Shown here: in pieces, positions 1 to 64,000 of the stretch
Position numbering within the stretch: position 1 is the stretch's first letter
How the letters are laid out: every line of letters begins with the position of its first letter
NCBI RefSeq assembly: GCF_024256385.1
Contig: NZ_JAMLFW010000001.1
Span: 682,001-746,000 of the forward strand
Source: Anatilimnocola floriformis
GTDB lineage: Bacteria > Planctomycetota > Planctomycetia > Pirellulales > Pirellulaceae
Direction: 5' to 3'
Length of the DNA stretch: 64,000 bases
The notes under the pieces: model-generated
Databases searched by the model: none
Told to the model about the DNA's origin: nothing
What the model saw: only the letters and a program-made list of their open reading frames with translations
Translations under genes and position numbers: made by a program

Positions 1-1315
1 CCCAGTCGAAGATTAAGGCGCCGAAGCGCATGTTGTGGTCCATTTCCATCAGCAGACGATCGCCGGCGGCGCTGGCTTGAATGTCGGTTGGTGCTGTCGG
101 CAACGGAGCAATGCCACTGTCGCGATCGTGCGGCGGCTCGGCTCTCCAAAACCGAGTCGTGCCAGCCACCGCGAACGGGATCGTTACCAGCCGTCGATCT
201 TTGTCTGCCAGTGCAAATCGGTTGACGTAATAAGACGAGGGCCAGAAGAAACTCTCGGGCTTGTCGGCCACAGGAGGAGCGTCGGCATAGGCGACAAAGG
301 CTTTGTAGCGATGCTCGTCGCCCCAATGCCGCATTTCGGGACCTTTCCATTTCAGTTGCTTGGCCAAACGCTTCACATCGCTATGTCGCAAAGCTTTCCA
401 AGCCACAATCGCCTGAAAATCGACCAGCTGCGGCGCACGCGGAAACTGCTTGGCGAGGATCAACGCCCCTTTTTCAACTTTCTCGCCATCCAACTTTCCT
501 TCGTACAGCAATTCGTGGTCGTAACAATTGACCCGTTCGGCGATTCGCGCATAAGCAACGTAGCCGTCGTCACCGGCGAGCGACTCCTGCAGTTCTTCCG
601 CCAGCTTGGCAATGTCGTCGGGTTCTCCATGCCAGCGCGTCAGAAAAAACTCAGCAGCGGTTTGATAAACGGGATAGTACTTGGGGTCGATTTTGCTGGC
701 GGTTCTGACCCAACCCATCACATCGTCGCGTTTTGCCGTTCCCAAGCCCTTGCCGATTTCAATCAGGATTCGGTACAGCTCTGGATCCGCGGGTTTCAGC
801 TTCTCAGCGGCTTTGGCGTGTACGGCTGCTTCTTGTAAGCGTTCAATAAATTTGCGGCCACCTCCCTCCGTAACCTGGCCAGCAAAACCTTGGCCGCGCG
901 CATCCCAGCCCAGCATCACCAAAAACCGGGCCAGAAGGATGAGAGGTGTTGGATCTTCGGGCTTTTCGTCGCTCCATTTCTTGAGTAGGGCGATGCGATC
1001 GTTGATCGGATAGACGCCTTGAAACGCGGTGTTCATTGCGCGTTCATAGACCTCGAAGAGTTCGATCTGACCGGTGGCAAAATGCTTCCTGGTTTTGCGC
1101 ACCTCGGCAAACTGCTGCGACAACTCGTCGAACGAAGCGGTGCGACTGACCGTGGGCTGCTCGAGCCGCAGCAATGGCTCAACGGCTGGCTCGGCTTCTT
1201 TCGCTTCCGTAGCCGCTTGCTGCCAACCAAAGGTGACGCCCGGAGCAGCGAGCAAACCGACCACGCACGCGAGTCCGAGCGCCAAATCTCGGCGCCATTT
1301 CCAGCAGCTAAGCAT
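1..1315 (-). CDS. DUF4034-type secreted/anchored protein, N-terminal part
   Basis: Read leftward, the frame opens at an ATG at 1315 and stays open to the window edge (about 438 codons), so the C-terminus is missing. Residues ~9-29 are a hydrophobic signal or anchor segment preceded by Arg/Lys residues, suggesting export. After a linker rich in Glu/Ala, the protein follows the DUF4034 pattern: a 'FDELSQQFAEVRKTRKHFA' helix, then TPR-like helical stretches with 'LGWDARGQGFA' and 'YYPVYQTAAEFFLTRWHG'. DUF4034 is a family without a defined reaction; it is found in many planctomycetes and some proteobacteria, often several copies per genome. No catalytic residues stand out. It is followed (toward the right) by 106 bp with no gene and then the 3' end of the ligase gene on the same strand, so the two could share a transcript. 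Family assignment is from pattern recognition. Confidence 0.75.
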   Translation of the reverse strand, partial: MLSCWKWRRDLALGLACVVGLLAAPGVTFGWQQAATEAKEAEPAVEPLLRLEQPTVSRTASFDELSQQFAEVRKTRKHFATGQIELFEVYERAMNTAFQGVYPINDRIALLKKWSDEKPEDPTPLILLARFLVMLGWDARGQGFAGQVTEGGGRKFIERLQEAAVHAKAAEKLKPADPELYRILIEIGKGLGTAKRDDVMGWVRTASKIDPKYYPVYQTAAEFFLTRWHGEPDDIAKLAEELQESLAGDDGYVAYARIAERVNCYDHELLYEGKLDGEKVEKGALILAKQFPRAPQLVDFQAIVAWKALRHSDVKRLAKQLKWKGPEMRHWGDEHRYKAFVAYADAPPVADKPESFFWPSSYYVNRFALADKDRRLVTIPFAVAGTTRFWRAEPPHDRDSGIAPLPTAPTDIQASAAGDRLLMEMDHNMRFGALIFDW

Positions 1316-1421
1316 CACAACTCCACAATGAGACGAACAAAGACAATCAACGAAGGATCTGTCAGCCTAGTCGCGGTCGGCGGCGATGGCAAACATCAAC
1401 AGCAGGGCGTGAGTCGCACTT

Positions 1422-2471
1422 CTAACGCGACTTTTTCTTGCCGCTCGTCGGTGCATCGGTGCGCTCGCGGACGAACGATGTAAACCGCGGCACGCCGGCG
1501 TCGGTTAGTTCCTGATAGCGGAACGTGATCGTGCTGCCGATGGCGGGCGGCGCCGCCCGCTGGGCATCGGAGAACCCCGTGCCGACAGCGAACTGCGTGC
1601 CGTTGGGGAGCTCGACCAGGAGCGCGCCGAGCCTGCCTTTGTGGCGTCCCTCGCCGTCCTGGTGGCCGGTGACGACGGCGTCGGCGTCGTGAAATGTTTT
1701 GATCTTCAGCAGCGTCGACGAACGGCCAAACTCGTATTTCGAATCGGGCTGTCGCAGCATCAGCCCTTCGCCGCCGAGAGCTTCGACGCGGGCCAGCTCT
1801 TTTCGCAAGCCGTCGGTGCTGTCGCAAATCGTCTGCTCGAGAATTCGCAGCTGCGAGTTCGCTTTTGCGAGGCCGCTTTGGTTCATCGCTTTCAACCGCT
1901 GCTCGAAGTTGCCCGGCTCCAGCGGCGAATCGAAGACAACATACAACACTTTTTTCCAATGCTCGCTCTGATCCTGCCGGCGGACGATGCTCACCGTTTG
2001 CTGGAATGCTTTGCGATCGATCCACAGTTCGCCGTCGAGCGGTGTCTTCGGCAGGCCCGCCGTGAACCAACTCGGGGCGAGATATTTATTCCCTTGTCGC
2101 GAGAGAAAAACCTCGCCGGTCCAATACGCTCGCACGCCGTCGAGCTTTTCGCTCATGTACCAACCGGTCAGGTCGCGCTCGTTGTCCCACGTTTCGGCGA
2201 GCAAAATCTTCGGCGCTGCCGATTCACCCTCAGACGTTTCGACCTTGCGGACGTTCACTGGCGAAACGCCGTCAGCAGCGAGGCGGTTGTTCTCGTGCTC
2301 GTCGCCCAGATACTTGCGGAGATGTTTGCACGTCCGCTTCTCGATCGCGGTCGATTGATTGCGCCACGCCGGGCAACTGCACGAATACACGCCACCCGTG
2401 TTCTTCAGCACATACGGCTTCGAGCCCGAGCCCTGCATCTCCGCGGTTTGACCATCGAGCAATTCCGCCAT
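1422..2471 (-). CDS. ATP-dependent DNA ligase with N-terminal SWIM zinc finger
   Basis: 349 aa. The nucleotidyltransferase motif I 'EKLDGVRAYW' places the AMP-accepting lysine at K109; motif III-like 'PLDGELWIDR', motif IV 'GGEGLMLRQP' and motif V 'LLKIKTF' follow, then an OB-like C-terminal domain ('ADAVVTGHQDGEGRHKGRLG'). This is the size of small LigB/LigE-type ATP-dependent ligases, which seal nicks in DNA repair rather than replication (the replicative bacterial enzyme is NAD-dependent). Unusually, the first 60 residues carry a SWIM-type zinc-finger pattern CxC-x14-CxH (C31, C33, C48, H50), a motif that binds DNA or protein, so this looks like a fused targeting module. No signal peptide, so probably not the periplasmic LigE arrangement. 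The start ATG at 2471 lies 27 bp after the stop of the SMI1-like gene, suggesting co-transcription. Confidence 0.9.
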   Translation of the reverse strand: MAELLDGQTAEMQGSGSKPYVLKNTGGVYSCSCPAWRNQSTAIEKRTCKHLRKYLGDEHENNRLAADGVSPVNVRKVETSEGESAAPKILLAETWDNERDLTGWYMSEKLDGVRAYWTGEVFLSRQGNKYLAPSWFTAGLPKTPLDGELWIDRKAFQQTVSIVRRQDQSEHWKKVLYVVFDSPLEPGNFEQRLKAMNQSGLAKANSQLRILEQTICDSTDGLRKELARVEALGGEGLMLRQPDSKYEFGRSSTLLKIKTFHDADAVVTGHQDGEGRHKGRLGALLVELPNGTQFAVGTGFSDAQRAAPPAIGSTITFRYQELTDAGVPRFTSFVRERTDAPTSGKKKSR

Positions 2472-2498
2472 CGTTGGTTTCTCCAGAAAGGATTGAAA

Positions 2499-3111
2499 CT
2501 AGGAGTTCTCGCAAGCACTTTCCAGTGCAGCCACAATATCGGCTGGCACTTCCCAACGCACACGCCAATCGGGAATGGCAGCCTCAAGCCATTCCAGCAA
2601 ACGTTCCTTATCCTGAGGACGGCCACAGTCGGCCACCTCTTGTAGCCGCAACAATTGGTTGCGGTAGTTTAACTGCAAAGCCGAAACGTATTCCGTGAAA
2701 CTAGCGGCGACTGGCTGAAGCTGATCGAAATCAACCGCTGCCGTGCGGCGGCACGTCGTAGAACAAGTGCGTCAGATAGGGATGGCCAGCGAAATTTATG
2801 CAAGTTGCCGGCGCGCCATGTTGCCGAGCAAATCGCGTCAGGCCGGCAATGGTCGTGGGCGAGTTGGGAGCGGGCTCGGCTCCCGGTTCCCAAACCATAT
2901 GAAACGCCAGCGGCTCGGCTCGCTTCCGGTTGGGCCGCAACTGGAGATCGTAGAACAGTAAATTTCCGGCAGCGGCCTGCAAAAACGAAACGAACTCTTC
3001 CGGCAACGGCGCTGCGACGAGAGCCTGAATCTCGGCCAGATCGCGCAGACGTTCCGCCGCTGTTTGAATCACCAGATGCTGATAACGGGTGATCACGCCG
3101 CTATTCCACAA
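2499..3111 (-). pseudogene. SMI1/KNR4-like (SUKH) protein, split by a frameshift
   Basis: Two adjacent reading frames look like one protein of about 200 residues. The first part (from a GTG at 3096 or TTG at 3111) runs through 'LPEEFVSFLQAAAGN', 'TIAGLTRFARQHG' and 'HPYLTHLFYDVPPHG' and hits a stop at 2731-2733. Reading the next frame across about 2740-2752 continues sensibly as 'AAVDFDQLQPVAASFTEYV' and on to 'VPADIVAALESACENS' with a stop at 2499-2501. The 'LPEEF..FL' helix, the 'INFAGHPYLTHLFYD' strand and the 'SFTEYV' helix fit the SMI1/KNR4 (SUKH) fold, whose bacterial members are often immunity or unclassified interaction proteins. The shift is one base; it could be a real mutation, a sequencing error or recoding. 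The 5' end overlaps the S4 gene's 3' end by a few bases. Confidence 0.6.
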
Positions 3112-3352
3112 AGAGTTTTTTACCGTGCACTTCCACCTTATCGCCCGGGCTCAGTTTTTTCCGCCGTCGCGTCTCTACCACGCCGTTGAGTTTTACTTCG
3201 CCGGCTTGGATCATCAGCTTGGCCTGGCCGCCCGTATCGGCGACGCCGCGTTGCTTCAAAAAATGATCGAGTCGCAGCGGCTCGGCTTCGTCTGGCGATT
3301 CATCAACAGGTTCATCAGCCGTCACGGGCAGGTTCCTCGGGTTTGGCGACAT
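3101..3352 (-). CDS. Small S4-domain RNA-binding protein (RlbA/YaaA-like)
   Basis: 83 aa. Residues ~27-83 form a complete S4 domain: 'RLDHFLKQRGVADTGGQAK', 'IQAGEVKLNGVVETRRRKK' and 'LSPGDKVEVHGKKLFV'. Stand-alone S4 proteins of this size (YaaA/RlbA/YbcJ type) bind structured RNA and associate with ribosomal subunits or assembly intermediates. The first ~25 residues are acidic and low in predicted structure, so a later start, for example the GTG at 3325, is possible; that would also shorten the 38-bp overlap with the upstream Cys-rich gene. Its stop at 3101 overlaps the start region of the SMI1-like gene, consistent with translational coupling along a minus-strand operon running from the membrane protein at 6110 to the ligase. 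Confidence 0.85.
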   Translation of the reverse strand: MSPNPRNLPVTADEPVDESPDEAEPLRLDHFLKQRGVADTGGQAKLMIQAGEVKLNGVVETRRRKKLSPGDKVEVHGKKLFVE

Positions 3353-3491
3353 AACCCGCGCAGCGGATGACGGGCTGCGGCGGGTACTTGGGATATTGCG
3401 ATTCGGTTTGCGACAGGCGGCAGAGATAAAACGTCGAGCCGCGGCCGCTGACGACGAGCTGACAATGGCAACAGTTGTGGCAGAGACTCAT
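3315..3491 (-). CDS. Small Cys-rich conserved hypothetical protein (58 aa)
   Basis: Begins 'MSLCHNCCHCQLVV' with three closely spaced cysteines (CxxCCxC), has two more cysteines in 'FYLCRLS' and 'VIRCAGY', and ends with an acidic/Pro tail. The pattern suggests a small zinc- or metal-binding fold. I recall similar short proteins ('FLLCxLSQTDPxFPKYP'-type) from other planctomycete genomes, but no function is known to me. The start ATG at 3491 is only 7 bp from the stop codon of the GH5 gene, and the 3' end overlaps the S4 gene, so it sits inside an operon-like string. A longer frame exists upstream to 3542 but that part lies in the GH5 coding region and lacks an ATG context. Confidence 0.6.
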   Translation of the reverse strand: MSLCHNCCHCQLVVSGRGSTFYLCRLSQTESQYPKYPPQPVIRCAGYVAKPEEPARDG

Positions 3492-3498
3492 GAGTCGA

Positions 3499-5730
3499 TT
3501 AGCGGTTCTTCTTCCAGGTGAATTCCTTGCCCGCCAACGCATCCTTGACGAACTGCCCCCAGAAGGGCGTCGGCTTGTAGTCCCACCCTTGAATCATGAC
3601 CGGCGTCGCTTTGGGATGAAACGAAAATGCCGTCCAGTGCAGCTTGTGCTTTTGAATCAAGCCGAGCATATCGGGGACCCAGGTGTAAGGATCCTCCTGA
3701 GCGTCGGCGGGGATGAAACTCATCTTGTTGATGTCGGCGCCGACTTCGCCGATGAAGATCGGATGCTTGTCGGCGATCAGCAGCACCTTGTTCGCCCAGT
3801 CGCGCTTCCAAGGATAAATGTGCGTGGAATAAACAACGCCATTCCCGCCGCGATCGTTCACCTCAAAACCCTTGGCGATGCCCGATAAGTCGTAAGCCCA
3901 GTCGAGGCCGCCGACGATGACGATGTTCTTCGCGCCGGCGTCGCGCACCGTGTCGATCAGCTTTTGCATGCCGACCGATTCAAAGCCGTTTTTCTTCTTC
4001 GCCTTTTCTTCGGGCGTAAGAAAATTGTCTTCATCGGCTGCCTTCTTTTCTTCGGCGACAAATCCACCATCGCGCCACACTTCCCACGTCGTACCGTGCG
4101 GTTCGTTGAACAGATCAAAGATCACGGCGGGATGCTCGCGATATTTCGTCGCCGCGTCCTTCCAGAATTCCACGTGCGCTGCCGTCGGTGCGCGAAAGCG
4201 ATGGAGATCGAGGGCCACATACTTGCCGCGGTTGGCGACCAGCGTGATGACCTGATCGACTAGCGCGCGATACTCGGCGCCGCCATCCTTTTGACCGGCA
4301 GCCCGGCCGAACCAGTATTCCTCCTTGACCGGCAGGCGAATGCAGTTCGCTTTCCATTCGTCCGTCGCGACGAGTGTCGATTTGAGAACCTTCTCGCCCT
4401 TGATCGAGAACTCGAGGCTGACGACGTTCATCCCTTGCAGCCAGACGGGCTCGTTCTTGGAATTCAAAATCTGATTGCCCTGCACGTGCAGCGGCAACGG
4501 CCATTTCTCGCGCTGCGGCGACTCGGGATCGACGCGAGCGCGACGCTCTTCTTCCTCGGCAGCTTTGGCGGCCGCGAGAAGCGGCGCGGCATCGACCGGT
4601 TTCAGCACGAACGAGTCGAGGTCGTACGTGCCGCGTTCGACTTGAAACAAGGCCGGCATGAATTCGAGCGTGAGCGCACTAGCCGGGACGAGGAACTCGG
4701 TTTTCTTTTCCACCCAACCGTTGGTATTGCTGCGGGTGTACGGCGGCGAAGGCTTGGCCGACATTTTGTGCCCGGCTTCATCTTTGAATTCCAGCATGAT
4801 GCGGGCATCGAACCACGGCTCCTTGCCGGGCTTGAGATCGGCGATTCGCTGCCGCCAGGTGAGTTGCAGCGCTTCGACGTTGGCCGGAATATCGATGGTG
4901 CGATAGAGCATCACCATCTCGCCCGGCTTGGGCGACTTCAGGCGCACGAAGAAGTTATCGTTTTCGTTTTCATAACTGCCGCCGTCTTTCGGCTTGCCCC
5001 ACTGTTCTGGCCAACCGGTTTTCTTCGGATCGCGTTCAAAATCGCCGTTGGCAAGTAGGTTGCCTTCTTTCTCGAGCAACGTGGCTGCCTTGGCGCGCTT
5101 CGCCGCGGCGTCTTTCTCTTGTTTGGCCTTCGCGGCAGCGGCGGTTGCTTTCGCGGCTTCGATCAGCGGCGCGGGATCGGTCGGCGTGAGGGTCACGTCG
5201 TCGAGATCGAGCGTGCCGGCTTCGACTTGCAGTAGCGAAGGCATGAACTCCAGCGTCGTTGCTCCCTCGGGAATGAGAAAGCTGATAGTGCGCTCGGTCC
5301 AAGCCGAATCCTTGCGGAGGTACGGCGCTGCCGGAGCGCCGGCCATTTTGTTGCCCTCTTTGTCTTTGAACTCGGCGAGGATGCGAGCATCGAACCACGG
5401 CTGTTTGCCCGGCTTGAGATTGCTCGTCCGCATCTTGAAGGCGAGTGTCAGTGCGCGCACCTCGGCGGGAATCTTCACCGCGTGATAAAGCATCACGGTC
5501 TCGCCCGGCTTGGACGATGTGAGGCGGAGAAAATGATTCTCGCCCTCGGTGACACACTTCACGTCCTCTTTCGCACGTGGCCAACCATCGGGCCAGCCGT
5601 CGGCGTCGCGATCGGTTTCGAAGTCGCCGTTGCTGATCAGCGATTTCGGTGGTTCTTGCGCAGCGAGACCAGTCGCCAGCGCGGTGAAGAGGAAGAGCGA
5701 AAGGAACGCGAGTGTGAGGTTTGATTTCAT
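3499..5730 (-). CDS. Secreted GH5-type glycoside hydrolase with two N-terminal CBM-like modules
   Basis: 743 aa from the ATG at 5730. A classical signal peptide covers residues ~1-25 ('MKSNLTLAFLSLFLFTALA...'). Two homologous ~170-residue modules follow, starting 'LISNGDFETDRDADGWPDGW' and 'LLANGDFERDPKKTGWPEQW', each with a matching 'KPGETVMLY/KPGEMVMLY' and 'PWFDARI' stretch; these resemble jelly-roll carbohydrate-binding modules and are linked by Ala/Lys-rich coiled segments. The C-terminal half is a TIM barrel of clan GH-A, family 5 style: 'WLQGMNVVS', 'NCIRLPV', 'YVALDLHRF', 'VIFDLFNEPHG' (acid/base Glu), 'IYPWKRDW' and 'IFIGEVGA' (nucleophile Glu). It should cleave a beta-1,4-glucan or mannan outside the cytoplasm. 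Its start overlaps the stop of the upstream membrane-protein gene by 4 bp (ATGA), indicating coupling. Confidence 0.88.
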   Translation of the reverse strand: MKSNLTLAFLSLFLFTALATGLAAQEPPKSLISNGDFETDRDADGWPDGWPRAKEDVKCVTEGENHFLRLTSSKPGETVMLYHAVKIPAEVRALTLAFKMRTSNLKPGKQPWFDARILAEFKDKEGNKMAGAPAAPYLRKDSAWTERTISFLIPEGATTLEFMPSLLQVEAGTLDLDDVTLTPTDPAPLIEAAKATAAAAKAKQEKDAAAKRAKAATLLEKEGNLLANGDFERDPKKTGWPEQWGKPKDGGSYENENDNFFVRLKSPKPGEMVMLYRTIDIPANVEALQLTWRQRIADLKPGKEPWFDARIMLEFKDEAGHKMSAKPSPPYTRSNTNGWVEKKTEFLVPASALTLEFMPALFQVERGTYDLDSFVLKPVDAAPLLAAAKAAEEEERRARVDPESPQREKWPLPLHVQGNQILNSKNEPVWLQGMNVVSLEFSIKGEKVLKSTLVATDEWKANCIRLPVKEEYWFGRAAGQKDGGAEYRALVDQVITLVANRGKYVALDLHRFRAPTAAHVEFWKDAATKYREHPAVIFDLFNEPHGTTWEVWRDGGFVAEEKKAADEDNFLTPEEKAKKKNGFESVGMQKLIDTVRDAGAKNIVIVGGLDWAYDLSGIAKGFEVNDRGGNGVVYSTHIYPWKRDWANKVLLIADKHPIFIGEVGADINKMSFIPADAQEDPYTWVPDMLGLIQKHKLHWTAFSFHPKATPVMIQGWDYKPTPFWGQFVKDALAGKEFTWKKNR

Positions 5731-6110
5731 CGGGGAGAAGAGGGCTTTTGATTTTTTTCTTCGGGCAACGAGCGATCGACAAACGGCGCGCTCGACAGCG
5801 CGCCGCGGAAGAACGCCAGCGTCGTGGCAAACAAGACCGAGCTGAGAAGGACGGAAAGGGCCAGGCAGACTGGAAAGTAATCCTGCATCAGCACGAGTGC
5901 TGGCGGGCGGACGCTCTTCGGGGTGCGACGAATGACCGGACCAGGCCCTTCGGAAAGCTTCTTGGCATCGGTTCGCCAAGCGTCCCATTGGCTTTGTGCG
6001 GCTTGATCGCCATAGACGGCAATCGCCTGCCGTCGCGCAAAGACCAAGCCGCCGATCACGGCGGCCAACATGGTGACAAACAACAGCAGATCGAGAATGC
6101 GAAACTTCAT
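5727..6110 (-). CDS. Small two-helix membrane protein upstream of the GH5 enzyme
   Basis: 127 aa. An N-terminal transmembrane helix ('MKFRILDLLLFVTMLAAVIG') and a second one around residues 77-100 ('FPVCLALSVLLSSVLFATTL') flank a ~50-residue, probably extracytoplasmic, loop; the short tail is hydrophilic. The N-terminus resembles small planctomycete membrane proteins ('F.L.DLLLLVTVVAV..G') that I cannot tie to a function. The stop overlaps the GH5 start (ATGA at 5727-5730), so it is translated with the glycosidase and may belong to the same polysaccharide-handling unit. It is the first gene of the minus-strand run; the inserted element begins 39 bp upstream of its start codon, so its promoter may be disturbed or supplied by the element. 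Confidence 0.65.
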   Translation of the reverse strand: MKFRILDLLLFVTMLAAVIGGLVFARRQAIAVYGDQAAQSQWDAWRTDAKKLSEGPGPVIRRTPKSVRPPALVLMQDYFPVCLALSVLLSSVLFATTLAFFRGALSSAPFVDRSLPEEKNQKPSSPR

Positions 6111-6149
6111 CCTCTCAGTTTATCTCAAAGTTAAGGGAGGGCGAGGCTC

Positions 6150-6201
6150 TGTCACGCGACACAAAGTTTTGCCGCGTTAATAGCGACATAAAGTTTTGCC
6201 G
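6150..6201 (+). repeat. Left end of the insertion element: tip plus two transposase-type repeats
   Basis: After the TGTCACG tip, two near-identical units lie at 6156-6174 (with one C for T change) and 6183-6201; both read 'GCGACAxAAAGTTTTGCCG'. They are spaced 27 bp and have the opposite orientation to those at the right end, as expected for terminal transposase-binding sites. Presumed binding-site function is inferred from position and repetition. Confidence 0.85.
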
Positions 6202-6242
6202 ATCTAGCTAGCTTTCATGTTCACTTGTCTACGCCAGTGTTT

Positions 6243-7455
6243 TCATTTGCGACGCTGCGCCGGCCCTGGCACTTGGAGAGTGCGCACGGCGTGTGGAGTC
6301 CAGTCGGAGGCGTATATCGCTCGCAGTTGGTTGCCTGGTTCATCGGTCACCAGCCATTCCAAGCGATCGGGGTCGAAGCTCAGGTACACGTCGCGGCCGG
6401 CGTGTCGGGCGCCGATAAACAGCTTGCGGTGATACGGCCCGATCTTGCCCGACTGATCGACACGACGGGGCACGCAATAGGTGCTGAGATGCTCAAGCAC
6501 GCGGTCCCAGTTCCAGTGACGTCGTTCCCAACCTGCCGTGTAGGTGCGCCCCGAATGCTTCAGCTCGGGGAACGCCACGACTCGCGGCTGCTTGTGAATT
6601 GCGGGATAAACTTCGCGTTGCAAGCGATCTTCATGCCGCAGTCGCGATTGAAACTGACGCACAGTTCGGCACTGCCGCGGTTCCGCCCAAGTATTCACCA
6701 GGCTCTGACTTCGTTCGATCACGCCGTTCTCCTGCGGTCGGCGCGGCGTGTTCCAGTGCATCTCAATACCCAAGCCGATGAGCCATAGCGCGAGCGCGGT
6801 GGGGAGATCGCTCCACGAACCCCACGGTGCGCCGTTGTCGACACGCATCACGTGCGGCCTTCCATATTCGCTAAAAACCTGCCGCAAACAGGCCTGCACG
6901 CGAACCACGGGAACCTGCGTGAAGTGACCGAGGGGAAAAAACAAACGACATTAGCACCGCGCCGCTGCACTCATCGGCCACGCGCAACCACGACACCGGC
7001 GCGCCGCTGGCCAGTCGCTTCTGCTCCGCAGCATCAATCTGCCAAACGTGGTGCGGCTGCTCTGCTCGCGTCACGCGCGTGCCCTGGCGACGACCACTCG
7101 GCGCAGGCCGCGTGGTCCGCAACCAGCGCTGCAATGTGCGCGTGCTGGGAAGTTGAGCCGCAACAAACCACCGCGTTAATTCAATTCGCAAACGCTCAGC
7201 GCCCCAGCGCCGATGCTGCTCACGCAATCGCAATGTTCGCCGCCGCACCACTTCCGCATCCTGCGAACGCTCTCTGCCGCACGCCTGATAATTGGCCGCC
7301 AACGCAGCCTCGCCCCGCGCCCGCAACCGCTGCAAAAAGCTCCTCACCGTCCGCTCGCACAACTCCAACTCCTGGGCGATGAGCGCCACCGACTGCCCAT
7401 TCTTAGATCGTCGCCAAATCGCCCGCCGAACCGCCAAAGCCAAAGCACGAGGCAT
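6243..7455 (-). pseudogene. DDE (rve integrase-core) transposase, frameshifted
   Basis: Two frames combine into one ~400-residue transposase. The N-terminal part (start 7455) has a helix-turn-helix region ('SVALIAQELELCERTVRSFL'), a second helical DNA-binding stretch, and the first catalytic Asp in 'WQIDAAEQ'. The frame is lost at a run of six A's at 6936-6941; the adjacent frame continues from there with 'ACLRQVFSEYGRPHVMRVDN' (second Asp in RVDNG), 'PRRPQENGVIERSQ' (catalytic Glu) and a C-terminal beta-rich tail ending at 6243. A single added base in the homopolymer explains the break; with five A's the frame is continuous. The shift needed to restore it is +1, not the -1 used by IS3-type elements, so programmed recoding is unlikely. 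The protein is probably inactive unless the run is variable or a sequencing error. Confidence 0.85.
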
Positions 7456-7524
7456 GATCGAATCTCCGCAGCAACGAATTCACCAGACGCCCGAGACGAA
7501 CTCATGCTACCGAATCCCACAACC

Positions 7525-7624
7525 CGGCAAAACTTTATGTCGCGATTAACGGCAAAACTTTATGTCGCGATTAACGGCAAAACTATGTGTCGCGATTAAC
7601 GGCATAACTTTATGTCGCGTGACA
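7525..7624 (-). repeat. Right end of the insertion element: four tandem repeats
   Basis: Four copies of a 20-bp unit ('CGGCAAAACTTTATGTCGCG') begin at 7525, 7550, 7575 and 7600, an exact 25-bp period with the spacer 'ATTAA'. Copies 3 and 4 have one or two changes. The last copy leads directly into the terminal TGACA at 7624. The asymmetry (four sites right, two left) resembles the unequal arrays of transposase sites in Tn7-like elements, where they orient the transposition complex. Confidence 0.88.
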
Positions 7625-7726
7625 GGCTCCCGCCGAGCCGTAGCGGTTGAAGGCAGTCGTCGCCGGCCGTTGCAGATCTACCTCGGCGGCTCGGCAGGAG
7701 CCTCGCCGTCCCGAGTGGCCGCGCCT

Positions 7727-9103
7727 CTACTTCAGCAGTTCCGTCACTGCTGAGGTCATCGTACTGACGGCGGTCACGATTGATTCATCGGCATCGGGAT
7801 AAAATAGTGGCGAGTGGAGCGATGGCGGCTCCTGACCGAGCTCTTTGTAGCGAGTGAGTCGTTTGGCGTTCACGACGCCGAGGCGGTACATCAAAATTGG
7901 CACGCCGGCCCGGCCGTATTCGCTGAAGTCTTCGCCACCCATCGACGGCTCGCCGGGCTCGACGTTATTTTCGCCGAGCAACTCGCGGAAATTCTGATTC
8001 AGCCGCACGGCGAGCTTCTCATCGTTGAAGGTTGCTGGTGTGCCATCCGAAAAAGCGATGACCGGCTCCGGCGCGCCGGCCGCCACGGCTACCCCCTTGG
8101 CTTTGCGTTCGATGGCCGATTTGAGTTGCGCGCGCACCTTGTCGCTGTAGCTCCGCACGGTCAATTGCAGATGACACGTGTCGCCGATGATGTTGTGCTT
8201 CGTGCCGCCATGAATCGAGCCGACGGTGATCACGGCGGGCTCGGTCGGCTTGATTTCGCGACTGACGATCGTCTGTAGCGCGACGATCAATTCCGCCGCT
8301 TGCACAATGGGATCGATGGTCGTGTGCGGCATGGCGCCGTGGCCGCCGCGGCCGCGCACGGTGATGTCAACACTATCGACGTTGGCCAAAATGTAACCGC
8401 CCCGAATGCCGATTCGGCCGGTGGCGAGGCCTGAATCGCAATGGAGCGCAACGGCGTAATCGGGCTTAGTGAATCGCTCGAACAGTTTGTCATCGAGCAT
8501 CTTCCGCGCGCCAGATCCCCGTTCCTCGGCAGGCTGACCGAGGAGCATCAGCGTTCCCTTCCACTGATCTTTGTGGGCGGCGAAGTAACGGGCCGTCGCA
8601 ATCAGATTGGTCATGTGAATATCGTGACCGCAGGCGTGCATCACCCCCACGTCGTTGCCGGTGTCGTTCTTCACCGTCACTTGCGAGGCGTACGCCAGGC
8701 CGGTCGCCTCCTTCACCGGCAGCGCGTCGAGATCGGTCCGGACCATGATCGTCTTGCCGGCGCCGTTCTTCAGCAGGCCCACCACGCCATAACCGCCGAT
8801 GTTTTCGGTCACTTCGCAGCCGGCGTCTTTCAAATGCTTCGCGACCGTCGCAGCCGTTGCCTTTTCATGAAACGAGAGCTCCGGGTTGCGGTGAAAATGC
8901 TGATAGATGCTGCGGAGCTCGTCCAGGTTCTTTTCTGCCCAGACCGTGCCGGGAGATTTGTCCTTTTCTTTGGGCTGAGCGTTGGCGGTCGCAGAAAAAT
9001 GCCCGAAAAACAGCATGGAACACGTTGCAGCCAACGTGGTTAGGGTGACGAACGGGGGGCATTGTGCAAACCAGCGACTGTTCATAAAATTTGCCCAGTT
9101 CAT
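7727..9103 (-). CDS. Secreted M20-family amidohydrolase/peptidase
   Basis: 458 aa. The N-terminus holds a hydrophobic export segment (residues ~19-42) ending near 'SATANAQP'. The rest is a full M20D-type dipeptidase/aminoacylase: 'RNPELSFHE', 'VRTDLDALPV' (metal-bridging Asp), 'HACGHDIHMT' (Cys and His metal ligands), 'GQPAEERGSGA' (catalytic Glu/metal ligand), a lid domain with 'GRGGHGAMPH', and the last ligand His in 'SLHSPLF'. 'MGGEDFSEY' near the C-terminus is also typical of this subfamily, which hydrolyses N-acyl or amide bonds of amino acids such as hippurate or indole-acetyl amino acids. A second in-frame ATG at 9085 is possible. Because it is exported, the likely substrate is an extracellular acylated amino acid or peptide. 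The gene stands alone, with a strong hairpin just upstream of the start. Confidence 0.9.
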   Translation of the reverse strand: MNWANFMNSRWFAQCPPFVTLTTLAATCSMLFFGHFSATANAQPKEKDKSPGTVWAEKNLDELRSIYQHFHRNPELSFHEKATAATVAKHLKDAGCEVTENIGGYGVVGLLKNGAGKTIMVRTDLDALPVKEATGLAYASQVTVKNDTGNDVGVMHACGHDIHMTNLIATARYFAAHKDQWKGTLMLLGQPAEERGSGARKMLDDKLFERFTKPDYAVALHCDSGLATGRIGIRGGYILANVDSVDITVRGRGGHGAMPHTTIDPIVQAAELIVALQTIVSREIKPTEPAVITVGSIHGGTKHNIIGDTCHLQLTVRSYSDKVRAQLKSAIERKAKGVAVAAGAPEPVIAFSDGTPATFNDEKLAVRLNQNFRELLGENNVEPGEPSMGGEDFSEYGRAGVPILMYRLGVVNAKRLTRYKELGQEPPSLHSPLFYPDADESIVTAVSTMTSAVTELLK

Positions 9104-9122
9104 AATTTGTCATTGTTCATAC

Positions 9123-9169
9123 GGCAGGTAGTCGCGCTCATCTTTGCGACTACCTGCCAGTTTTTTTTT
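9123..9169 (+). terminator. Perfect hairpin plus T9 run upstream of the M20 gene
   Basis: A 13-bp perfect stem (9123-9135 with 9146-9158), a 10-nt loop and then nine T's (9161-9169) form a textbook intrinsic terminator for plus-strand transcription. No plus-strand gene lies upstream; the stem is only 19 bp from the M20 start codon on the opposite strand. It may stop antisense transcription into the region or act as a 5' UTR hairpin for the M20 mRNA. Confidence 0.65.
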
Positions 9170-9301
9170 GCACGGTCCGGTTCGGCCCGAGTGCGGTAAG
9201 CACATGCAAGCCCACGTACGATAAAGCGTCGGCAGGGGGATGGCAATCAAAACATCCGCGGAGACTTCGCGGTCTGATTGCTCTCTCGACATTCTCTCTC
9301 G

Positions 9302-9434
9302 TTAGCCACCAGCTTTAGCTGGTGGGCGAGATCCGCAGAGTGCCGGGCTTTAGCCGTGAATTCTTCTGCCAATAGAATGGCTAAAGCCGGAAGCGTCTTT
9401 GTTTGCTTTCCCTCAGCTAAAGCTGAGGGCTAAG
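9302..9434. repeat. Composite palindromic repeat (three hairpins) in the 9.1-9.44 kb gap
   Basis: Three inverted repeats follow one another: 'CCACCAGCTTTAGCTGGTGG' (about 9306-9325); an outer pair 'CCGGCTTTAGCC'-like around 9342-9353 and 'GGCTAAAGCCGG' near 9379-9390, enclosing an AT-richer loop; and 'CCCTCAGCTAAAGCTGAGGG' at about 9412-9431. All share the core AGCTAAAGC/GCTTTAGC. This pattern is typical of dispersed palindromic repeats in planctomycete genomes. The rest of the 340-bp gap has no convincing gene. Confidence 0.7.
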
Positions 9435-9443
9435 AAGACACCC

Positions 9444-10751
9444 TCACTCCCCACGTGTGCCTTTCGGCGTGACGTCGCTGAGCGACACTACCGTATCGGC
9501 AAAGAGCGACTTCCCCTCGGTATCTAAAAACCTCGCAGTAAGCGTCGGCGGTTGAACCGTGGAGTCTGCCGTCAGTTCCAGGAAGGTGTTCGGCTGTTCC
9601 TTCGATTCCAGCAGGAAGGGATGCGGCACGTTGAGGGCCGGGATGACCTTGTCGTGGATTGGCGACGAGATGAAATCCCACAGCGGATAGCCGGCGAACT
9701 TGGGTGGGTAACGCAGTAACCGAGTCACGTGAATGTCGCCGCCGATCAGCATCACGCCGCTGATCCGTTGCTCCTTGATGAACGTGAAAAGTGCCGCCCG
9801 CTCGGCGTTATACGTTTCCCAGTCGTCCTTCTCTTTGTTCTGTTTGTCCTCCCAAATCACGCCGTTCATCAGCAACTTGAAGGGCGCGGTGCTGGCCCGC
9901 AGCTGCGCGGTGAGCCATTCCCATTGGCCCTTGCCGAGCAATGTTTTCTGCGTGGGATCGGCGAACGACGGGCCGGTGTAGGACCACCAGCGGGCGTCGA
10001 TCAAAAACATCTCGACCGGACCCCAGCGAAACGAAGTGTAGATCCCTTCCTTGCCGTCGCCGAACTCCGTTTGCGCGCGATACTCGGTGAAGACTTGCCG
10101 GCTGTTCTCTTTTCCCTTGAGCGTGCCATCGGCGTCGTTCTTGCCGAAGTCGTGATCGTCCCACGTCGACCAGAACGGCCGCGTGGAGAGGAGCGATTGA
10201 TACTCCGGCACCGAGGCGAATGCGCGATGTCGACTGCGCTGCTTGGCGATGTCGGTAGAGTCGATGTAAGGAGTGTCTCCGCCGAGAACGACGACGTCGG
10301 GATTTTCGGCGAGCATCCGCGTCCACACTGCGCGACTTCCTTCGTCTTCGCGGGCGCAGGAACCGAAGGCTAGTTTTACTTTTGCTGGCGCTTCGGGTGC
10401 GGGAGCGGTCGTAAACGAACAAGGCCGGCCACCCGCCGTTTCGGCCAGGTAGCGCGTGCCAGTCTCTAAGCCACTGATGAACCAGTGAATCGTGTTGTCG
10501 TTTTCGGCCTTGGCTTCGGCGGTGATTTCTCGCACTGTTTCTTTGCCATCTGCCGTGCGCAGCTTGAGAACGTGTCGTCCCGGTTTGGCAAAGCGGGCCC
10601 AGAGGATGGTCGACGTCGTGTCGGTATGCCCCACCAGCGGCCCGATGACTTCCGCCGCGGCGGCTCCTTCGGCGGCCCGGCAAGCAGCATCGGCCAAGGG
10701 AATGGCAGCGCCAGCGGCGAGAAATGTACGGCGAGAGAGAGCGTTGTTCAT
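9444..10751 (-). CDS. PhoD-like phosphodiesterase/alkaline phosphatase, Tat-exported
   Basis: 435 aa. The N-terminus 'LSRRTFLAAGAAIPLA' is a twin-arginine signal, meaning the folded, metal-loaded enzyme is exported. An N-terminal Fn3-like domain (residues ~35-115, 'TSTILWARFAKPG') precedes a metallophosphatase domain with 'AFGSCAREDEG', 'VVLGGDTPYID', 'STWDDHDFGKNDADG', 'NGVIWED' and 'GVMLIGGDIHVT', matching the PhoD family that uses calcium/iron at the active site to cleave phosphomono- or diesters. The order of motifs and ~435 aa length are normal for the family. It stands alone on the minus strand with a 508-bp gene-free region upstream, where regulation (for example by phosphate) could act, although I see no clear operator. 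Confidence 0.9.
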   Translation of the reverse strand: MNNALSRRTFLAAGAAIPLADAACRAAEGAAAAEVIGPLVGHTDTTSTILWARFAKPGRHVLKLRTADGKETVREITAEAKAENDNTIHWFISGLETGTRYLAETAGGRPCSFTTAPAPEAPAKVKLAFGSCAREDEGSRAVWTRMLAENPDVVVLGGDTPYIDSTDIAKQRSRHRAFASVPEYQSLLSTRPFWSTWDDHDFGKNDADGTLKGKENSRQVFTEYRAQTEFGDGKEGIYTSFRWGPVEMFLIDARWWSYTGPSFADPTQKTLLGKGQWEWLTAQLRASTAPFKLLMNGVIWEDKQNKEKDDWETYNAERAALFTFIKEQRISGVMLIGGDIHVTRLLRYPPKFAGYPLWDFISSPIHDKVIPALNVPHPFLLESKEQPNTFLELTADSTVQPPTLTARFLDTEGKSLFADTVVSLSDVTPKGTRGE

Positions 10752-11259
10752 CGGTGGGCTCGAGCGAAGTGAGTTCTAGGCGAGGCCCTCAGATTAGCTG
10801 ACTGGGCGAATGGTGTGCGATTCGACTGATGAAAAATTGATGAAGCAGATTGACGTAGATAGTAAATTTATGTACACTAATTAGTTGCGAATGGGTTGAG
10901 CAGCGGCGCGCGTTCCTGGGGCGTAAGCGGAGTCGCGAGCCGATCTCAGCAGTCGAGTCGAGCGCAGTAGAAGTGGTGGTGAGCGATTCCGAATCGTTGT
11001 GGAAACTGTTGTGCGAAAACAACGCCCGAAATTAAGGGTTATGGATTGGAGAAGTGCGGCAAGTGGTTGGCCGGTCGCAGGTTCAGGAAGAAGAGAAATG
11101 CCTAAGAGTTCACTAGCGGTTTGTGGCGAAGTGTTGTGAAACAACAGTGGTAAAACGCACTGTTTTGTACGTAAGTGGTGAAATAGTCGGTGATTAAGAA
11201 GGCTTCAATTTCCGCGCAAAAGCGTTGTATGTTCGGACGCGAAGGAAAGTGAAGGGGAA
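10752..11259. other. 508-bp intergenic region without a convincing gene
   Basis: The sequence is somewhat richer in A/T than its neighbours. It holds only short plus-strand frames, including one of about 57 codons without an ATG ending at a TAA near 11033, and two overlapping hairpins around 11132-11170 (stem 'TGTTGT/ACAACA' and stem 'AACAGTG/CACTGTT'). These hairpins lie just beyond the 3' end of the minus-strand gene at 11260 and might end its transcript, though no strong T-run follows. It also contains the upstream region of the PhoD gene. Confidence 0.5.
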
Positions 11260-11604
11260 TTAAGCCGGCGTTAGGAGGCGGGCGATTTCGGCAACGGCGG
11301 CTTGCAGAGAGTGGACAGCCATTTGAAAGTTGGTGTGCTGCGAGATCTCGGGCTGGATGGTCGCGAACGACTCGGTCGCGCGGCGGAGCTTGGCGAGCTT
11401 TTTGGTCGCCATCCGCAGATACTCGGCAGCATTCCCCTCCTTCAGCGGCCCACCGAGGGCGAGCATGTAGTCGTAGAGTTCGCGGTGGACTTCGGCCAGT
11501 TCGTCGTCCTCGGCGGCTTCGTCGCTATGCTTGAGAAAAGCGCGGACCATCCAGACATGCGCTAGTTGCGTGTCGATGGTCTGCATAAGATGTTCGGGAG
11601 TCAT
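11260..11604 (-). CDS. Conserved hypothetical helical protein (114 aa)
   Basis: A fully helical-looking protein without signal or membrane segment. It opens 'MTPEHLMQTIDTQLAHVWMV', has an acidic middle ('DEAAEDDELAEVHRELYDY') and a basic stretch ('MATKKLAKLRRATE'), suggesting a small four-helix bundle. I recognise no catalytic motif and no named family; similar short proteins probably exist in related planctomycetes because codon use and amino-acid pattern look genuinely coding. It is a single-gene unit; the next gene to the right is divergent, with a palindromic repeat between the two start codons. Confidence 0.6.
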   Translation of the reverse strand: MTPEHLMQTIDTQLAHVWMVRAFLKHSDEAAEDDELAEVHRELYDYMLALGGPLKEGNAAEYLRMATKKLAKLRRATESFATIQPEISQHTNFQMAVHSLQAAVAEIARLLTPA

Positions 11605-11663
11605 GAGAATTGTTGATTGCAGATTTTGGATTGCAGATCGGGTTAGTGTAATCTGTTTTTCCT

Positions 11664-11736
11664 GTAGCTGAATTCGCCAGAATTCAGTGGCACTGAGTTG
11701 ATTGCAGATCGACTGAATTCTGGCGAATTCAGCTAC
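11664..11736. repeat. Perfect 25-bp palindrome 14 nt before the PVC dehydrogenase start
   Basis: Arms 11664-11688 and 11712-11736 are exact inverse copies (core 'GAATTCGCCAGAATTC'), separated by 23 bp. A second copy of the same arms is at 56002-56070, again ending 15 nt before a start codon. As RNA the element would fold into a 25-bp stem just before the ribosome-binding region. Confidence 0.9.
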
Positions 11737-11750
11737 TTTGAAATCCTTCC

Positions 11751-14700
11751 ATGAAACACCTCTCCCTCCTGTTTGTTGCCCTCCTCCTCGTCGGCGTTTC
11801 GCGCGCTGCGTTCGCTGCCGATCCCTTTGCCGAAGGGGTGCGGACCACGCCTTGGTTGTCGCCTGCCGACGAGCAAAAAGCGTTCAAGCTGCCGCCCGGT
11901 TTCGAAATCAATCTGGTCGCTGCCGAGCCCGATATTCAAAAGCCGCTGAACATGCAGTTCGACGAGCAGGGCCGCATCTGGCTGACGTGCACGGTCGAAT
12001 ATCCCTACGCCGCGCCCAGCGATCGGCCGGCGAAGGACAGCATTCGTGTGCTGGAAGACACCGACGGCGATGGCCGGTTCGAGAAGATGACCATCTTCGC
12101 CGAGGGGCTGAATATTCCGATGGGCATCTATCCGTGGAAGGGTGGCTGCATCGCGTTCAACATTCCGGACATCGTGCATTTCGAAGATACCGATGGCGAT
12201 CTGAAGTGCGACAAACGGACGAAGCTCTACGGGCCGTTCGACACGACGCGCGATACGCACGGCATGTGCAACGCGTTCCGCCGCGGCTTCGATGGCTGGG
12301 TCTATGCCTGCCACGGCTTCAACAACAACAGCAAGGTGAAGGGGGCCGACGGCAACGAAGTGGTGATGAACAGCGGCAACACGTTCCGCTTCAAGCTCGA
12401 TGGTTCGCGCATCGAAAATTACACCTTCGGCCAGGTGAATCCCTTCGGCATGTGCCTCGACGAGCGGTTCAACATTTTCACCGCCGATTGCCACAGCAAA
12501 CCCGTTTATCAACTGCTGCTGCATGGGCAGTATCCAGGCTTCGGCCGCAAGGACGACGGCCTCGGTTTCGTGCCGCCGATGATGGAGCATTTGCACGGCA
12601 GCACGGCGATCGCCGGCGTGTGCATTTACAGCGGCGATAATTTTCCGGAGAAATATCGCGGCCTGTTCTATAGCGGCAACGTGATGACGAGTCGCATCAA
12701 CTGCAACGCCGCCGAGTACCACGGCAGCACGATCAAAGCCAAGGAACAGCCCGATTTTCTCAGCACCGAAGATCCGTGGTTCCGCCCGGTCGACATTCAC
12801 ATCGGCCCCGATGGCGGCATGTACATTCTCGATTTCTACAACCGCATCATCGGCCACTACGAAGTGCCGCTGCCCCATCCGGGCCGCGATCGCACGAGCG
12901 GCCGCATCTGGCGCGTGACTTACAAAGGTGATGATGCTGCGACCAAACCAGTGAAGATGCCGAAGTCGCTGAAGGGGCTGTCGACTGCCGAGCTGTTGAA
13001 AGAGCTCGATAATTCGAACCTGCAGCGCCGCCTGCAAGTGCAACACTATGTGACCGATGTTGTGGGAGCGCCCGCCGCGACCGAAGTGCAAGACTACTTT
13101 GCCAAGGTCGGTGAAAAGTCGCCCGGCTATGTACATGGCATGTGGATGGTCGAAGCCCTGCTCAAAGACAAAGCCAACCTGGGCTCGCCGGAAGGGGAGC
13201 TCGCTTGGATTCACCATGCGAAAGCTCTCGCCAATCGGGCCACCGCCGATGTCTTCACCGACATCAAGGTTGTCACCGATGCCAAGTCTCCCCCCTTCGC
13301 TCGTCGGGCGAGCGCCGACGCGATTGCCATGCATCCGGAGAATGTTCCCGTCGCGGCGCTGCTCGCCGCGCTGCGTGAAGTTCCCGGCGATGACAATCAT
13401 CTCTCGTATGCGATTCGTCAGGCGCTCAAGAGTCGGCTGCAAGTAGCCAAGTCGCCGGCCGAAGTGCTCGACTGGAAACTGACTGCTGCCCAAATCAACG
13501 ATCTCGCCCCGATTTGCCTCGCGGTGAATAACGGCGCCGCGGGAACGCTCCTTCTTTCGCAAATCGAGTCGGGCAGTGTCAATCGCGAGCAGATGGCAAC
13601 CTACATGCAACATGTCGCCAAGAATGCTGCTGGCGATATTGTGGCCCGCGTCGCGCCCATCGCGCAGAAGCAATTGGGTAACGACCTGCCGATGCAAGCG
13701 CAGATGATCAGCGCGATCTTTGCGGGCCTGGCCACGCGCGGCGAAGAGCCGAAGCGGGAGCTATTCGACTGGGCCAATGAGGTCGCTATTCAACTGCTTT
13801 CGCCGCCAGCAACAGAGGTCTTTTCCTGGCAAGCCGCTGCCGTCGAAGGTGCGCCGCCGTCGCAACAGCCGTGGGTGATTGTCGAGCGGAAGAGCTCGGA
13901 TAGCGAAGCGAAGCACAAGTTCTACGATAGCTTGGCCCGCGGCGAAACGCTGACCGGCAGCTATCGCAGCTCGGCCTTCGATCTGCCGGAAAAGTTGTCG
14001 TTCTGGTGCGCCGGCCATCATGGTGTGCCAGGGGCGAAGGGGAACGATCTGAATAAAATTCTGCTGCGCGACGCGGATACGAAAGAAGTCCTCGCCGAAT
14101 CGCGGCCGCCGCGTAACGACATCGCGCAGAAGACCGAATGGGATCTGAAGAAGTTCGCCGGCAAGCGGGGCTACATCGAGCTCATCGATGGCGACACCGG
14201 CACCGGTTACGCCTGGTTCGCTGTCGGCCGCTTCTCGCTCGCAGCCCTCAATCCCCTGCCGCAAATTGCCAATCAAGCGGCCGGCGCCGAACTCGTCGCG
14301 CGATTTAAGCTCACCGGCCTTCGTCCACGCCTGGGCGAATTGCTCGGCAGTGAAAAGACCGATCCTGCCGTTCGCGCCGCAGCCGGTCAGGCCTTTGTCG
14401 CGCTCGAAACCGCGGCGCCGAACCGAGCGATTGCGACGGCCCTCGGCAGCACCGAGTTGATCGGCGTCGATCGCGGCCAGTTGCTCAATTCGCTAACGTC
14501 CGGCGACGAAAAACAAGTTGCCACCGCACTGCAAACGGTGCTGAAGGCCAGCTCGCTCCGGCTGCAAACATTGATCGCCGAAACGCTGACGAGCGATGCC
14601 GGCGGCGTGGAAGTTCTGTTTGCACTCGTCAAAGCGGGGCAAGCTTCGCCGCGGCTGCTGATGCTGCCGGCGATCAATACGCGGCTGCAAACTTTGAAAA

Positions 14701-15233
14701 CACCGAACTGGAAAGAGCAAGTTGCCGAGCTGACTGCCGGTTTGCCGACCGATGCCGAAGCGCGCGACAAATTGATCGCCGAGCGCAAACTGGCCCTCGA
14801 AAAGAACATGGCCAGCGGAGTGCGCGGCGGAGAGCTCTTCACCAAGCACTGCGCGGCCTGCCATCAAATCGCCGGCAAGGGAAATGTCGTCGGCCCGCAA
14901 CTCGACGGCATCGGCCTGCGCGGCCGCGATCGTTTGCTCGAGGACATTCTCGATCCCAACCGCAACGTCGATGTCGCCTTCCGCACGACCACGCTGCAAC
15001 TCGCCGACGGCCGCGTCCTCAGCGGCTTGTTCCGCCGCGAAGAAGGTGCGTTGCTAGTGCTCGTCGATCCGCAAGGCAAGGAATTCACCGTTCCCAAAGC
15101 CGACGTCGAAGAGAAAAAGCAAACCCAACTATCTCTAATGCCAGCGAACGTCGGCGAAACAATCACGCCCACCGATTTCGCGGACCTGGCAACCTACTTG
15201 CTGGAACAAAAAACAGCGAAGAAGGCGGAGTAA
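11751..15233 (+). CDS. PVC-type membrane-bound dehydrogenase with HEAT-like middle and C-terminal cytochrome c
   Basis: 1160 aa with a signal peptide (residues 1-22, 'LFVALLLVGVSRAAFA'). Residues ~30-390 are the PVC dehydrogenase N-terminal beta-propeller ('KLPPGFEINLVAAEPDIQKP', 'WLTCTVEYPY', 'DTDGDGRFEKMTIFAEGLN', 'DIHIGPDGGMYILDFYN'). A long alpha-helical HEAT-like region follows, then a lectin/LamG-like insert near 690-830. The C-terminus holds a class I cytochrome c domain: CAACH (C1034, C1037, H1038) and the TIGR02603-type 'LLEDILDPNRNVD'. Such proteins are specific to planctomycetes and verrucomicrobia and are thought to oxidise sugars or alcohols in the periplasm, passing electrons to the heme; the substrate is unknown. 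The ATG at 11751 follows a long palindrome. The tRNA-Arg on the other strand starts 6 bp past the stop. Confidence 0.93.
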   Translation: MKHLSLLFVALLLVGVSRAAFAADPFAEGVRTTPWLSPADEQKAFKLPPGFEINLVAAEPDIQKPLNMQFDEQGRIWLTCTVEYPYAAPSDRPAKDSIRVLEDTDGDGRFEKMTIFAEGLNIPMGIYPWKGGCIAFNIPDIVHFEDTDGDLKCDKRTKLYGPFDTTRDTHGMCNAFRRGFDGWVYACHGFNNNSKVKGADGNEVVMNSGNTFRFKLDGSRIENYTFGQVNPFGMCLDERFNIFTADCHSKPVYQLLLHGQYPGFGRKDDGLGFVPPMMEHLHGSTAIAGVCIYSGDNFPEKYRGLFYSGNVMTSRINCNAAEYHGSTIKAKEQPDFLSTEDPWFRPVDIHIGPDGGMYILDFYNRIIGHYEVPLPHPGRDRTSGRIWRVTYKGDDAATKPVKMPKSLKGLSTAELLKELDNSNLQRRLQVQHYVTDVVGAPAATEVQDYFAKVGEKSPGYVHGMWMVEALLKDKANLGSPEGELAWIHHAKALANRATADVFTDIKVVTDAKSPPFARRASADAIAMHPENVPVAALLAALREVPGDDNHLSYAIRQALKSRLQVAKSPAEVLDWKLTAAQINDLAPICLAVNNGAAGTLLLSQIESGSVNREQMATYMQHVAKNAAGDIVARVAPIAQKQLGNDLPMQAQMISAIFAGLATRGEEPKRELFDWANEVAIQLLSPPATEVFSWQAAAVEGAPPSQQPWVIVERKSSDSEAKHKFYDSLARGETLTGSYRSSAFDLPEKLSFWCAGHHGVPGAKGNDLNKILLRDADTKEVLAESRPPRNDIAQKTEWDLKKFAGKRGYIELIDGDTGTGYAWFAVGRFSLAALNPLPQIANQAAGAELVARFKLTGLRPRLGELLGSEKTDPAVRAAAGQAFVALETAAPNRAIATALGSTELIGVDRGQLLNSLTSGDEKQVATALQTVLKASSLRLQTLIAETLTSDAGGVEVLFALVKAGQASPRLLMLPAINTRLQTLKTPNWKEQVAELTAGLPTDAEARDKLIAERKLALEKNMASGVRGGELFTKHCAACHQIAGKGNVVGPQLDGIGLRGRDRLLEDILDPNRNVDVAFRTTTLQLADGRVLSGLFRREEGALLVLVDPQGKEFTVPKADVEEKKQTQLSLMPANVGETITPTDFADLATYLLEQKTAKKAE

Positions 15234-15239
15234 CCGAAG

Positions 15240-15313
15240 CACCCCCAGCAGGATTCGAACCTGCGACCTGCCGCTTAGAAGGCGGCTGCTCTATCCAGCT
15301 GAGCTATAGGGGC
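15240..15313 (-). tRNA. tRNA-Arg (anticodon TCT)
   Basis: On the minus strand the cloverleaf starts 'GCCCCTATAGCTCAGCTGGA': a 7-bp acceptor stem including G-U pairs, D-arm 'GCTC...GAGC', anticodon stem 'GCCGC/GCGGC' with loop CTTCTAA, and T-arm 'GCAGG TTCGAAT CCTGC'. The anticodon TCT reads AGA (and AGG by wobble) arginine codons. The discriminator is G and CCA is not encoded. Length is 74 nt. It converges with the dehydrogenase gene. Confidence 0.97.
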
Positions 15314-15509
15314 GGAAATCGCCGAATGCTGTCGCTGCAAATGACTGCATTCGGCTGCTCGCATTATTCCGGCGATTGATCGACACGTAAAGCGGCGGGA
15401 AAGTTCGCTTTCTAGCCGCTGGCGTCTGCTGCTTCAGCCGTTTGCCCTTGTGCGGAGTGGCGGTTTGGGCTAATTCGGCCGCTGTGTATCAGGGTCATGG
15501 TGGAAAAGT

Positions 15510-16436
15510 ATGCCTCCGCGCAGCATTCAGCTTGGGCGAGCCAGGACTTCCGCGCTGCGGAAGCATGGCCGTGCTGCGCTTTTGCTGTGCGCCGTCGCGA
15601 TTTTTTGCGCTACCGCCTGCGGTTGTCGCAGCGGTGCGCCGAACGAGCAGGCGTGGCAGATGCTGTTGCCGGAGATGAATACTCCCTCGAATGACCGGAA
15701 CTGGATCGTCGAGCACAAGGTGCTGGCTCGCGCCGAGATGAAGGGTGAGCAAATCACCTTGCACAACGTCCGCAATGCCGAGTTCTTTACCTATCGCGAT
15801 TGCCTGGTCGATTATTACGACAAGACGTTCGCGATCGGCGACGTGCAGAATGTCGACTTCCTGGTTGTCCCCTTCAACGAGCAACGGGCTCTCGCGCACA
15901 CATTTCTCAGCTTCGGCTTGGCCGATGGTGATCGAGTGGGCGTGTCGGTCGAGGTGCGACTTGAGAAGGGAGAAGAGTACAACCCAATTCCGGGAGCGCT
16001 GGGGCAATTTGAGTTGATGTACGTCGTCGCCAGTGAGCAGGATCTGATTCGCGTCCGGGTCGAGCAGCGGAAGTGCGATGTCTATGCGTACCGCGGCAGC
16101 GCCACGCCGCAGCAATGCCAGCAACTGCTGATCGACATTCTCCGCCGCGTGAACAAGCTGAACGATACGCCCGAGCTCTACGACTCGATCACGAATAACT
16201 GCACGACCAATATCGTGCAGCACATCAATCATCTGGCCCCCGGCAAAATTCCGCAGGACTATCGCGTGCTGTTGCCGGGCTTTAGCGACCAGTTGGCTTA
16301 CGACCTGAAGCTGATCGATACCAGCCTGCCATTCGAAGAAACCAAACGCCGTGCGCGCGTGAACGACATGGTCCTCAAGTATCGCAACGATCCGAATTTC
16401 TCGGCCCGCATTCGAGGCGAACGCGTCGTGCGATAG
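15510..16436 (+). CDS. DUF4105/Lnb-like protein (putative lipoprotein N-acyltransferase domain)
   Basis: 308 aa. A basic stretch and a hydrophobic segment (residues ~20-42) give a signal anchor; cysteines in 'CATACGCRSG' could form a lipobox-like site. The rest matches DUF4105: 'LHNVRNAEFFTYRDCLVDYY', 'VDFLVVPFNEQRALAHTF' (His at residue 130), 'SVEVRLEKGEEYNPIPG', 'YVVASEQDLIRVR' and 'ITNNCTTNIV' (Cys at 231). This domain was identified as Lnb in Bacteroides, an N-acyltransferase that finishes triacylation of lipoproteins using a Cys-His pair. The two residues are present here, so the same chemistry in the periplasm is plausible, but planctomycete members have not, to my knowledge, been tested. 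There is ~200 bp of gene-free sequence between the tRNA and the start. Confidence 0.8.
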   Translation: MPPRSIQLGRARTSALRKHGRAALLLCAVAIFCATACGCRSGAPNEQAWQMLLPEMNTPSNDRNWIVEHKVLARAEMKGEQITLHNVRNAEFFTYRDCLVDYYDKTFAIGDVQNVDFLVVPFNEQRALAHTFLSFGLADGDRVGVSVEVRLEKGEEYNPIPGALGQFELMYVVASEQDLIRVRVEQRKCDVYAYRGSATPQQCQQLLIDILRRVNKLNDTPELYDSITNNCTTNIVQHINHLAPGKIPQDYRVLLPGFSDQLAYDLKLIDTSLPFEETKRRARVNDMVLKYRNDPNFSARIRGERVVR

Positions 16437-16545
16437 TTTTCTTTATTTCCGTTGCAGATCAAGCGGCGAAATGTGATCGCTGCATGCTTTGCTACCAGAT
16501 AGAATGTGTTGTCGAGCTTCGTCGCGCTGCTACGGAGAATAACAC

Positions 16546-16911
16546 ATGGCACTCGTGTACGACGGCATGTCCTGCATGTTGTGTGGCAAGCCGATCGACG
16601 ATTTTTCAGACAGTAGCACTTTCTTTGCGACGACGCGCGTGGGTGGAATGCCAGCGCACCTGGCCTATGACGACTGTGCCGCTCATCAATGCTGCGTCGA
16701 TGGCTGGCCGCTCAAAGAAGCGTTTGTGCGCGAGTACAACTCGAAATTTCGCAGTCCACAGTTGGCGATCGACAGCAACGGCCACGTTTACCATCACCGA
16801 GACTGGACCGAATTTTACTTTTGGGTGTCGCTACCTCTGATGCTCGTGCTCGCGCCAATCTTCTTGTCGATCAGTTGGACTTACGAAAAACTGCGACCAC
16901 TCCCAAAGTGA
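16546..16911 (+). CDS. Hypothetical protein with Cys pair and C-terminal membrane helix (121 aa)
   Basis: The N-terminus 'MSCMLCGKPIDDFSD' has a CxxC pair, and 'DDCAAHQCCVDGWP' adds Cys/His residues, suggesting a small zinc-binding domain (residues ~10-55). Residues ~90-112 ('FYFWVSLPLMLVLAPIFL') are a transmembrane helix followed by a short cytoplasmic tail. It could be a membrane-tethered zinc-ribbon protein; I recognise no family. It lies 109 bp after the Lnb-like gene and 72 bp before the deacetylase, same strand. Confidence 0.6.
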   Translation: MALVYDGMSCMLCGKPIDDFSDSSTFFATTRVGGMPAHLAYDDCAAHQCCVDGWPLKEAFVREYNSKFRSPQLAIDSNGHVYHHRDWTEFYFWVSLPLMLVLAPIFLSISWTYEKLRPLPK

Positions 16912-16983
16912 AACGCCTGAGTATTCGCTAGGCTGATATCTTCATCGGTTCTGCCTTCTACTTTCTTCCTTCTGCATTTCCCC

Positions 16984-17919
16984 ATGACTCTTCTCTACCA
17001 CAGCCCGCTGTTTCAAACGCACAAGACCGGCGCTCATCCAGAGAAGCCCGAACGGCTGGCCACCATCGACCGCCATTTGAAAATGGTGGGCATGTACGAC
17101 CGTGTGAAAGCGGCTGAGTGGAAACCGGCGACGGCCGAGCAAGTGCAGCGGATTCACACGAAGGAGTACGTCGCTGAACTCGAAAAATATGCGAAGACCG
17201 GCGGCGGCCGCATCGAAGCCGATACCGTGATGAGCGAGGAGAGCTTCACCGTTGCTCAGCAGGCAGCCGGCGCGGTGTGTGCAGCCGTGGGGGCGGTGCT
17301 GAAGAAGGAAGACATGAATGCGATGTGCCTCGTGCGGCCGCCGGGGCATCATGCGCTCGAAAAAAGTGCGATGGGCTTTTGCCTGCTGAACAACGTTGCC
17401 ATTGCGGCGAAGTGCGCGATCGCCGAGCATCAGCTCGATCGCGTGCTGATCGTCGATTGGGACGTCCATCACGGCAACGGCACGCAGGATGTGTTTTACA
17501 CCGACGAGCAAGTCTCGTTCTTCTCGATGCACCGCTGGCCGTTCTATCCCGGCACCGGCGACAAGGACGAAACCGGCAGCGGCCGCGGCTTGGGCTTCAC
17601 CAAGAACGTGCCGATGGCCTTTGGCACGCCGCGCGAAAATATTCTCGCCGCGTTTCAGAAAGAACTCGAAGCTTTCGCTACGAAGACTAAGCCGCAACTT
17701 GTGATCATCAGCGCCGGCTTCGACGCCCACATCCGCGACCCGATTGGTTCGCTAGAACTCGAGACCGAGGACTTCCGCACCCTCACCAAAATCGTGCAAG
17801 GCGTGGCCGATGCCCACTCCGACGGCAGAATCGTCAGCGCGCTCGAGGGTGGTTACCATCCGCAGCGCTTGGCGGAGTCGGTTGAAGTGCATCTCGATGA
17901 GTTGCTGAAGAAGAAATGA
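16984..17919 (+). CDS. Histone deacetylase-family (acetoin utilisation/acetylpolyamine-type) amidohydrolase
   Basis: 311 aa, cytoplasmic. Matches the arginase/HDAC fold: 'TGAHPEKPERLATID' substrate-loop region, 'LVRPPGHHAL' (tandem catalytic His), 'GFCLLNNVAIAAKCAI', 'VLIVDWDVHHGNGTQDVFY' (Asp and His zinc ligands), 'IISAGFDAHIRDPIGS' (second Asp ligand) and 'SALEGGYHP'. The spacing is that of class II HDAC-like bacterial proteins, which remove acetyl groups from lysines, polyamines or small molecules. The true substrate cannot be read from the sequence. The downstream small membrane-protein gene begins 7 bp after the stop, indicating an operon. Confidence 0.93.
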   Translation: MTLLYHSPLFQTHKTGAHPEKPERLATIDRHLKMVGMYDRVKAAEWKPATAEQVQRIHTKEYVAELEKYAKTGGGRIEADTVMSEESFTVAQQAAGAVCAAVGAVLKKEDMNAMCLVRPPGHHALEKSAMGFCLLNNVAIAAKCAIAEHQLDRVLIVDWDVHHGNGTQDVFYTDEQVSFFSMHRWPFYPGTGDKDETGSGRGLGFTKNVPMAFGTPRENILAAFQKELEAFATKTKPQLVIISAGFDAHIRDPIGSLELETEDFRTLTKIVQGVADAHSDGRIVSALEGGYHPQRLAESVEVHLDELLKKK

Positions 17920-17926
17920 GATCTGA

Positions 17927-18241
17927 ATGACACCGACGAGCCTGCTCTCGGCCAAAGCTCGGGCTTTGCTCGAGCGCCGCAATATCACTCCTGGTATTGC
18001 CTATTACTGGCGAACGCAATGGCGTCGGCAACTGCTATTCGTCGTGATCTATTTGGCAATGGTCAGCGTGCTCTACGCAGCGCATTGGCATCTGGCCGCG
18101 ACGCTCATGCTCGGCTTCGTGATCGGCCGCACGGTGCGCGATATTCGCTGGTATCAAACGTTGGCGCGCGAATGGCCCAGCAATGAGGAAATGCTCGACT
18201 GGCAGAAGATCGAGCGTCTCGCGGCGGAGGATCCGAGTTAA
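17927..18241 (+). CDS. Small two-helix membrane protein (104 aa)
   Basis: A cytoplasmic N-terminus ('LLSAKARALLERRNITPGIA') is followed by two membrane segments around residues 34-55 ('QLLFVVIYLAMVSVLYAA') and 57-72 ('LAATLMLGFVIGRTVRD'), then a polar C-terminus. No known motif. It follows the deacetylase gene by 7 bp and is followed tail-to-tail, 5 bp away, by a minus-strand gene. Confidence 0.65.
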   Translation: MTPTSLLSAKARALLERRNITPGIAYYWRTQWRRQLLFVVIYLAMVSVLYAAHWHLAATLMLGFVIGRTVRDIRWYQTLAREWPSNEEMLDWQKIERLAAEDPS

Positions 18242-18246
18242 GCAAC

Positions 18247-18507
18247 CTAAGCCGCCGTCGGCACACGGCGATAGGCGATCAACCGGGCAACTTCACCTTG
18301 GCGGCGAAGGCGGTCGAGGCAGATTTGCGCGAGTTGCTGATCGCCAAAGCTGGCCACCAGTTTCCACTGCGGCTGGCCTTCGCTGGTGAGGGCCTGCACG
18401 CGAAAGTGCGGGGCCATGCTGCCGGGATAACTCACTTCCAGTAAGGGAGCGGTAGTTAATGCAGCAATGCCGGAGTTCGGCGAAAATAAGGCGGGCATCC
18501 GTTCCAC
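18247..18507 (-). CDS. Conserved hypothetical protein (86 aa)
   Basis: A short soluble protein with two beta-like stretches ('FRVQALTSEGQPQWKLVAS') and a helix ('DQQLAQICLDRLRRQGEVAR'), resembling a small alpha/beta domain; the 'GDQQLAQICLDRL' segment looks like a SPOR-type half-repeat but is too short to call. The coding frame is well supported by codon bias. Function not recognised. It converges with the upstream membrane-protein gene and is followed to the right by a 500-bp gene-free region. Confidence 0.5.
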   Translation of the reverse strand: MERMPALFSPNSGIAALTTAPLLEVSYPGSMAPHFRVQALTSEGQPQWKLVASFGDQQLAQICLDRLRRQGEVARLIAYRRVPTAA

Positions 18508-18684
18508 TCAATCGAAAAAGAGAACAACCTGCGAACTAAACTCACGCGATCCAGCTCGCAGCCGAACCGCCTTCTTTGCTCATGCTGCCAGCTCAGTGGA
18601 ACGCAAATCCATTGTGTAATAAGTGAGGATCGGCCAGTGGGTGCCGTTCGGATGAGTGATTCTGTGCGGAATTTGCTGACTAGA

Positions 18685-18896
18685 TAGCCCGACGCGTGAG
18701 CGGAAGGGGGGAGTGTGTATGAGCCAACCATCGGCAACGTGCGACAGCACCGAATTCCCGCGGCAACGAAGTAGGCGACGGGAAATCGATTTGCATCCAA
18801 ATCTGAATCAGCTCTCTCCCGCCTTCTTTGGTGTTGCCACACGATGGTGAACCTGGAGATTACTCGCGACTCGCCTTCCGCTTACGCGTCGGACTA
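18685..18896. repeat. Inverted repeat pair with GCCCGACGCGT core in a gene-free region
   Basis: Arms 'GCCCGACGCGTGAGCGGAAG' (18687-18706) and its near-inverse around 18874-18896 are ~166 bp apart. The core 'CCGACGCGTnAGCGGA' is a dispersed repeat type I know from planctomycete genomes. Nothing between the arms looks like a gene; an open frame on the minus strand here has no coding character. Confidence 0.65.
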
Positions 18897-18942
18897 CCTG
18901 GGTAGATAGTCCGACGACGCATGCCAACTCTGCCGGCAAACG

Positions 18943-18975
18943 AAAAAAGCCCTTGGATGAAATTCATCCAAGGGC
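18943..18975 (-). terminator. Intrinsic terminator of the TIGR03000 gene
   Basis: On the minus strand, an 11-bp stem 'GCCCTTGGATG/CATCCAAGGGC' with a short loop is followed at once by six T's (18948-18943). It lies about 40 bp past the stop codon at 19016. Confidence 0.88.
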
Positions 18976-19015
18976 CCTCATTTTCAAACTTTGAACCAGC
19001 AACTGCGTACTCGAA

Positions 19016-20074
19016 CTAGCGAGCCGAGGCAACCTTATCGACGGCGAAGAAGGTGACTTCCTTCGTTTCGCCAGCGGCCAGATCGATGACCTTTTCTTCG
19101 GTCACGAGCTTGCCATCGCGTTCCATTTCAACGCGAACCTTGTAGCCGCTCCAGCCCTTGCCGGTCGACAGGCCCGTCGTCTTGAAGACGCGGATTTCGC
19201 CAGCGGCGGTGGTGGCGTTGCCGGCCAGATAAACCTTGGCTTCGGCAGGCACGCGAACCGTCAGCGAGGTCTCAACCGACTTGGCGGCTTCGAAATCGAA
19301 GGCCAGCGAGTTGGTGGCGCCAGCGCGGAGGTCGATCGTCTTGGTTTGTTCCAGAGTCTGGCCATCGCGAACGATTTCGGCCCGCACTTCATAGGCGTAG
19401 CTCATGCCGCCAGCCAGGTCACGCGACACGTACTGGCGAACTTCGCCGGTGCTGGTCGTGGCCGTGCCATTGACGAAGATCTTGGCATCGGTCGGCACGC
19501 TGACGGTCAACAGGCCTTCGCCACTGCGGAGGCTGGTCATCGGAGCACCGGCAGGAGCTGCAGGTTGAGCCGGAACGACGGGAGCGCCTTCTTGAACTTC
19601 AACCGGAGCGTAGTACACGCCGCCACCCGAAGAACCACCGCTCGAACCACCCGAGCTGGACGAACCGCCCGAGCTACCGCCCGACGAGCCACCCGAAGAA
19701 CCCCAGCTACCGCTCGAACCGCCCGACGAACCACCGCTGCTGCCGTGGTGACGACGCCAGTGGTGACCGCTCGAGCCACCCGAGCTGCCGGACGAACCGC
19801 CCGAGCTGCTCGAACCACCCGACGACGAGCTCCAGCTGCCGCTCGAACTGCCCGAAGAACCACCCGAGCTGCCCCAGCTACCGCTGCTGCCGCCCGACGA
19901 ACCCCAGCTACCGCTCGAACCGCCCGAGCTGCTCGAACCACCCGACGACGAGCTGCCACCACTGCTGTGGTGCCAACGCCAACCGGCAAACGCTTCGTTC
20001 GCCTGGCCAACAACCGCAACACCAGCGGCAGCGGCGACCGCAACGAAGCGCAAGGCCTTCAGAGACTTCAACAT
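19016..20074 (-). CDS. Secreted Ser/Gly-rich protein with two TIGR03000 domains
   Basis: 352 aa from the ATG at 20074, which has a GAGG box 6 nt upstream (better than the TTG at 20098). A signal peptide (to 'EAFAGW') is followed by ~130 residues made almost only of Ser, Gly and Trp in 'GGSSGSWGSS'-type repeats, interrupted by a 'GHHWRRHHG' cluster. The C-terminal half holds two copies of the TIGR03000 domain: 'LTVSVPTDAKIFVNGTATTS' and 'LTVRVPAEAKVYLAGNATTA', each with 'SYAYEVRAE/SGYKVRVE' and 'TIDLRAG/VIDLAAG'. TIGR03000 is a PEGA-like beta domain nearly restricted to planctomycetes. The low-complexity part may be an adhesive or surface linker. A strong terminator follows, so the gene is its own unit. 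Confidence 0.88.
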   Translation of the reverse strand: MLKSLKALRFVAVAAAAGVAVVGQANEAFAGWRWHHSSGGSSSSGGSSSSGGSSGSWGSSGGSSGSWGSSGGSSGSSSGSWSSSSGGSSSSGGSSGSSGGSSGHHWRRHHGSSGGSSGGSSGSWGSSGGSSGGSSGGSSSSGGSSGGSSGGGVYYAPVEVQEGAPVVPAQPAAPAGAPMTSLRSGEGLLTVSVPTDAKIFVNGTATTSTGEVRQYVSRDLAGGMSYAYEVRAEIVRDGQTLEQTKTIDLRAGATNSLAFDFEAAKSVETSLTVRVPAEAKVYLAGNATTAAGEIRVFKTTGLSTGKGWSGYKVRVEMERDGKLVTEEKVIDLAAGETKEVTFFAVDKVASAR

Positions 20075-20260
20075 AACAACCTCGTACTGCAGGAACAAAA
20101 GTGTGTGAAACGCGACGTATTCCGAGGAACTTCACCCCGGAGGATAGTCAAGCGTAGCACGCAATTCAAGCAGCTTGGGGTATTTTTAACGGAAGGGTAA
20201 TTTGGGTCAGGTGGTGATGATTGGGCGGGTTTGGAAAGCAGATGGTGGGGATTGTGCCGA

Positions 20261-21415
20261 TTATTCGGGCGGGTTTGGCATCGCTCGGTTGCCGCTAGCA
20301 TGTTGCCAGAGCGAGTTGAGAACGGCTGGAACCGCCGCGACGCCAGCCGGCAATAAGGGGGCAAACAGCAAGCCCCAGTAGAAGTTGATGGGCATGCCGA
20401 CGACGCTGAAGGCGGCAAAATAACTGGCCGCCGTGAAACCCTGCAGCAGCAGTCGCTCGTCTCGGCTGCTGGTGAGACCGAGCAGAGAGAGGAGTAAATA
20501 GAGGAAGAGGACTGGCCCGGGGGCGGCGAACAGGAACGCATTGAGTCGCGTGCATAAGAGCACAAAATCGAGGCCGCCGAACTTCAGCCATTGCGTCAGC
20601 CCGCCGCCTGCTCCGTTCAGATCGTCTGCCGTCAGCTGAGCCGCAACTTGCCGACTGTGCCAGAAGAGGAAGGCGAAGAACAATGCGATGCCGGCGGACC
20701 AACCTGCGGCTTCTTTCCAGCGTCGATGATACGTAGCGAAAACAGCGGCCCAGAAACAATACGGCAGGGCCAGTTCACGAAATAACAACGCGGCAATTCC
20801 GGCGCTGATCGCCACGATCCGCCAAGCCGGCTCCTTCCTCGCGATGGTGCCGATCGAAACCAGCATCAAGACCGCGGCCCAGAGTTCCTGCGTGTAAAAC
20901 GCCAAGCCATCAACCGACCACTTCACCACGCCAATCAGCAGGAACGCCGAGAAGACCGCCGCGGCCAGGCCCTGCGCGGTTTGCTCGGCTTGGAAATGCA
21001 GCGTCAGCCCCGCCGCCGCGAGCAGCACCAGCAAACCTTGAATCGCCCAAGGCCCAGGCAACAGCGCGAAGAACCAGGCATATGTCGGCAACCGCCAGTT
21101 GAACGTGCTCCGTACAGGAAAGCCGTGCTTGAGTAACTGCGGCTTGACGGTGACGTAGTAATTCTCACCGCGCGCGACGGCGGCGGTGACATCGCGATAG
21201 AGTTGCAGATCGGGAGCAACCGGATCGCTGGCAACTTCCGTGGCGGTGTCCGTTTTGACCGGTTGCGTCTCCGGAGCGACATCGCGGGCCGGCAACTTCC
21301 CTTTGTTCCACGAGAGGACGCAGCCCACGAGCGCGATAAGCAAGAGAGCAGCGAGAAACACCCTCGCTTGAGCAGGCGACAAATCAGAGCAGCGGTTGGG
21401 CATCATGCCGGACAT
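20261..21415 (-). CDS. Polytopic membrane protein (GT-C-like), last gene of the radical SAM unit
   Basis: 384 aa with about nine predicted membrane helices, the first at residues 19-36 ('VFLAALLLIALVGCVLSW'). A ~90-residue extracytoplasmic loop after the first helix contains 'DLQLYRDVTAAVARGENYYV' and ends in 'STFNWRLPTYAWFFALLP'; the pattern 'LY......V..GE.YY......' is seen in integral-membrane glycosyltransferase-like (GT-C/DUF2029-type) proteins that use polyprenyl-linked sugars, with acidic residues in the first loop. I do not see a definite catalytic motif, so this is only a resemblance. The gene starts 10 bp after the GcvH-like gene, so it shares its transcript. Confidence 0.7.
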   Translation of the reverse strand: MSGMMPNRCSDLSPAQARVFLAALLLIALVGCVLSWNKGKLPARDVAPETQPVKTDTATEVASDPVAPDLQLYRDVTAAVARGENYYVTVKPQLLKHGFPVRSTFNWRLPTYAWFFALLPGPWAIQGLLVLLAAAGLTLHFQAEQTAQGLAAAVFSAFLLIGVVKWSVDGLAFYTQELWAAVLMLVSIGTIARKEPAWRIVAISAGIAALLFRELALPYCFWAAVFATYHRRWKEAAGWSAGIALFFAFLFWHSRQVAAQLTADDLNGAGGGLTQWLKFGGLDFVLLCTRLNAFLFAAPGPVLFLYLLLSLLGLTSSRDERLLLQGFTAASYFAAFSVVGMPINFYWGLLFAPLLPAGVAAVPAVLNSLWQHASGNRAMPNPPE

Positions 21416-21425
21416 CGCGTAAGCC

Positions 21426-21881
21426 TTACTCGTTCATCTGCCCCTTGATCGTCCGCTGCGTCACTTCCCACACGGCGGCCAGATGCTGCAAATACTCGGG
21501 CGGCGTGAGGAGCGGACTTTTATCAACGGCCGCGGGTTGCATCTCAAACAGCCAACCATTGCCGTACTTGTCGACATTGATCGCCGAGGGATCGGACAGC
21601 AACTCGCCGTTGAACTGCAGCAACTCGCCAGCGATGGGTGAGTATAAGCTGCTCTCGGCTTTTTTGCTTTCGATGTTGCCGATCTCCTGCTTTTCCCGCA
21701 GCGGCACACCGGCATCGATTGTCCAATCGAGAAAGTAAACGTCCTGCAGCAAACGAACCGCGTAAGCGGAGAAGCCGAAGCGCAGCACTGCATTTGTGCC
21801 AGAATCGCCACGTCGCTCGGCCCACATGTGGTTCTTCGCGTAAAGGCGGTCCGTGGGAAACTCCGCGACGAACTTCCCCAT
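21426..21881 (-). CDS. GcvH-like lipoyl-carrier protein
   Basis: 151 aa from ATG 21881; a TTG at 21905 that overlaps the stop of the radical SAM gene (TTGA) would add 8 residues. The fold signature is that of glycine cleavage H protein: 'RFGFSAYAVRLLQDVYFLDW', 'EIGNIESKKAESSLYSPIAG' with K74 at the lipoylated position, then 'ELLSDPSAINVDKYGNGWLF'. H protein carries the lipoyl-bound aminomethyl group between enzymes of glycine cleavage; H-like relatives also serve as lipoyl scaffolds elsewhere. No gcvT or gcvP lies near, and the lead segment 'KFVAEFPTDRLYAKNHMWAE' is only partly like the normal 'YTxxHEW'. The position between a HemN-like radical SAM gene and a membrane protein suggests a role other than glycine breakdown. 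Confidence 0.85.
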   Translation of the reverse strand: MGKFVAEFPTDRLYAKNHMWAERRGDSGTNAVLRFGFSAYAVRLLQDVYFLDWTIDAGVPLREKQEIGNIESKKAESSLYSPIAGELLQFNGELLSDPSAINVDKYGNGWLFEMQPAAVDKSPLLTPPEYLQHLAAVWEVTQRTIKGQMNE

Positions 21882-21901
21882 CTCAAACGTCAGCGGCTCG
21901 C

Positions 21902-23212
21902 TCAAGTGTAGCGAACCCCTTGATGCTGCGACTCGAAGAACGCCGGCAACAACGCATCGGCATGGAGCAAGCCATCGCGCGTGAGCGTGACACGATCGTT
22001 GTCGAACGTCAGCATGCCTTCGGCGACATGTTGCTGCCAAGCATCGCGAAATTCTTCGAGCACGTCGACGCCGTACTTGTTGCGGAAATAGTTGACGTCG
22101 AGGTAACCCTTCTTCAGCAGCAGAATCAATTCGCGAATGAGCAACTGATGCTTCGTCGGCCGCAGCGCGCGGAATAACGGCAGCTTGTTGTCCTCGAGCA
22201 ATGTTTTCGTGTAATCGCCCCACTCGGTTTTGTTTTGATAATGCACGCCCGCCACGTGCCCAAAGCTGGCCACGCCGGTGGCGAGCAGATCGGAGCCCTT
22301 CCACAAGTTATCGCGGTAGCTGAAGTTGACCTTTTGCGGATCTTTGACGAGCGTGTAAGCGCTCGAAATGTGATAGCCAACGGCCTGCAGTTCGTCGTAC
22401 GCGTAGTTCAGCCAGGCCCGCTTTGTCGGCCAATCGGCGACTGGCGTCTCGATTTGATTGCCGAGAATATCCTTTGAGTAAACCGTGTTAAACGGCAACT
22501 CCATTTGATAAATCGTCACGCTGTCGGGCGACAGCTCGATCGTCTTCTTGATGCAGTCGCGCCAGTTGTCCCAACTCTCGCCGACCATGCCGCTGATCAG
22601 GTCGATGTTAACGTTCGCAAACTGCGCGGCTTGAATCCAACTCCAGGCTTTGTAAACTTCGGCTGAAAGATGCGCTCGGCCGTTCTCCTCCAGCACCGCA
22701 TCGCTGAAGTTTTCCACGCCCAGGCTCAGTCGCGTTACACCCAGTTCCTTCAGCGTATGAACCTTCGGCTCCGAAAGCGTGCCAGGTTCACATTCAAACG
22801 TCACTTCTTCGGCGTGACTCCAGTTCACGTGCTTCCGCAACCGATCGACGAGCGACGTCAACTGCTTGGCACTCAAGAACGACGGCGTGCCGCCACCGAA
22901 ATAGACGAAGCGAAACGGCCGGCCGCCCATGACGGGCAACTGGCTGACCAGTTCGATCTCTTTCGACAACGCCGAGACGTAATACTCGACATCGTGCGCG
23001 TTCTTGTCGGTGTAAACGCGGAAGTAGCAAAACTTGCAGCGTTTGCGACAGAACGGAATGTGCAGATACAGCCCCAGCGGCGTGGCGGTTTGGGGCGGCG
23101 AATGGAGCGCAGCTTCCACCTCCGGCAACGCCGCCGTGGTCCACTGCGAGAACGGCGGATAGTTGGAGATGAAGTAACTGCCAACTTCGGTTTTGATAGT
23201 TTCGATAGTCAC
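21902..23212 (-). CDS. HemN/HemW-like radical SAM protein
   Basis: 436 aa. The radical SAM cluster motif is 'YLHIPFCRKRCKFCYF' (CxxxCxxC near residues 55-62), followed by 'RFVYFGGGTPSFLSAKQL' (SAM-binding GGGTPS), 'VTFECEPGTLSEPKVHTLKE' and 'GVTRLSLGVENFSDAVLEEN', the same order as in HemN/HemW coproporphyrinogen oxidase-like proteins. The C-terminal 'HemN-C' region is present (residues ~350-430). True HemN, HemW (heme chaperone) and HemN-like methylases/cyclopropanases share this layout; the 'CKFCYF' rather than 'CPYCDF' signature argues against HemW. It starts the minus-strand three-gene unit, with the GcvH-like gene almost overlapping its stop. The substrate is unknown. Confidence 0.88.
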   Translation of the reverse strand: MTIETIKTEVGSYFISNYPPFSQWTTAALPEVEAALHSPPQTATPLGLYLHIPFCRKRCKFCYFRVYTDKNAHDVEYYVSALSKEIELVSQLPVMGGRPFRFVYFGGGTPSFLSAKQLTSLVDRLRKHVNWSHAEEVTFECEPGTLSEPKVHTLKELGVTRLSLGVENFSDAVLEENGRAHLSAEVYKAWSWIQAAQFANVNIDLISGMVGESWDNWRDCIKKTIELSPDSVTIYQMELPFNTVYSKDILGNQIETPVADWPTKRAWLNYAYDELQAVGYHISSAYTLVKDPQKVNFSYRDNLWKGSDLLATGVASFGHVAGVHYQNKTEWGDYTKTLLEDNKLPLFRALRPTKHQLLIRELILLLKKGYLDVNYFRNKYGVDVLEEFRDAWQQHVAEGMLTFDNDRVTLTRDGLLHADALLPAFFESQHQGVRYT

Positions 23213-23245
23213 GGGATCTGGGTGAAGTACGTGCGGTGAACTTAC

Positions 23246-23848
23246 TTATACAGGGAGATTTGGCAGGTATTTGAAGAACTCCCGAATGGAGACATTCCAT
23301 TCGGGAAGAGATTCCGGCAGGAATTGTTTCAAATTGAGTTGATCTTGGAGGTTCAACGTCTGCGGCGAGCGGTTACGGGCATTCAGATAGACGCAGTAAT
23401 CTTCGAAGTCGACGACGACCACAGCAAGTACATCAGCACCCAGATACTCAGCAACCTTAGTAAGTGTTGCACCGGGGCGATCCGTAGGGCTCAGAACTTC
23501 GAACACTATCTCTGGTGAAACAGGCCAATAGCCGAGCGGAGGTTGGTCTTTCGGCAAGCGTACATAGCTACCGAAAGCTGCGTCGGCGCCACGGACTGTA
23601 TCGGGATTTCGCTTCGTGATAATCCCGCTATCGTTGACGGTCCCATGTCCGACGTCGTACTGGTCGATGTATTTCGTCAGAATTGCGCCGATTGCCAAAC
23701 ACACTTTACCATGTGCCCATTGCGTTGGCGGCATGTCGACAAGCCTTCCACGAACTAGTTCTGATACGCGCCCATCAGTGGCAATCGTCAGCAATTCTGC
23801 TGCGGTGATTAGCTTGTCAGTCGGTGGTGGAAGTGATGAAATCGACAT
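23246..23848 (-). CDS. Uma2-family (DUF820) putative PD-(D/E)XK endonuclease
   Basis: 200 aa with the Uma2 pattern: N-terminal 'ELLTIATDGRVSELVRGRLV', 'GTVNDSGIITKRNPDTVRGA' with the active-site Asp, 'SPEIVFEVLSPTDRPGAT' (Glu-Val-x-Ser) and 'VAEYLGADVLAVVVVDFED'. Uma2 proteins have a restriction-endonuclease-like fold, are multi-copy in cyanobacteria and planctomycetes, and lack a clear cellular role. It lies 33 bp beyond the start of the radical SAM gene and 9 bp before (downstream of) the propeller gene, on the same strand, so it may be co-transcribed with either. Confidence 0.88.
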   Translation of the reverse strand: MSISSLPPPTDKLITAAELLTIATDGRVSELVRGRLVDMPPTQWAHGKVCLAIGAILTKYIDQYDVGHGTVNDSGIITKRNPDTVRGADAAFGSYVRLPKDQPPLGYWPVSPEIVFEVLSPTDRPGATLTKVAEYLGADVLAVVVVDFEDYCVYLNARNRSPQTLNLQDQLNLKQFLPESLPEWNVSIREFFKYLPNLPV

Positions 23849-23857
23849 GGCAATACC

Positions 23858-25045
23858 TCAGCTTTTACTTCCATAGCAATACACATTCCCGCGATCGCTC
23901 GCGATCACGATCTTGCCATCTGCAACTGCGGCCGAGCCGACGAAGCCGCCGGTGGCTTGCTTTTGCCAGATCTCGCGGCCGTCTTTGCGATCGAGGCAAT
24001 ACAGCCGGCCATCGGCGGCGCCTACGATCACGCGGTCGCCGGCGATCACCGGTGAACTGTCGATCCGCTGCTTGGTGGTGAAATCCCAAACCTTGTTACC
24101 GTTGGCGGGATCGAGGGCCAGCACTTTGCGCGAACGGCTGCCGATGATCATCAAGCCGTCCATCACGGCGGGGGAGCTGCGATAGGGTTGGCCGTCGCCG
24201 GCGTTGTTTTCTTGCCAGGCGATTTTGGCGTTCTTCCAGTCGACGCTGAAAATCGTGCCACCCTCGGTGCCGAAAAATACGTGATCGCCGAGAACCGCTG
24301 GAGTTACGCCCGTCGGACCGTCGATCGGCACATTCGTTTCGGCGGCGCCCTTCTTCAAATCGATGATGTGCAGTTTACTATCGCAGCCGGCGACGAAGCA
24401 GCGATCGCCGACAACCGTCGGCGTGCAACGGATCTGATCGTCGATTGCAAATTTCCAAACGAGCTTTCCCGTTTGGGCATCGAGGCAATACAAGTGACGA
24501 TCCTGCGAACCGAAGAGGACTTTGTCTTGCCAGAAGTTCGCGCTCGAGTCGACTTCGGCTTCGGCTGTGAACTTCCACTTCTCTTTGCCGGTCGCGGCAT
24601 CGATGCAGTGACACACGCCGTCGATATCGCCGAGATAAATCAGTCCGTCGCGCACGGCGGGTGCAGCCATAAAGCCGCTATCGATCTTCCAGTGCCACTT
24701 TTCTTTGCCGTCGCTGAGATTGAGCGCGAAGAGCTTGCCGTCGAGATCGCCGATATAAACCACACCGTCGACGATCACCGGCGTTCCTTCGAAGGCGCCG
24801 TCCTTGACCGTCATCTTCCAGAGTTCGTCGACCTTGTCGGGAACTTTCGACGGCGACAAACCAGTGGCGAGCACATCGCCCCGAAACAGCGGCCAGTTTT
24901 TCTCGGACGCTTTGGGGAGCGCGACTGGATCGGCGGCGAAGAGTTTTGCGTTGGCGAGCAACGGCGATGCGAGCAGCGATGTTGCAGCCAGCGTGCGAAG
25001 GGCCTCGCGGCGCGACAGCTGATTCTCGGCAGAGCGCATGACCAC
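23858..25045 (-). CDS. PQQ-type beta-propeller protein, Tat-exported
   Basis: 395 aa. The N-terminus 'LSRREALRTLAATSLLASP' is a twin-arginine-like signal. The body is eight-bladed propeller repeats of the PQQ/YVTN type: 'GTPVIVDGVVYIGDLDGKLF', 'AAPAVRDGLIYLGDIDGVCH', 'STPTVV...'-like, 'SSPVIAGDRVIVGAADGRLY' and 'GSAAVADGKIVIASDRGNVY', each ending in 'ALNLSDGKEKW'-type turns. No cofactor-binding residues or dehydrogenase insertions are visible, so it is more likely a scaffold or lyase-like BamB-style propeller than a quinoprotein enzyme. It follows the iron-ADH gene by 69 bp on the same strand. Confidence 0.85.
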   Translation of the reverse strand: MVMRSAENQLSRREALRTLAATSLLASPLLANAKLFAADPVALPKASEKNWPLFRGDVLATGLSPSKVPDKVDELWKMTVKDGAFEGTPVIVDGVVYIGDLDGKLFALNLSDGKEKWHWKIDSGFMAAPAVRDGLIYLGDIDGVCHCIDAATGKEKWKFTAEAEVDSSANFWQDKVLFGSQDRHLYCLDAQTGKLVWKFAIDDQIRCTPTVVGDRCFVAGCDSKLHIIDLKKGAAETNVPIDGPTGVTPAVLGDHVFFGTEGGTIFSVDWKNAKIAWQENNAGDGQPYRSSPAVMDGLMIIGSRSRKVLALDPANGNKVWDFTTKQRIDSSPVIAGDRVIVGAADGRLYCLDRKDGREIWQKQATGGFVGSAAVADGKIVIASDRGNVYCYGSKS

Positions 25046-25114
25046 ACCTCGCCAGATCCAAAATGAGAAAACAAAAACCGTCGCGGCAACTCGAGCGACA
25101 ACCTTCGAATTATA

Positions 25115-26263
25115 TCAGAAGGCCTGCTGATAAAGCGTCAAAAGTTCGGCGGCCCCCACCTTTCGCGGGTTAAACGTGCCGGTCCACTGCGTGGCGGCTT
25201 CTTCGGCGAGTTGCGGCAATTTGTCGTACGAGACTCGCAATTCTTCTAGCTTCGTCTTCAGCCCCGCTTTAAGCGTGAGTGCGGCGACAAAGTGCGCGAG
25301 TTCATCAACGGTCTTCGGCACCGGGCCGGCGCCATTTGCGGGCATCGTGCTGAGAAGGTCGAGATACCAAGGCTCGACTTCCACGCTGTTGAAGCGAATC
25401 ACATGCGGCAACATCAGGCCAACGGCTTGGCCATGGGGAATATCAAAATGCGTCGTCAACGGATTGGCCAGCGCGTGGGCGGCGCCGAGCATGCTGTTTT
25501 CGATCGCCAGGCCGGCGAAACTCGCGCCGAGAAGCATTGCGCCGCGGGCTTCGACATCGGTCGGGTGATCGATCACCTTGGCGAAGTGCCCCGCCAGTAG
25601 CCGCCACGCTTCGCGACTGAAAGCCAGCGAAGCCGCATTTCGCTTCGTACAAACGAATGTTTCGAGTGCATGCGAAATTGCATCGATGCCGGTCAGCGAA
25701 GTGACTCGCGGCGGCTGCGTCACTGTTAGCTTTGGATCGAGAATCGCCACACGGCAAGCGGCCTTCTTATCGCCGCAGGCCATCTTCACGTGCGTCTGAG
25801 CATCGCTGATGAGCGCGAACGACTGCGTCTCGCTGCCAGTCCCGGCCGTCGTCGGTATGGCAATCATTGGCAGCATCGGCTTCAGTGCTTTGCCGACGCC
25901 CCAGTAGTCCTTCATCTCACCGCCGTTGGTGAGCAGGAAGTTAATCCCCTTCGCACAGTCCATCGCGCTACCACCGCCGAGACCGACGATCAGCTGAATG
26001 TCGTGCCGCCGCGCGAGCTTCACACCGGCATCGACGTCGTCGGTGTTGGGATTTTCATGCACGCCGCCGAAGAGTTGCACTTCGATGCCAGCTCGCACGA
26101 GCGAAGCAATGCCCCGCGCCGTGTGCCCGGCGGCGATCACGCCGGGATCGCTGACGATGAGTGCTCGCCGGCCACCGATCTCCGATGCCAATTCTCCCAA
26201 CGCATCGATCTTGTCCGGACCAAACACAATCCGAGTGCGCGGTTGAAAATCGAAAGCGGTCAT
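25115..26263 (-). CDS. Iron-containing alcohol dehydrogenase
   Basis: 382 aa, full length for the family. Signature segments: 'RIVFGPDKIDALGELA', the nucleotide-binding 'VGLGGGSAMDCAKGINFLL', 'IAIPTTAGTGSETQSFALIS', 'GIDAISHALETFVC' and 'ENSMLGAAHALANPLTTHFD' plus 'IPHGQAVGLMLPHVIRFN', giving the Asp/His/His/His iron ligands. It interconverts an aldehyde and an alcohol with NAD(P)H in the cytoplasm. It starts 51 bp past the stop of the aldehyde dehydrogenase gene on the same strand, which suggests that the two act in sequence on the same substrate. Confidence 0.95.
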   Translation of the reverse strand: MTAFDFQPRTRIVFGPDKIDALGELASEIGGRRALIVSDPGVIAAGHTARGIASLVRAGIEVQLFGGVHENPNTDDVDAGVKLARRHDIQLIVGLGGGSAMDCAKGINFLLTNGGEMKDYWGVGKALKPMLPMIAIPTTAGTGSETQSFALISDAQTHVKMACGDKKAACRVAILDPKLTVTQPPRVTSLTGIDAISHALETFVCTKRNAASLAFSREAWRLLAGHFAKVIDHPTDVEARGAMLLGASFAGLAIENSMLGAAHALANPLTTHFDIPHGQAVGLMLPHVIRFNSVEVEPWYLDLLSTMPANGAGPVPKTVDELAHFVAALTLKAGLKTKLEELRVSYDKLPQLAEEAATQWTGTFNPRKVGAAELLTLYQQAF

Positions 26264-26314
26264 CAGGTGGGCATTTCAATGGGGTGGGATCAGTCGCAGC
26301 CGTTTCTCTATAAC

Positions 26315-27736
26315 CTAAACTCCCGCTACCTGATACGCCCGCGAGCGATACAAGAAGTCGATGATGCTTCCTTCGTGCGGCTGCAACCAGTTGAGCCGCG
26401 TCGTCGGGATCGGCCCGATGTTGAGACGGTCGATGTAGGTTGCGTCGCTCAGCTGATTAATCAGCTTTTCGTTCTTGGTGATCGCCGTGCAGACCAGCGT
26501 GTAGCCCATCTTCTTCAGCAGTTGATCTTCCGGGCATTTCACGACAGTCGCGAAGGGGAACATGTATTCCTTCTTCACAATGCCCGTATCGGGCGAGTTG
26601 CTGTGCGCAATGACGGGCCGCAAGTAGGAACAAAGCTCGCGCTCGACAAGCCGCTCGCCGTAGAACGACGTCATGTCCTTCACGCCGCTTTCCTTCAGGT
26701 CCTGTTCGATCACATTCCACACGCTTTTGCCTTGGCCAGGAACGGTGAATGCTGCGAGCTTCGAATTCGGACTGTCCGGCGGCAGGACTTCGATCGGACC
26801 CAGCTTCTCGGCGAGGGCCTTGGCGATTTCTTCCGTATGGCGCGAGGCCCACACGCCGCTCGCGTTGATGCAGCCGCGGCCGCTGTTAGTGGCGATGCTC
26901 TCGGCCATCAGGTCGATGTGCTGTTCCCAGTTATCGACTTCGTCGTCGCCGAGAATGATCTTCGAGAAACCAGGTCCGTGCGCTTGCACGCGCGGGTTGC
27001 CTTTGTATTTCTCGACCGTTTGCGCGCTGCCGAAAATCATAGAGCGATCGAGGGCTTCGAGGAGCGCGCCGCCCGCATCGTGACCACCGGGATACAAACC
27101 GAAAACTTCCTTCGGAATGCCGGCCTGCGTGAAGGCCGAAACGATGCGATAGGCCGTCCACGGTTCTTGCGAACCGGGCTTCAGGGCGAGACCAACTTGC
27201 AGCGGAATAACCGGCAGCCAGAGCGTGTGTACACCCGGCGAGTTCGACGGCAGAACCGCGCCGAGAACCGGTGCCTGGCATTGATAGCTCACGATCACGC
27301 CGCGATGCTCCAGGCCCCAGCCCTTCGTCAGAATGTTCAGATCGAGACCGCGCGTCAGGCAGTCCATGATCTTGTCCATGTTCCGCAGCACGAAGCTGTT
27401 CTTCGGAATATTGGCCCGGCAGAGAACTTCCGGCAGACCGGTCGTCGACGACTGCTGCTTCACGAAATCTTCGGGCGATTGCTGGCCGTCGCCCATCGGC
27501 AGCGTGGCCGTCTCATATAGATCGGCAGCGACCTTCAGCTTGGCAATCAAATCGCTGATCGGAAACTGCCGCAGAATGTCGCGGCACTTCCAAGCCTTCG
27601 TCATATCGCGTTTGACGATGCCGCCATTGGCTTGGCTGACCTTGGCAATCGGCTCGCCAGTGTAGAAGTGCTTGATTTCGTCGACTTCGAGCGACTCGTA
27701 GGGTTCGCCCCAACGGAGCACGGGAATATTGAGCAT
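26315..27736 (-). CDS. Aldehyde dehydrogenase-superfamily protein (LuxC-like acyl reductase candidate)
   Basis: 473 aa from the ATG at 27736. The cofactor and active-site landmarks of the ALDH fold are present: 'GAVLPSNSPGVHTLWLPVIP', 'GLALKPGSQEPWTAYRI' (general-base Glu region), 'GSAQTVEKYKGNPRVQAHGP' and 'ATNSGRGCINASGVW' with the nucleophilic Cys. The first ~130 residues are not typical for substrate-aldehyde oxidising ALDHs but resemble acyl-CoA/acyl-enzyme reductases such as LuxC. With the ANL-type ligase one gene upstream and the iron-ADH directly downstream, it may reduce an activated acyl group to an aldehyde. Co-orientation over ~5 kb supports this, but the acyl substrate is unknown. 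Confidence 0.82.
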   Translation of the reverse strand: MLNIPVLRWGEPYESLEVDEIKHFYTGEPIAKVSQANGGIVKRDMTKAWKCRDILRQFPISDLIAKLKVAADLYETATLPMGDGQQSPEDFVKQQSSTTGLPEVLCRANIPKNSFVLRNMDKIMDCLTRGLDLNILTKGWGLEHRGVIVSYQCQAPVLGAVLPSNSPGVHTLWLPVIPLQVGLALKPGSQEPWTAYRIVSAFTQAGIPKEVFGLYPGGHDAGGALLEALDRSMIFGSAQTVEKYKGNPRVQAHGPGFSKIILGDDEVDNWEQHIDLMAESIATNSGRGCINASGVWASRHTEEIAKALAEKLGPIEVLPPDSPNSKLAAFTVPGQGKSVWNVIEQDLKESGVKDMTSFYGERLVERELCSYLRPVIAHSNSPDTGIVKKEYMFPFATVVKCPEDQLLKKMGYTLVCTAITKNEKLINQLSDATYIDRLNIGPIPTTRLNWLQPHEGSIIDFLYRSRAYQVAGV

Positions 27737-27747
27737 GAGAATTCGGG

Positions 27748-28792
27748 TGGCTAGGGGCTGGGATCTAGGGGCTAGGGCGATGTGGCAGGAAGTGGGACGG
27801 ACGTTTGTACTACAGCCGGCCACGGGATTTCTTACAGGCTATTTCATTGTGAGCTGCCTAGCCCATTCGGCATCAGCAGGTGAAAGTGGTGGGACGGCAG
27901 GTTCGCTGTAGTTAATGTCAATTTCGTACATCCCCTGCTGAAACGCCCAATCGAGGCAAGACTTCAAGTCTAGTTGAAGATCCGACTCGGTCGGCGTTAG
28001 GGGAACGGGAATCCTGGGAAACGGGTCGCGCACCGTAAATGGCCAAAATCCCGCCGCCGGCATTTCATTCGCGCGACATACCATCGCATAGTAATCGAAT
28101 CGTTCAGGCGATACTTCGCCTAGGGGTAATCGCAGGCCTCCGCGTAACAAGTCGATCTCTACGAGATTCACACCGGCTGTGAGGTAGTCAATGCGCTTTG
28201 TCAAATAGGCTTCGCGATCCGGCCCTGGCTCTTTGTTCGAAGGGCTTAGCATTTCGATGACGGTGACCAACCGGCGAGTGCGTACGTCCCTGATCTTCAA
28301 GTACTTATTCCCCTCACGACGCGTCGCCGGGATGACGATCATTGCCGGAGCAGAAGTAATGGCTGGTGAAGGATTAGCGGGTACATCCTCTTCGTGCTGA
28401 ACGATGAAGCCGTCCGGCCGCACCACACGAGTCCGCGTTCCCGCATCGGGCTCGTGAATCCAGACATACTTGTCGGCCGATGCGACAAAGCCGCGCGGCA
28501 TCTGTGCGTTCAATGCGCCGCGCATGGCAATGATCAGCGTCAAATGCACATCCGACCAGAGGTTTGGTTCCTCCAGATAGGGATCCATGCCTGGAAATGG
28601 ACTGGGCATTTTAAACGATCTCGTAACGAACACTGATCATGGCCGCCGCGTCTCGTACGTCGCCCCTCACCCCAACGGAGTGGAAGGGGTTAAGAGGTTA
28701 GGGGCTAGAGATTAGGGCGGCGGGAAATACTCGGAGGCAACTTAGGATTTTAAACCACTACCCTAATCTCTAACCTCTTCATCCCTTCATCC
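27748..28792. repeat. Repeat sequences flanking the DUF4058 gene
   Basis: The left flank (27748-27790) contains 'GGCTAGGGGCTGGGATCTAG' and 'GGGGCTAGGGCGATG'. The right flank holds 'GAGGTTAGGGGCTAGAGATT' (about 28690-28709) and, inverted, 'CTAATCTCTAACCTCTTC' (about 28763-28780), an imperfect palindrome. Together they bracket the DUF4058 gene and mark its boundaries as recombination-prone. No transposase lies in between. Confidence 0.5.
27839..28609 (-). CDS. DUF4058-family protein
   Basis: 256 aa from the ATG at 28609 ('MPSPFPGMDPYLEEPNLWSD', the diagnostic N-terminus of DUF4058; the longer frame to 28633 is less likely). Further signature parts are 'KYLKIRDVRTRRLVTVIEML', 'SPSNKEPGPDREAYL' and 'VNLVEIDLLRGGLRLPL', reminiscent of the Uma2/PD-(D/E)XK core (Glu in 'VIEMLSPSNK' and 'EIDLLR'). 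Function is unknown; members are multi-copy and scattered in cyanobacteria and planctomycetes. Here it separates the ligase and aldehyde dehydrogenase genes, and both flanks (27748-27790, 28660-28790) contain related 'TAGGGGCTAG(A/G)G'-type repeats, so it looks inserted. Confidence 0.88.
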   Translation of the reverse strand: MPSPFPGMDPYLEEPNLWSDVHLTLIIAMRGALNAQMPRGFVASADKYVWIHEPDAGTRTRVVRPDGFIVQHEEDVPANPSPAITSAPAMIVIPATRREGNKYLKIRDVRTRRLVTVIEMLSPSNKEPGPDREAYLTKRIDYLTAGVNLVEIDLLRGGLRLPLGEVSPERFDYYAMVCRANEMPAAGFWPFTVRDPFPRIPVPLTPTESDLQLDLKSCLDWAFQQGMYEIDINYSEPAVPPLSPADAEWARQLTMK

Positions 28793-28796
28793 CTGC

Positions 28797-29927
28797 TTAG
28801 TACACACCCACCGTCGTCGAACTGGCAATCCCGCGCCACGGCTTCACGCCGCTCACGCCGTCCCACGGATAGGCGGCGTAGGGCTTTTCGCGTTCGCCTT
28901 CGTCGCGTTCCATGAAGCCGGGGACGAAGAATTCCTTCGTCAGCGTCGTCAACTTCACGCGGCCCGATTCGCCGTAGCCCACCGGTTGATTGTAATCAGC
29001 GAACTCGACCACCTCGACCACAGCCCGCGGTTGCGGCGCGTAGTAGGCAATCTTGTAGCCTTCGGCCTTCGTCACCGGCTTGCTGCAGGCGAGCCCCATG
29101 AGCGTGTTGCCGTAGGTGGGAGTCATATAAATGCCGCTCTCTTCCGGTGGGCCGCCGAAATATTCTTCGACGCAGAACCGCGTGAACTGCGGCGTGAATT
29201 CGGTGCCACCGCTGAAGATGCCGGTGATGCCGGTGTCAGCGAAGGTCTTCCCCTTCTTCTCGAGCGCCTGGCACAAAGCTTCGAGCAGCTTCGGCGTCGT
29301 GAACATGCACTTCACGTCGTGGCCCGCTTCGAGCACGGTCAACGCCTGGTCGATGCAGTGTTCCTTATAAGCCTCGAGGTGTTCCATCCACCCCTTCTTG
29401 ATCAGCTTCACGACCCAGCGCGGATCGAGATCGACGCAGAAGCAAATGCCGCCGCGATGCTGACACAAATGTTCGACGGCGAGACGCAGCCGCCGCGGAC
29501 CGCTCGGGCCGAGCATCAACCAATTCGCGCCCTTGGGAAAATATTTGTCCGGCAGCGTGTCGCTGAAGTTTTCGTAGTCGGTCCAGTGATCGGTCACCAC
29601 CATGCGGCTCTTCGGAATGCCCGTCGTGCCGCCCGTTTCAAAGACATACACGGGCTTGCCGGCCAAACCCTTCGGCACCCAGCGGGTGATCGGCCCGCCG
29701 CGGAGCCATTCGTCTTGGAATTCGGGAAACTTCTTGATGTCGTCGTAGCACTTCACTTCCTTGAGCGGATCAAATTTCAACTCGCTCTTCTTTTCCAGCC
29801 AGAACGGCGAGCCGGTCGACTCGTGAAAGTGCCACTGCACCGTTTCCACGGCCTGGGCATCGAGCTTATCCTTCGCGGCCTTCACGCGGGTCTCCATCTC
29901 CGCGTCACTGATCACTTCCGGTTTCAT
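28797..29927 (-). CDS. ANL-superfamily adenylating enzyme, LuxE/phenylacetate-CoA-ligase-like
   Basis: 376 aa from the ATG at 29927. The phosphate-binding loop 'YVFETGGTTGIPKSR' is the A3 motif of the ANL superfamily; 'GIFSGGTEFTPQFTRF' and 'MTPTYGNTLMGLACSKP' correspond to A4/A5 (the conserved Tyr-Gly-x-Thr). The later 'GRVKLTTLTKEFFVPGF' is the A7 Asp/Arg region in shortened form. The length is like LuxE acyl-protein synthetases or planctomycete proteins often annotated as phenazine-biosynthesis-like, and shorter than true phenylacetate-CoA ligases. It should activate a carboxylic acid as acyl-AMP. Downstream on the same strand are an ALDH-type and an iron-ADH-type gene, which would fit reduction of the activated acid. 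246 bp upstream is a divergent small gene. Confidence 0.8.
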   Translation of the reverse strand: MKPEVISDAEMETRVKAAKDKLDAQAVETVQWHFHESTGSPFWLEKKSELKFDPLKEVKCYDDIKKFPEFQDEWLRGGPITRWVPKGLAGKPVYVFETGGTTGIPKSRMVVTDHWTDYENFSDTLPDKYFPKGANWLMLGPSGPRRLRLAVEHLCQHRGGICFCVDLDPRWVVKLIKKGWMEHLEAYKEHCIDQALTVLEAGHDVKCMFTTPKLLEALCQALEKKGKTFADTGITGIFSGGTEFTPQFTRFCVEEYFGGPPEESGIYMTPTYGNTLMGLACSKPVTKAEGYKIAYYAPQPRAVVEVVEFADYNQPVGYGESGRVKLTTLTKEFFVPGFMERDEGEREKPYAAYPWDGVSGVKPWRGIASSTTVGVY

Positions 29928-30172
29928 GCCGGTTCCTCTGAGAGCTGTAGGTGGGTGGGAGGCAAGCCAATGCCAAATCAGGGCGGCCGTTGCCGAACTT
30001 TTTAAAATAGCCCAGTCGCGAATCGGCCACAACGGGCATCGTTATTCGGCGAATCGTCAGAATGTTGTGTGGGCCCAGTATTTCGGCCTCCTCTCGTGAA
30101 TTCCGCCCCGGTCGATCAGGCGTGTTATAATCCTACGAATGCAACCAAGTCGGTTAGTTTCCGGGGCCAACC

Positions 30173-30403
30173 ATGGACGACCATCGCGAATCTAAAAATG
30201 TCGCATCCTCAGCGACTGATTCCACGCCCGTTCAAATAGTCAGCAAGGATGACGCCAACGCCGCGATCGCTTGGTACCTAAGCGAAGAGTTTGAAGAACG
30301 ACTAGGGCACTGCTTCGAAGAGGGAAAACGTAAGGCCCTGGATGCGCGCGACGCATTCCTGAGATCCCGCGAGGCCTCTTCCACGAACGAGCCAAATTCG
30401 TGA
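30173..30403 (+). CDS. Small hypothetical protein (76 aa)
   Basis: A polar protein with a single amphipathic helical part ('ANAAIAWYLSEEFEERLGHC') and disordered Ser/Thr-rich ends. No known motif; codon use is compatible with coding and a plausible ATG is preceded by 'CGGGGCCAACC'. It could be a small regulatory protein or a chance frame. It stands at the head of the plus-strand run that includes the Cys/Met enzyme, 98 bp before that gene. Confidence 0.4.
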   Translation: MDDHRESKNVASSATDSTPVQIVSKDDANAAIAWYLSEEFEERLGHCFEEGKRKALDARDAFLRSREASSTNEPNS

Positions 30404-30501
30404 ACAAGCCCCGACCTCGGCTGTGGCTCTTAATCCCCGATCTGACGCGCGCCCTGCAATCATCCCACCTCTCCTGAACTTGCAACCTGCCATCGAGAAC
30501 C

Positions 30502-31659
30502 ATGACCAATCCCAACCAACATTTTCGCACCCGGGCCATCCACGTCGGACAAGATCGCGATCCGCAGACCGGCGCCGTGGTGCCGCCCATTCACGTCGCC
30601 TCAACTTTCGTGCAGCCTGGCGCTGGCGTGTGGGGGCAGTTCGATTACTCTCGCAGCGGCAACCCCACGCGTTCGGCGTTCGAAGCCACCATCGCCAATC
30701 TCGAAGGCGGCGTCGGCGGACTGGCCTTTGCCAGCGGCATGGCCGCGACGCACTGCGCCACGATGCTCCTCGACAGCGGCGATCATCTGCTGGCCGGCGG
30801 CGATATCTACGGCGGCACGTTTCGGCTGCTGCATAAGGTGATCAATCACAGCGGCGTGTCGGTGTCGCTCGCGCCGAGCACCGATCTTGCCAAGTTCGAA
30901 CAAGCCATCAAGCCGAATACGAAGCTGATCTGGATCGAATCGCCTGGCAATCCGCTGATGTCGATCACCGATATTGCCGCCATCGCTGAGATCGCGCACA
31001 AACACGGCGCGCTGCTCGGCGTCGACAATACATTTGCCACGCCGGTCCTCACGCGACCCCTCGAACTCGGCGCCGATATCGTGATGCACTCGGCCACCAA
31101 GTACATTGGCGGCCACAGCGATTTGCTCGGCGGTGCGCTCGTCGTGCGCGACAAGGCACTCCGCGACCGACTCTACTTCTTCCAAAATGCCACCGGTGGC
31201 GTGATGGGCCCGTTCGAATCGTTTCTCGCCAGTCGCGGCCTGAAGACGCTCGAGCTGCGCGTGCGCGAACAATCAAAGACCGCGCTGAAGCTCGCCGAAT
31301 GGCTGCTGCAAGATCCTCGCATCAAGCGCGTGCTGTATCCGGGGCTGCCCGGCCATCCTGGTCACTCGATTGCCGCGAAGCAAATGGACGGCGCGTTCGG
31401 AGCCATGCTCACGTTCGAAACGAAGGGCGATTTTCAGCAGACCAAGCGTGTCTGCGAACAGACGAAGCTCTTTCAGTTGGCCGTCAGCCTCGGCGCGGTA
31501 GAATCGCTCATCGAACAACCGGCGTCGATGTCGCACGCCAGTTACGATGCAGCCGCCCGGGCCGAGCATGGCATTAGCGATGGCTTGATCCGCCTGTCGG
31601 TCGGCTTGGAAGCGTTCGAGGATTTGCGCGACGATCTGAATCAGGCGCTGCAGGTGTAA
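30502..31659 (+). CDS. Cys/Met-metabolism PLP enzyme (cystathionine gamma-synthase/lyase type)
   Basis: 385 aa, full length. 'TRAIHVGQDRDPQTGAVVPP', 'YSRSGNPTRSAFEATIANLE', 'ASGMAATHCATMLL' and 'GGTFRLL' line the active site; the PLP lysine is in 'MHSATKYIGGHSDLLGG'; the C-terminal part has 'SLGAVESLIEQPASMSHASY' and 'DGLIRLSVGLEAFEDL'. These define the Cys/Met metabolism PLP-dependent family; the enzyme links or splits cystathionine (transsulfuration), or uses O-acyl-homoserine as substrate. Exact reaction within the family cannot be decided by eye. It is followed 14 bp later by a propeller protein gene on the same strand. Confidence 0.93.
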   Translation: MTNPNQHFRTRAIHVGQDRDPQTGAVVPPIHVASTFVQPGAGVWGQFDYSRSGNPTRSAFEATIANLEGGVGGLAFASGMAATHCATMLLDSGDHLLAGGDIYGGTFRLLHKVINHSGVSVSLAPSTDLAKFEQAIKPNTKLIWIESPGNPLMSITDIAAIAEIAHKHGALLGVDNTFATPVLTRPLELGADIVMHSATKYIGGHSDLLGGALVVRDKALRDRLYFFQNATGGVMGPFESFLASRGLKTLELRVREQSKTALKLAEWLLQDPRIKRVLYPGLPGHPGHSIAAKQMDGAFGAMLTFETKGDFQQTKRVCEQTKLFQLAVSLGAVESLIEQPASMSHASYDAAARAEHGISDGLIRLSVGLEAFEDLRDDLNQALQV

Positions 31660-31673
31660 GTGGAGAAAGAACG

Positions 31674-33107
31674 ATGTTCGCCCGCCAACAGCTGCCACTC
31701 GTCGCGCTGATTTCGTTTTTGCTTTCAGCCGTCGCCAGTGCGCAGTCGCCACCTGCCGAAGCACAACTAAAAGATCTCGGCACGCGTAAAACCGGCGTCG
31801 ATTGGCCGATCTTCCTCGGCCCCACGCAGGACAGCAAATCGTCCGAGACCGGCATCATCACCAAGTGGTCGGCGAACAAGCCGCGCATCGTCTGGCAAGC
31901 CAATCTCGGCACGGGCTACGGCGCACCGACCATCAGCAAGGGCCGGCTCTTTCAATTCGAGCGGATCGGCGATTCGGCTCGCGTTTATTCGCTGAATGCT
32001 GAGACGGGCAAGGAACTGTGGAAGTACGAATACCCGACCGATTACTCCGACTACTTCGGCTACAACAATGGTCCCCGCTGCTCGCCAGCGATCGACGGCA
32101 ATCGTGTGTATGCCTACGGCGCCGAAGGGATGCTCACCTGCCTCACCGCCGACGCGGGGAAGCTGATCTGGCAGGTCGATACCAAAAAAGATTTCGGCGT
32201 GGTGCAGAATTTCTTCGGTGTCGGCAGCACGCCGGTGATCGAAGGCGACTTGCTGATTGTGATGGTCGGCGGCAGTCCTGCCGATTCGCAATCGCTGGGC
32301 GCGGGAAATCTAGATCGCGTCGAGGGTGACGGCAGCGGCATTGTGGCGTTCGATAAATTTACCGGCAAGGTGAAATACAAACTCACCGATGAACTCGCCA
32401 GTTATGCATCGCTGAAACTCGCCACGATCAACGGCCGGCGGTGGTGTTTTTCATTCAGCCGCGGCGGGCTGGTCGGTTTCGAACCAAAGACCGGCAAGCT
32501 CGATTTCGAATATCCCTGGCGGGCGAAGATTCTCGAAAGCGTGAACGCCGCCATGCCGGTCGTCGTCGGCGATCAGGTTTTCATCAGCGAAACTTACGGC
32601 CCGGGCAGTTCACTGCTGAAGGTCGCGCCCGGCACGAGCGAAATTGTTTGGAAAGATGACGACCGCCGCCGGCAGAAAGCGATGATGACCCACTGGAACA
32701 CGCCCGTTCATCACGATGGCTACCTCTACGGCAGCAGCGGCCGACACACTGAGAACGCCGAACTCCGTTGCATCGACTGGAAAACCGGCAAAGTGAAATG
32801 GAGCGAACCGGGCCTCACACGCAGTTCACTCCTATATGCCGACGGCCATTTCATCTGCCAGGCTGAGTACGGCCAGCTGATTGTCTTCAAAGCCAACCCG
32901 GAAAAGTATGACCCGGTCAGTGTCGTGGAACTCACGCCGCCGCAGGCAGCCGGCCCGGCCTTTGGTCCCGCGCCGAAAGCGCCAGCCGCAGGCAAGGTGC
33001 TCTTAAAATATCCCTGCTGGGCCGCGCCGATTCTGTCGCATGGCTTGCTCTACGTGCGCGGCGATGATCGGTTGATTTGTTTGGAATTGATTCCTGAGAA
33101 GTCGTAG
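31674..33107 (+). CDS. Secreted PQQ-type beta-propeller protein
   Basis: 477 aa with a signal peptide (cleavage near 'ASAQSPP'). The sequence shows repeated propeller blades: 'WPIFLGPTQDSKSSETGI', 'YGAPTISKGRLFQFERIG', 'GPRCSPAIDGNRVYAYGAEG', 'GSTPVIEGDLLIVMVGGSP', 'AAMPVVVGDQVFISETYGPG' and 'TRSSLLYADGHFICQAEYGQ'. The opening 'DWPIFLGPxxDxxSxExGI..W' is a frequent start of planctomycete secreted propellers annotated as PQQ-binding-like; despite the name PQQ binding is not shown. Role likely in the periplasm as a binding or redox-partner protein. Located directly after the PLP enzyme, but the pairing probably reflects only shared transcription. Confidence 0.85.
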   Translation: MFARQQLPLVALISFLLSAVASAQSPPAEAQLKDLGTRKTGVDWPIFLGPTQDSKSSETGIITKWSANKPRIVWQANLGTGYGAPTISKGRLFQFERIGDSARVYSLNAETGKELWKYEYPTDYSDYFGYNNGPRCSPAIDGNRVYAYGAEGMLTCLTADAGKLIWQVDTKKDFGVVQNFFGVGSTPVIEGDLLIVMVGGSPADSQSLGAGNLDRVEGDGSGIVAFDKFTGKVKYKLTDELASYASLKLATINGRRWCFSFSRGGLVGFEPKTGKLDFEYPWRAKILESVNAAMPVVVGDQVFISETYGPGSSLLKVAPGTSEIVWKDDDRRRQKAMMTHWNTPVHHDGYLYGSSGRHTENAELRCIDWKTGKVKWSEPGLTRSSLLYADGHFICQAEYGQLIVFKANPEKYDPVSVVELTPPQAAGPAFGPAPKAPAAGKVLLKYPCWAAPILSHGLLYVRGDDRLICLELIPEKS

Positions 33108-33122
33108 CAACGAGCTGAATGA

Positions 33123-33554
33123 ATGGCGGGCAATTTCACTTCTGGGGGCAGCTACTTTTATGTTTCGAACAGTCGATTTTGCGGGCTGATCGAACTAGCC
33201 ATCGAAGTCGGCGATCACATTGCGTTGCCTCCACAGAAAACCTACGTCGAGCGGCTCCGAGAGTTTCACGGCGGGATCTGGCCGGGCATTGGATTGAATC
33301 TTGAGGAACAATTCTCCGAACTCGGCGAGCGAAAGTTCTGGAGCACGGTTTTCGCTACGCTTGCCTGGGACTATTTCGACCGCAGCCGAGGCGATCAGAG
33401 TCAGCGCGGCTGGCAAGTGGCGATGATCGCGCAATGTTACACTTTGAGCTGCATGCTGACTCAATTGGTTAATCAAGTCGAGCATCCTTGGGAGCCGAAC
33501 CCACAGCCAGTTGACGATCGTCCCGGTCCATTTCGCTTCAAAAGCCTTCCCTAG
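33123..33554 (+). CDS. Hypothetical protein (143 aa)
   Basis: A soluble protein without signal sequence; it has Trp/Phe-rich helices ('RKFWSTVFATLAWDYFDRS', 'RGWQVAMIAQCYTLSCMLT') and ends in a proline-rich polar tail ('HPWEPNPQPVDDRPGP'). I do not recognise the family. The coding character is good (codon bias and amino-acid composition). It starts 15 bp after the propeller gene and ends 7 bp before the phosphatase start, so it is within the same run of plus-strand genes. Confidence 0.6.
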   Translation: MAGNFTSGGSYFYVSNSRFCGLIELAIEVGDHIALPPQKTYVERLREFHGGIWPGIGLNLEEQFSELGERKFWSTVFATLAWDYFDRSRGDQSQRGWQVAMIAQCYTLSCMLTQLVNQVEHPWEPNPQPVDDRPGPFRFKSLP

Positions 33555-33561
33555 TTCATTC

Positions 33562-34233
33562 ATGCCCGCGCGCACTCTCGCCATCGGCGATATTCACGGC
33601 TGTCATGTCGCATTCCAGACGCTGCTTGCGCTCGTCAAACCCACGGCCGAAGACACGCTGATCATTCTCGGCGATGTTGTCGATCGCGGGCTCGATACCA
33701 AAGCGTGCATCGAAGAAATCTTGCGACTGCAGGACGAGTGCCTGGTCATTTCGATCATGGGCAATCACGAAGAGATGATGCGCGACTCGATTCAAAAGAG
33801 CTTCATGATGGAGATGTGGCTGCAGTTCGGCGGCGATGCCGTGCTGCAATCGTACGGTGGCGGCATCGACAAAATTCCGCCCGCGCATTTGAAGTGGCTG
33901 TCGCACCTCAGGCCGTTCTATGAAACGCCGAAGGAAATTTTCGTGCATGCGAAGCTCGACCCCTGGCTGCCGCTGGGGCAGCAAGGAGACTACGACCTGC
34001 GCTGGAAAAAACTCGAGGGCAATGAGCCAGCACACATGTCCGGCAAACGGAGTGTCTGCGGCCACACGCCGCAGAAAGATGGCTATCCACTGAGCTTCGA
34101 CGGTTGGGTCTGCCTCGACACCAACTGCTGCCGCGGAGGCTGGCTCACCTGCCTCGACGTGACCACCGACCACGTCTGGCAAACCAACGAAGCCGCCCAA
34201 TTCCGCGAATTCGAACTCGCCGACTACGCCTAA
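33562..34233 (+). CDS. PPP-type serine/threonine phosphatase (bis-nucleotide/protein phosphatase)
   Basis: 223 aa from the ATG at 33562 ('MPARTLAIGDIHGCHVAF'). The phosphoprotein-phosphatase metal motifs are all present: GDIHG, 'LGDVVDRGLDTKAC' (GDxVDRG) and 'SIMGNHEEMM' (GNHE), plus a His in 'VCGHTPQKDGYPL' near the C-terminus. The length and short C-terminal part match bacterial PPP enzymes (PrpA/ApaH-like) that remove phosphate from Ser/Thr/Tyr residues or cleave dinucleotides such as Ap4A. It has no signal peptide, so acts in the cytoplasm. The gene ends just before a ~240-bp palindromic repeat. Confidence 0.9.
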   Translation: MPARTLAIGDIHGCHVAFQTLLALVKPTAEDTLIILGDVVDRGLDTKACIEEILRLQDECLVISIMGNHEEMMRDSIQKSFMMEMWLQFGGDAVLQSYGGGIDKIPPAHLKWLSHLRPFYETPKEIFVHAKLDPWLPLGQQGDYDLRWKKLEGNEPAHMSGKRSVCGHTPQKDGYPLSFDGWVCLDTNCCRGGWLTCLDVTTDHVWQTNEAAQFREFELADYA

Positions 34234-34235
34234 TT

Positions 34236-34477
34236 GTCGTCGAATACTCCGTATTCGATGGGTTGACGTTAAACAGCCGCGCGCCGAGGAACGAACTCCG
34301 CGAAATTCCGGCTTCGGCGAGTGGGCGTGGAGTTCTGAGATTGAAGCGCGAGTGCATCGCGGCGGATCACAAGCCGCTGCGAAATCAACTCGCCGAACTT
34401 GCTGGAATTTCGCTGGCGCTGATTCCAGCGAGCCTCGGCTTTCGACCGCCACCACCGAATACGGAGTATTCGGCGAC
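34236..34477. repeat. MITE-like inverted-repeat element, copy 1 (242 bp)
   Basis: Bounded by terminal inverted repeats 'GTCGTCGAATACTCCGTATT' at the left and the near-inverse 'AATACGGAGTATTCGGCGAC' at the right; the interior has weaker internal palindromes around 'GCGAAATTCC'. A related copy in opposite orientation is at 35979-36204. No coding sequence, no transposase; short inverted-repeat elements of this kind could be mobilised in trans. Confidence 0.85.
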
Positions 34478-34489
34478 ATAGTCTTCTTC

Positions 34490-34850
34490 TTACTCCCTCG
34501 CCTCGGTACTCCGGGGAGAGGGCTGGGGTGAGGGGCTGGAAGCTTGGCTCGCCTCTATTTGGCAGATATTTTTTCCGAGTGTCTCAGGAGATGCATCGTT
34601 AGTTGGTTCTCAATGACGTCGTATTTATTGATCTATTTAGTTGACAACCGTCCACTATGTCGCGAAAATTCAGGTCATCTCATCAGCCGCCGGGCGCTAG
34701 CCCCGGCTTCTTCTGCGAGTGAAGGTAAGAGCCGGGGCCAGCGCCCGGCGGCTGATGGGACTGTGTTGAGATTAGGTCGATAACGCTGCTAACCCTCACC
34801 CCGGCCCTCACTCCCAGCCCTCTCCCCGAGGCGGGGCGAGGGAGCGAAGC
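34490..34850. repeat. Gene-poor stretch with dispersed repeats
   Basis: Holds three repeats: a 'CCTCGGTACTCCGGGGAGAG' type unit (about 34499-34518, also near 47680); a long palindrome with 27-bp arms (34681-34707 and 34731-34757, one mismatch, arm start 'CATCAGCCGCCGGGCGCTAG'); and an inverse-type unit 'CCTCACTCCCAGCCCTCTCC' (about 34807-34826). No gene is convincing between 34478 and 34944. Confidence 0.75.
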
Positions 34851-34944
34851 GTGCTGCGCACGTGCTTTGTGCCGTGCGGCGTTTTGGTGATGTGTGATTG
34901 CATGTTGGCTTTCGTTTTCACTTCCTTTTTCGAGGAGTCATCTC

Positions 34945-35967
34945 ATGCCTGCCAAGTCGAAAAATCCGTTGCGGTCGATTGAGATGCGCGTGTCGCAGCG
35001 CGATCGGCAGATTTATCAAGCTGTGGTCATCGAGCAGCGGTTGCAGTCGGCGGTGGCGGCCGAGCATGGCATCAAGCAGCCGCGCGTCAGTGCGATCGTG
35101 AGGCGCGTGCGGAAGTGGCGGGCGCTCCCGGCGCCGCCGGGCATGGAGCAGTTTTCGCGCGAGGAGCAGTTGCGGGTGGCGGCCCGCGATCATCGCGATC
35201 GGCTCGCGTTTTGGCACCAGCAAGCCGTGGTCGCGTGGCAGTCGTCGAAGCAGACGAAGCACAAAGTGAAGGTGCGAAAGGTGAAGGGCGAGGAGGTCGA
35301 GGAGCGGACGGTGGAGGTGCGCGACGGCAATGATCGGCTGTTCAAGGTTGGGTTGCTCGCCGCGGACAAGATCGTGCAATTCGAGGGCTTTGATCTGCGG
35401 GGCAACGTCGATGTGTCGAGCAAAGGGCGCGTGCCGGAGCCGCCGAAGATGGTCGACGAAGAGCTTTACCGCGGCGTGAAACGGAAGGTGATGAGCGGCG
35501 ACTTCGACACGCCCGGTGATGAAGGCGTGCCCGGCATGTGGCAGCAAGAAGCCGAGAAACGGAATGCCGAAGTGATCGCGGCGCAGGCGGAAGTGACCGA
35601 AGAATTGCCGGTGAGCGCGCCGCTGCTCGCATGCGTGACGGCAGTGGTGGAAGAGGACAGCTCGAATCAGAAGTCGGCAGCCGTCGAGGACTCAAAGCTG
35701 AAGAGTTCCTCCGCAGAGTGCAATAAAGTGTTATGCAAGAACGAAGGAAAAACGTCGCAAGACAATCAGCAACCAGCGGTTACATCGAAAACAAAAACAG
35801 ATCACCTGTTATATAACGCTCCGCCGGCCGAGGGGAATCGCCAGCGGCCACCGGCAGTGGTCAGCGCGCTGGTTCGGGGTTATTGCGTGCCTGTGCAGCA
35901 TGTACCGGACGACGAACCGCCTGGCACCGGCGAATTCCGCTGGGGGAATCGGCCTCGTGGATCGTGA
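34945..35967 (+). CDS. HTH-containing protein of unknown role between inverted repeats
   Basis: 340 aa from the ATG at 34945, which has GAGGAG seven nt upstream. Residues ~15-50 form a helix-turn-helix ('DRQIYQAVVIEQRLQSAVAA', 'HGIKQPRVSAIVRRVRKW'), as in transposase or terminase-small-subunit N-termini. It is followed by a helical 'AARDHRDRLAFWHQQAVVAW' region, a highly charged Lys/Glu-rich stretch ('KHKVKVRKVKGEEVEERTVE'), and a variable, low-complexity C-terminus rich in Ser/Lys/Pro. Similar multi-copy proteins probably occur in planctomycetes, but I cannot name a family. It is flanked by inverted copies of a ~240-bp repeat (34236-34477 and 35979-36204), the right copy 11 bp after its stop. 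Confidence 0.65.
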   Translation: MPAKSKNPLRSIEMRVSQRDRQIYQAVVIEQRLQSAVAAEHGIKQPRVSAIVRRVRKWRALPAPPGMEQFSREEQLRVAARDHRDRLAFWHQQAVVAWQSSKQTKHKVKVRKVKGEEVEERTVEVRDGNDRLFKVGLLAADKIVQFEGFDLRGNVDVSSKGRVPEPPKMVDEELYRGVKRKVMSGDFDTPGDEGVPGMWQQEAEKRNAEVIAAQAEVTEELPVSAPLLACVTAVVEEDSSNQKSAAVEDSKLKSSSAECNKVLCKNEGKTSQDNQQPAVTSKTKTDHLLYNAPPAEGNRQRPPAVVSALVRGYCVPVQHVPDDEPPGTGEFRWGNRPRGS

Positions 35968-35978
35968 TTGTGTTCATT

Positions 35979-36204
35979 GTCGTCGAATACTCCGTATTCG
36001 ACGGTGGCGGTCGCAGGCAGTGGCTCGCTGGAATAAGCGTCAGCGAAATTCCAGCAAGTTCGGCGAGGGGAGTCTCGCGGTTGTGTTCCGACTCGGTAGG
36101 GCTCCGCTTCCAACTCCACTCGCCAAAGCCGGAATTTCGCGGAGCTCATTCCTGGGAATGTTGCGCGTTCACCTCGAGCCATCGATCACGGAGTGATCGA
36201 CGAC
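35979..36204. repeat. MITE-like inverted-repeat element, copy 2 (inverted)
   Basis: Starts with the same 'GTCGTCGAATACTCCGTATT' tip as copy 1; its right tip is changed ('GATCACGGAGTGATCGACGA'). Read on the opposite strand, its interior lines up with copy 1, e.g. 'CTCCGCGAAATTCCGGC' and 'AACTTGCTGGAATTTCGCTG', so the two copies are inverted with the HTH gene between them. Confidence 0.82.
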
Positions 36205-36224
36205 GATTTAATACGGAGGCAATG

Positions 36225-37418
36225 TTAATGCGTTGGCACGCTTGGCTTGGGCAAGCCCATCATCGAAGTGCTGCACGGTTCGCAGCTGCCGTTGCCTTCT
36301 TCTGGTTTGTACGACCAGGGGGCGGCCTTGTTGTCGTCGCCGAAGCAAACGCCCAGTGCGCGGGCGGCCTGCACGGCCGAGCAGTTGGGATTGACCGACG
36401 AGAGCTTGATGGCGTCGAGCAGCGAGCAGTTGCCCATGTCTGGTGGCCAGTAGGTGACCATCTGACCGAACTTGCGCTCGATGATCAGCCGAACGGCGTG
36501 TGCGCCATACTGCGTGGCGAGCACGCGATCGAACGTGGTCGGCGAGCCGCCGCGTTGCAAGTGACCGAGGACCACCGTGCGGGTTTCCTTGCCGAGCCGC
36601 TTTTCGATTTCGCAACCCACAATGTTGCCGATGCCGCCGAGGCGGACTTGTTTTTGCTCGCCGCGACGTTCTTGCGTGACCAGCGCTCCAGTCGGCAACT
36701 CGGCCCCTTCGGCGACCACGACCAGCGTGAACTTTTTGCCCCGCTGTTCGCGATTGATGATGGCCTGGCAAACGCTATCGAACGACCACGGAATTTCCGG
36801 GATCAAAATCACATCGCCGCCACCAGCCACACCCGCATACAGCGCGATCCAACCGGCGTGCCGGCCCATCACTTCGAGCACCATCACGCGTTCGTGACTG
36901 GCCGCGGTCGTGTGCAAGCGATCGAGAGCGTCGGTTGCGCAAAACACCGCGCTGAAGAAACCGAACGTAAACGCCGTGCTCGACAGATCGTTATCGATTG
37001 TCTTCGGCACACCGACGACGGGAATCCCTTGCTCGTGAAACTGCTGCGCGACGGCCAGCGAACCATCGCCGCCGATGCAGATCAAGCCGCTGATGTTCAG
37101 CTGCTCCATCGTTGTCTTCACGCCGGCCACGAGTTCCGGATCGAGCTCGAGGCGATCGTTCACACCCACGGTCGCGGCAAAGCGACCTTTGTTCGTCGAG
37201 CCGAGAATCGTGCCACCCTGGCCCAGGATGCCCGTCGTGTTCTTGGCGTTGAGCGGGATATAGCTGACCGGATCGACCAGCCCTTCGTAGCCTTTCAAAA
37301 AGCCGATCACTTCGTAACCATGCGTGCCGGCGCTCTTCACCACGCCGCGGATCACGGCATTCAAACCGGGGCAATCGCCGCCAGCCGTCAACACACCGAT
37401 ACGTTTGGTCTCAGCCAT
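36225..37418 (-). CDS. pfkA: 6-phosphofructokinase
   Basis: 397 aa. The family motifs are complete: 'IGVLTAGGDCPGLNAVIRGV', 'GFLKGYEGLV', 'TTGILGQGGTILGSTNKG', 'ISGLICIGGDGSLAVAQQF', 'VVGVPKTIDNDLSSTAFTFG', 'EVMGRHAGWIALYAG' and 'VVLGHLQRGGSPTTFDRVL'. The enzyme phosphorylates fructose 6-phosphate in glycolysis. It has Gly at the position (GGDG) where PPi-dependent enzymes carry Asp, but Lys in 'PKTIDND', where bacterial ATP enzymes usually have Gly; such a mixed pair occurs in ATP-dependent enzymes of the long-type PFK clade, so ATP is the likely donor. About 400 aa is longer than E. coli PfkA (~320). It is divergent from ribD, with 309 bp between the start codons. Confidence 0.94.
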   Translation of the reverse strand: MAETKRIGVLTAGGDCPGLNAVIRGVVKSAGTHGYEVIGFLKGYEGLVDPVSYIPLNAKNTTGILGQGGTILGSTNKGRFAATVGVNDRLELDPELVAGVKTTMEQLNISGLICIGGDGSLAVAQQFHEQGIPVVGVPKTIDNDLSSTAFTFGFFSAVFCATDALDRLHTTAASHERVMVLEVMGRHAGWIALYAGVAGGGDVILIPEIPWSFDSVCQAIINREQRGKKFTLVVVAEGAELPTGALVTQERRGEQKQVRLGGIGNIVGCEIEKRLGKETRTVVLGHLQRGGSPTTFDRVLATQYGAHAVRLIIERKFGQMVTYWPPDMGNCSLLDAIKLSSVNPNCSAVQAARALGVCFGDDNKAAPWSYKPEEGNGSCEPCSTSMMGLPKPSVPTH

Positions 37419-37612
37419 TTTTTTGCACTCTCCTGGTCGCAGCTTTGTTTGCAGCGACTACGCAGTCCTGCGGGTGGGATGGTAACTATTTTAGCGATTG
37501 CGCAGTCATTGCGTACTCGCAACAACGTTACAGCGTTCGCTTCATTCGCGGGGAAAATCAAGGCGGGCTGCCGAAGTGTAGCTCACGCCCCGAGGCCTGA
37601 ACCTGAAACCGT

Positions 37613-37679
37613 GGCTGCCTTGCGAAAGTGTTCGGAAACGCCGAACATGGGAGAGGTTTTCCCAGTTTCGCCGCAGCCA
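37613..37679 (+). ncRNA. Candidate structured RNA (three-way junction) upstream of ribD
   Basis: 67 nt fold into a compact cloverless three-way junction: P1 'TGGCTGC/GCAGCCA' (37613-37619 with 37673-37679), P2 'GCGAAA/TTTCGC' (37622-37627 with 37666-37671), P3 'GTTCGG/CCGAAC' (37630-37635 with 37641-37646) and P4 'TGGGAG/TTCCCA' (37648-37653 with 37659-37664). Junction strands are only 1-2 nt long. It lies ~48 nt upstream of the probable ribD start and does not match the FMN riboswitch consensus that I know. Could be a regulatory leader, but also a terminator-free structured spacer; expression is unproven. Confidence 0.5.
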
Positions 37680-37727
37680 TCGCGGTTGACAAGGGTCTTC
37701 TTTCTGAATTTCTCGCAAGTCAGCCAA

Positions 37728-38864
37728 TTGACCACTCAGCCCCCAGACCGCCGATTCATGCAGCAAGCGCTGGAGCTTGCCCGCCGCGGCCAAGGTTTTG
37801 TCGAGCCTAATCCGATGGTCGGCTGCGTCATCGTTCGCGGCGATGAAGTGGTCGGCGATGAAGTGGTCGGCGAAGGGTTTCACGAAGCCTTCGGGGAGCC
37901 ACACGCCGAGGTTCACGCGCTCGAAGATGCACGCGGCAAAACGGCGGGGAGCACGCTCTACGTCACGCTCGAACCTTGCTGCCATCAGGGCAAAACGCCG
38001 CCTTGCTCAAAAGCCGTAATCGCGGCTGGGGTCAAGCGCGTGGTCGCTGCCATGCGCGATCCATTTCCGAAAGTTGCCGGCGGTGGCTTTGCGGAACTGA
38101 AAGACGCCGGCATCGAAGTGGTTCATGGTGTACTGCAGTCAGAAGCCGAAGCCCTGAACGCGCCGTATCTGAAGCTGATCCGCACAGGCAGGCCATGGGT
38201 CATCGCCAAATGGGCCATGACGCTCGACGGCAAGATTGCGACGAGCAGTGGTCAAAGCAAATGGATCTCCGGGCCGGAGTCGCGCGAGATTGTGCAAGAG
38301 TTGCGGTCGCGCATGGACGCGATCGTCGTCGGTCGGCGCACGGCGGAGCTCGATGATCCGCTACTCACCGCGCGCTCGTCCAGCGGAGCAAAGCCAGCGC
38401 GGATTGCCGCGCGCGTGATCATCGATTCGGGAGCAAGCCTTTCGCTCGAGAGCCAACTGGTTCGCACTGCGCGAGAATGGCCGTTGATCGTTGCGGCAAG
38501 CACTGCAGCCGATCCGCAGCGAGTGAAAAACCTAACTGCTGCCGGCGCTGAGGTCATCTCTTTGCCCGGCGCATCGTCCAGCGAGCGTCTTACGGAACTC
38601 CTCGACGAGTTGGGCCGTCGTCGAATGACGAACATTCTTGTCGAAGGCGGCGGCCAACTGCTTGGCAGTCTGTTCGACGCTGGCCAGGTCGACGAAGCCC
38701 ATTGCTTCATCGCGCCGAAGTTCTTCGGCGGCAGCGGGGCGACTTCGCCGCTCGCTGGGCAAGGAATTGCCGAACCCGAACGAGCTTGGAAGTTCGAGCA
38801 CTTCACCCGCCGCACCGTGGGTGACGACATCTATGTCTCTGGTCGTTTGCAAAAGCCTCGCTGA
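37728..38864 (+). CDS. ribD: Bifunctional riboflavin deaminase/reductase RibD
   Basis: The deaminase half has the zinc signature 'GEPHAEVHAL' and 'LEPCCHQGKTPPC'; the reductase half has 'PWVIAKWAMTLDGKIATSSG', 'WISGPESREIVQELRSRMDA', 'ILVEGGGQLLGSLFDAG' and 'APKFFGG'. Together they deaminate the pyrimidine precursor and reduce the ribose chain in riboflavin biosynthesis (steps 2 and 3). I place the start at the TTG at 37728, giving 378 aa and the usual ~10 residues before 'FMQQALELA'; the alternative is the ATG at 37758. The enzyme carries a 15-bp tandem duplication (37842-37856, 37857-37871) coding for DEVVG twice in 'VRGDEVVGDEVVGEGFH', where other RibDs have it once. A 30-residue upstream extension of the frame exists but looks non-coding. 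The next gene begins 3 bp after the stop. Confidence 0.92.
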   Translation: MTTQPPDRRFMQQALELARRGQGFVEPNPMVGCVIVRGDEVVGDEVVGEGFHEAFGEPHAEVHALEDARGKTAGSTLYVTLEPCCHQGKTPPCSKAVIAAGVKRVVAAMRDPFPKVAGGGFAELKDAGIEVVHGVLQSEAEALNAPYLKLIRTGRPWVIAKWAMTLDGKIATSSGQSKWISGPESREIVQELRSRMDAIVVGRRTAELDDPLLTARSSSGAKPARIAARVIIDSGASLSLESQLVRTAREWPLIVAASTAADPQRVKNLTAAGAEVISLPGASSSERLTELLDELGRRRMTNILVEGGGQLLGSLFDAGQVDEAHCFIAPKFFGGSGATSPLAGQGIAEPERAWKFEHFTRRTVGDDIYVSGRLQKPR

Positions 38865-38867
38865 TTT

Positions 38868-39443
38868 ATGCGTTGGCTCTATCCGCACATTCCGCTCGCT
38901 CACTTGCCCGCCATGGCGAAAGTCGCTGCGGCTGGAGCGCTGCTGGCTGCTGTCTACGGTGCGGTGCACGATCAAGTGAGTTACACGATCTCGCCCGAGT
39001 ACTTCACCAAAATGAAGTTCGACCAATTTGCCTGGGCCAACCTGGGCCTGCCGCCGCGCTGGTACGCGTCCGAGATCGGCGTGCTCGCCACATGGTGGGT
39101 CGGCCTGATCGCCGGCTGGCTCCTCGCGCGGGCGGGAATGGTGGAACTGCCGCCGCGAGAGCGCTGGCCGCGAACGTGGCGAGCCTTCGGCATCGTCGCC
39201 GTCGTCACGCTCCTCGGCAGCGTTCTCGGTTATGGATATGGCTCGCTGATCGCCACGCGCGATCTTTCCGCCTGGAGCCGTTGGCAACGCATCTTACAAC
39301 TGGAAGATTTACCGGCCTTCGTCACCGTCGCGTGGCTGCACAACGGCGGTTACTTGGGTGCCCTCGGCGGTCTAATACTGGCCGTCATTTACGTTCGCCG
39401 CGGTAAGTCTTCAACGCCCATGAATGTCCACACCGCAAACTAA
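38868..39443 (+). CDS. Polytopic membrane protein, hypothetical (191 aa)
   Basis: Four predicted membrane helices: about residues 18-34 ('VAAAGALLAAVYGAVH'), 70-90 ('IGVLATWWVGLIAGWLLARA'), 105-127 ('AFGIVAVVTLLGSVLGYGYG') and 155-177 ('GGYLGALGGLILAVIYVRRG'). The loop between the first and second contains 'ISPEYFTKMKFDQF', which also appears as a 'SPEYF..xKFxQF' motif in other planctomycete/bacterial membrane proteins I recall, without a known function. It starts 3 bp after ribD and precedes a VOC-family gene by 9 bp, so the three are one transcriptional unit. Confidence 0.72.
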   Translation: MRWLYPHIPLAHLPAMAKVAAAGALLAAVYGAVHDQVSYTISPEYFTKMKFDQFAWANLGLPPRWYASEIGVLATWWVGLIAGWLLARAGMVELPPRERWPRTWRAFGIVAVVTLLGSVLGYGYGSLIATRDLSAWSRWQRILQLEDLPAFVTVAWLHNGGYLGALGGLILAVIYVRRGKSSTPMNVHTAN

Positions 39444-39452
39444 GTACAGCAT

Positions 39453-39803
39453 ATGAGCGTCAAACGGATCGTCCCCAACGTCACGTCAGCAAAGATGGAC
39501 GAGAGCCAGAAGTTCTATGGCGAACTTCTGGGCCTGCAGCTCGCGATGGATATGGGCTGGGTTGCGACCTTCGTTTCACCCAGCAATCCCACAGCCCAGC
39601 TTACTCTGCTGCAGGCTTCGCCAGTGCCGAGCCCGCAGATCTCGATCGAAGTGGAAGACGTCGATGTCGTGCACGCCCAAGCCTTGGAGCTGGGCGTGTC
39701 GATTGTCTATCCACTGACGACCGAACCTTGGGGCGTGCGAAGATTTTTCGTTAGTGACCCGAATGGCGTGGTCGTCAATATATTGAGCCACGCCAAGGTT
39801 TAG
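39453..39803 (+). CDS. VOC (glyoxalase/bleomycin-resistance) family protein
   Basis: 116 aa, one VOC module: 'RIVPNVTSAKMDESQKFYGE', 'FVSPSNPTAQLTLLQASPVP', 'SIEVEDVDVVHAQALELGVS', 'RRFFVSDPNGVVVNILSH'. The fold binds a metal ion through His/Glu residues, but here the usual first-strand metal His is replaced (NVTS), so the metal site may be incomplete. Members include glyoxalases, dioxygenases and drug-binding proteins; the substrate is unknown. It is the last gene of the ribD unit and converges with alaS, 17 bp from its 3' end. Confidence 0.85.
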   Translation: MSVKRIVPNVTSAKMDESQKFYGELLGLQLAMDMGWVATFVSPSNPTAQLTLLQASPVPSPQISIEVEDVDVVHAQALELGVSIVYPLTTEPWGVRRFFVSDPNGVVVNILSHAKV

Positions 39804-39820
39804 ACAGATTTTTCTGAGGC

Positions 39821-42631
39821 TCAAGCCTTGAGCATCAGCTTCGCTACTTCCATGGCCTTCAAGAGCGCATCCGGAAGTTTCTCAGGCTGTTTGCCGCCCG
39901 CTTGGGCCAAGTCGGGCTTGCCGCCGCCGCCGCCACCGACAACGGGGGCAACGTCGCGGACCCAATTGCCAGCCGAGACGCCCTTCGTGACGAGGTCCTT
40001 CGAAACGCCGGCGACGAGGACGACTTTGCCTTCGCCTTCTGCCGTCGCGAGGAAGACCGCGCTTGGGCTAACCTTCTGGCGGATCTGGTCGATCAGCTGT
40101 CGCATCAGGTTGCTGCTCGCGCCGGGAGCTTCGGCGACGATGACCGTCGCACCCCCGACTTGGGCAGCCGTGCTGAGCAGCGTTTCGGCTGACAGCGAAC
40201 CGGCTTCGCTTTGCTTGGAAATCTGTTGCTTCAGATCGACCACTTCGGCGATGAGCGACTCCACGCGGGCCGGAGCGTCGAACAACGCGACGTTCAGCAG
40301 CCGAGCGGTTTCACGCAGCAGCGACTTCTTTTCCGCCGTCGTCGGTTCCGGGCCTTTACCCGTCGGAATGGTTTCGGTGTTGGCCGGGGCCTTGCTGCCG
40401 CTGCTGAGTTGCTTGCGGAGGTCGCGTACCTTTTGCACCAGGTTCTTCACGCAAATACCGATGTCGCGAGTCGTGCATTCGAGGCACTTGGCGATCGCTT
40501 GCAGCGAGCTTTCGGTCTGCTGTTCGTGGGCCTTTGCTTTTTCACCGGTGAGCGCGGTGATGCGACGCACGCCGGCAGCGACGCCTTCTTCGGCGAGAAT
40601 TTCGAACGCGCCGACGTCCTTGGTGTTGTCGAGATGCGTGCCGCCACACAGTTCGCGGCTGAATTCGCCCATGCTCACCATGCGGGCCGGATCGGGATAC
40701 TTTTCGCCGAAGAGCATCATCGCGCCCGCCGTGCGAGCTTCGCTCAGCGGCACGAACTTCGCTTCGATCTTCTCCGCCGCAGCGACCTTTTCGGCAACGT
40801 CTTTTTCAATGGCTTGCAGTTTTTCGGAGCTGACCGGTTCGGGATTGCCGAAGTCGAATCGGAGCCAATCCTCCTCGACCTTCGAACCCATCTGATGTGC
40901 ATCCTTGCCGAGGGCTCGCTGCAACGCATAGTGCATGATGTGCGTCGCCGAGTGAGCGCGGCGAATGCCCTGACGTCGGCCTGTGTGAACTTTCGCGGTT
41001 ACCTTCGCGCCGGCCTTCATCGTCCCTTCGGTTAGATGGCCGTAGTGCAGCAGCAGGTCGCCGTCCTTTTGCGTATCGGTCACAGTGAACTTGAAACCAG
41101 GGCCAACGATCTCGCCCTTGTCGCCAACTTGGCCGCCCGATTCGCCGTAGAACGGGCTGCGGTCGAGCACGACACAAACGGCCGCTTCGGTGCCAGCTTC
41201 GGTGAATTCGTCGCAGAGGAGATTGTGCGAAACGATGCCCTTGATTTCGGCGGTCGCATCGGTGCCGTCGTAAGCGAGGAACTCGGTGCTCTTCAGCGAC
41301 TTCTTCAGCGCGCCGATCGGGTTGTTCACTTCCATGCCGGTGTCGGCCGAGATCTTGCCCGACTTTTCGCCATGCACTTCCATCGAGTGCTTGAAGCCGG
41401 GCCAATCGAACGTGTAGTTCAACTCAGCGGCCATGTTCTCGACGAGCTCGGGCGGAATGCCGTACGTCTGATACATGTCGAAGGCATCTTCGCCCGGCAC
41501 GATGACCTTGCCGGACTTTTGCATATCGCCGAAGGTCTTGTCGATCCGCGCGAGACCGGCATCAAGCGTGCCGAGAAACGCCGACTCTTCACCCTTCATC
41601 GCCTTGGCGACGCGGTCGGTCGTCGTGGCGATTTCCGGATAAGGCCGCTTCATCATCTCGGCGACTTTCTCGACGAGCTGATACATGAAGGGCTCGCGCA
41701 GACCCAGTTGATGACCGTCGAGAATCGCGCGGCGCATCAAGCGGCGGATAACGTAGTTCTGCTTGTTCGGGCCGGGGAGCACGTTTTCGTGAATCGCAAA
41801 GGTACAAGCGCGAACGTGATCGGCAATGCGGCGGAGCCGACGGCCAGAATCCGATTTCGGATCGTACTTCACGCCGACCACTTCACCAGCCGCTTCGACC
41901 AGCGGCCGGATCGTATCGATGTGGTAGTTGGTATCGACGCCTTGCAGCACGCTGGCGATCCGCTCGAGGCCCATGCCCGTGTCGATGTTCTTGCTCGGCA
42001 GCGGCCGGAGATTGTTCGGCGGATTGCCGACGCGGTTGAACTGCGTGAACACGAGGTTCCAGATTTCGACGCTCTTGGTCGCACCAGGCGCATGGTAGTA
42101 AATTTCGCTGCACGGCCCACACACGCCGTCGGGGCCTTGGCTCGGAGCGCTCGCCGGCCAGAAGTTGTCGTCCTCGCCCATCCGCTCGATTCGCGTCACG
42201 GGCAGGCCGATTTCGTTGTGCCAGATGTTGGCCGCTTCGTCGTCATCGAGATAAACAGTGACGGTCAGGCGGTCCTTCTCGATGCCGAGCCATTTCTTGT
42301 CGGTGAGAAATTCCCAGGCCCAGTGAATGGCTTCTTTCTTGAAGTAATCGCCGAAGCTGAAGTTGCCCAGCATCTCGAAGAACGTGTGGTGATAGGCGGT
42401 CCGGCCGACGTTATCGATGTCGCCGGTGCGGAGGCACTTCTGGCAGGTGGTTGCCCGGGTGAACTCGAGCTTCACGCGGCCCAGGAAGTGATCCTTGAAG
42501 GGATTCATGCCGGCCGGCGTGAAGAGAACCGAGGGATCCCACCGCGGCACGAGCACATCGCTGGCCTGTTGGGTGTGTCCCTTGCTAACGAAGAATTCGA
42601 GGTACTTGTCGCGCAGTTCGTCAGTCTTCAT
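39821..42631 (-). CDS. alaS: Alanyl-tRNA synthetase
   Basis: 936 aa. All domains are present: the class II aminoacylation core ('MKTDELRDKYLEFFVSKGHT' start, 'FTPAGMNPFKDHFLGR', 'RTAYHHTFFEMLGNFSFGDY', 'GMGLERIASVLQGVDTNY'), the tRNA-recognition helical domain, the editing domain with 'HSATHIMHYAL' (HxxxH) and 'CGGTHLDN' (CxxxH), and the C-terminal DHHA1 glycine-rich domain ('PVVGGGGGGKPDLAQAGG'). It charges tRNA-Ala. The start ATG at 42631 gives the usual 'MKTDELR' beginning. A ~25-residue lower-complexity insert near 725-755 ('SKAPANTETIPTGKGPEPTT') is a clade-specific addition. The gene appears monocistronic. Confidence 0.97.
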   Translation of the reverse strand: MKTDELRDKYLEFFVSKGHTQQASDVLVPRWDPSVLFTPAGMNPFKDHFLGRVKLEFTRATTCQKCLRTGDIDNVGRTAYHHTFFEMLGNFSFGDYFKKEAIHWAWEFLTDKKWLGIEKDRLTVTVYLDDDEAANIWHNEIGLPVTRIERMGEDDNFWPASAPSQGPDGVCGPCSEIYYHAPGATKSVEIWNLVFTQFNRVGNPPNNLRPLPSKNIDTGMGLERIASVLQGVDTNYHIDTIRPLVEAAGEVVGVKYDPKSDSGRRLRRIADHVRACTFAIHENVLPGPNKQNYVIRRLMRRAILDGHQLGLREPFMYQLVEKVAEMMKRPYPEIATTTDRVAKAMKGEESAFLGTLDAGLARIDKTFGDMQKSGKVIVPGEDAFDMYQTYGIPPELVENMAAELNYTFDWPGFKHSMEVHGEKSGKISADTGMEVNNPIGALKKSLKSTEFLAYDGTDATAEIKGIVSHNLLCDEFTEAGTEAAVCVVLDRSPFYGESGGQVGDKGEIVGPGFKFTVTDTQKDGDLLLHYGHLTEGTMKAGAKVTAKVHTGRRQGIRRAHSATHIMHYALQRALGKDAHQMGSKVEEDWLRFDFGNPEPVSSEKLQAIEKDVAEKVAAAEKIEAKFVPLSEARTAGAMMLFGEKYPDPARMVSMGEFSRELCGGTHLDNTKDVGAFEILAEEGVAAGVRRITALTGEKAKAHEQQTESSLQAIAKCLECTTRDIGICVKNLVQKVRDLRKQLSSGSKAPANTETIPTGKGPEPTTAEKKSLLRETARLLNVALFDAPARVESLIAEVVDLKQQISKQSEAGSLSAETLLSTAAQVGGATVIVAEAPGASSNLMRQLIDQIRQKVSPSAVFLATAEGEGKVVLVAGVSKDLVTKGVSAGNWVRDVAPVVGGGGGGKPDLAQAGGKQPEKLPDALLKAMEVAKLMLKA

Positions 42632-42834
42632 GGCCCAATCCGTTGGCGGAATCCGCCGGTCCGTAACACCTGGGGAAATTGTTCGTAAGACCGCTCATGG
42701 TAGCGGATTCGGTCAAATTGGGGTAGGCGATTCGGCGTAGACCGCCGCCGACAATGAGAAGGAGGCGGCCAGGCCGGTGATGGTTCGTCCCATTGTCGCC
42801 CGATTTCGCCAAAATCGGTGAATGGCGGTAAACC

Positions 42835-44898
42835 TTACTGCCGGGCTCGCGCCAGTTCCTGTTCCCGAAAGGCTTGCCAGGCCGCCCGCATTCCCGCCGA
42901 GACAGTGGCATTGGGCCGATCGAAGTTGTCGGGCAGCGGATGCGATTGCAGATACAAATGCATCGCCTGCGCCGCGACCGCGTTGTCGAACGGTTTCAAC
43001 GAACTCGCGAGTTGCTCCCAATCGGCTCCCGCTTTCTTCGCCAGTGGCTCCGCATAGCCACGCGGCGTCGTGCGCAGGCCGTCACCGTCGCCATCGATCC
43101 AAATCGGCCCGGTCACGCCGAGCGACATGCCGGCGAACTCCGGCGACGTCGGTTGATACGGCTTGGCCATGGCCCAATAGGGGGCAGTCACTTCGTCACC
43201 GAGCGCGACGGCGACCAGATGAACGTCGTGTTTGAGACGCCGGGTTGTCCAGGTTGCTTCCCATTGCACGCCGGGATTCTTCGCACGATCGGCCGGCGGC
43301 GTGATTTTCTCTTCGCGGAATAACTCGCCGTTCATGTACAGCTGGACCTTCCGCGCCGTCGTCCAGTGCGGACCAAGCACGCGCAGTTGCAACTTTACTT
43401 GCGCATTGGTTCCGGTCGCGAGATCTCCCGGCTGGAACTTGTCATCCACTTTCATTTCGACCAGCAAGCCGTAGCTGACGGCAACTCGTCCGGCAAGAAA
43501 GCTTTTGATCGCGGTAGCTGCATCCAGTTTGCCGACGTCCTGATCGTCGCAGCGAATGTACGTTCTGCCCTGGCCGACGATGTAGCGCGACACATCGTGC
43601 GAATCGCTGCTGCCGACCGGCGTGATTTTGTAGCCGCGATTGATGGTCGCCAGCCAATCGTGCAATAACCGCAGCGGTTCGTTCTGGGTCGCGCCGCTGT
43701 TGATGATTTCCATCGCATTCGGAAACATCGGCCAGCCGTGAAAGTTTTCGCCAATCGTGGCGTTGAATAAGTCGGGACCGAAGGGCCGCACGTTGTTGTG
43801 AATGTCGCGGGCGTGATTGAGGATGCACACCTGCACGCCGGGCGTGTCGAAAATCTCGTTCTTCAACTCAGCCCAATCCTTCAGCTGATGATTCGGCACT
43901 CGCGCGCCGGCCTCAACCGGAAAAAGATTGAAGTGCCCGACCTGCGTGGTCACTTCGTTCCCCATGACAGGAGTGAAGTATTTTCCCAGCTTTAATCGCT
44001 CCACATCAGGCCGATAGTCGATGTGCTTGTTGTGATCGGCGGCGATCGGCAACTCGATTCCTTCGCCGGCCAGCGTGATCAACCGTTCGTCGAGCGTGGC
44101 ATCGCCATGGCCTGAGTGCGTGAACGTATGGATGTGCGTGTCGCACGCGACCAGTCCGGGCGTGGAAACTTCGCGGCGGATCTGCAGCGAACTCTCATGC
44201 CTTTCGCCGACAGCCAGATTCACTTCCGTCTTGGCGACGGAGTACTCAAACCCGCGGCTCGCATAGATCGTGTATTTTCCCGCCGGAACGCTGAAGGTCG
44301 CGTGGCCATCGGCGGTGTAAATAACTCCGGGCCGAGCGGCGATCGTTGCTGATGAGACTGCCGAGGTCGCTTGCAGCGCACCGTCTTGATTGACGATGGT
44401 AATCCGCGCAGGAATCGGCTGTTTGGTCGCTTCATCGACCACCGCAATCCGGCAAGCCGCCTCGGCGAGCGATTCCTTCACGGGCCGCGGTTCGATCAGC
44501 AGTTCGCCCACGCGAATATCATCTGCGACCGGCTTAGCGTTCGCCTTTGCCTCGATCAGCAGCGTGTTCTGGCCCTCAATTAGCGCCTGCGCTGGGATCG
44601 GCAGGTACCACACGATATCGGCTTCATCGCGAATCAGTTCGCCGAGCGGTTTTTTATTGAGAAGCACTCGCCAGGCTTGTTTCACATCCTGCTGCCGAAT
44701 GCGCAGCGTGTGCTCTTTGGCGTTTGGTTTGGAATCGAACTGTATTTCCAAACGAGAGCCTTCCGCTTGCTCCGGAAAGCTAGTCCACTCGCGACTCGGC
44801 TCATTGCGCAGATGCGTGAGCTTGGGGTGAGGAAGCCCCTCACCGCTCGCTGAATTGCAGAGCAGAAAAACAGCCGCGATCCACAGCCAACGATGCAT
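42835..44898 (-). CDS. Secreted CehA/McbA-type PHP-family metallohydrolase
   Basis: 687 aa with a signal peptide (residues 1-19, 'WLWIAAVFLLCNSASGEG'). Residues ~20-230 are beta-sandwich-like, including a carboxypeptidase-regulatory-like segment ('AARPGVIYTADGHATFSVPA'). The PHP-like domain starts 'GLVACDTHIHTFTHSGHGD' and has 'LPIAADHNKHIDY', 'HFNLFPVEAG', 'HARDIHNNVRPFG' and 'SSDSHDVSRYIVGQGRTYI'; these His/Asp residues would bind metal ions and match CehA/McbA carbaryl hydrolase relatives. The last ~190 residues have another beta domain ending in a helical tail. It is probably a periplasmic phosphoesterase or esterase with unknown substrate. It lies between alaS and the aminotransferase, on their strand. 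Confidence 0.85.
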   Translation of the reverse strand: MHRWLWIAAVFLLCNSASGEGLPHPKLTHLRNEPSREWTSFPEQAEGSRLEIQFDSKPNAKEHTLRIRQQDVKQAWRVLLNKKPLGELIRDEADIVWYLPIPAQALIEGQNTLLIEAKANAKPVADDIRVGELLIEPRPVKESLAEAACRIAVVDEATKQPIPARITIVNQDGALQATSAVSSATIAARPGVIYTADGHATFSVPAGKYTIYASRGFEYSVAKTEVNLAVGERHESSLQIRREVSTPGLVACDTHIHTFTHSGHGDATLDERLITLAGEGIELPIAADHNKHIDYRPDVERLKLGKYFTPVMGNEVTTQVGHFNLFPVEAGARVPNHQLKDWAELKNEIFDTPGVQVCILNHARDIHNNVRPFGPDLFNATIGENFHGWPMFPNAMEIINSGATQNEPLRLLHDWLATINRGYKITPVGSSDSHDVSRYIVGQGRTYIRCDDQDVGKLDAATAIKSFLAGRVAVSYGLLVEMKVDDKFQPGDLATGTNAQVKLQLRVLGPHWTTARKVQLYMNGELFREEKITPPADRAKNPGVQWEATWTTRRLKHDVHLVAVALGDEVTAPYWAMAKPYQPTSPEFAGMSLGVTGPIWIDGDGDGLRTTPRGYAEPLAKKAGADWEQLASSLKPFDNAVAAQAMHLYLQSHPLPDNFDRPNATVSAGMRAAWQAFREQELARARQ

Positions 44899-44997
44899 GC
44901 CGCGGCCCTCGATATTTGCAGAAAAGCGCCGCTGTATTCCAACTGCGCGACCCGACGAGTCGCGCAGTCAGCAATCAAGTTGACAATCGATCGCAGA

Positions 44998-46191
44998 TTA
45001 CAAAACCGCCGTAATCGCCGCGCACAGCTTCGGCATGTTCTCTTCCGTCATACCGGCCACATTGATGCGGCCGCCGTTGCCGACGACGTAGACGGCGTGC
45101 TTGGTTTTCAGTTCGTCGACCTGCATGTTGGTCAGGCCGGAGTAGCTGAACATCCCCTTTTGGCTGATGAGGAAGGAGAAATCCTTTTCGGGCTTCAGCT
45201 TCTTCATGGTGTCGACAAAGAGGTGCCGCATTTTGTTAATGCGGTTGCGCATCGCGGCGAGTTCGCCTTCCCATTGCTTGCGGAGGGCAGCGTCGTTGAG
45301 CACGCCGGCGACGAGTGCGCCGCCGTGGGTCGGCGGGTTCGAGTAGTTGCAGCGAATGCTGATGCGGACCTGGCTGAGGGCTCGCTGAGCCGCTTCGGCG
45401 GTGTTGGTGACGAGCGTCAGTGCGCCGACGCGTTCGCCGTAGAGGCCGAAGTTTTTCGAGAACGAACTGCAGACCAGCACATCGACGCCGGTCGCGGCGA
45501 TTTCGCGCAGACCAACGGCGTCTTCTTCCAAGCCATCGCCAAAGCCCTGGTAGGCGAAGTCGACGATCGGCAGCAGCTTTTTGTCCTTGATAACGGCGGC
45601 GATTTTCTTCCACTGTTCCGGCGTCGGATCGATGCCGGTCGGATTGTGGCAGCAGGCATGCAACAGCACGATGTCGCCGGCCGGCAGTTTTTCGAGCGAG
45701 GCAATCATGCCGTCGAAATCGAGGCCTTTGCCGGTGCTGTCGAGATAGGTATAGACGTCGGTCAGCTGACCAGCCGCTTGGAAAATGGCTTGGTGATTGG
45801 CCCAGGTCGGCTTGCTCACCCAAACCTTCGCAGCGGCAAAGTGCTTGCGGAGCAAATCGGCAGCGACGCGGAGCGAACCCGTGCCGCCCGGCGTTTGCGC
45901 GGTGACGGCCCGCTTGTCTTTGAGAATGGGATGGCCGGCGCCGAAGAGCATCTCTTGCACTTGCTGACCGTAGTCGGCGAGCCCTTCGATGGCGAGGTAG
46001 CCCTTGCTCTTCTCTTTTTCCAGCAGGCGACGCTCGGCTTCCTTGATCGAGGCCAAGACGGGAGTATTGCCTTGCTCGTCTTTATAGACACCAACGCTGA
46101 GGTTGATCTTGTTCGGGTTCGGGTCGTTCTTGAAGGCTTCCCCCAAACCGAGGATGGCGTCGGGAGGAGCGAGCGGTAGGAGGTCGAACAT
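44998..46191 (-). CDS. Aspartate/aromatic amino acid aminotransferase (class I, type Ia gamma-like)
   Basis: 397 aa. The residues of AspC/TyrB-type enzymes are clear: 'INLSVGVYKDEQGNTPVL' at the N-terminus, 'TAQTPGGTGSLRVAADLL', 'VWVSKPTWANHQAIFQAAG', 'LHACCHNPTGIDPTPEQW' (Asn contacting PLP), 'LPIVDFAYQGFGDGLEEDA', the PLP-lysine motif 'VCSSFSKNFGLYGERVGALT', and 'SNPPTHGGALVAGVL'. It moves amino groups between aspartate or aromatic amino acids and 2-oxoglutarate in the cytoplasm. It is divergent from the inositol-phosphate synthase gene, with 251 bp between starts. Confidence 0.95.
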   Translation of the reverse strand: MFDLLPLAPPDAILGLGEAFKNDPNPNKINLSVGVYKDEQGNTPVLASIKEAERRLLEKEKSKGYLAIEGLADYGQQVQEMLFGAGHPILKDKRAVTAQTPGGTGSLRVAADLLRKHFAAAKVWVSKPTWANHQAIFQAAGQLTDVYTYLDSTGKGLDFDGMIASLEKLPAGDIVLLHACCHNPTGIDPTPEQWKKIAAVIKDKKLLPIVDFAYQGFGDGLEEDAVGLREIAATGVDVLVCSSFSKNFGLYGERVGALTLVTNTAEAAQRALSQVRISIRCNYSNPPTHGGALVAGVLNDAALRKQWEGELAAMRNRINKMRHLFVDTMKKLKPEKDFSFLISQKGMFSYSGLTNMQVDELKTKHAVYVVGNGGRINVAGMTEENMPKLCAAITAVL

Positions 46192-46442
46192 AGCGGCGTG
46201 GTTGTTCGCGATACGAACGTGTTAGGGGAGGAATTGCAGCAAAGCCACGCAGCCCGCCGCACTGCAGCGGCTAGACACACGGGGCAAAGACAATTATTCT
46301 AGCCGCTTGCCAATAGGTCGGTAGACCTGATGCCAGACTCAGTATTCCCGCCAATTTGTGGTGCATTCGGCGATAGCCCGGCTGCTCCCGGCAAAAACCT
46401 GCTTCCTCTCCCTCCCCGCATCTCTTTTCCTTGACGGTGTGC

Positions 46443-47663
46443 ATGGCCCGGCGAAAAATCGGTTTGTGGATTATTGGCGCTAAGGGAGGTGTCGCCTCGA
46501 CAGTCACGGTGGGCTTGATCGCACTGAAAAAGGGGCTGGCGCCGAACCACGGCCTGGTCACGCAGTTGCCGCAGTTCGCCAACATCGATCTGGCCGGCTT
46601 TAGCGACTTCACGATCGGCGGCCACGAGATCCGCGACGTGAATCTGTATGACGAAGCGCTGCAGCTCGTGCGCGTGAGCAAGGCGCTCGATGCCGAACTC
46701 GTTGCCAAGTGCAAAACCGAGCTCGACAAGATCGATAAGAACATCAAGCCCGGCACGCTGTGGAACGTCGGCAGCAAGATCGAAGAGATCTCGGGCGATG
46801 AGTCGCGCAAATTCAAAAACAAAGAAACGCCGCGGGCTGCTATCGATCGGCTCCAGAGCGATCTGAAGGAATTCCAGTCGAAGCACGATCTCGATCAGGT
46901 TGTGGTCGTGAATCTAGCTTCGACCGAACCACCAGTCGACGAAGCCGCGCTGCCAGCCAAGTGGAAGGATCTATCGAAGACCCTCGCGAAGAAAACGTGC
47001 GCCCTGCCGGCGAGCTCGCTGTATGCGATTGCCGCGCTCGAGCTCGGTCTGCCGTTCGTCAACTTCACGCCGTCGCTCGGTTCGGCTGCTCCTGCCATTC
47101 AGGAACTAGCCATCGAAAAAGAGACCTGCCACATGGGTCACGACGGCAAAACCGGCGAAACGCTGATGAAGAGCGTTCTCGCGCCGATGTTTGCCCTCCG
47201 CAACCTCCCCGTGATGAGCTGGGTCGGCCACAACATCTTCGGCAATCTCGATGGCAAGGTGCTCGACGATCCTGCCAACAAGAAAACCAAGGTCCGCAGC
47301 AAGGACCGCCTGCTGCATCAAATCCTCGGTTATTCGCCGCAAACGCTCGTCAGCATCGAATACATCGAAAGTCTCGGCGACTGGAAAACGGCCTGGGATC
47401 ACATCCACTTCCAAGGATTCCTCGGCTTGCCGATGGTGCTCACCTTCCAGTGGCAAGGTGCCGATTCGCTGCTCGCGGCGCCACTGGTCATCGACCTCGT
47501 TCGCTTGACCGAACGCGCCCACCGCAACGGCGACCGCGGTTTGCTCACGTTCCTCGCCAGCTTCTTCAAGAGCCCGATCGGCGTAGCCAACCACAACTTC
47601 GTCGAGCAATTCCAAATGCTGCAAGCCTGGGCCGAGAAGGTCGAAAAGATGCAACGCCTGTAG
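46443..47663 (+). CDS. Myo-inositol-3-phosphate synthase
   Basis: 406 aa from ATG 46443. The NAD-binding loop 'GLWIIGAKGGVASTVTVGLI' is followed by 'FTIGGHEIRDVNLYDEA', 'VVVVNLASTEPP', 'FVNFTPSLGSAAPAIQELA', 'MGHDGKTGETLMKSVLAPMF' (a K-rich catalytic area), 'SWVGHNIFGNLDGKVLDDP' and 'SIEYIESLGDWKTAWDHIHF', all hallmark motifs of MIPS. It converts glucose 6-phosphate to inositol 3-phosphate, the entry to phosphatidylinositol, di-inositol-phosphate solutes and related compounds. The TTG at 46431 and GTG four codons later upstream are weaker starts. A dispersed repeat separates its 3' end from holA, which converges. Confidence 0.94.
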   Translation: MARRKIGLWIIGAKGGVASTVTVGLIALKKGLAPNHGLVTQLPQFANIDLAGFSDFTIGGHEIRDVNLYDEALQLVRVSKALDAELVAKCKTELDKIDKNIKPGTLWNVGSKIEEISGDESRKFKNKETPRAAIDRLQSDLKEFQSKHDLDQVVVVNLASTEPPVDEAALPAKWKDLSKTLAKKTCALPASSLYAIAALELGLPFVNFTPSLGSAAPAIQELAIEKETCHMGHDGKTGETLMKSVLAPMFALRNLPVMSWVGHNIFGNLDGKVLDDPANKKTKVRSKDRLLHQILGYSPQTLVSIEYIESLGDWKTAWDHIHFQGFLGLPMVLTFQWQGADSLLAAPLVIDLVRLTERAHRNGDRGLLTFLASFFKSPIGVANHNFVEQFQMLQAWAEKVEKMQRL

Positions 47664-47671
47664 TTCATTCT

Positions 47672-47722
47672 TGCTCCCTCGCCCCGGTACTCCGGGGAGA
47701 GGGTTGGAGTGAGGGGCGAACT
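47672..47722. repeat. Dispersed 'CCCTCGCC..GGGG' repeat between convergent genes
   Basis: The sequence 'CTCCCTCGCCCCGGTACTCC' (47674-47693), followed by 'GGGGAGAGGG' and 'AGTGAGGGGCG', repeats a unit seen at 34499-34540 and, inverted, near 34800-34850. It forms a GC-rich hairpin (CCCCGG/CCGGGG) that could end both convergent transcripts. Confidence 0.7.
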
Positions 47723-47843
47723 TGCAGATGCCTCTGCGTTACTGTCGCTAGTCTCCCCTCGCCAAAGTGCCGACAATCGCGGCGCTCTTTCGGCGGCCCG
47801 CGGCTAGTTTAAGTCCATTCATCGACCGCAGAGCGTTCGACGA

Positions 47844-48944
47844 CTAGGGGCTCTTCGGTTTCGCCTTGGCCAATCGCAAGAAGAGCCGCTCGACGGCCCA
47901 CCGTGCACGCCGTTCGTTGGAGTGCGTCCCTTTTAGCGATAGATCGAGCTCCAGCAGCCAGCGATAAAGTTGGCCGGCGCGTTGGCTGCCGATTTGTTTG
48001 AGGCGGCCTTCGGCTTTGGCGAGGGTGCCGACGGGCCAGTCTTTGAAACCGGCTTGCAGGAGGACTTCGCGGAGCGAAGGGTTCACGCCGCTTCGCTGTT
48101 TCATTTCGCGAAAGATGCGGGTCGCGAGCGCGAAGCGGCGCAGGCCCCAGGCCAGCGAACCGGTGATGGCCAGCGGATGTTCGCCGGCTTGCAGGACGTG
48201 CTCGAGTTGCACGAGGGCGTCGGCCGCGTTGCCGTCGGCGACGGCGTCGCCGAGGTCCCACATCGATTTGGCTTTCCAGCCGCCGACGATCTCCTGCACC
48301 ATTTCGGGCGTGACTTTTTGCCCCTTGGTGACGAAGAGCGAAAGTTTGGCCAGATCTTGCGCGAGCACGCCGAAAACCGGGCCGGTGAGATCGAGCAGCA
48401 GTTTGGCGGCATCGCTGCTGAGTTGCATGTCGTGATGCGTTTTAGCCCAGTCGCTCAGCCAGCGGGCGATGACGGCTTCGTCGACGACTTTGTTTTTGCC
48501 GACGGTTTTCTGCGGCGGCCGGCAGTCAACAACAGTTGCCGTGCCTTCGGCAGACATTTTCGCCAGACGCGTGTTGCCAGGGAACTCGCTCACCTCGAGC
48601 ACCAACACGCCGTGCGATTTGGCCCGGCTGACGAAGTCTTCGAGCTTCTGCCGAAACGCCGAGACAAACGAATCGGCCTCGCGCAGTTCGACGAGTCGTG
48701 CTCCACCACCGCCGAACAGCGAAGCCGTGGCGAGCTCATCCATTACGTCGCGCCACTCGGGCGTGCGTTCACTGCCATCGTGCTGCGACACCGGCGTGTC
48801 GGCATCTCCCTTGGTCATGATGCCACGAATGTGTTCGCGGGCGAGCTGCCGCAGAAACGGCTCATCGCCAAACAGCACGCACAAACCTGCCGTCGGCGCA
48901 ACGCTGCTCTTGAGAAAATCGAAGACGTGGACGGTCTCTGCCAT
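47844..48944 (-). CDS. holA: DNA polymerase III delta subunit (clamp-loader subunit)
   Basis: 366 aa. The AAA+-like domain of HolA is readable: 'GLCVLFGDEPFLRQLAREHI' (no functional Walker A lysine pattern, as expected for delta), 'MDELATASLFGGGGARLVEL', 'VLVLEVSEFPGNTRLAK', and the later alpha-helical collar domain 'AKLLLDLTGPVFGVLAQDLA', 'GWKAKSMWDLGDAVADGNAA' and 'LLELDLSLKGTHSNERRARW'. Delta opens the beta-sliding clamp during its loading. It sits 9 bp past the stop of the upstream membrane-protein gene, suggesting an operon of three genes reading leftward. Confidence 0.92.
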   Translation of the reverse strand: MAETVHVFDFLKSSVAPTAGLCVLFGDEPFLRQLAREHIRGIMTKGDADTPVSQHDGSERTPEWRDVMDELATASLFGGGGARLVELREADSFVSAFRQKLEDFVSRAKSHGVLVLEVSEFPGNTRLAKMSAEGTATVVDCRPPQKTVGKNKVVDEAVIARWLSDWAKTHHDMQLSSDAAKLLLDLTGPVFGVLAQDLAKLSLFVTKGQKVTPEMVQEIVGGWKAKSMWDLGDAVADGNAADALVQLEHVLQAGEHPLAITGSLAWGLRRFALATRIFREMKQRSGVNPSLREVLLQAGFKDWPVGTLAKAEGRLKQIGSQRAGQLYRWLLELDLSLKGTHSNERRARWAVERLFLRLAKAKPKSP

Positions 48945-48953
48945 GCCGCCAGT

Positions 48954-50015
48954 TTAGCGTGGATCTTTCGCCGAGGGGGCGGGCTGTGGCTTGACGAATT
49001 TGCCGCTGGGCGGCGGTGGACCCAGACGCATCAATTCCCAATAGAGTCGCAGGGCGACCAGATCGAACAATACCGCACCGATCGCCAGTTGCACAAAGCT
49101 GAAGCTGGATAGGGCCAGTTTCAAGTCGGGAAAATAAGCGCTCATCAGCGTGGCGGCGATTAAAAAGCTGGTGAGCGCTGCTCCACTGCAACTCGTGAGC
49201 ACGGTCACTACCGAGAGGAAATCGAATCGCAATACAGGGCCTCGCAACGAGAGAGCCCAACTGCGAAATAGCATGACAGCGACGAGCAGGCACACAACCG
49301 CGCTACCCAAGAAGCCCGCCAATTCCCAATTCGCGGGGATTACTTGCTTCGGCAAGTTGGCGGCCCGGGCGATTGTCACGTGAATCAAAATGCAGAAACA
49401 GATCAGGCTCACGAACACGAATAGCAGAGCGCACAGCAGCGAGACACTGCGATCGGAAGTCGCCGCCGGCGCTGTCACGCGTACTTGGCGGGGCGCTGGA
49501 ATCTCTCGCAGCAGTTGCATGGCGTAGGCGGAGTCGGCTACCGCCACATGGATCGCATATCGCCCAGGTTGGCGCTGCAGCGTGGGCAACAGGCCGGCCC
49601 GCTTTAGCCGCGAGAACGCAATCTCGGCTTGAACCAGCTTTTTGTAAGTTCCCACGAGCATGGGCGAATTGGGCTTCAAACCGGCGGTCAGTGGTCCTGC
49701 CGGGGCCAGTTCCTCGCCGAGGCCTTTGACATTTCGCAGCCCTTTCAGAATCTCCGCTCTGGTCCGCGGTTCCTTACCGGTGAATTCCGCGACGGGTTCG
49801 ACGACGACGAGCGGGGCCGATTCGCGGCCGCGCTCGTTATCGACGTCATCTTTTGAACCAGGCCAAGATGTTTGGCCATACATGGCGAGGAGAAAAGCAT
49901 AGAGCTTCACGCGCAACCGATCAGACCACGCCGGCGATTCGGCAGCGAGACACGCCTGCTCGGCCTCGGCCAGCCGTTGCTGCCACTGAGTGAGAAGTTC
50001 TTGGCGTGTGGTCAT
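48954..50015 (-). CDS. Hypothetical polytopic membrane protein (353 aa)
   Basis: The N-terminal ~180 residues are soluble, with a predicted helical part ('QELLTQWQQRLAEAEQACLA') and 'RYAIHVAVADSAYAMQLLRE'-like alpha/beta stretch. About four membrane helices follow: residues ~190-213 ('LLCALLFVFVSLICFCILIH'), 228-246 ('LAGFLGSAVVCLLVAVMLF'), 268-295 ('VVTVLTSCSGAALTSFLIAA') and 308-326 ('FVQLAIGAVLFDLVALRLYW'). No known motif; a Pro-rich tail ends the protein. It lies between the LssY_C gene (21 bp) and holA (9 bp) on the same strand, but that probably does not define its role. Confidence 0.6.
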   Translation of the reverse strand: MTTRQELLTQWQQRLAEAEQACLAAESPAWSDRLRVKLYAFLLAMYGQTSWPGSKDDVDNERGRESAPLVVVEPVAEFTGKEPRTRAEILKGLRNVKGLGEELAPAGPLTAGLKPNSPMLVGTYKKLVQAEIAFSRLKRAGLLPTLQRQPGRYAIHVAVADSAYAMQLLREIPAPRQVRVTAPAATSDRSVSLLCALLFVFVSLICFCILIHVTIARAANLPKQVIPANWELAGFLGSAVVCLLVAVMLFRSWALSLRGPVLRFDFLSVVTVLTSCSGAALTSFLIAATLMSAYFPDLKLALSSFSFVQLAIGAVLFDLVALRLYWELMRLGPPPPSGKFVKPQPAPSAKDPR

Positions 50016-50036
50016 GCGATCCCCCGTGGGGCGATT

Positions 50037-50795
50037 CTACTCCTTTTTAGGAGCAGACGAAATCGTGATTGTTCCCACGCCCAGCCGACCGTCGGTTTTC
50101 CATTCGTCGCCGCCGCCGTTGCGACCGGTGCGCTTCGGCTGAAAATCGTCGACATATTCAACCGTCAGATCGCCGGTTTCCTTCAGTGTCTCCAAAACAT
50201 GATCGCGCTCGGCGTCGACGTCGCCCGAAATGTGATGCGTGATCTGACCGGTGGTCTTGCTCAGTCCGACCTGCTTGTCATACGAAGCCGAGCCAAACCA
50301 CAGCGGCCGGCCTTGGTCGTCGGACTGTTTCGCTTTCCAAAAACGGACGTGGTGTCGTTGGCTGGGATTGCCGCCGACCGGTTGCTCGAAGGCGAGATCT
50401 TGCTTGCGGCCGAAGAGATACAAACTGCTGACCGGCGCGGTGTCGTACGGCCGCTTGAGGACCGTATCGTCGGCGATCCGCACATCGGCCTTCAGGCTGA
50501 GCTTGTCCGCGGCGAACCATTTCGCGGCATGCATGATTTGTTTGACGTCGTCTTCGCTGCCGATCAGCGCCACGTTGAGCGGATCGCCAGGAATGTCGCT
50601 GTGGGTTTCGGTGATCGTCGGCGCTGCATCGAGCGCGGGATGCCGATGCGCGTACGAGACCCAAATCATGGGCGCCACGACATACGCGCCGAGCACATAC
50701 ACGCCGATCAAACTCAGGAAAACTAGCAGCGCCAGTTGCCAGGTTGGGCGGGGAGATTTGGGCGGAGCATGTTCGGAAGTCTTCGAATCGTTCAT
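50037..50795 (-). CDS. LssY C-terminal-domain protein, membrane-anchored
   Basis: 252 aa. A single helix near residues 19-42 ('WQLALLVFLSLIGVYVLGAY') anchors the protein; the rest matches the LssY C-terminal domain: 'PLNVALIGSEDDVKQIMHAA', 'TAPVSSLYLFGRKQDLAFEQ', 'PSQRHHVRFWKAKQ', 'LWFGSASYDKQVGLSKTTGQ' and 'THHISGDVDAERDHVLETL'. In many bacteria this domain is fused to a PAP2/DedA membrane part, here it stands alone. The function is not established. The repeated His/Asp residues suggest a ligand or metal site. It shares a transcript with the downstream membrane and holA genes. Confidence 0.83.
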   Translation of the reverse strand: MNDSKTSEHAPPKSPRPTWQLALLVFLSLIGVYVLGAYVVAPMIWVSYAHRHPALDAAPTITETHSDIPGDPLNVALIGSEDDVKQIMHAAKWFAADKLSLKADVRIADDTVLKRPYDTAPVSSLYLFGRKQDLAFEQPVGGNPSQRHHVRFWKAKQSDDQGRPLWFGSASYDKQVGLSKTTGQITHHISGDVDAERDHVLETLKETGDLTVEYVDDFQPKRTGRNGGGDEWKTDGRLGVGTITISSAPKKE

Positions 50796-50909
50796 CGGCA
50801 GGTTCCAGCAAAAACGCTGATCAGAACGTTATAGATTAACATCCCGAGCAACGGCTGGGACGGACGAACTGGTTCGTCGAGCCGCAGTGCATGCTTCGGC
50901 TCTTCGTCT

Positions 50910-51014
50910 CTAACCTCTTCTCTCTAAGACCACAAACAGCGACGGGGCGACGATAAACGTCAGCCCCGTGAGTACTTCAATGATCGCGGCTGCGATCAGC
51001 AAGGTAATTGCCAA
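50910..51014 (-). CDS. Possible 34-residue membrane peptide, or readthrough tail
   Basis: Directly after the stop of the repeat-rich secreted protein, and in the same frame, an open stretch from TTG 51014 gives 'MAITLLIAAAIIEVLTGLTF' plus 14 more residues, a clean transmembrane segment ending in Arg-Arg-Gly. It may be an independent small protein, a remnant of a longer membrane gene, or a C-terminal extension reached by stop-codon readthrough (TAG). Evidence is only composition and position. Confidence 0.3.
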   Translation of the reverse strand: MAITLLIAAAIIEVLTGLTFIVAPSLFVVLERRG

Positions 51015-51020
51015 ATCAGG

Positions 51021-52331
51021 CTACTGCGGTTGCTGCAATCGCACCAAGATCCAGCGTTCCGTCTTGCCGTTTTTGTGCAGCAGCGCGGGAGCTTCACCTT
51101 GCGAGAGATTGCCGAGGCCGGCTTCCATGACGTTGGTCGTGTTGCCGCCGACGGTCCACGAGATGCGTTGCGTATTTTTGTCGACGCCGCCGTGGATCGG
51201 ATACGAGCGGTCGCTCACTTCGTCGGTGTAGTTGCCACGGACGACGCCCGTCTGATTTACCGCGAGTTGCAGAATCAACTGCGGATGCTGTTGATCGTTC
51301 TTCACCATCGCAAACACGCCGAGCGGCAGCCACTTGTCGTTCGGTCCAACCGCCGCGGCAGTTCCCGCAGCGGCCAGGTCCGAGGCTTGCTGGCTGAAAT
51401 CTTCAGCAGTGCCCGCCGATTGGCCGTCGATCATGATGTTGCCATTCACATAGTTCACGTTGTTGCCGTAGTCATACGACACCGGTCGGTTCGTGTAATT
51501 GCAATGCGTGGCAATTGCGCCCCAAGCGGCAGGTGTCCAAGCCGAACCGGCGGCCCAAGCCGCAGGCGCCCAGGCATCGACATGCGTCGTGTGCCAGGCC
51601 GGGCTGTACATATCGGGCCGGTCAAATGAGTTCCGCACGGCAGCGTAGCCAGCGGCAGCGCCGTATTGCGGTTGATTGCGATTGGCGTAAGTAGCACCGG
51701 CTACGGCGCCTTCGGCACCACTGTACTGAGGCTGATTGCGATTCGCCGCGGCAGCGCCGGCAGCAGCGCCTTCAGCGCCGCTGTACTGCGGTTGATTGCG
51801 ATTGGCAGCAGCGGCACCGGCAGCGGCTCCTTGAGCGCCACTGTAGTTGGGTTGATTGCGATTCGCTGCGGCGGCGCCAGCAGCAGCCCCTTCGGCCCCA
51901 CTAGCGTTCGGTTGATTGCGATTGGCGGCCGTGGCGCCCGCGGCAGCACCTTCAGCGCCCGAGGGCTTCGAATTCTTATTGTTGTACTCTTCCGCGCCGG
52001 CGGCTTTGTGACCGTTGTTCGACTGCTGTTTGCTCTCGCCCCAGGCACCGCCTGGCGGTTTGCTCGACCCAGGTCGGGCGGCGGGATTATTCCCTTCGGG
52101 CTTGTTGCCCTCAGGGCGACCTTCCGATCGGCCGCTCGTGTTGCCCGGGCCCGATCGGCCTGGTTCTGAACGACTTGGTTCTGAACGACCTGGCTCAGAG
52201 CGCTCACCGCCGGCTCCACCGGGTCGTTCGCCACCACCACCACCGGGCTTGCCGCGTGCCTGACCGAATGCGCTGGTAACGGTGAGTCCGAGAATCATCG
52301 CAAAGGCGATTCCGATCCATTGTCGTGTCAT
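51021..52331 (-). CDS. Secreted protein with five 20-residue 'NRNQP' repeats
   Basis: 436 aa from the ATG at 52331, which starts a clear signal peptide ('WIGIAFAMILGLTVTSAFGQ'). A ~100-residue low-complexity zone of Gly/Arg/Ser/Pro ('SEPGRSEPSRSEPGRSGPGN') is followed by five near-exact 20-residue tandem repeats ('SGAEGAAAGAAAANRNQPQY' type, residues ~125-225). The C-terminal ~180 residues form a different domain ('NDKWLPLGVFAMVKNDQQHP', 'RISWTVGGNTTNVMEAGLGN', 'TERWILVRLQQPQ'), a folded beta-rich domain of the kind found in planctomycete secreted proteins. Function unknown; a surface or cell-wall role is plausible. The repeats are likely to vary in number. It has a solitary transcriptional position on the minus strand. 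Confidence 0.75.
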   Translation of the reverse strand: MTRQWIGIAFAMILGLTVTSAFGQARGKPGGGGGERPGGAGGERSEPGRSEPSRSEPGRSGPGNTSGRSEGRPEGNKPEGNNPAARPGSSKPPGGAWGESKQQSNNGHKAAGAEEYNNKNSKPSGAEGAAAGATAANRNQPNASGAEGAAAGAAAANRNQPNYSGAQGAAAGAAAANRNQPQYSGAEGAAAGAAAANRNQPQYSGAEGAVAGATYANRNQPQYGAAAGYAAVRNSFDRPDMYSPAWHTTHVDAWAPAAWAAGSAWTPAAWGAIATHCNYTNRPVSYDYGNNVNYVNGNIMIDGQSAGTAEDFSQQASDLAAAGTAAAVGPNDKWLPLGVFAMVKNDQQHPQLILQLAVNQTGVVRGNYTDEVSDRSYPIHGGVDKNTQRISWTVGGNTTNVMEAGLGNLSQGEAPALLHKNGKTERWILVRLQQPQ

Positions 52332-52562
52332 GGTATCTGTCCTGGTTATGCCAATTGTGCCGCGTGAGAATTGTCTGTTTACAAGCAGATCAACCGTAGC
52401 ACCAAAAACGTGGTTACGACGGAACAAGTTCCTTCTGTCGGGGCAGAAAGTTTCAACTGGCGAAGAGCTGCGCTGCCATGCGCAAAAGTTCCTGAGAGAG
52501 TAGAGCCCGCATGTTACTGCTGCGAACGCGGCGTTGCCATCTACGGTGCAAAAATAGCAGGG

Positions 52563-53135
52563 CTATTCTTGCGAATTTTCCACAACGGCTAACGCTTCAT
52601 TCCACGACGTACGCAGTTGCAGTTTATCTACCCAGCCAGCGATGTAGTCGCGGTCAATTTCCGCCCCGGAGATTTTGAGTATTCCGGCAATGTCTCGAAT
52701 GTGCTTGGGAGAGCCGCCAAGTTTGTGGTATTGCAGCTTGCCGAGAATGATGTCTTCAGGCGATCCGAGCCAAGCGAAAGCCGCCTCGCCGATCTCTCTC
52801 CGGCATCTGCGTGCAAGTAGCGAATGATGAATATCGTCATCAGAGGAGAGGATGATGTCAGCTTTGTAGCCCGCAGCCGGATCGATAATGTTGAATTGAA
52901 ACTTTTTTGCAATCGCCGAGTGAATGGCGGGCTCGCTCAAATAGAAATCAGGCGCCGAAAAGGCCGCGACAAGAGGAGTAACGTGCTCGCGCTTCAGTTC
53001 AACGACGAAATCAACGTCGTTTGTCATTCGAGGTTCGCCATATGCGATCGAAGCGACTGACCCCACAATGGCATAGCGAATTTTCCAGTAGTCGAAAAAC
53101 TCCGCCAATTCGAAGAGGAGACGATCAGGTGTCAT
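52563..53135 (-). CDS. Nucleotidyltransferase-fold protein (AbiEii-like partner)
   Basis: 190 aa from ATG 53135. The fold start 'LLFELAEFFDYWKIRYAIVG' followed by 'SVASIAYGEPRMTNDVDFVV' is the nucleotidyltransferase G-S-x(10-14)-D-x-D pattern (Gly-Ser, then the metal-binding Asp pair DVD), and a third acidic residue 'GYKADIILSS' lies near residue 100; the C-terminus has 'EDIILGKLQYHKLGGSPKHI' and 'DIAGILKIS' helices. These are seen in AbiEii-like and MNT-like proteins that transfer nucleotides to tRNA, proteins or nucleic acids, often in toxin-antitoxin pairs. The start overlaps the upstream 69-aa gene by 11 bp, a translational coupling typical of such pairs. Confidence 0.82.
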   Translation of the reverse strand: MTPDRLLFELAEFFDYWKIRYAIVGSVASIAYGEPRMTNDVDFVVELKREHVTPLVAAFSAPDFYLSEPAIHSAIAKKFQFNIIDPAAGYKADIILSSDDDIHHSLLARRCRREIGEAAFAWLGSPEDIILGKLQYHKLGGSPKHIRDIAGILKISGAEIDRDYIAGWVDKLQLRTSWNEALAVVENSQE

Positions 53136-53334
53136 GCAACATACGCCGGGCGACTTCATGGCAAACTTCTTCCTCGGTCCAAGCAGGATTGGCGGAGGCC
53201 AATTGTCGACGAAGGGTATTCCGTACGAATTGCCACATGCCAAAAGCAATCTGGAGTCGCTGGGCCGGCGTTTTCTGGCGCAGCACCTCGGCCATTTCGT
53301 CGTCAACAACTTCTGCCAGGTGAGGAGCGGTCAT
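53125..53334 (-). CDS. Small partner protein of the nucleotidyltransferase (69 aa)
   Basis: The sequence 'MTAPHLAEVVDDEMAEVLRQ', 'KTPAQRLQIAFGMWQFVRNT' and 'NPAWTEEEVCHEVARRML' has the helical make-up and the 'PAQRLxxAFxMWxxxRxxxR......hPxWxxxEVxxExARR' pattern that I recall from short genes directly preceding nucleotidyltransferase genes in planctomycetes and chloroflexi. It could be the antitoxin or a substrate-binding partner. It overlaps the nucleotidyltransferase start by 11 bp. No DNA-binding motif is clear. Confidence 0.72.
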   Translation of the reverse strand: MTAPHLAEVVDDEMAEVLRQKTPAQRLQIAFGMWQFVRNTLRRQLASANPAWTEEEVCHEVARRMLHDT

Positions 53335-53393
53335 TACAAACCTTTGCGGCCATGAAACTGCGTGAGCAATCGCACTTCGCCGCGGCGAGCATC

Positions 53394-53591
53394 TTACGGC
53401 GCTGCTGGAACTTCTGGTCCTTTACCGCCGCCGGGGCGTACGGCCTCTTCGCGCGTTAGCACGTAGATGACCATAGCAATCAGCATCAACACCACGCCCC
53501 AGAATCGCCAATCGCGATGCGGCTTCCAGCCGGCCGCTGGCGGGTGATGTTCATGATCATGGGAACCGGGATGATTGTGTTTCTGATTCAT
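53394..53591 (-). CDS. Small His-rich single-helix membrane protein (65 aa)
   Basis: From the ATG at 53591: a His-rich N-terminus ('MNQKHNHPGSHDHEHHPPAA') that could bind metal ions, a transmembrane helix ('WRFWGVVLMLIAMVIYVL') and a short Pro/Gly-rich tail. Proteins of this sort accompany metal or envelope functions, but no family is certain. A longer frame up to 53675 exists but has no better start. It is followed downstream by the 69-aa/nucleotidyltransferase pair with a 60-bp gap. Confidence 0.62.
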   Translation of the reverse strand: MNQKHNHPGSHDHEHHPPAAGWKPHRDWRFWGVVLMLIAMVIYVLTREEAVRPGGGKGPEVPAAP

Positions 53592-53717
53592 GGCTGCAGT
53601 CTCAAAAGGCGAATTTTCGAGAATGCATTCTAAAGTAGAAATGCGGTGCTCGCAGGCGGGCGCATCGTTTTGCAAGCGCGCCGAAAATATGCGTTACCGC
53701 AATCTCGCTCGAGACTA

Positions 53718-54293
53718 TTAGCTCGCAGCCGAATCGACGCCGAAGCGGCGCAGCTTTGCCCGGGCTCGATAGAGAGTTGGCCCGATGCTGTTGCTGGGAA
53801 TGCCGAGGGTCGTGCCGATCTCTTCGTAGGTTTTGCCTTCGAGATGATACAGCTTGACGATCTTGGCTTCCTCGCCGCCGAGTTCGACCATCAGGCGTTC
53901 GACTTCTTCGCGATTGCTGAGACGATCTTCAACCGGCGGATGCTGATCGGCGACTTCTTCGGCTTCGTGCGAATCGGTCGGCGCGTTCAACTTGCGGCGG
54001 AGCATTTCGCGAACGACCACGCGGCGAGCCACGACAGTTAGGTAAGTCGCCAGGCTGCTTTGCCCCTTGAAGCGGCGGAGCACACCGTAGTCGTCGTTGA
54101 CGAACGTCAGGAACACGTCCGACGTCAGGTCTTCGAGATCCTGAGATGTGATGGCCAGACCGCGGGAATCGGCAGTGTGGTTCACGACGTGAACCACGAG
54201 CCCCAAAAAGCGATCAACGAACGATTCCCACGCCCGGGGCTGATGCTCCAGACAGAGCTGCAGCAGATAGCGATCTTCGTCAGTAAGGGGCAC
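53718..54293 (-). CDS. ECF-type RNA polymerase sigma factor
   Basis: 191 aa. Sigma region 2: 'PRAWESFVDRFLGLVVHVVN', 'LEDLTSDVFLTFVNDDYGVL' and 'GQSSLATYLTVVARRVVVRE'; a linker rich in acidic residues; region 4: 'LGGEEAKIVKLYHLEGKTYE', 'EIGTTLGIPSNSIGPTLYRA' as the helix-turn-helix binding the -35 box. The middle region and the longer linker fit planctomycete ECF sigma factors. It should direct transcription of a small regulon in response to an unknown signal; no anti-sigma gene is beside it. The 420-bp region to the right holds a palindrome and may contain its promoter. Upstream of it (right) is cobL on the other strand. Confidence 0.9.
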   Translation of the reverse strand: MPLTDEDRYLLQLCLEHQPRAWESFVDRFLGLVVHVVNHTADSRGLAITSQDLEDLTSDVFLTFVNDDYGVLRRFKGQSSLATYLTVVARRVVVREMLRRKLNAPTDSHEAEEVADQHPPVEDRLSNREEVERLMVELGGEEAKIVKLYHLEGKTYEEIGTTLGIPSNSIGPTLYRARAKLRRFGVDSAAS

Positions 54294-54623
54294 GGGGTCG
54301 TTCCTGCGGAGGCCGTTGCGACGCGCAATGTCAAATCCGGTTGGGCGTGCGCGCGAGTACGTTAAAGGAGCTCCGAGCTTCCTGAGAAGTGGGTCGTGAC
54401 TTCACCGGCAGGCGGAATGCGTTTCATTTTAAGTCGCGCCCCCACCAGCGGCAAGGGAAACCTTGTTGCCAAAATTCAACATTGCCAGGATTCGCCAGCT
54501 TGAAACGTCAGAAAAACTACCTCCTGACCGGCCTGGGTAGACTTTAAGGGCGGCGAAGTCGCGATTCTGCCAGCACTTAGGCCAATCGCAATGAGCCCAG
54601 AGAGTGGTACAATCGGGCCAAGC

Positions 54624-54687
54624 GTAGGATGGACCATTGGTCCGTCCCTTTCGACGTCGATACTGGACGGACAGCGGTCCATCCTAC
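54624..54687. repeat. Palindromic repeat upstream of cobL
   Basis: Arms starting 'GTAGGATGGACCATTGGTCC' (54624) and its near-inverse ending at 54687 ('CAGCGGTCCATCCTAC') face each other around an 18-bp spacer. It ends 26 bp before the CobL start. Likely another dispersed hairpin repeat; the sequence between 54294 and 54623 has no gene. Confidence 0.75.
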
Positions 54688-54713
54688 GAATCTCCACGCA
54701 AAGACTAATCCGC

Positions 54714-55976
54714 ATGGACAAAGTTCAGATCATTGGCATCGGCGACGATGGTGTCGAAGGGCTCACCGCGGCTGCCCGGCAACGGCTGGCCGAAGCGGGG
54801 CTGATTCTCGGCGCTCGGCAATCCCTGGCCGCTGTCGCCAATCACCCGGCTCCCAAACAAGACATCGGCGGCGATCTGGAACAGATCGTTCGGCGGATCG
54901 AAGCCGCCAAGGGCGTTTCGGTCGTGATCCTGGCCAGCGGCGATCCCATGTTCTATGGCACCGCGCGATTTCTGTGTGACCGCCTCGGCAAGGAACGCTT
55001 CGAAGTCACGCCGCACGTCAGCAGCATGCAGCTTGCCTTTGCCCGCGTGAAGGAAAGTTGGGACGATGCTTATCTGACCAGCCTCGCCACGCAACCGCTC
55101 GATCTTGTGGCGGAAAAAGCTCGCACGGCGACGAAGGTTGGTCTATTTACTACCGACGAATCGCCGCCGAAGGCCGTCGCGCAGGCGCTGCTCGATCGGG
55201 GCATCGATTACTTTACCGTTTACGTTTGCGAGAATCTCGGCTCGCCCGATGAGTGCGTCACGCAAGGCGATCTCGAAGAAGTCGTTCAACAGCAGTTCAG
55301 CCCGCTCAATGTGATGATCCTCGTCCGCAAGCCGGGCGTTCCTGATCGGCCGGCGAGCATGAAGGGCCGTCGACTCTTCGGCAATCCTGACGAAGCGTTT
55401 CTGCAATCACAGCCGAAGCGTGGCCTGCTCACGCCGGCGGAAGTTCGCTCGATCGCGCTCGCCGAACTCGACATCGGCCGCAGCAGCATTGTGTGGGACG
55501 TCGGTGCAGGTAGCGGTAGCGTCTCGATCGAAGCAGCCCAAATCGCCGCGGCCGGCTCGGTGTATGCCATCGAAATGGATCCCGAAGACTACGCGCTGAT
55601 CGCCGCGAATGCCGAACGCTTCGGTGTGACGAATCTCATTCCCGTTCTCGGCCAAGCGCCCGATGCGTGGAAAGGGCTGCCCGATCCCGATGCGATCTTC
55701 GTCGGCGGCAGCGGCCGGCATGTGCGTGGCCTCGTCGAACAAGCGTTCGAAAAACTGAAACCCGGTGGCCGCCTGGTCGCCAATGTCGGCAGCATCGAAA
55801 ACTTGGCTGACGTGCGGAAAGTGTTGGCCAAAGCGGCCGGCGATACCAAGGTGCTGATGATCAACATCGCCCGCGGCAACGATCAGCTCGATCGGCTGCG
55901 GTTCGAATCGCTAAATCCGACGTTCTTGATCGTCGCCGTTCGTGAAGGTGGCCGCCGAGCCACCGATAAGAATTAA
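54714..55976 (+). CDS. cobL: Precorrin-6Y C5,15-methyltransferase (decarboxylating), CbiE-CbiT fusion
   Basis: 420 aa from ATG 54714. The N-terminal half is a tetrapyrrole methylase ('VQIIGIGDDGVEGLTAAARQ', 'VVILASGDPMFYGTARFLCD', 'ARTATKVGLFTTDESPPKAV'), the C-terminal half a Rossmann methyltransferase ('SSIVWDVGAGSGSVSIEAAQ', 'VYAIEMDPEDYALIAANAER', 'DAIFVGGSGRHVRGLVEQAF'). Together they make the two methylations and the decarboxylation of the cobalamin/cobyric acid pathway. The frame extends upstream to 54591 but that part is the palindrome. No other cob genes lie close, so the pathway is scattered. It is followed by trmB on the same strand, 109 bp later. Confidence 0.93.
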   Translation: MDKVQIIGIGDDGVEGLTAAARQRLAEAGLILGARQSLAAVANHPAPKQDIGGDLEQIVRRIEAAKGVSVVILASGDPMFYGTARFLCDRLGKERFEVTPHVSSMQLAFARVKESWDDAYLTSLATQPLDLVAEKARTATKVGLFTTDESPPKAVAQALLDRGIDYFTVYVCENLGSPDECVTQGDLEEVVQQQFSPLNVMILVRKPGVPDRPASMKGRRLFGNPDEAFLQSQPKRGLLTPAEVRSIALAELDIGRSSIVWDVGAGSGSVSIEAAQIAAAGSVYAIEMDPEDYALIAANAERFGVTNLIPVLGQAPDAWKGLPDPDAIFVGGSGRHVRGLVEQAFEKLKPGGRLVANVGSIENLADVRKVLAKAAGDTKVLMINIARGNDQLDRLRFESLNPTFLIVAVREGGRRATDKN

Positions 55977-56001
55977 CACTGTAGCTTCAATCTCGCCGAA
56001 A

Positions 56002-56070
56002 GTAGCTGAATTCGCCAGAATTCGGTTTCAGCGCCACCCCCACGATCTGAATTCTGGCGAATTCAGCTAC
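56002..56070. repeat. Second copy of the 'GAATTCGCCAGAATTC' palindrome, before trmB
   Basis: Arms at 56002-56025 and 56047-56070 are inverse copies (core 'GAATTCGCCAGAATTC'), sharing the arm sequence of the element at 11664-11736; the spacer differs and is 21 bp here. It ends 15 nt before the trmB start codon. Confidence 0.88.
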
Positions 56071-56085
56071 TGCCGTTTTGATTTG

Positions 56086-56748
56086 ATGACACAACCTGAC
56101 GATGATTTTGGCGTTCCCATTCCCGGCCGTATCTTGCCGCAAGAAGCTTGGGCGCGCACGGCCATTAAAAAGCTCCCTCCGCCGCCACTCGATTGGAAAA
56201 CCGTTTTTGGTCGCGAAGCTCCAGTGGTGCTCGATCTGGGCTGCGGCAACGGCCGGTTTTTGATTGCCGATGCGCTGAAGCGGGCGCTGACGCACAATCA
56301 TCTGGGCATCGACATCTTGCCGATGGTGATTCGTTACGCCACGAAGCGTTGCAATCAGCGTGGCCTACAACACACTCGCCTTGCCGTGATCGGCGCGTAT
56401 GAACTCCTCGAGGAGTACGTCCCCGCCGCTAGCGTGGCCGAGATTCATCTCTATCATCCGCAGCCTTATGAAAAGCGCGGCCACATCGACGATCGCCTGA
56501 TCACGCTGGAGTTTCTCAGCCTGGTCCGCAGGTCGCTCATTCCCGGCGGCCTGTTTGTGGTGCAAACCGATAATAAGAACTACTGGCGCGACATCCGCAA
56601 CTTTGCCCCGCAACTGTTCGACTTCACCGAACTCGAAGGCCCATGGCCCGATGCCCCGCAGGGCCGCACGCGGCGCGAGATCTACGCCCGGCAGCACGGC
56701 TTGAAGATCTACAAAGGTCAGGGGACGCCGAAACTGCTATTGGGTTAA
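56086..56748 (+). CDS. trmB: tRNA (guanine-N7-)-methyltransferase
   Basis: 220 aa from ATG 56086. The SAM-binding motif is 'APVVLDLGCGNGRFLIADAL', followed by 'HNHLGIDILPMVIRYATKRC', 'AYELLEEYVPAASVAEIHLY', the TrmB region 'HPQPYEKRGHIDDRLITLE' and 'GLFVVQTDNKNYWRDIRN'. TrmB methylates G46 in the variable loop of tRNAs. The arrangement 'IHLYHPQPYEKRGH' differs a little from the standard 'FPDPWPKKRH' but keeps the Tyr/Arg/His core. A long palindrome precedes the start. It is followed by a prenyltransferase-like gene 64 bp later. Confidence 0.9.
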   Translation: MTQPDDDFGVPIPGRILPQEAWARTAIKKLPPPPLDWKTVFGREAPVVLDLGCGNGRFLIADALKRALTHNHLGIDILPMVIRYATKRCNQRGLQHTRLAVIGAYELLEEYVPAASVAEIHLYHPQPYEKRGHIDDRLITLEFLSLVRRSLIPGGLFVVQTDNKNYWRDIRNFAPQLFDFTELEGPWPDAPQGRTRREIYARQHGLKIYKGQGTPKLLLG

Positions 56749-56812
56749 GGCGCCAATTCGCCGAAAATCAGCTGCTGTCGATCTGCAATTTGACCTCTGC
56801 AATCTGCAATCC

Positions 56813-57682
56813 ATGAGCTGGCTGCAACCCATTCTCGATCAACTGGCGAAATCGCCGGTCTGCGGCTATTTGCCGAACCAGACCGCAGCGACCGAACCGA
56901 GTGTGATCGCAGCGCTCGCATTGTCAGCCCATGGAATGCCCGATGCAGCCGCGCCGGTCCTCGCTTATCTGGCTGCCGCGCAGCAAACCGACGGCAGCGT
57001 CGGCGTGCGTGAGAAAGAGGCGACGCCCGGTTGGCCGACAAGTCTCGCCGTCATCGCCTGGCAACATTTCGCTGCAGAGAAGCACAAGTCGCGCATCGAC
57101 AAGGCTCTCAACTGGATCAACACGCACCACGGCGAAACCATCCCCCGCAGTCCCGAAATGGGGCACAACACCATGCTCGACGGCTGGCCCTGGGCCGACG
57201 GGACGCACAGTTGGCTTGAGCCGACGGCCTTTCACTTGCTCGCCTATCGCGCCGTGAATCAGCTGCAGCATCCGCGCGCGGTCGAAGCGATCAAACTTCT
57301 CATCGACCGCCAGCTACCCACCGGCGGTTGCAACTACGGCAACACCATCGTCCTCGGCCAGGCTCTGCGTCCCCACGTGCAACCGACGGGCATCGCGATG
57401 CTCGCCCTTGCCGGCGAAACCGATCCCAGCGGCCGATTAGAAAAATCGCTCACTTGGCTGAAGTGGTCACTCAGCATGCGCTCGACAGCGACCTCGCTCG
57501 CGTGGGCATTACACGGCCTACGCGCTCACAACCGAGAAGTGCCACAAGCGGATGAACTCCTCGCCGCCGCAGCAAAACGCGTGACCGACCACGATCAATC
57601 GCCGCACAAGTTCGCGCTACTCGCCCTCGCTGCGGCGGGCGACAAGTCACCGTTTATCGCTCAACAACCACCGTCGAATTGA
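56813..57682 (+). CDS. Prenyltransferase/squalene oxidase-like helical-barrel protein
   Basis: 289 aa. The protein is built of alpha-alpha barrel repeats: 'AALALSAHGMPDAAAPVLAY', 'LAAAQQTDGSVGVREKEATP', 'LAVIAWQHFAAEKHKSRIDK', 'ALNWINTHHGE', 'YRAVNQLQHPRAVEAIKLLI' and 'GIAMLALAGETDPSGRLEKS', with the QxxDGS(V/W)G signature of the squalene-hopene cyclase/prenyltransferase beta family. It lacks the DxDD cyclase motif and is much shorter than a cyclase, so it may be a single-domain relative that binds but does not cyclise terpenes. The 3' end overlaps the convergent secreted-protein gene by 29 bp. Confidence 0.75.
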   Translation: MSWLQPILDQLAKSPVCGYLPNQTAATEPSVIAALALSAHGMPDAAAPVLAYLAAAQQTDGSVGVREKEATPGWPTSLAVIAWQHFAAEKHKSRIDKALNWINTHHGETIPRSPEMGHNTMLDGWPWADGTHSWLEPTAFHLLAYRAVNQLQHPRAVEAIKLLIDRQLPTGGCNYGNTIVLGQALRPHVQPTGIAMLALAGETDPSGRLEKSLTWLKWSLSMRSTATSLAWALHGLRAHNREVPQADELLAAAAKRVTDHDQSPHKFALLALAAAGDKSPFIAQQPPSN

Positions 57683-60422
57683 GCACCCGCGTGCCGCCGA
57701 TTTCTTCCGCTCGCAGCCACAGAGTTTCGCCGACCAGCGATTCGCCCTGCGTCAGGATGAACGTCAGCGTGTGGCGGCCAGCTGGCAGGTGCAGCAGTTG
57801 TTTGGTTTCTCGCCGTCGGCCGGGTGGGAAGAGCAAGCAGTTGAAGCTAATCGGCTTGCCGGTGAGATTCGTCAGGTGCTGTTCGACGATCAGCAGGCCA
57901 TCTTCGCGCAGACGCGTGCGCATCTCGACGGTCACGTCATCGAGGCCGAGCTTGAGCGTGCGATAGACGCTGAACTTGTAATTGCGATCGGCCGTGATAT
58001 CGAAATCGATCCGCACTCGTTGCGGGCCGCTCGCGGCGTCGGGTTGCAGCGAAACCGACCAGCTGGGGTCCGCGTTTTGACCCTCGGCCAGGCGGAACTG
58101 CAACGGTTGTGGTGCGATCGTCCAAGCCTTCGGGCCGACAAGCGTCGCGGTGCCGCTGACGCCTTGCGGGAAAGCATTTTCGAGATGCAATGTCACGGGC
58201 TGTTGCCGGCCGAAGACACTTTCGAGATGCGTCGTTTCAAAACGAGCTCGAATTTGCCAGCGGGTCAACCCTTCATCGAGACCGAGCAGGAACGTCGGCT
58301 CGGGGCCGACTTCGATCGTCGTCTCAGGGCGTTCATCGCCTTGGTCGCTCGTAAGTTTCGTGACCGGTTTGCGCTCGCGCCCCCACAGGTCGAGCTGGCG
58401 AATGCCTTCACCGAGGAACAGATTTTCGGTGCCGGGCGTATCGCGCCACACCACCATCACGGCCTGCCCTTCGCGGGCGAAGACGTGATTCACGCTGCCG
58501 CCAGGAAGGGGCAAGCTGCCGAGATACTGCGTGCCGCCGAGCAGCGTCGCCGTCGTGCGCCATGGCACATAAAGTTCTCCCGGCGAACCATCGGCATTGA
58601 GCAAGCCGACTTCATCACTGAAAGGTTGCGGAACGAAAACGACGGCGTTCCCCTGTTGCCGCGTGGCGAGCATGCGCTGCACGAGATCGAGCACGCGGCT
58701 CGACGTCGCATATTGCGAACGCGGCAACGGTGTGAGGACCACCCACGGCCTAGCCACGGCCGGCGCAGTGGTCACATCGGTCGGCTTCGGCGCCGCTTGC
58801 AAATAGGCAGCGAGTTCCGGCGCGGTCAATTCTGGATCGGTCGAGTACGACAAGAACTCCCAAGGCGTGGTGCCGCTGGTTGTCGGAGCTTCGCGCAGCC
58901 ACCGCCAGCCAAATCCGAGGTGCACTTGCTGGCCGAAGCGTTCGAAATGTTTTTTGATGCCGGCCATTCGCTGTTCGAGCTGCGGAAAATCGACGTAGCT
59001 CGTGTCGCGATCGTCGCCCAGTTGCCACCAGCGAACCTTGAGCGACAGCCGCGTCATCACCGGATCGACAGCGGCTTGCCACAGCTGAGGCTCTTGAAAG
59101 ACAGACGCCGAGGGCAAGCGGCCTTTGTCGCGAAAGGTATCACGCAGGGGCTGCGGCGGCTGATCGAGCACACCGACCAACTCGATGCCGTGAATGCTCA
59201 ACCGCTCGGCGAACCACGCCAGGCGATCGGCTTGCTCTTGCTCTTTTTCGCTGAACCACACGGGATACTTCGCCCAGCCGATGCCCGACTGGCTGAGCAA
59301 CGTCGCCAGCGGATTGAGGGGCAGCGGATCTTCGCCGCCGGGCAATGACCAACCAAATTCTCCGCCACCCGCCCGGGGCAACGGCTTGAGAAACGCGAGC
59401 GAAATCATCCGCTGCAGCACCGTCGAAGTAGGCGCTGCTTCGGCATCGGCCTTCTCATCCGCAGTTGCGGATTGGCCCATCTGCTGCATCGAAACTCGCA
59501 CGCGGTAAAAACCAAAATCCGGAATTGGCGGTTTCCAGCGAGCATTGCCGGTAATGCCGGCTTGCGGCGCCGCGCCGTGTTCATCAGCTTCGGCGGCTTG
59601 TTCTTTCGCTTTGCCGCGCCGCGGCTTTTCGTCGAGCGAAAGCGAGAGCAACTGCGTGGCGAGAACCTTATCGGTTTGATCGAGCAGGTCGAACCGCAAC
59701 TCGGGCCGAGCGCCGACGAGGCCGGAAACTTCGCACACTACTTCGGCGGCAGCGAGTGAATCGTAGATCGGCAAATCGCCACTCACCCGCAAGGCGATCC
59801 GCGGCAAGCGCTGCAGCCGCAGGCCGGTCCATTGCACCGTGCCGGTGAGGTCTTCTTTGTCTTCGTGCGGCGCGATCGAAAGCGTCACGCGGGCATGCGT
59901 TGCGGCATCGCTTTTCGGCAGCAGCGGCCCGATCCGCAACGTTTGCCAGTTGGCGGCTTCGGTCACGCGCGCCGAATCATACGACTCGAGCGATTTTCCT
60001 TGTTCATCAAAAAACGTCAGCGTAAGAAAAGCCTGATCATGTTTCAGCCCCTTGGTGCGCACGCGCCCCTCGAGCAGAAAGCTGCCGCGAGCGCCGAGCG
60101 AATAGAGCGGAGTAACCACGCCGGCGCTACCGCCGCTCAGATCCATCTGCAAGTAACGTTCGGCCCCGACGTTGTGTTTCGTCAATTCCGGCTGAATGCC
60201 GATCTTGAGAAACGCCGGAAACTCCCGGCCGCGGCGGCGGGTCCAGCCGTCGGGCCAGCCGTCGTAATTGCGATCGGTGGCTTGCTTGAAATCGCAGCGC
60301 ATCACCTCGACGGCGTGCGGCAACTGGTCGTCCATCGGCGCGCCGCCGCGCTCACGCATGGGCAACGCGTCATCCCCGGTCACGGCAATCAGCGATAGAA
60401 TGAGCGGAGTGATCAGGTTCAT
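57654..60422 (-). CDS. Large secreted TIM-barrel/beta-sandwich protein, carbohydrate-active-like
   Basis: 922 aa from ATG 60422 ('MNLITPLILSLIAVTG' signal). The region at residues ~40-60 ('FKQATDRNYDGWPDGWTRRR') resembles the 'DxDxDGWPDGWPR' element of the GH5 gene's CBM-like modules, so the first ~230 residues are probably a jelly-roll module ('YLQMDLSGGSAGVVTPLYSL'). The middle part has GH clan-A-like traits: 'SQSGIGWAKYPVWFSEKEQE', 'ADRLAWFAERLSIHGIELVG', 'WWQLGDDRDTSYVDFPQLEQ' and 'GFGWRWLREAPTT'. The C-terminal third is beta-rich. I do not see the canonical catalytic glutamates, so activity is uncertain. It overlaps the convergent gene by 29 bp and is divergent from the isomerase-like gene by just 24 bp. 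Confidence 0.75.
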   Translation of the reverse strand: MNLITPLILSLIAVTGDDALPMRERGGAPMDDQLPHAVEVMRCDFKQATDRNYDGWPDGWTRRRGREFPAFLKIGIQPELTKHNVGAERYLQMDLSGGSAGVVTPLYSLGARGSFLLEGRVRTKGLKHDQAFLTLTFFDEQGKSLESYDSARVTEAANWQTLRIGPLLPKSDAATHARVTLSIAPHEDKEDLTGTVQWTGLRLQRLPRIALRVSGDLPIYDSLAAAEVVCEVSGLVGARPELRFDLLDQTDKVLATQLLSLSLDEKPRRGKAKEQAAEADEHGAAPQAGITGNARWKPPIPDFGFYRVRVSMQQMGQSATADEKADAEAAPTSTVLQRMISLAFLKPLPRAGGGEFGWSLPGGEDPLPLNPLATLLSQSGIGWAKYPVWFSEKEQEQADRLAWFAERLSIHGIELVGVLDQPPQPLRDTFRDKGRLPSASVFQEPQLWQAAVDPVMTRLSLKVRWWQLGDDRDTSYVDFPQLEQRMAGIKKHFERFGQQVHLGFGWRWLREAPTTSGTTPWEFLSYSTDPELTAPELAAYLQAAPKPTDVTTAPAVARPWVVLTPLPRSQYATSSRVLDLVQRMLATRQQGNAVVFVPQPFSDEVGLLNADGSPGELYVPWRTTATLLGGTQYLGSLPLPGGSVNHVFAREGQAVMVVWRDTPGTENLFLGEGIRQLDLWGRERKPVTKLTSDQGDERPETTIEVGPEPTFLLGLDEGLTRWQIRARFETTHLESVFGRQQPVTLHLENAFPQGVSGTATLVGPKAWTIAPQPLQFRLAEGQNADPSWSVSLQPDAASGPQRVRIDFDITADRNYKFSVYRTLKLGLDDVTVEMRTRLREDGLLIVEQHLTNLTGKPISFNCLLFPPGRRRETKQLLHLPAGRHTLTFILTQGESLVGETLWLRAEEIGGTRVLNSTVVVER

Positions 60423-60446
60423 TGGTTTTATTAACGACGAAAATCT

Positions 60447-61250
60447 ATGCTGCAAATCAAGGTCGCCATTGAACTGGCTAGTCTGAAGGCGCGCGGCGGT
60501 AGCCCTCAGCTTTCCTTTGCTCAAGCCTTGCACACGGCGGCGCGCCTGGGGGCAGAAGCCGTCGAAATTGACGGCCGCAACGAGGTTTCCGTAGCCGACC
60601 TAAGCCGTACAGGTGTGCGGCAGGTGCGGAAAATGCTGGAAGATCTGAATTTGCGGGTATCGGCCCTCAGCTTTCGCACCCGCCGCGGTTACGCCGACGT
60701 GAACGAACTCGACCGCCGGATCGACGCCACCAAACGGGCCCTGCAGCTCGCCTACGAACTCGGCACGAACGTCGTCGTCAATCACATCGGCCGAATTCCG
60801 ACCGAGGAAGATGCAAATGGACTCTCGACGCTACGGACCGCGCTCGCCGACATCGGCCGCGAAGGCCATCGCGTCGGCGCGCTCCTCGCCGCCGAAACGG
60901 GAACTGAAAGCGGCGCCGATCTGCTGAAGCTCATCGACTCCTTGCCGCCCGGTTCGCTCGGCGTCGATTTCAACCCGGCCAACTTGATCACGCACGGTTT
61001 TGATCCGCGCGAAGCGGCGCAAAAACTTGGTGCGCACGTGCTGCACGTCCACGCCACCGACGGCACGCGCGACGTCGCCGCCGGCCGCGGCATCGAAGTC
61101 CCCCTGGGCCGCGGCAGCGCCGAGTTCCCCGAAATCCTGGGTGCCCTCGAGGAACATCAGTACCGCGGCTACCTCACTATCCGCCGCACGGAGTCGAGCA
61201 ATCCGCTGGAAGAGATCGCCGCGGCAGTGAAGTATTTGCGGGCACTGTGA
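60447..61250 (+). CDS. Xylose-isomerase-like TIM-barrel protein (sugar phosphate isomerase/epimerase)
   Basis: 267 aa. The barrel motifs are those of the AP-endonuclease-2/sugar isomerase family: 'LHTAARLGAEAVEIDGRNEV', 'GYADVNELDRRIDATKRALQ', 'TNVVVNHIGRIP', 'RVGALLAAETGTESGADLLK' (Glu ligand), 'GSLGVDFNPANLITHGFDPR' (Asp ligand), 'HVLHVHATDGTRDVAAGRGI' (His-Asp) and 'VPLGRGSAEFPEILGALEEH' ending with 'RGYLTIRRTES' (Glu is replaced, but Arg-Arg-Thr-Glu is there). These residues bind divalent metal for sugar isomerisation or epimerisation. Cytoplasmic, and divergent from the large secreted protein; the two could handle the same carbohydrate. Substrate unknown. Confidence 0.88.
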   Translation: MLQIKVAIELASLKARGGSPQLSFAQALHTAARLGAEAVEIDGRNEVSVADLSRTGVRQVRKMLEDLNLRVSALSFRTRRGYADVNELDRRIDATKRALQLAYELGTNVVVNHIGRIPTEEDANGLSTLRTALADIGREGHRVGALLAAETGTESGADLLKLIDSLPPGSLGVDFNPANLITHGFDPREAAQKLGAHVLHVHATDGTRDVAAGRGIEVPLGRGSAEFPEILGALEEHQYRGYLTIRRTESSNPLEEIAAAVKYLRAL

Positions 61251-61326
61251 ACAACGATCATTCCTGGTTTGGTGCCAATTGAATTAGAATTGGAATAAGC
61301 AATTTCTTACATCACGGAAAGAAACG

Positions 61327-61620
61327 ATGAGCACTGCATCTGTCATCGAGCAAGCTGGCGAACACAGCGACGACGCTGAACGCCGCGCCTTTCGGGCGTT
61401 CGGCGAAGTAATCCGCATTACCACTGAACTTTTCGGTGAAGTCCACGTCAAGGAATCATTTGACCCCGAATTTGCGGAAGAGAAATACGTCGTGTTTGTA
61501 GTACGGGCTCCAGGCACCAGTAAGGAACTGATGGCATTGGAGCGGCAGTGGATCGAGCAGGTCCGGCAAGTCGCAAGAAACTGGGAGTCATTTCGCCTCT
61601 CGCTGCGGCCACTAGCATGA
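61327..61620 (+). CDS. Small protein preceding a HEPN gene (97 aa)
   Basis: A soluble alpha/beta protein: 'RRAFRAFGEVIRITTELFGE', 'KESFDPEFAEEKYVVFVVRA', 'PGTSKELMALERQWIEQVRQ', ending 'ESFRLSLRPLA'. I recognise no family; the position just before a HEPN gene, with a 4-bp ATGA overlap, suggests it is the partner (antitoxin-like) of that protein. It is not an MNT nucleotidyltransferase: the GSxxxxDxD signature is absent. Confidence 0.7.
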   Translation: MSTASVIEQAGEHSDDAERRAFRAFGEVIRITTELFGEVHVKESFDPEFAEEKYVVFVVRAPGTSKELMALERQWIEQVRQVARNWESFRLSLRPLA

Positions 61621-62078
61621 AGCCAAATGACTTCCTTGTGCTCGCTACAAAGCTGCATCGCGAATCAGTAACACCACCTGCGACTGCGACCAAGCTGCCT
61701 GATCCGGCGACGATGCGAACCAGTGTTTCGCGGGCATACTACGCAGCGTTCTTGACGGCGCGGGTAATTATGGAAACAGAATGGCGGCAGCCTGAGTTTG
61801 TTGGCGGCAACGAACATCGACTTCTGCAGCAATGCCTGCTGAATAGCAATGTTCCAGAGGCTTATACGATCGGCAAGTTACTCGAAAACCTTCACGACAG
61901 CAGGAAAAGTGCAGACTACGACCTGAATGATGTCGACATGGACACCGCGCCGAATGCCGCATTCTGCATTGAACGAGCAACCGATATTATCGAATTACTG
62001 AAGCAGTGTTCCACAGGGGTGTTGAGTGCACAGATTCGGGCCGGCATCACTCAGTACCGACGTATGCGACAGGTCTGA
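61617..62078 (+). CDS. HEPN-domain protein
   Basis: 153 aa from ATG 61617, overlapping the previous stop by ATGA. The HEPN four-helix pattern is readable: 'MRTSVSRAYYAAFLTARVIM' (SRAYYAAFxxA signature), an acidic loop, 'HRLLQQCLLNSNVPEAYTIG' and 'LLENLHDSRKSADYDLNDVD' (R..ADYD signature, the RNase-type Arg region), then a C-terminal helix. HEPN proteins are often toxins (RNases) paired with a small or nucleotidyltransferase partner; others serve as substrate-binding domains. The partner here is a non-MNT protein, making the pair unusual. No transposon or repeat next to it. Confidence 0.8.
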   Translation: MKPNDFLVLATKLHRESVTPPATATKLPDPATMRTSVSRAYYAAFLTARVIMETEWRQPEFVGGNEHRLLQQCLLNSNVPEAYTIGKLLENLHDSRKSADYDLNDVDMDTAPNAAFCIERATDIIELLKQCSTGVLSAQIRAGITQYRRMRQV

Positions 62079-62115
62079 ATCTTTGCCTATCAATCAAGAA
62101 GTCAACACAAGCACC

Positions 62116-62682
62116 ATGAAAGCCACCAAAAAGAAACTTGCCGCCGCTCAACAAGTGGAACTCTTTCGCGTTCTGCAGGAACGCTTTGAGGAGAACATGG
62201 CCCGCCATAAAGGGCTGAAGTGGGAGAAGGTTCTCGAGCGACTCGAAGCCAATCCCGACAAGTTGTGGTCGCTGCAGGAAATGGAGCGGACCGGCGGCGA
62301 GCCTGATGTGGTGGGACTCGATAAGAAGACCGGCGAGTACATTTTCTTTGACTGCTCGGAGGAAACTCCCGCCGATCGGCGCAGTCTGTGTTACGACCGC
62401 GCGGCGCTCGATTCGCGCAAAGAACACAAGCCCGTCAGTAGCGTGCTCGAAGTCGCGGCGGAGATGGGGATCGAGCTGCTGACCGAAGAACAGTATCGCG
62501 AGTTGCAAACGCTGGGCGAGTACGATCTGAAAACGTCGAGCTGGATCGTCACGCCGGCCGCGATTCGCAAGTTGGGTGGCGCTCTCTTTGGCGATCGCCG
62601 TTATGATCACGTTTTCATCTATCACAACGGCGCGCAGTCGTACTATGCGGCGCGGGCTTTTCGCGGCTGCCTCAAAGTTTAG
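62116..62682 (+). CDS. DUF4256-family protein
   Basis: 188 aa from ATG 62116. The DUF4256 family is recognised by 'RVLQERFEENMARHKGLKWE', 'LEANPDKLWSLQEMERTGGE', 'PDVVGLDKKTGEYIFFDCSE', 'ETPADRRSLCYDRAALDSRK' and 'VTPAAIRKLGGALFGDRRYD'. Its biochemical role is unknown; members are single, soluble, cytoplasmic proteins, found in many soil and water bacteria. Codon use is normal for the window. It follows the HEPN gene by 37 bp on the same strand and precedes an AHSA1-type gene by 20 bp; whether it belongs to the HEPN unit is not clear. Confidence 0.88.
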   Translation: MKATKKKLAAAQQVELFRVLQERFEENMARHKGLKWEKVLERLEANPDKLWSLQEMERTGGEPDVVGLDKKTGEYIFFDCSEETPADRRSLCYDRAALDSRKEHKPVSSVLEVAAEMGIELLTEEQYRELQTLGEYDLKTSSWIVTPAAIRKLGGALFGDRRYDHVFIYHNGAQSYYAARAFRGCLKV

Positions 62683-62702
62683 AGCTACTTCAGGAGTAAA
62701 TC

Positions 62703-63149
62703 ATGTCTACCGGAACTGTTCGTTTTCAGCGCGTGTTGCGTTGCTCGCCCGAGAAGGTCTATCGCGCGTTTCTCGATGGTGATGCGATGGCCAAGTGGTT
62801 GCCGCCGCATGGCTTCACGGGCAAGGTCCATTCGATCGATGTCCGCGTCGGCGGCTCCTACAAAATGTCGTTCACCAATTTCAGCAGTGGCGGCAGTCAC
62901 TCGTTTGGTGGTGAGTATCTCGAGCTCGTGCCGAACGAAAAGATCCGCCATACCGACCGGTTCGATGATCCGAATCTGCCGGGGCAGATGGAAACGACCA
63001 TCACGCTGAAGAAAGTCAGCGTTGGCACGGAAGTGAACATCGTGCAGGAAGGAATTCCCGCCGTGATTCCTACGGAGGCTTGCTGCCTCGGTTGGCAGGA
63101 ATCGTTGCAGTTGCTCGCTCTGCTGGTGGAACCCGAGATTCCGGGTTAA
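62703..63149 (+). CDS. SRPBCC/AHSA1-family protein
   Basis: 148 aa. 'VRFQRVLRCSPEKVYRAFLD' opens the START-like fold, 'DAMAKWLPPHGFTGKVHSID' and 'GGSYKMSFTNFSSGGSHSFG' follow, then 'GEYLELVPNEKIRHTDRFDD' and the C-terminal 'GWQESLQLLALLVEPEIPG' helix. It matches the activator of Hsp90 ATPase homolog 1-like (AHSA1) group of SRPBCC proteins, which bind hydrophobic ligands; a DUF4256 gene directly upstream is a pairing I have seen in other bacteria. The exact ligand is unknown. A palindromic repeat follows the stop. Confidence 0.87.
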   Translation: MSTGTVRFQRVLRCSPEKVYRAFLDGDAMAKWLPPHGFTGKVHSIDVRVGGSYKMSFTNFSSGGSHSFGGEYLELVPNEKIRHTDRFDDPNLPGQMETTITLKKVSVGTEVNIVQEGIPAVIPTEACCLGWQESLQLLALLVEPEIPG

Positions 63150-63150
63150 C

Positions 63151-63290
63151 CGTAGGCGAGTCACTCTGTGACTCGCAACAGCGCCTTTGGCGCTCCTCGC
63201 ATAGAAACTAAACGGGGCCAGCTGACAAATTAGATGCTGTCCGCCGCTAGCCAAACACGTGTTGCGAGTCACGGAGTGACTCGCCTACGG
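63151..63290. repeat. Palindromic repeat with 30-bp arms between convergent genes
   Basis: Arm starting 'CGTAGGCGAGTCACTCTGTG' at 63151 faces its near-inverse ending at 63289 ('AGTGACTCGCCTACG'), with a few mismatches and an ~80-bp spacer. The cores themselves are shorter palindromes ('GAGTCAC...GTGACTC'). It sits between the AHSA1-type gene and the DUF1501 gene and could end both transcripts. Confidence 0.8.
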
Positions 63291-64000
63291 TTAGGCCAAA
63301 ATCTTTTTCGCAATGTTGCCATGCACATCGGTCAGGCGGAAGTCGCGGCCGCTGTAGCGGTAGGTCAGTCGTTCATGATCGAGGCCGAGCAGATGCAGCA
63401 CGGTCGCATGCAGGTCGTGGATGTGCATTTTGTCTTCGACCGCCTTGATGCCGTGCTCATCCGTGGCGCCGTAACGCAGGCCACCTTTCACGCCGCCGCC
63501 GGCCATGAACATGCTAAAGCCGGTTGCGTTGTGATCGCGGCCATCTTCGTTCTGTGCATGCGGGGTCCGGCCGAATTCGCCGCCCCAAATCACCAGCGTG
63601 TCTTTCAGCATGCTCCGCTGCTTCAGGTCGTTTAGCAGGGCGGCGATCGGCCGATCGATCGAGGTGCAGTTCTGCGTGAGCTTGGTCCGCAGTTGCTGAT
63701 GCTGATCCCAGCCACCCATGCCGACCTCAATGAACCGCACGCCGCTTTCGGCGAACCGACGGGCCAGCAAACATTGCCGGCCGAAGTTATCGGTAGCTTT
63801 GTCGCCAATGCCGTACGACTCGAGCGTCGCCGGCGACTCATCGGCAAAGTCCATCACCTTCGGCACGGCGGCCTGCATGCGGAAAGCGAGCTCGTACGAT
63901 TCGATGATTCCTTCGAGTTCCGGATTCACCTTATCGACCTGCAGACGATCTTGATTCAGCTTCTGCAACAGATCGAGCTGCTGCCGCTGCTGCGGCGTGG
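63291..64000 (-). CDS. DUF1501 domain protein, C-terminal part
   Basis: The frame is open to the window edge (about 236 codons), so the N-terminus lies beyond it. Recognisable parts are '[17 protein letters not shown]', '[20 protein letters not shown]', '[20 protein letters not shown]', '[20 protein letters not shown]', '[20 protein letters not shown]' and '[20 protein letters not shown]'. DUF1501 proteins are sulfatase/alkaline-phosphatase-fold relatives, secreted through Tat, and in planctomycetes are nearly always paired with a DUF1553 cytochrome-type gene. The partner would be expected just beyond the right edge. No function has been established. Confidence 0.92.

What the first reader, a model, noticed from the sequence alone, without database searches (positions are those of the whole stretch)
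6150..7624. Single-transposase element with Tn7/Mu-like ends
Seen: TGT...ACA tips, 5-bp target duplication GGCTC, two repeats at the left end and four at the right with a 25-bp period. Known: this end layout and a 5-bp duplication are typical of the Tn7/Mu/Tn552 transposon group, which also needs an AAA+ partner. Here only one short DDE transposase (no ATPase gene) is present. Either a simplified relative of that group or an independent design with the same end logic.
Basis: partly seen in the sequence, partly recalled or inferred. Interest (0 to 1): 0.62.

Follow-up and report, generated by a model that had tools for sequence, protein, structure and literature searches.

The report
REP-targeting IS481-like insertion sequence
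This is a small one-gene jumping DNA element, related to the IS481 family, that in this planctomycete-like genome always lands at the same base of a repeated palindromic sequence, and whose transposase gene, as in most of its relatives from other bacteria, is split by a reading-frame break at a slippery run of T and C.

Summary
An insertion sequence fills 6150-7624 with tips TGTCACGCGACA/TGTCGCGTGACA, 5-bp duplication GGCTC, two boxes left (27-bp spacing) and four right (25-bp). Seven copies exist in the genome, with an identical 1346-bp core and 4, 4, 3, 3, 3, 3 or 1 right-end boxes. By sequence the transposase is an IS481-like DDE protein; its distant fold resembles TnsB/IstA/MuA, but no ATPase is present, and ordinary IS481 elements show the same two-box ends. 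(1) All seven copies sit at the same nucleotide of a ~107-bp inverted-repeat (REPIN/MITE-like) family. REP targeting by an IS481 element is already known from P. fluorescens SBW25. (2) The transposase lies in two frames that meet at a T6C4 run between catalytic D1 and D2. In a 100/100-supported clade of ten relatives (Planctomycetota, Bacteroidota), seven break frame at this same codon, six of them +1, with purifying selection on both sides. This suggests programmed recoding. I rate it a new variant of a known kind: an IS481-related, palindrome-targeting clade with recurrent recoding inside the catalytic domain.

The parts
6150..7624 (-). Insertion sequence, 1475 bp (transposase on minus strand)
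   Evidence: Seven copies with identical core and own duplications
6145..6149 (.). Target duplication GGCTC, left copy
7625..7629 (.). Target duplication GGCTC, right copy
6150..6174 (+). Left tip and outer box TGTCACGCGACACAAAGTTTTGCCG
6183..6201 (+). Left inner box GCGACATAAAGTTTTGCCG (27 bp inward)
7600..7624 (-). Right tip and outer box (box 1 of 4)
7575..7594 (-). Right box 2
   Evidence: present in 4- and 3-box copies
7550..7569 (-). Right box 3
7525..7544 (-). Right box 4 (innermost)
6871..7455 (-). ORF1: N-terminal HTH region and first catalytic Asp (VWQIDA), 194 aa
   Evidence: IS481 profile 56 bits, HTH_28
6932..6942 (-). Slippery run GTT TTT TCC CC (T6C4), site of the +1 frame change
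   Evidence: same codon broken in six relatives
6243..6944 (-). ORF2: second Asp (VDNG), Glu (QENGVIER) and C-terminal beta-rich domain, 233 aa
   Evidence: IS481 profile 47 bits; read-through product P0001, 403 aa
6135..6149 (+). Left piece of the interrupted REPIN/MITE-like target (GGGAGGGCGAGGCTC)
7630..7712 (+). Rest of the interrupted target including its other arm (7688-7712 GGCTCGGCAGGAGCCTCGCCGTCCC)

Best explanation
It is an autonomous insertion sequence whose transposase belongs to a distinct clade related to IS481. Shown: two-frame gene, paired end boxes, 5-bp duplications, seven near-identical copies, and exclusive insertion at one nucleotide of a repeated palindromic element. Inferred: ribosomes (or RNA polymerase) slip by +1 at the T6C4 run, so that a 403-aa HTH-RNaseH-barrel transposase is made at a low, set level. 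Its HTH part binds the 25-bp boxes, and the synaptic complex joins the TGT/ACA tips to a 5-bp stagger at GAGCC in the REP arm without any ATPase. Target choice is made by the transposase itself, recognising the REP sequence or hairpin. The number of right-end boxes changes by recombination between the direct repeats.
For: Seven copies with identical core, at least six independent insertions, all at GAGCC of the same arm, five in one orientation and two in the other. About 89 exact target arms in 8.93 Mb, so roughly 1e-5 chance per insertion. Transposase: IS481 profile 105.6 bits, far above IS3 and IS21. Clade of ten, support 100/100. Frame break at the same codon in seven of ten; dN/dS 0.08 and 0.14 before and after the break between two Spirosoma-like relatives, 0.20 and 0.28 between window and L094, where synonymous sites are near saturation. 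Relatives also sit in palindromes: L095 in a palindrome with 15 exact and 29 near copies in its own genome, 3 of 4 copies in G940, and L072. A published SBW25 IS481 element does the same in REPs.
Against: The profile score is below NCBIfam's cut-off of 224; ordinary IS481 relatives score 214-226 and even a true IS3 member scores 142. Slippage is not measured; one relative (L093, 5'-truncated) is in frame and one (L147) breaks by -1/+2. L145, L146, G904, L094 and one G940 copy do not lie in a strong palindrome. Frame breaks at homopolymers could be assembly errors, though six genomes show them.
Confidence: 0.8

Rival explanations
1. The frame break is an inactivating mutation. The seven copies were spread by an intact master copy, or spread just before the mutation, and the element is now dead.
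For: The pyrimidine run is prone to indels; a close relative (L093) is in frame with one base fewer; the mBio paper reports a 1-bp deletion that truncates one SBW25 IS481 copy.
Against: No in-frame copy exists in this genome: all seven cores are identical. The same codon is broken in six other relatives, including four or more copies in a genome whose contig is 7.4 Mb (G940), and both halves stay under purifying selection.
Confidence: 0.2
2. A minimal member of the Tn7/Mu/Tn552/IS21 group that lost its ATPase or borrows one in trans.
For: TGT/ACA tips, repeated boxes, 5-bp duplication; fold search ranks TnsB, IstA and MuA first.
Against: Profile scores favour IS481 by 70-80 bits and no Mu or TnsB family is hit; no ATPase within any copy; ordinary IS481 elements share the end layout. 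A genome-wide ATPase partner was not searched for.
Confidence: 0.07
3. Target preference is not encoded by the transposase: the copies arose by recombination or by duplication of REPIN-bearing segments.
For: L003 and L006 share 1.4 kb of flank.
Against: The other five flanks are unrelated apart from the repeat, both orientations occur, and every copy has a perfect 5-bp duplication.
Confidence: 0.04

Closest known systems
IS481-family element of Pseudomonas fluorescens SBW25 (pflu2158, pflu4347, pflu4873, pflu5832; PMC11708052)
   Same: About 1.3 kb, single transposase, ~49-bp inverted repeats (the length of two boxes), inserted at one position of a REP or REPIN
   Different: Reported as one reading frame; putative 4-bp duplication (which the authors question); no extra right-end boxes reported. 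Its sequence could not be fetched here, so clade membership is untested.
IS481 family (NCBIfam NF033577)
   Same: DDE core, best profile match, TGT/ACA tips, two boxes about 25 bp apart per end, 4-5 bp duplications
   Different: Only 105.6 bits against a cut-off of 224, split gene, four right-end boxes in this copy, REP targeting
IS1397, ISKpn1, ISPsy8, ISRm22 and others (REP-targeting IS of the IS3, IS110, IS4, IS256 and IS5 families; PMC1525189)
   Different: Other transposase families
IS21 (IstA/IstB), Tn7 (TnsB/TnsC), Mu (MuA/MuB)
   Same: Predicted fold HTH-RNaseH-barrel, multi-box ends, TG..CA tips
   Different: No ATPase, sequence far away, smaller element

Membership tests
IS481 family | Transposase matches the IS481 profile better than any other IS family | tested here: met
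   105.6 bits vs IS3 33.7, IS21 25.2, IS630 21.2
IS481 family | Score over the curated IS481 cut-off (224 bits) | tested here: not met
   105.6 and 87.9 bits for two clade members; ordinary elements 214-226. Hence filed as IS481-related, not as a plain member
IS481 family | TGT..ACA tips, short 4-15 bp duplications | tested here: met
   5 bp in seven window-type copies and L145; 4 bp in L095, G904 and three of four G940 copies. The 4-15 bp family range is from memory
IS481 family | Paired end boxes about 25 bp apart | tested here: met
   Whole clade and at least eight ordinary IS481-like elements
IS481 family | Single-frame transposase | tested here: not met
   Two frames in window and seven relatives (L146 elsewhere)
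Tn7/Mu/Tn552/IS21 group | Companion AAA+ ATPase | tested here: not met
   No such ORF in the element or next to the window copy; not searched genome-wide
Tn7/Mu/Tn552/IS21 group | Transposase of the TnsB/MuA/IstA sequence families | tested here: not met
   IS21 25 bits, no Mu or TnsB hit
Tn7/Mu/Tn552/IS21 group | HTH-RNaseH-barrel architecture | tested here: inconclusive
   Foldseek top hits TnsB/IstA/MuA, but TM about 0.3 on a pLDDT 62 model
[quoted passage not shown]
   7 of 7
REPIN (RAYT-mobilised REP pairs) | Cognate RAYT gene flanked by the same REP | tested here: not met
   Ten Y1 transposases in the genome, none with this REP within ~1.5 kb; the target may be a MITE instead

The most novel reading that the evidence does not exclude
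A clade of IS481-related, palindrome-seeking insertion sequences across Planctomycetota and Bacteroidota keeps a programmed frameshift (mostly +1) at a pyrimidine run encoding Val-Phe-Pro, inside the catalytic domain between the first and second catalytic Asp, so that active transposase exists only as a recoded fusion.
Probability: 0.65. Interest if true: 0.58.

Novelty: new variant of a known kind. Interest (0 to 1): 0.42.

Why it matters
Known programmed shifts in IS3 and IS1 are -1 and join a DNA-binding half to a catalytic half (from memory). Here the break lies within the catalytic domain and is mostly +1, so neither half could cut DNA alone. That is an unusually tight switch and a natural +1 recoding signal in bacteria outside the well-known cases. 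A small ATPase-free transposase that inserts at one base of a palindromic repeat is also a compact model for how target specificity is built into an RNaseH-type transposase, and the 4/3/1 box variants give a natural test of how many end boxes are needed.

Tried and rejected
Single-sequence AlphaFold model: useless (pLDDT 36). Close relatives in 199 genomes of the same family and 392 of the phylum: none beyond about 30-40% local identity. Viral contigs: none. PDB by sequence: nothing significant. Orthologous empty site in the same-genus genome: the two flanks lie at different places there, so no clean empty site. RAYT gene for the target repeat: none linked. L145 target as a high-copy repeat: only two near matches. 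G654 single-frame element first thought to be a clade member: falls with ordinary IS481. L094 has no duplication; its flanks look like two unrelated genes (by eye), so it was not used for targeting.

Full report
Observation. The element at 6150-7624 is real and complete. It has TGTCACGCGACA tips, a 5-bp duplication GGCTC on both sides, two boxes at the left (spacing 27) and four at the right (spacing 25). The whole-genome search placed the window in an 8.93-Mb, 17-contig genome and found seven copies of the element. Their 1346-bp core is identical. The right end differs only in box number: four boxes in two copies (1475 bp, including the window), three in four copies (1450 bp) and one in a seventh copy (1400 bp). 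Losses are whole 25-bp units, as recombination between direct repeats would give.

Target. Every copy is inserted at the same nucleotide of a repeat. The arm is GGCTCGGC[G/A]GGAGCCTCGCCCTCCC, cut so that GAGCC is duplicated, with five copies in one orientation and two in the other. About 89 exact 15-bp matches to the arm exist in the genome, mostly as inverted pairs about 81 bp apart. Joining the flanks of six copies gives a ~107-bp two-armed element like the 20 unoccupied ones that I fetched; the seventh copy sits in a solitary arm. Two copies (L003, L006) share 1.4 kb of flank and may be one event, so there are at least six independent insertions. The repeat has 19 exact matches in the one same-genus genome and is very abundant in one other genome of the family. 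Ten Y1-type transposases occur in the genome but none has this repeat beside it, so I call it REPIN- or MITE-like rather than a proven REPIN.

Transposase. Two minus-strand frames, 7455..6871 and 6944..6243, give IS481-profile matches to consecutive parts of the model. Read through the overlap by +1 they give a 403-aa protein, P0001. It matches IS481 best at 105.6 bits over residues 10-273 (IS3 33.7, IS21 25.2), with the rve catalytic core in Pfam just under its cut-off. This is well below the NCBIfam cut-off of 224 and the 214-226 bits of ordinary IS481-like relatives from the same phylum, so it is a diverged sister group. A model built with six rows reached pLDDT 62; Foldseek ranked V-K TnsB, IstA, MuA and Tn7 TnsB first and retroviral integrases next, with low TM scores.

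Relatives. A decayed copy on a Spirosoma plasmid seeded a profile scan that found L093 (Spirosoma), L094 (Planctomycetota MAG, 48% identical, same TGTCACGCGACA tips) and L095 (Bacteroidetes MAG). Whole-genome searches added L145, L146, L147, G904 and G940. Ten members form one clade with 100/100 support apart from ordinary IS481 elements.

Frame break. At the codons for Val-Phe-Pro the window reads GTT TTT TCC CCT. L094 and L095 read TTC CCC CCA, G904 and G940 TTC CCC CTA, and L145 TTT TCC CTG TAA; all five need +1, as does the window. L147 reads ATT TCC CCC CCC and needs -1 or +2. The truncated L093 reads TTC CCC TAT and is in frame. L146 instead breaks at A8G4 nearer the N-terminus. L072 is decayed at this place. 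Both sides of the break are under purifying selection: dN/dS is 0.08 and 0.14 for G904 against L093, and 0.20 and 0.28 for window against L094, where synonymous sites are near saturation. Recurrent breakage at one codon with conserved coding on both sides is hard to explain by decay. tRNA-Pro is known to slip on CCC-C sequences (PMC4519876); the window's own site, UUU-U, would slip on tRNA-Phe (inference). Whether the ribosome or the polymerase slips is not shown.

Ends and targets across the clade. All members with readable ends have two boxes about 25 bp apart, and so do at least eight ordinary IS481-like elements. Palindromic targets recur: L095 lies in the centre of GTAGAGACGCGATTAATCGCGTCTCTAC with duplication TTAA, and that palindrome has 15 exact and 29 near copies in its genome. 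Three of four G940 copies and L072 lie in strong hairpins, a strength reached by at most 7e-4 of random positions in a G940 sample; one of these G940 copies (L183) has an imperfect duplication. L145, L146, G904, L094 and one G940 copy do not. The window's own target is short-stemmed as a hairpin (5-bp stem), so there the repeat sequence rather than hairpin strength defines it. REP targeting is known for five other IS families (PMC1525189) and for the SBW25 IS481 element (PMC11708052).

Verdict. The element is an IS481-related, REP-site-specific insertion sequence: a new variant of a known kind. The recoding claim is the most novel part; I put it at 0.65. Paper searches for IS481 with programmed frameshifting found no earlier report, but the library is incomplete and ISfinder was not available.

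Noticed in passing
L002/L001 vs L003-L006 vs L007 right ends: Right-end box number varies 4/3/1 among copies with otherwise identical sequence, a natural series for testing end function.
   Followed up: partly
window 7688-7712 and G000 genome-wide: A ~107-bp inverted-repeat family (about 89 exact arm matches) with conserved interior and no linked RAYT gene; its mobiliser is unknown. In one other genome of the same family (G027) the arm occurs 375 times.
   Followed up: partly
window 19617-19954: Degenerate tandem repeat rich in CCGCCCGA/GAGCTGCTCGAACCACC units, probably a repetitive Ser/Gly-rich coding stretch.
   Followed up: no
window 51638-51937: Four 60-bp-period tandem units, 67-78% alike.
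   Followed up: no
window 34487-34536 and 47668-47717: 50-bp dispersed repeat TTCTTACTCCCTCGCC...GAGGGGC, 92% alike, in two places.
   Followed up: no
L146 (G603:C900): A relative whose frame break lies at an A8G4 run (A AAA AAA G type) instead of the Val-Phe-Pro site, suggesting the recoding site can move.
   Followed up: partly
L147 right end: A second IS481-like end (TGTCACGCGCAATAAGGTTGGCG, two boxes) lies directly beside the element, possibly a nested or adjacent relative.
   Followed up: no
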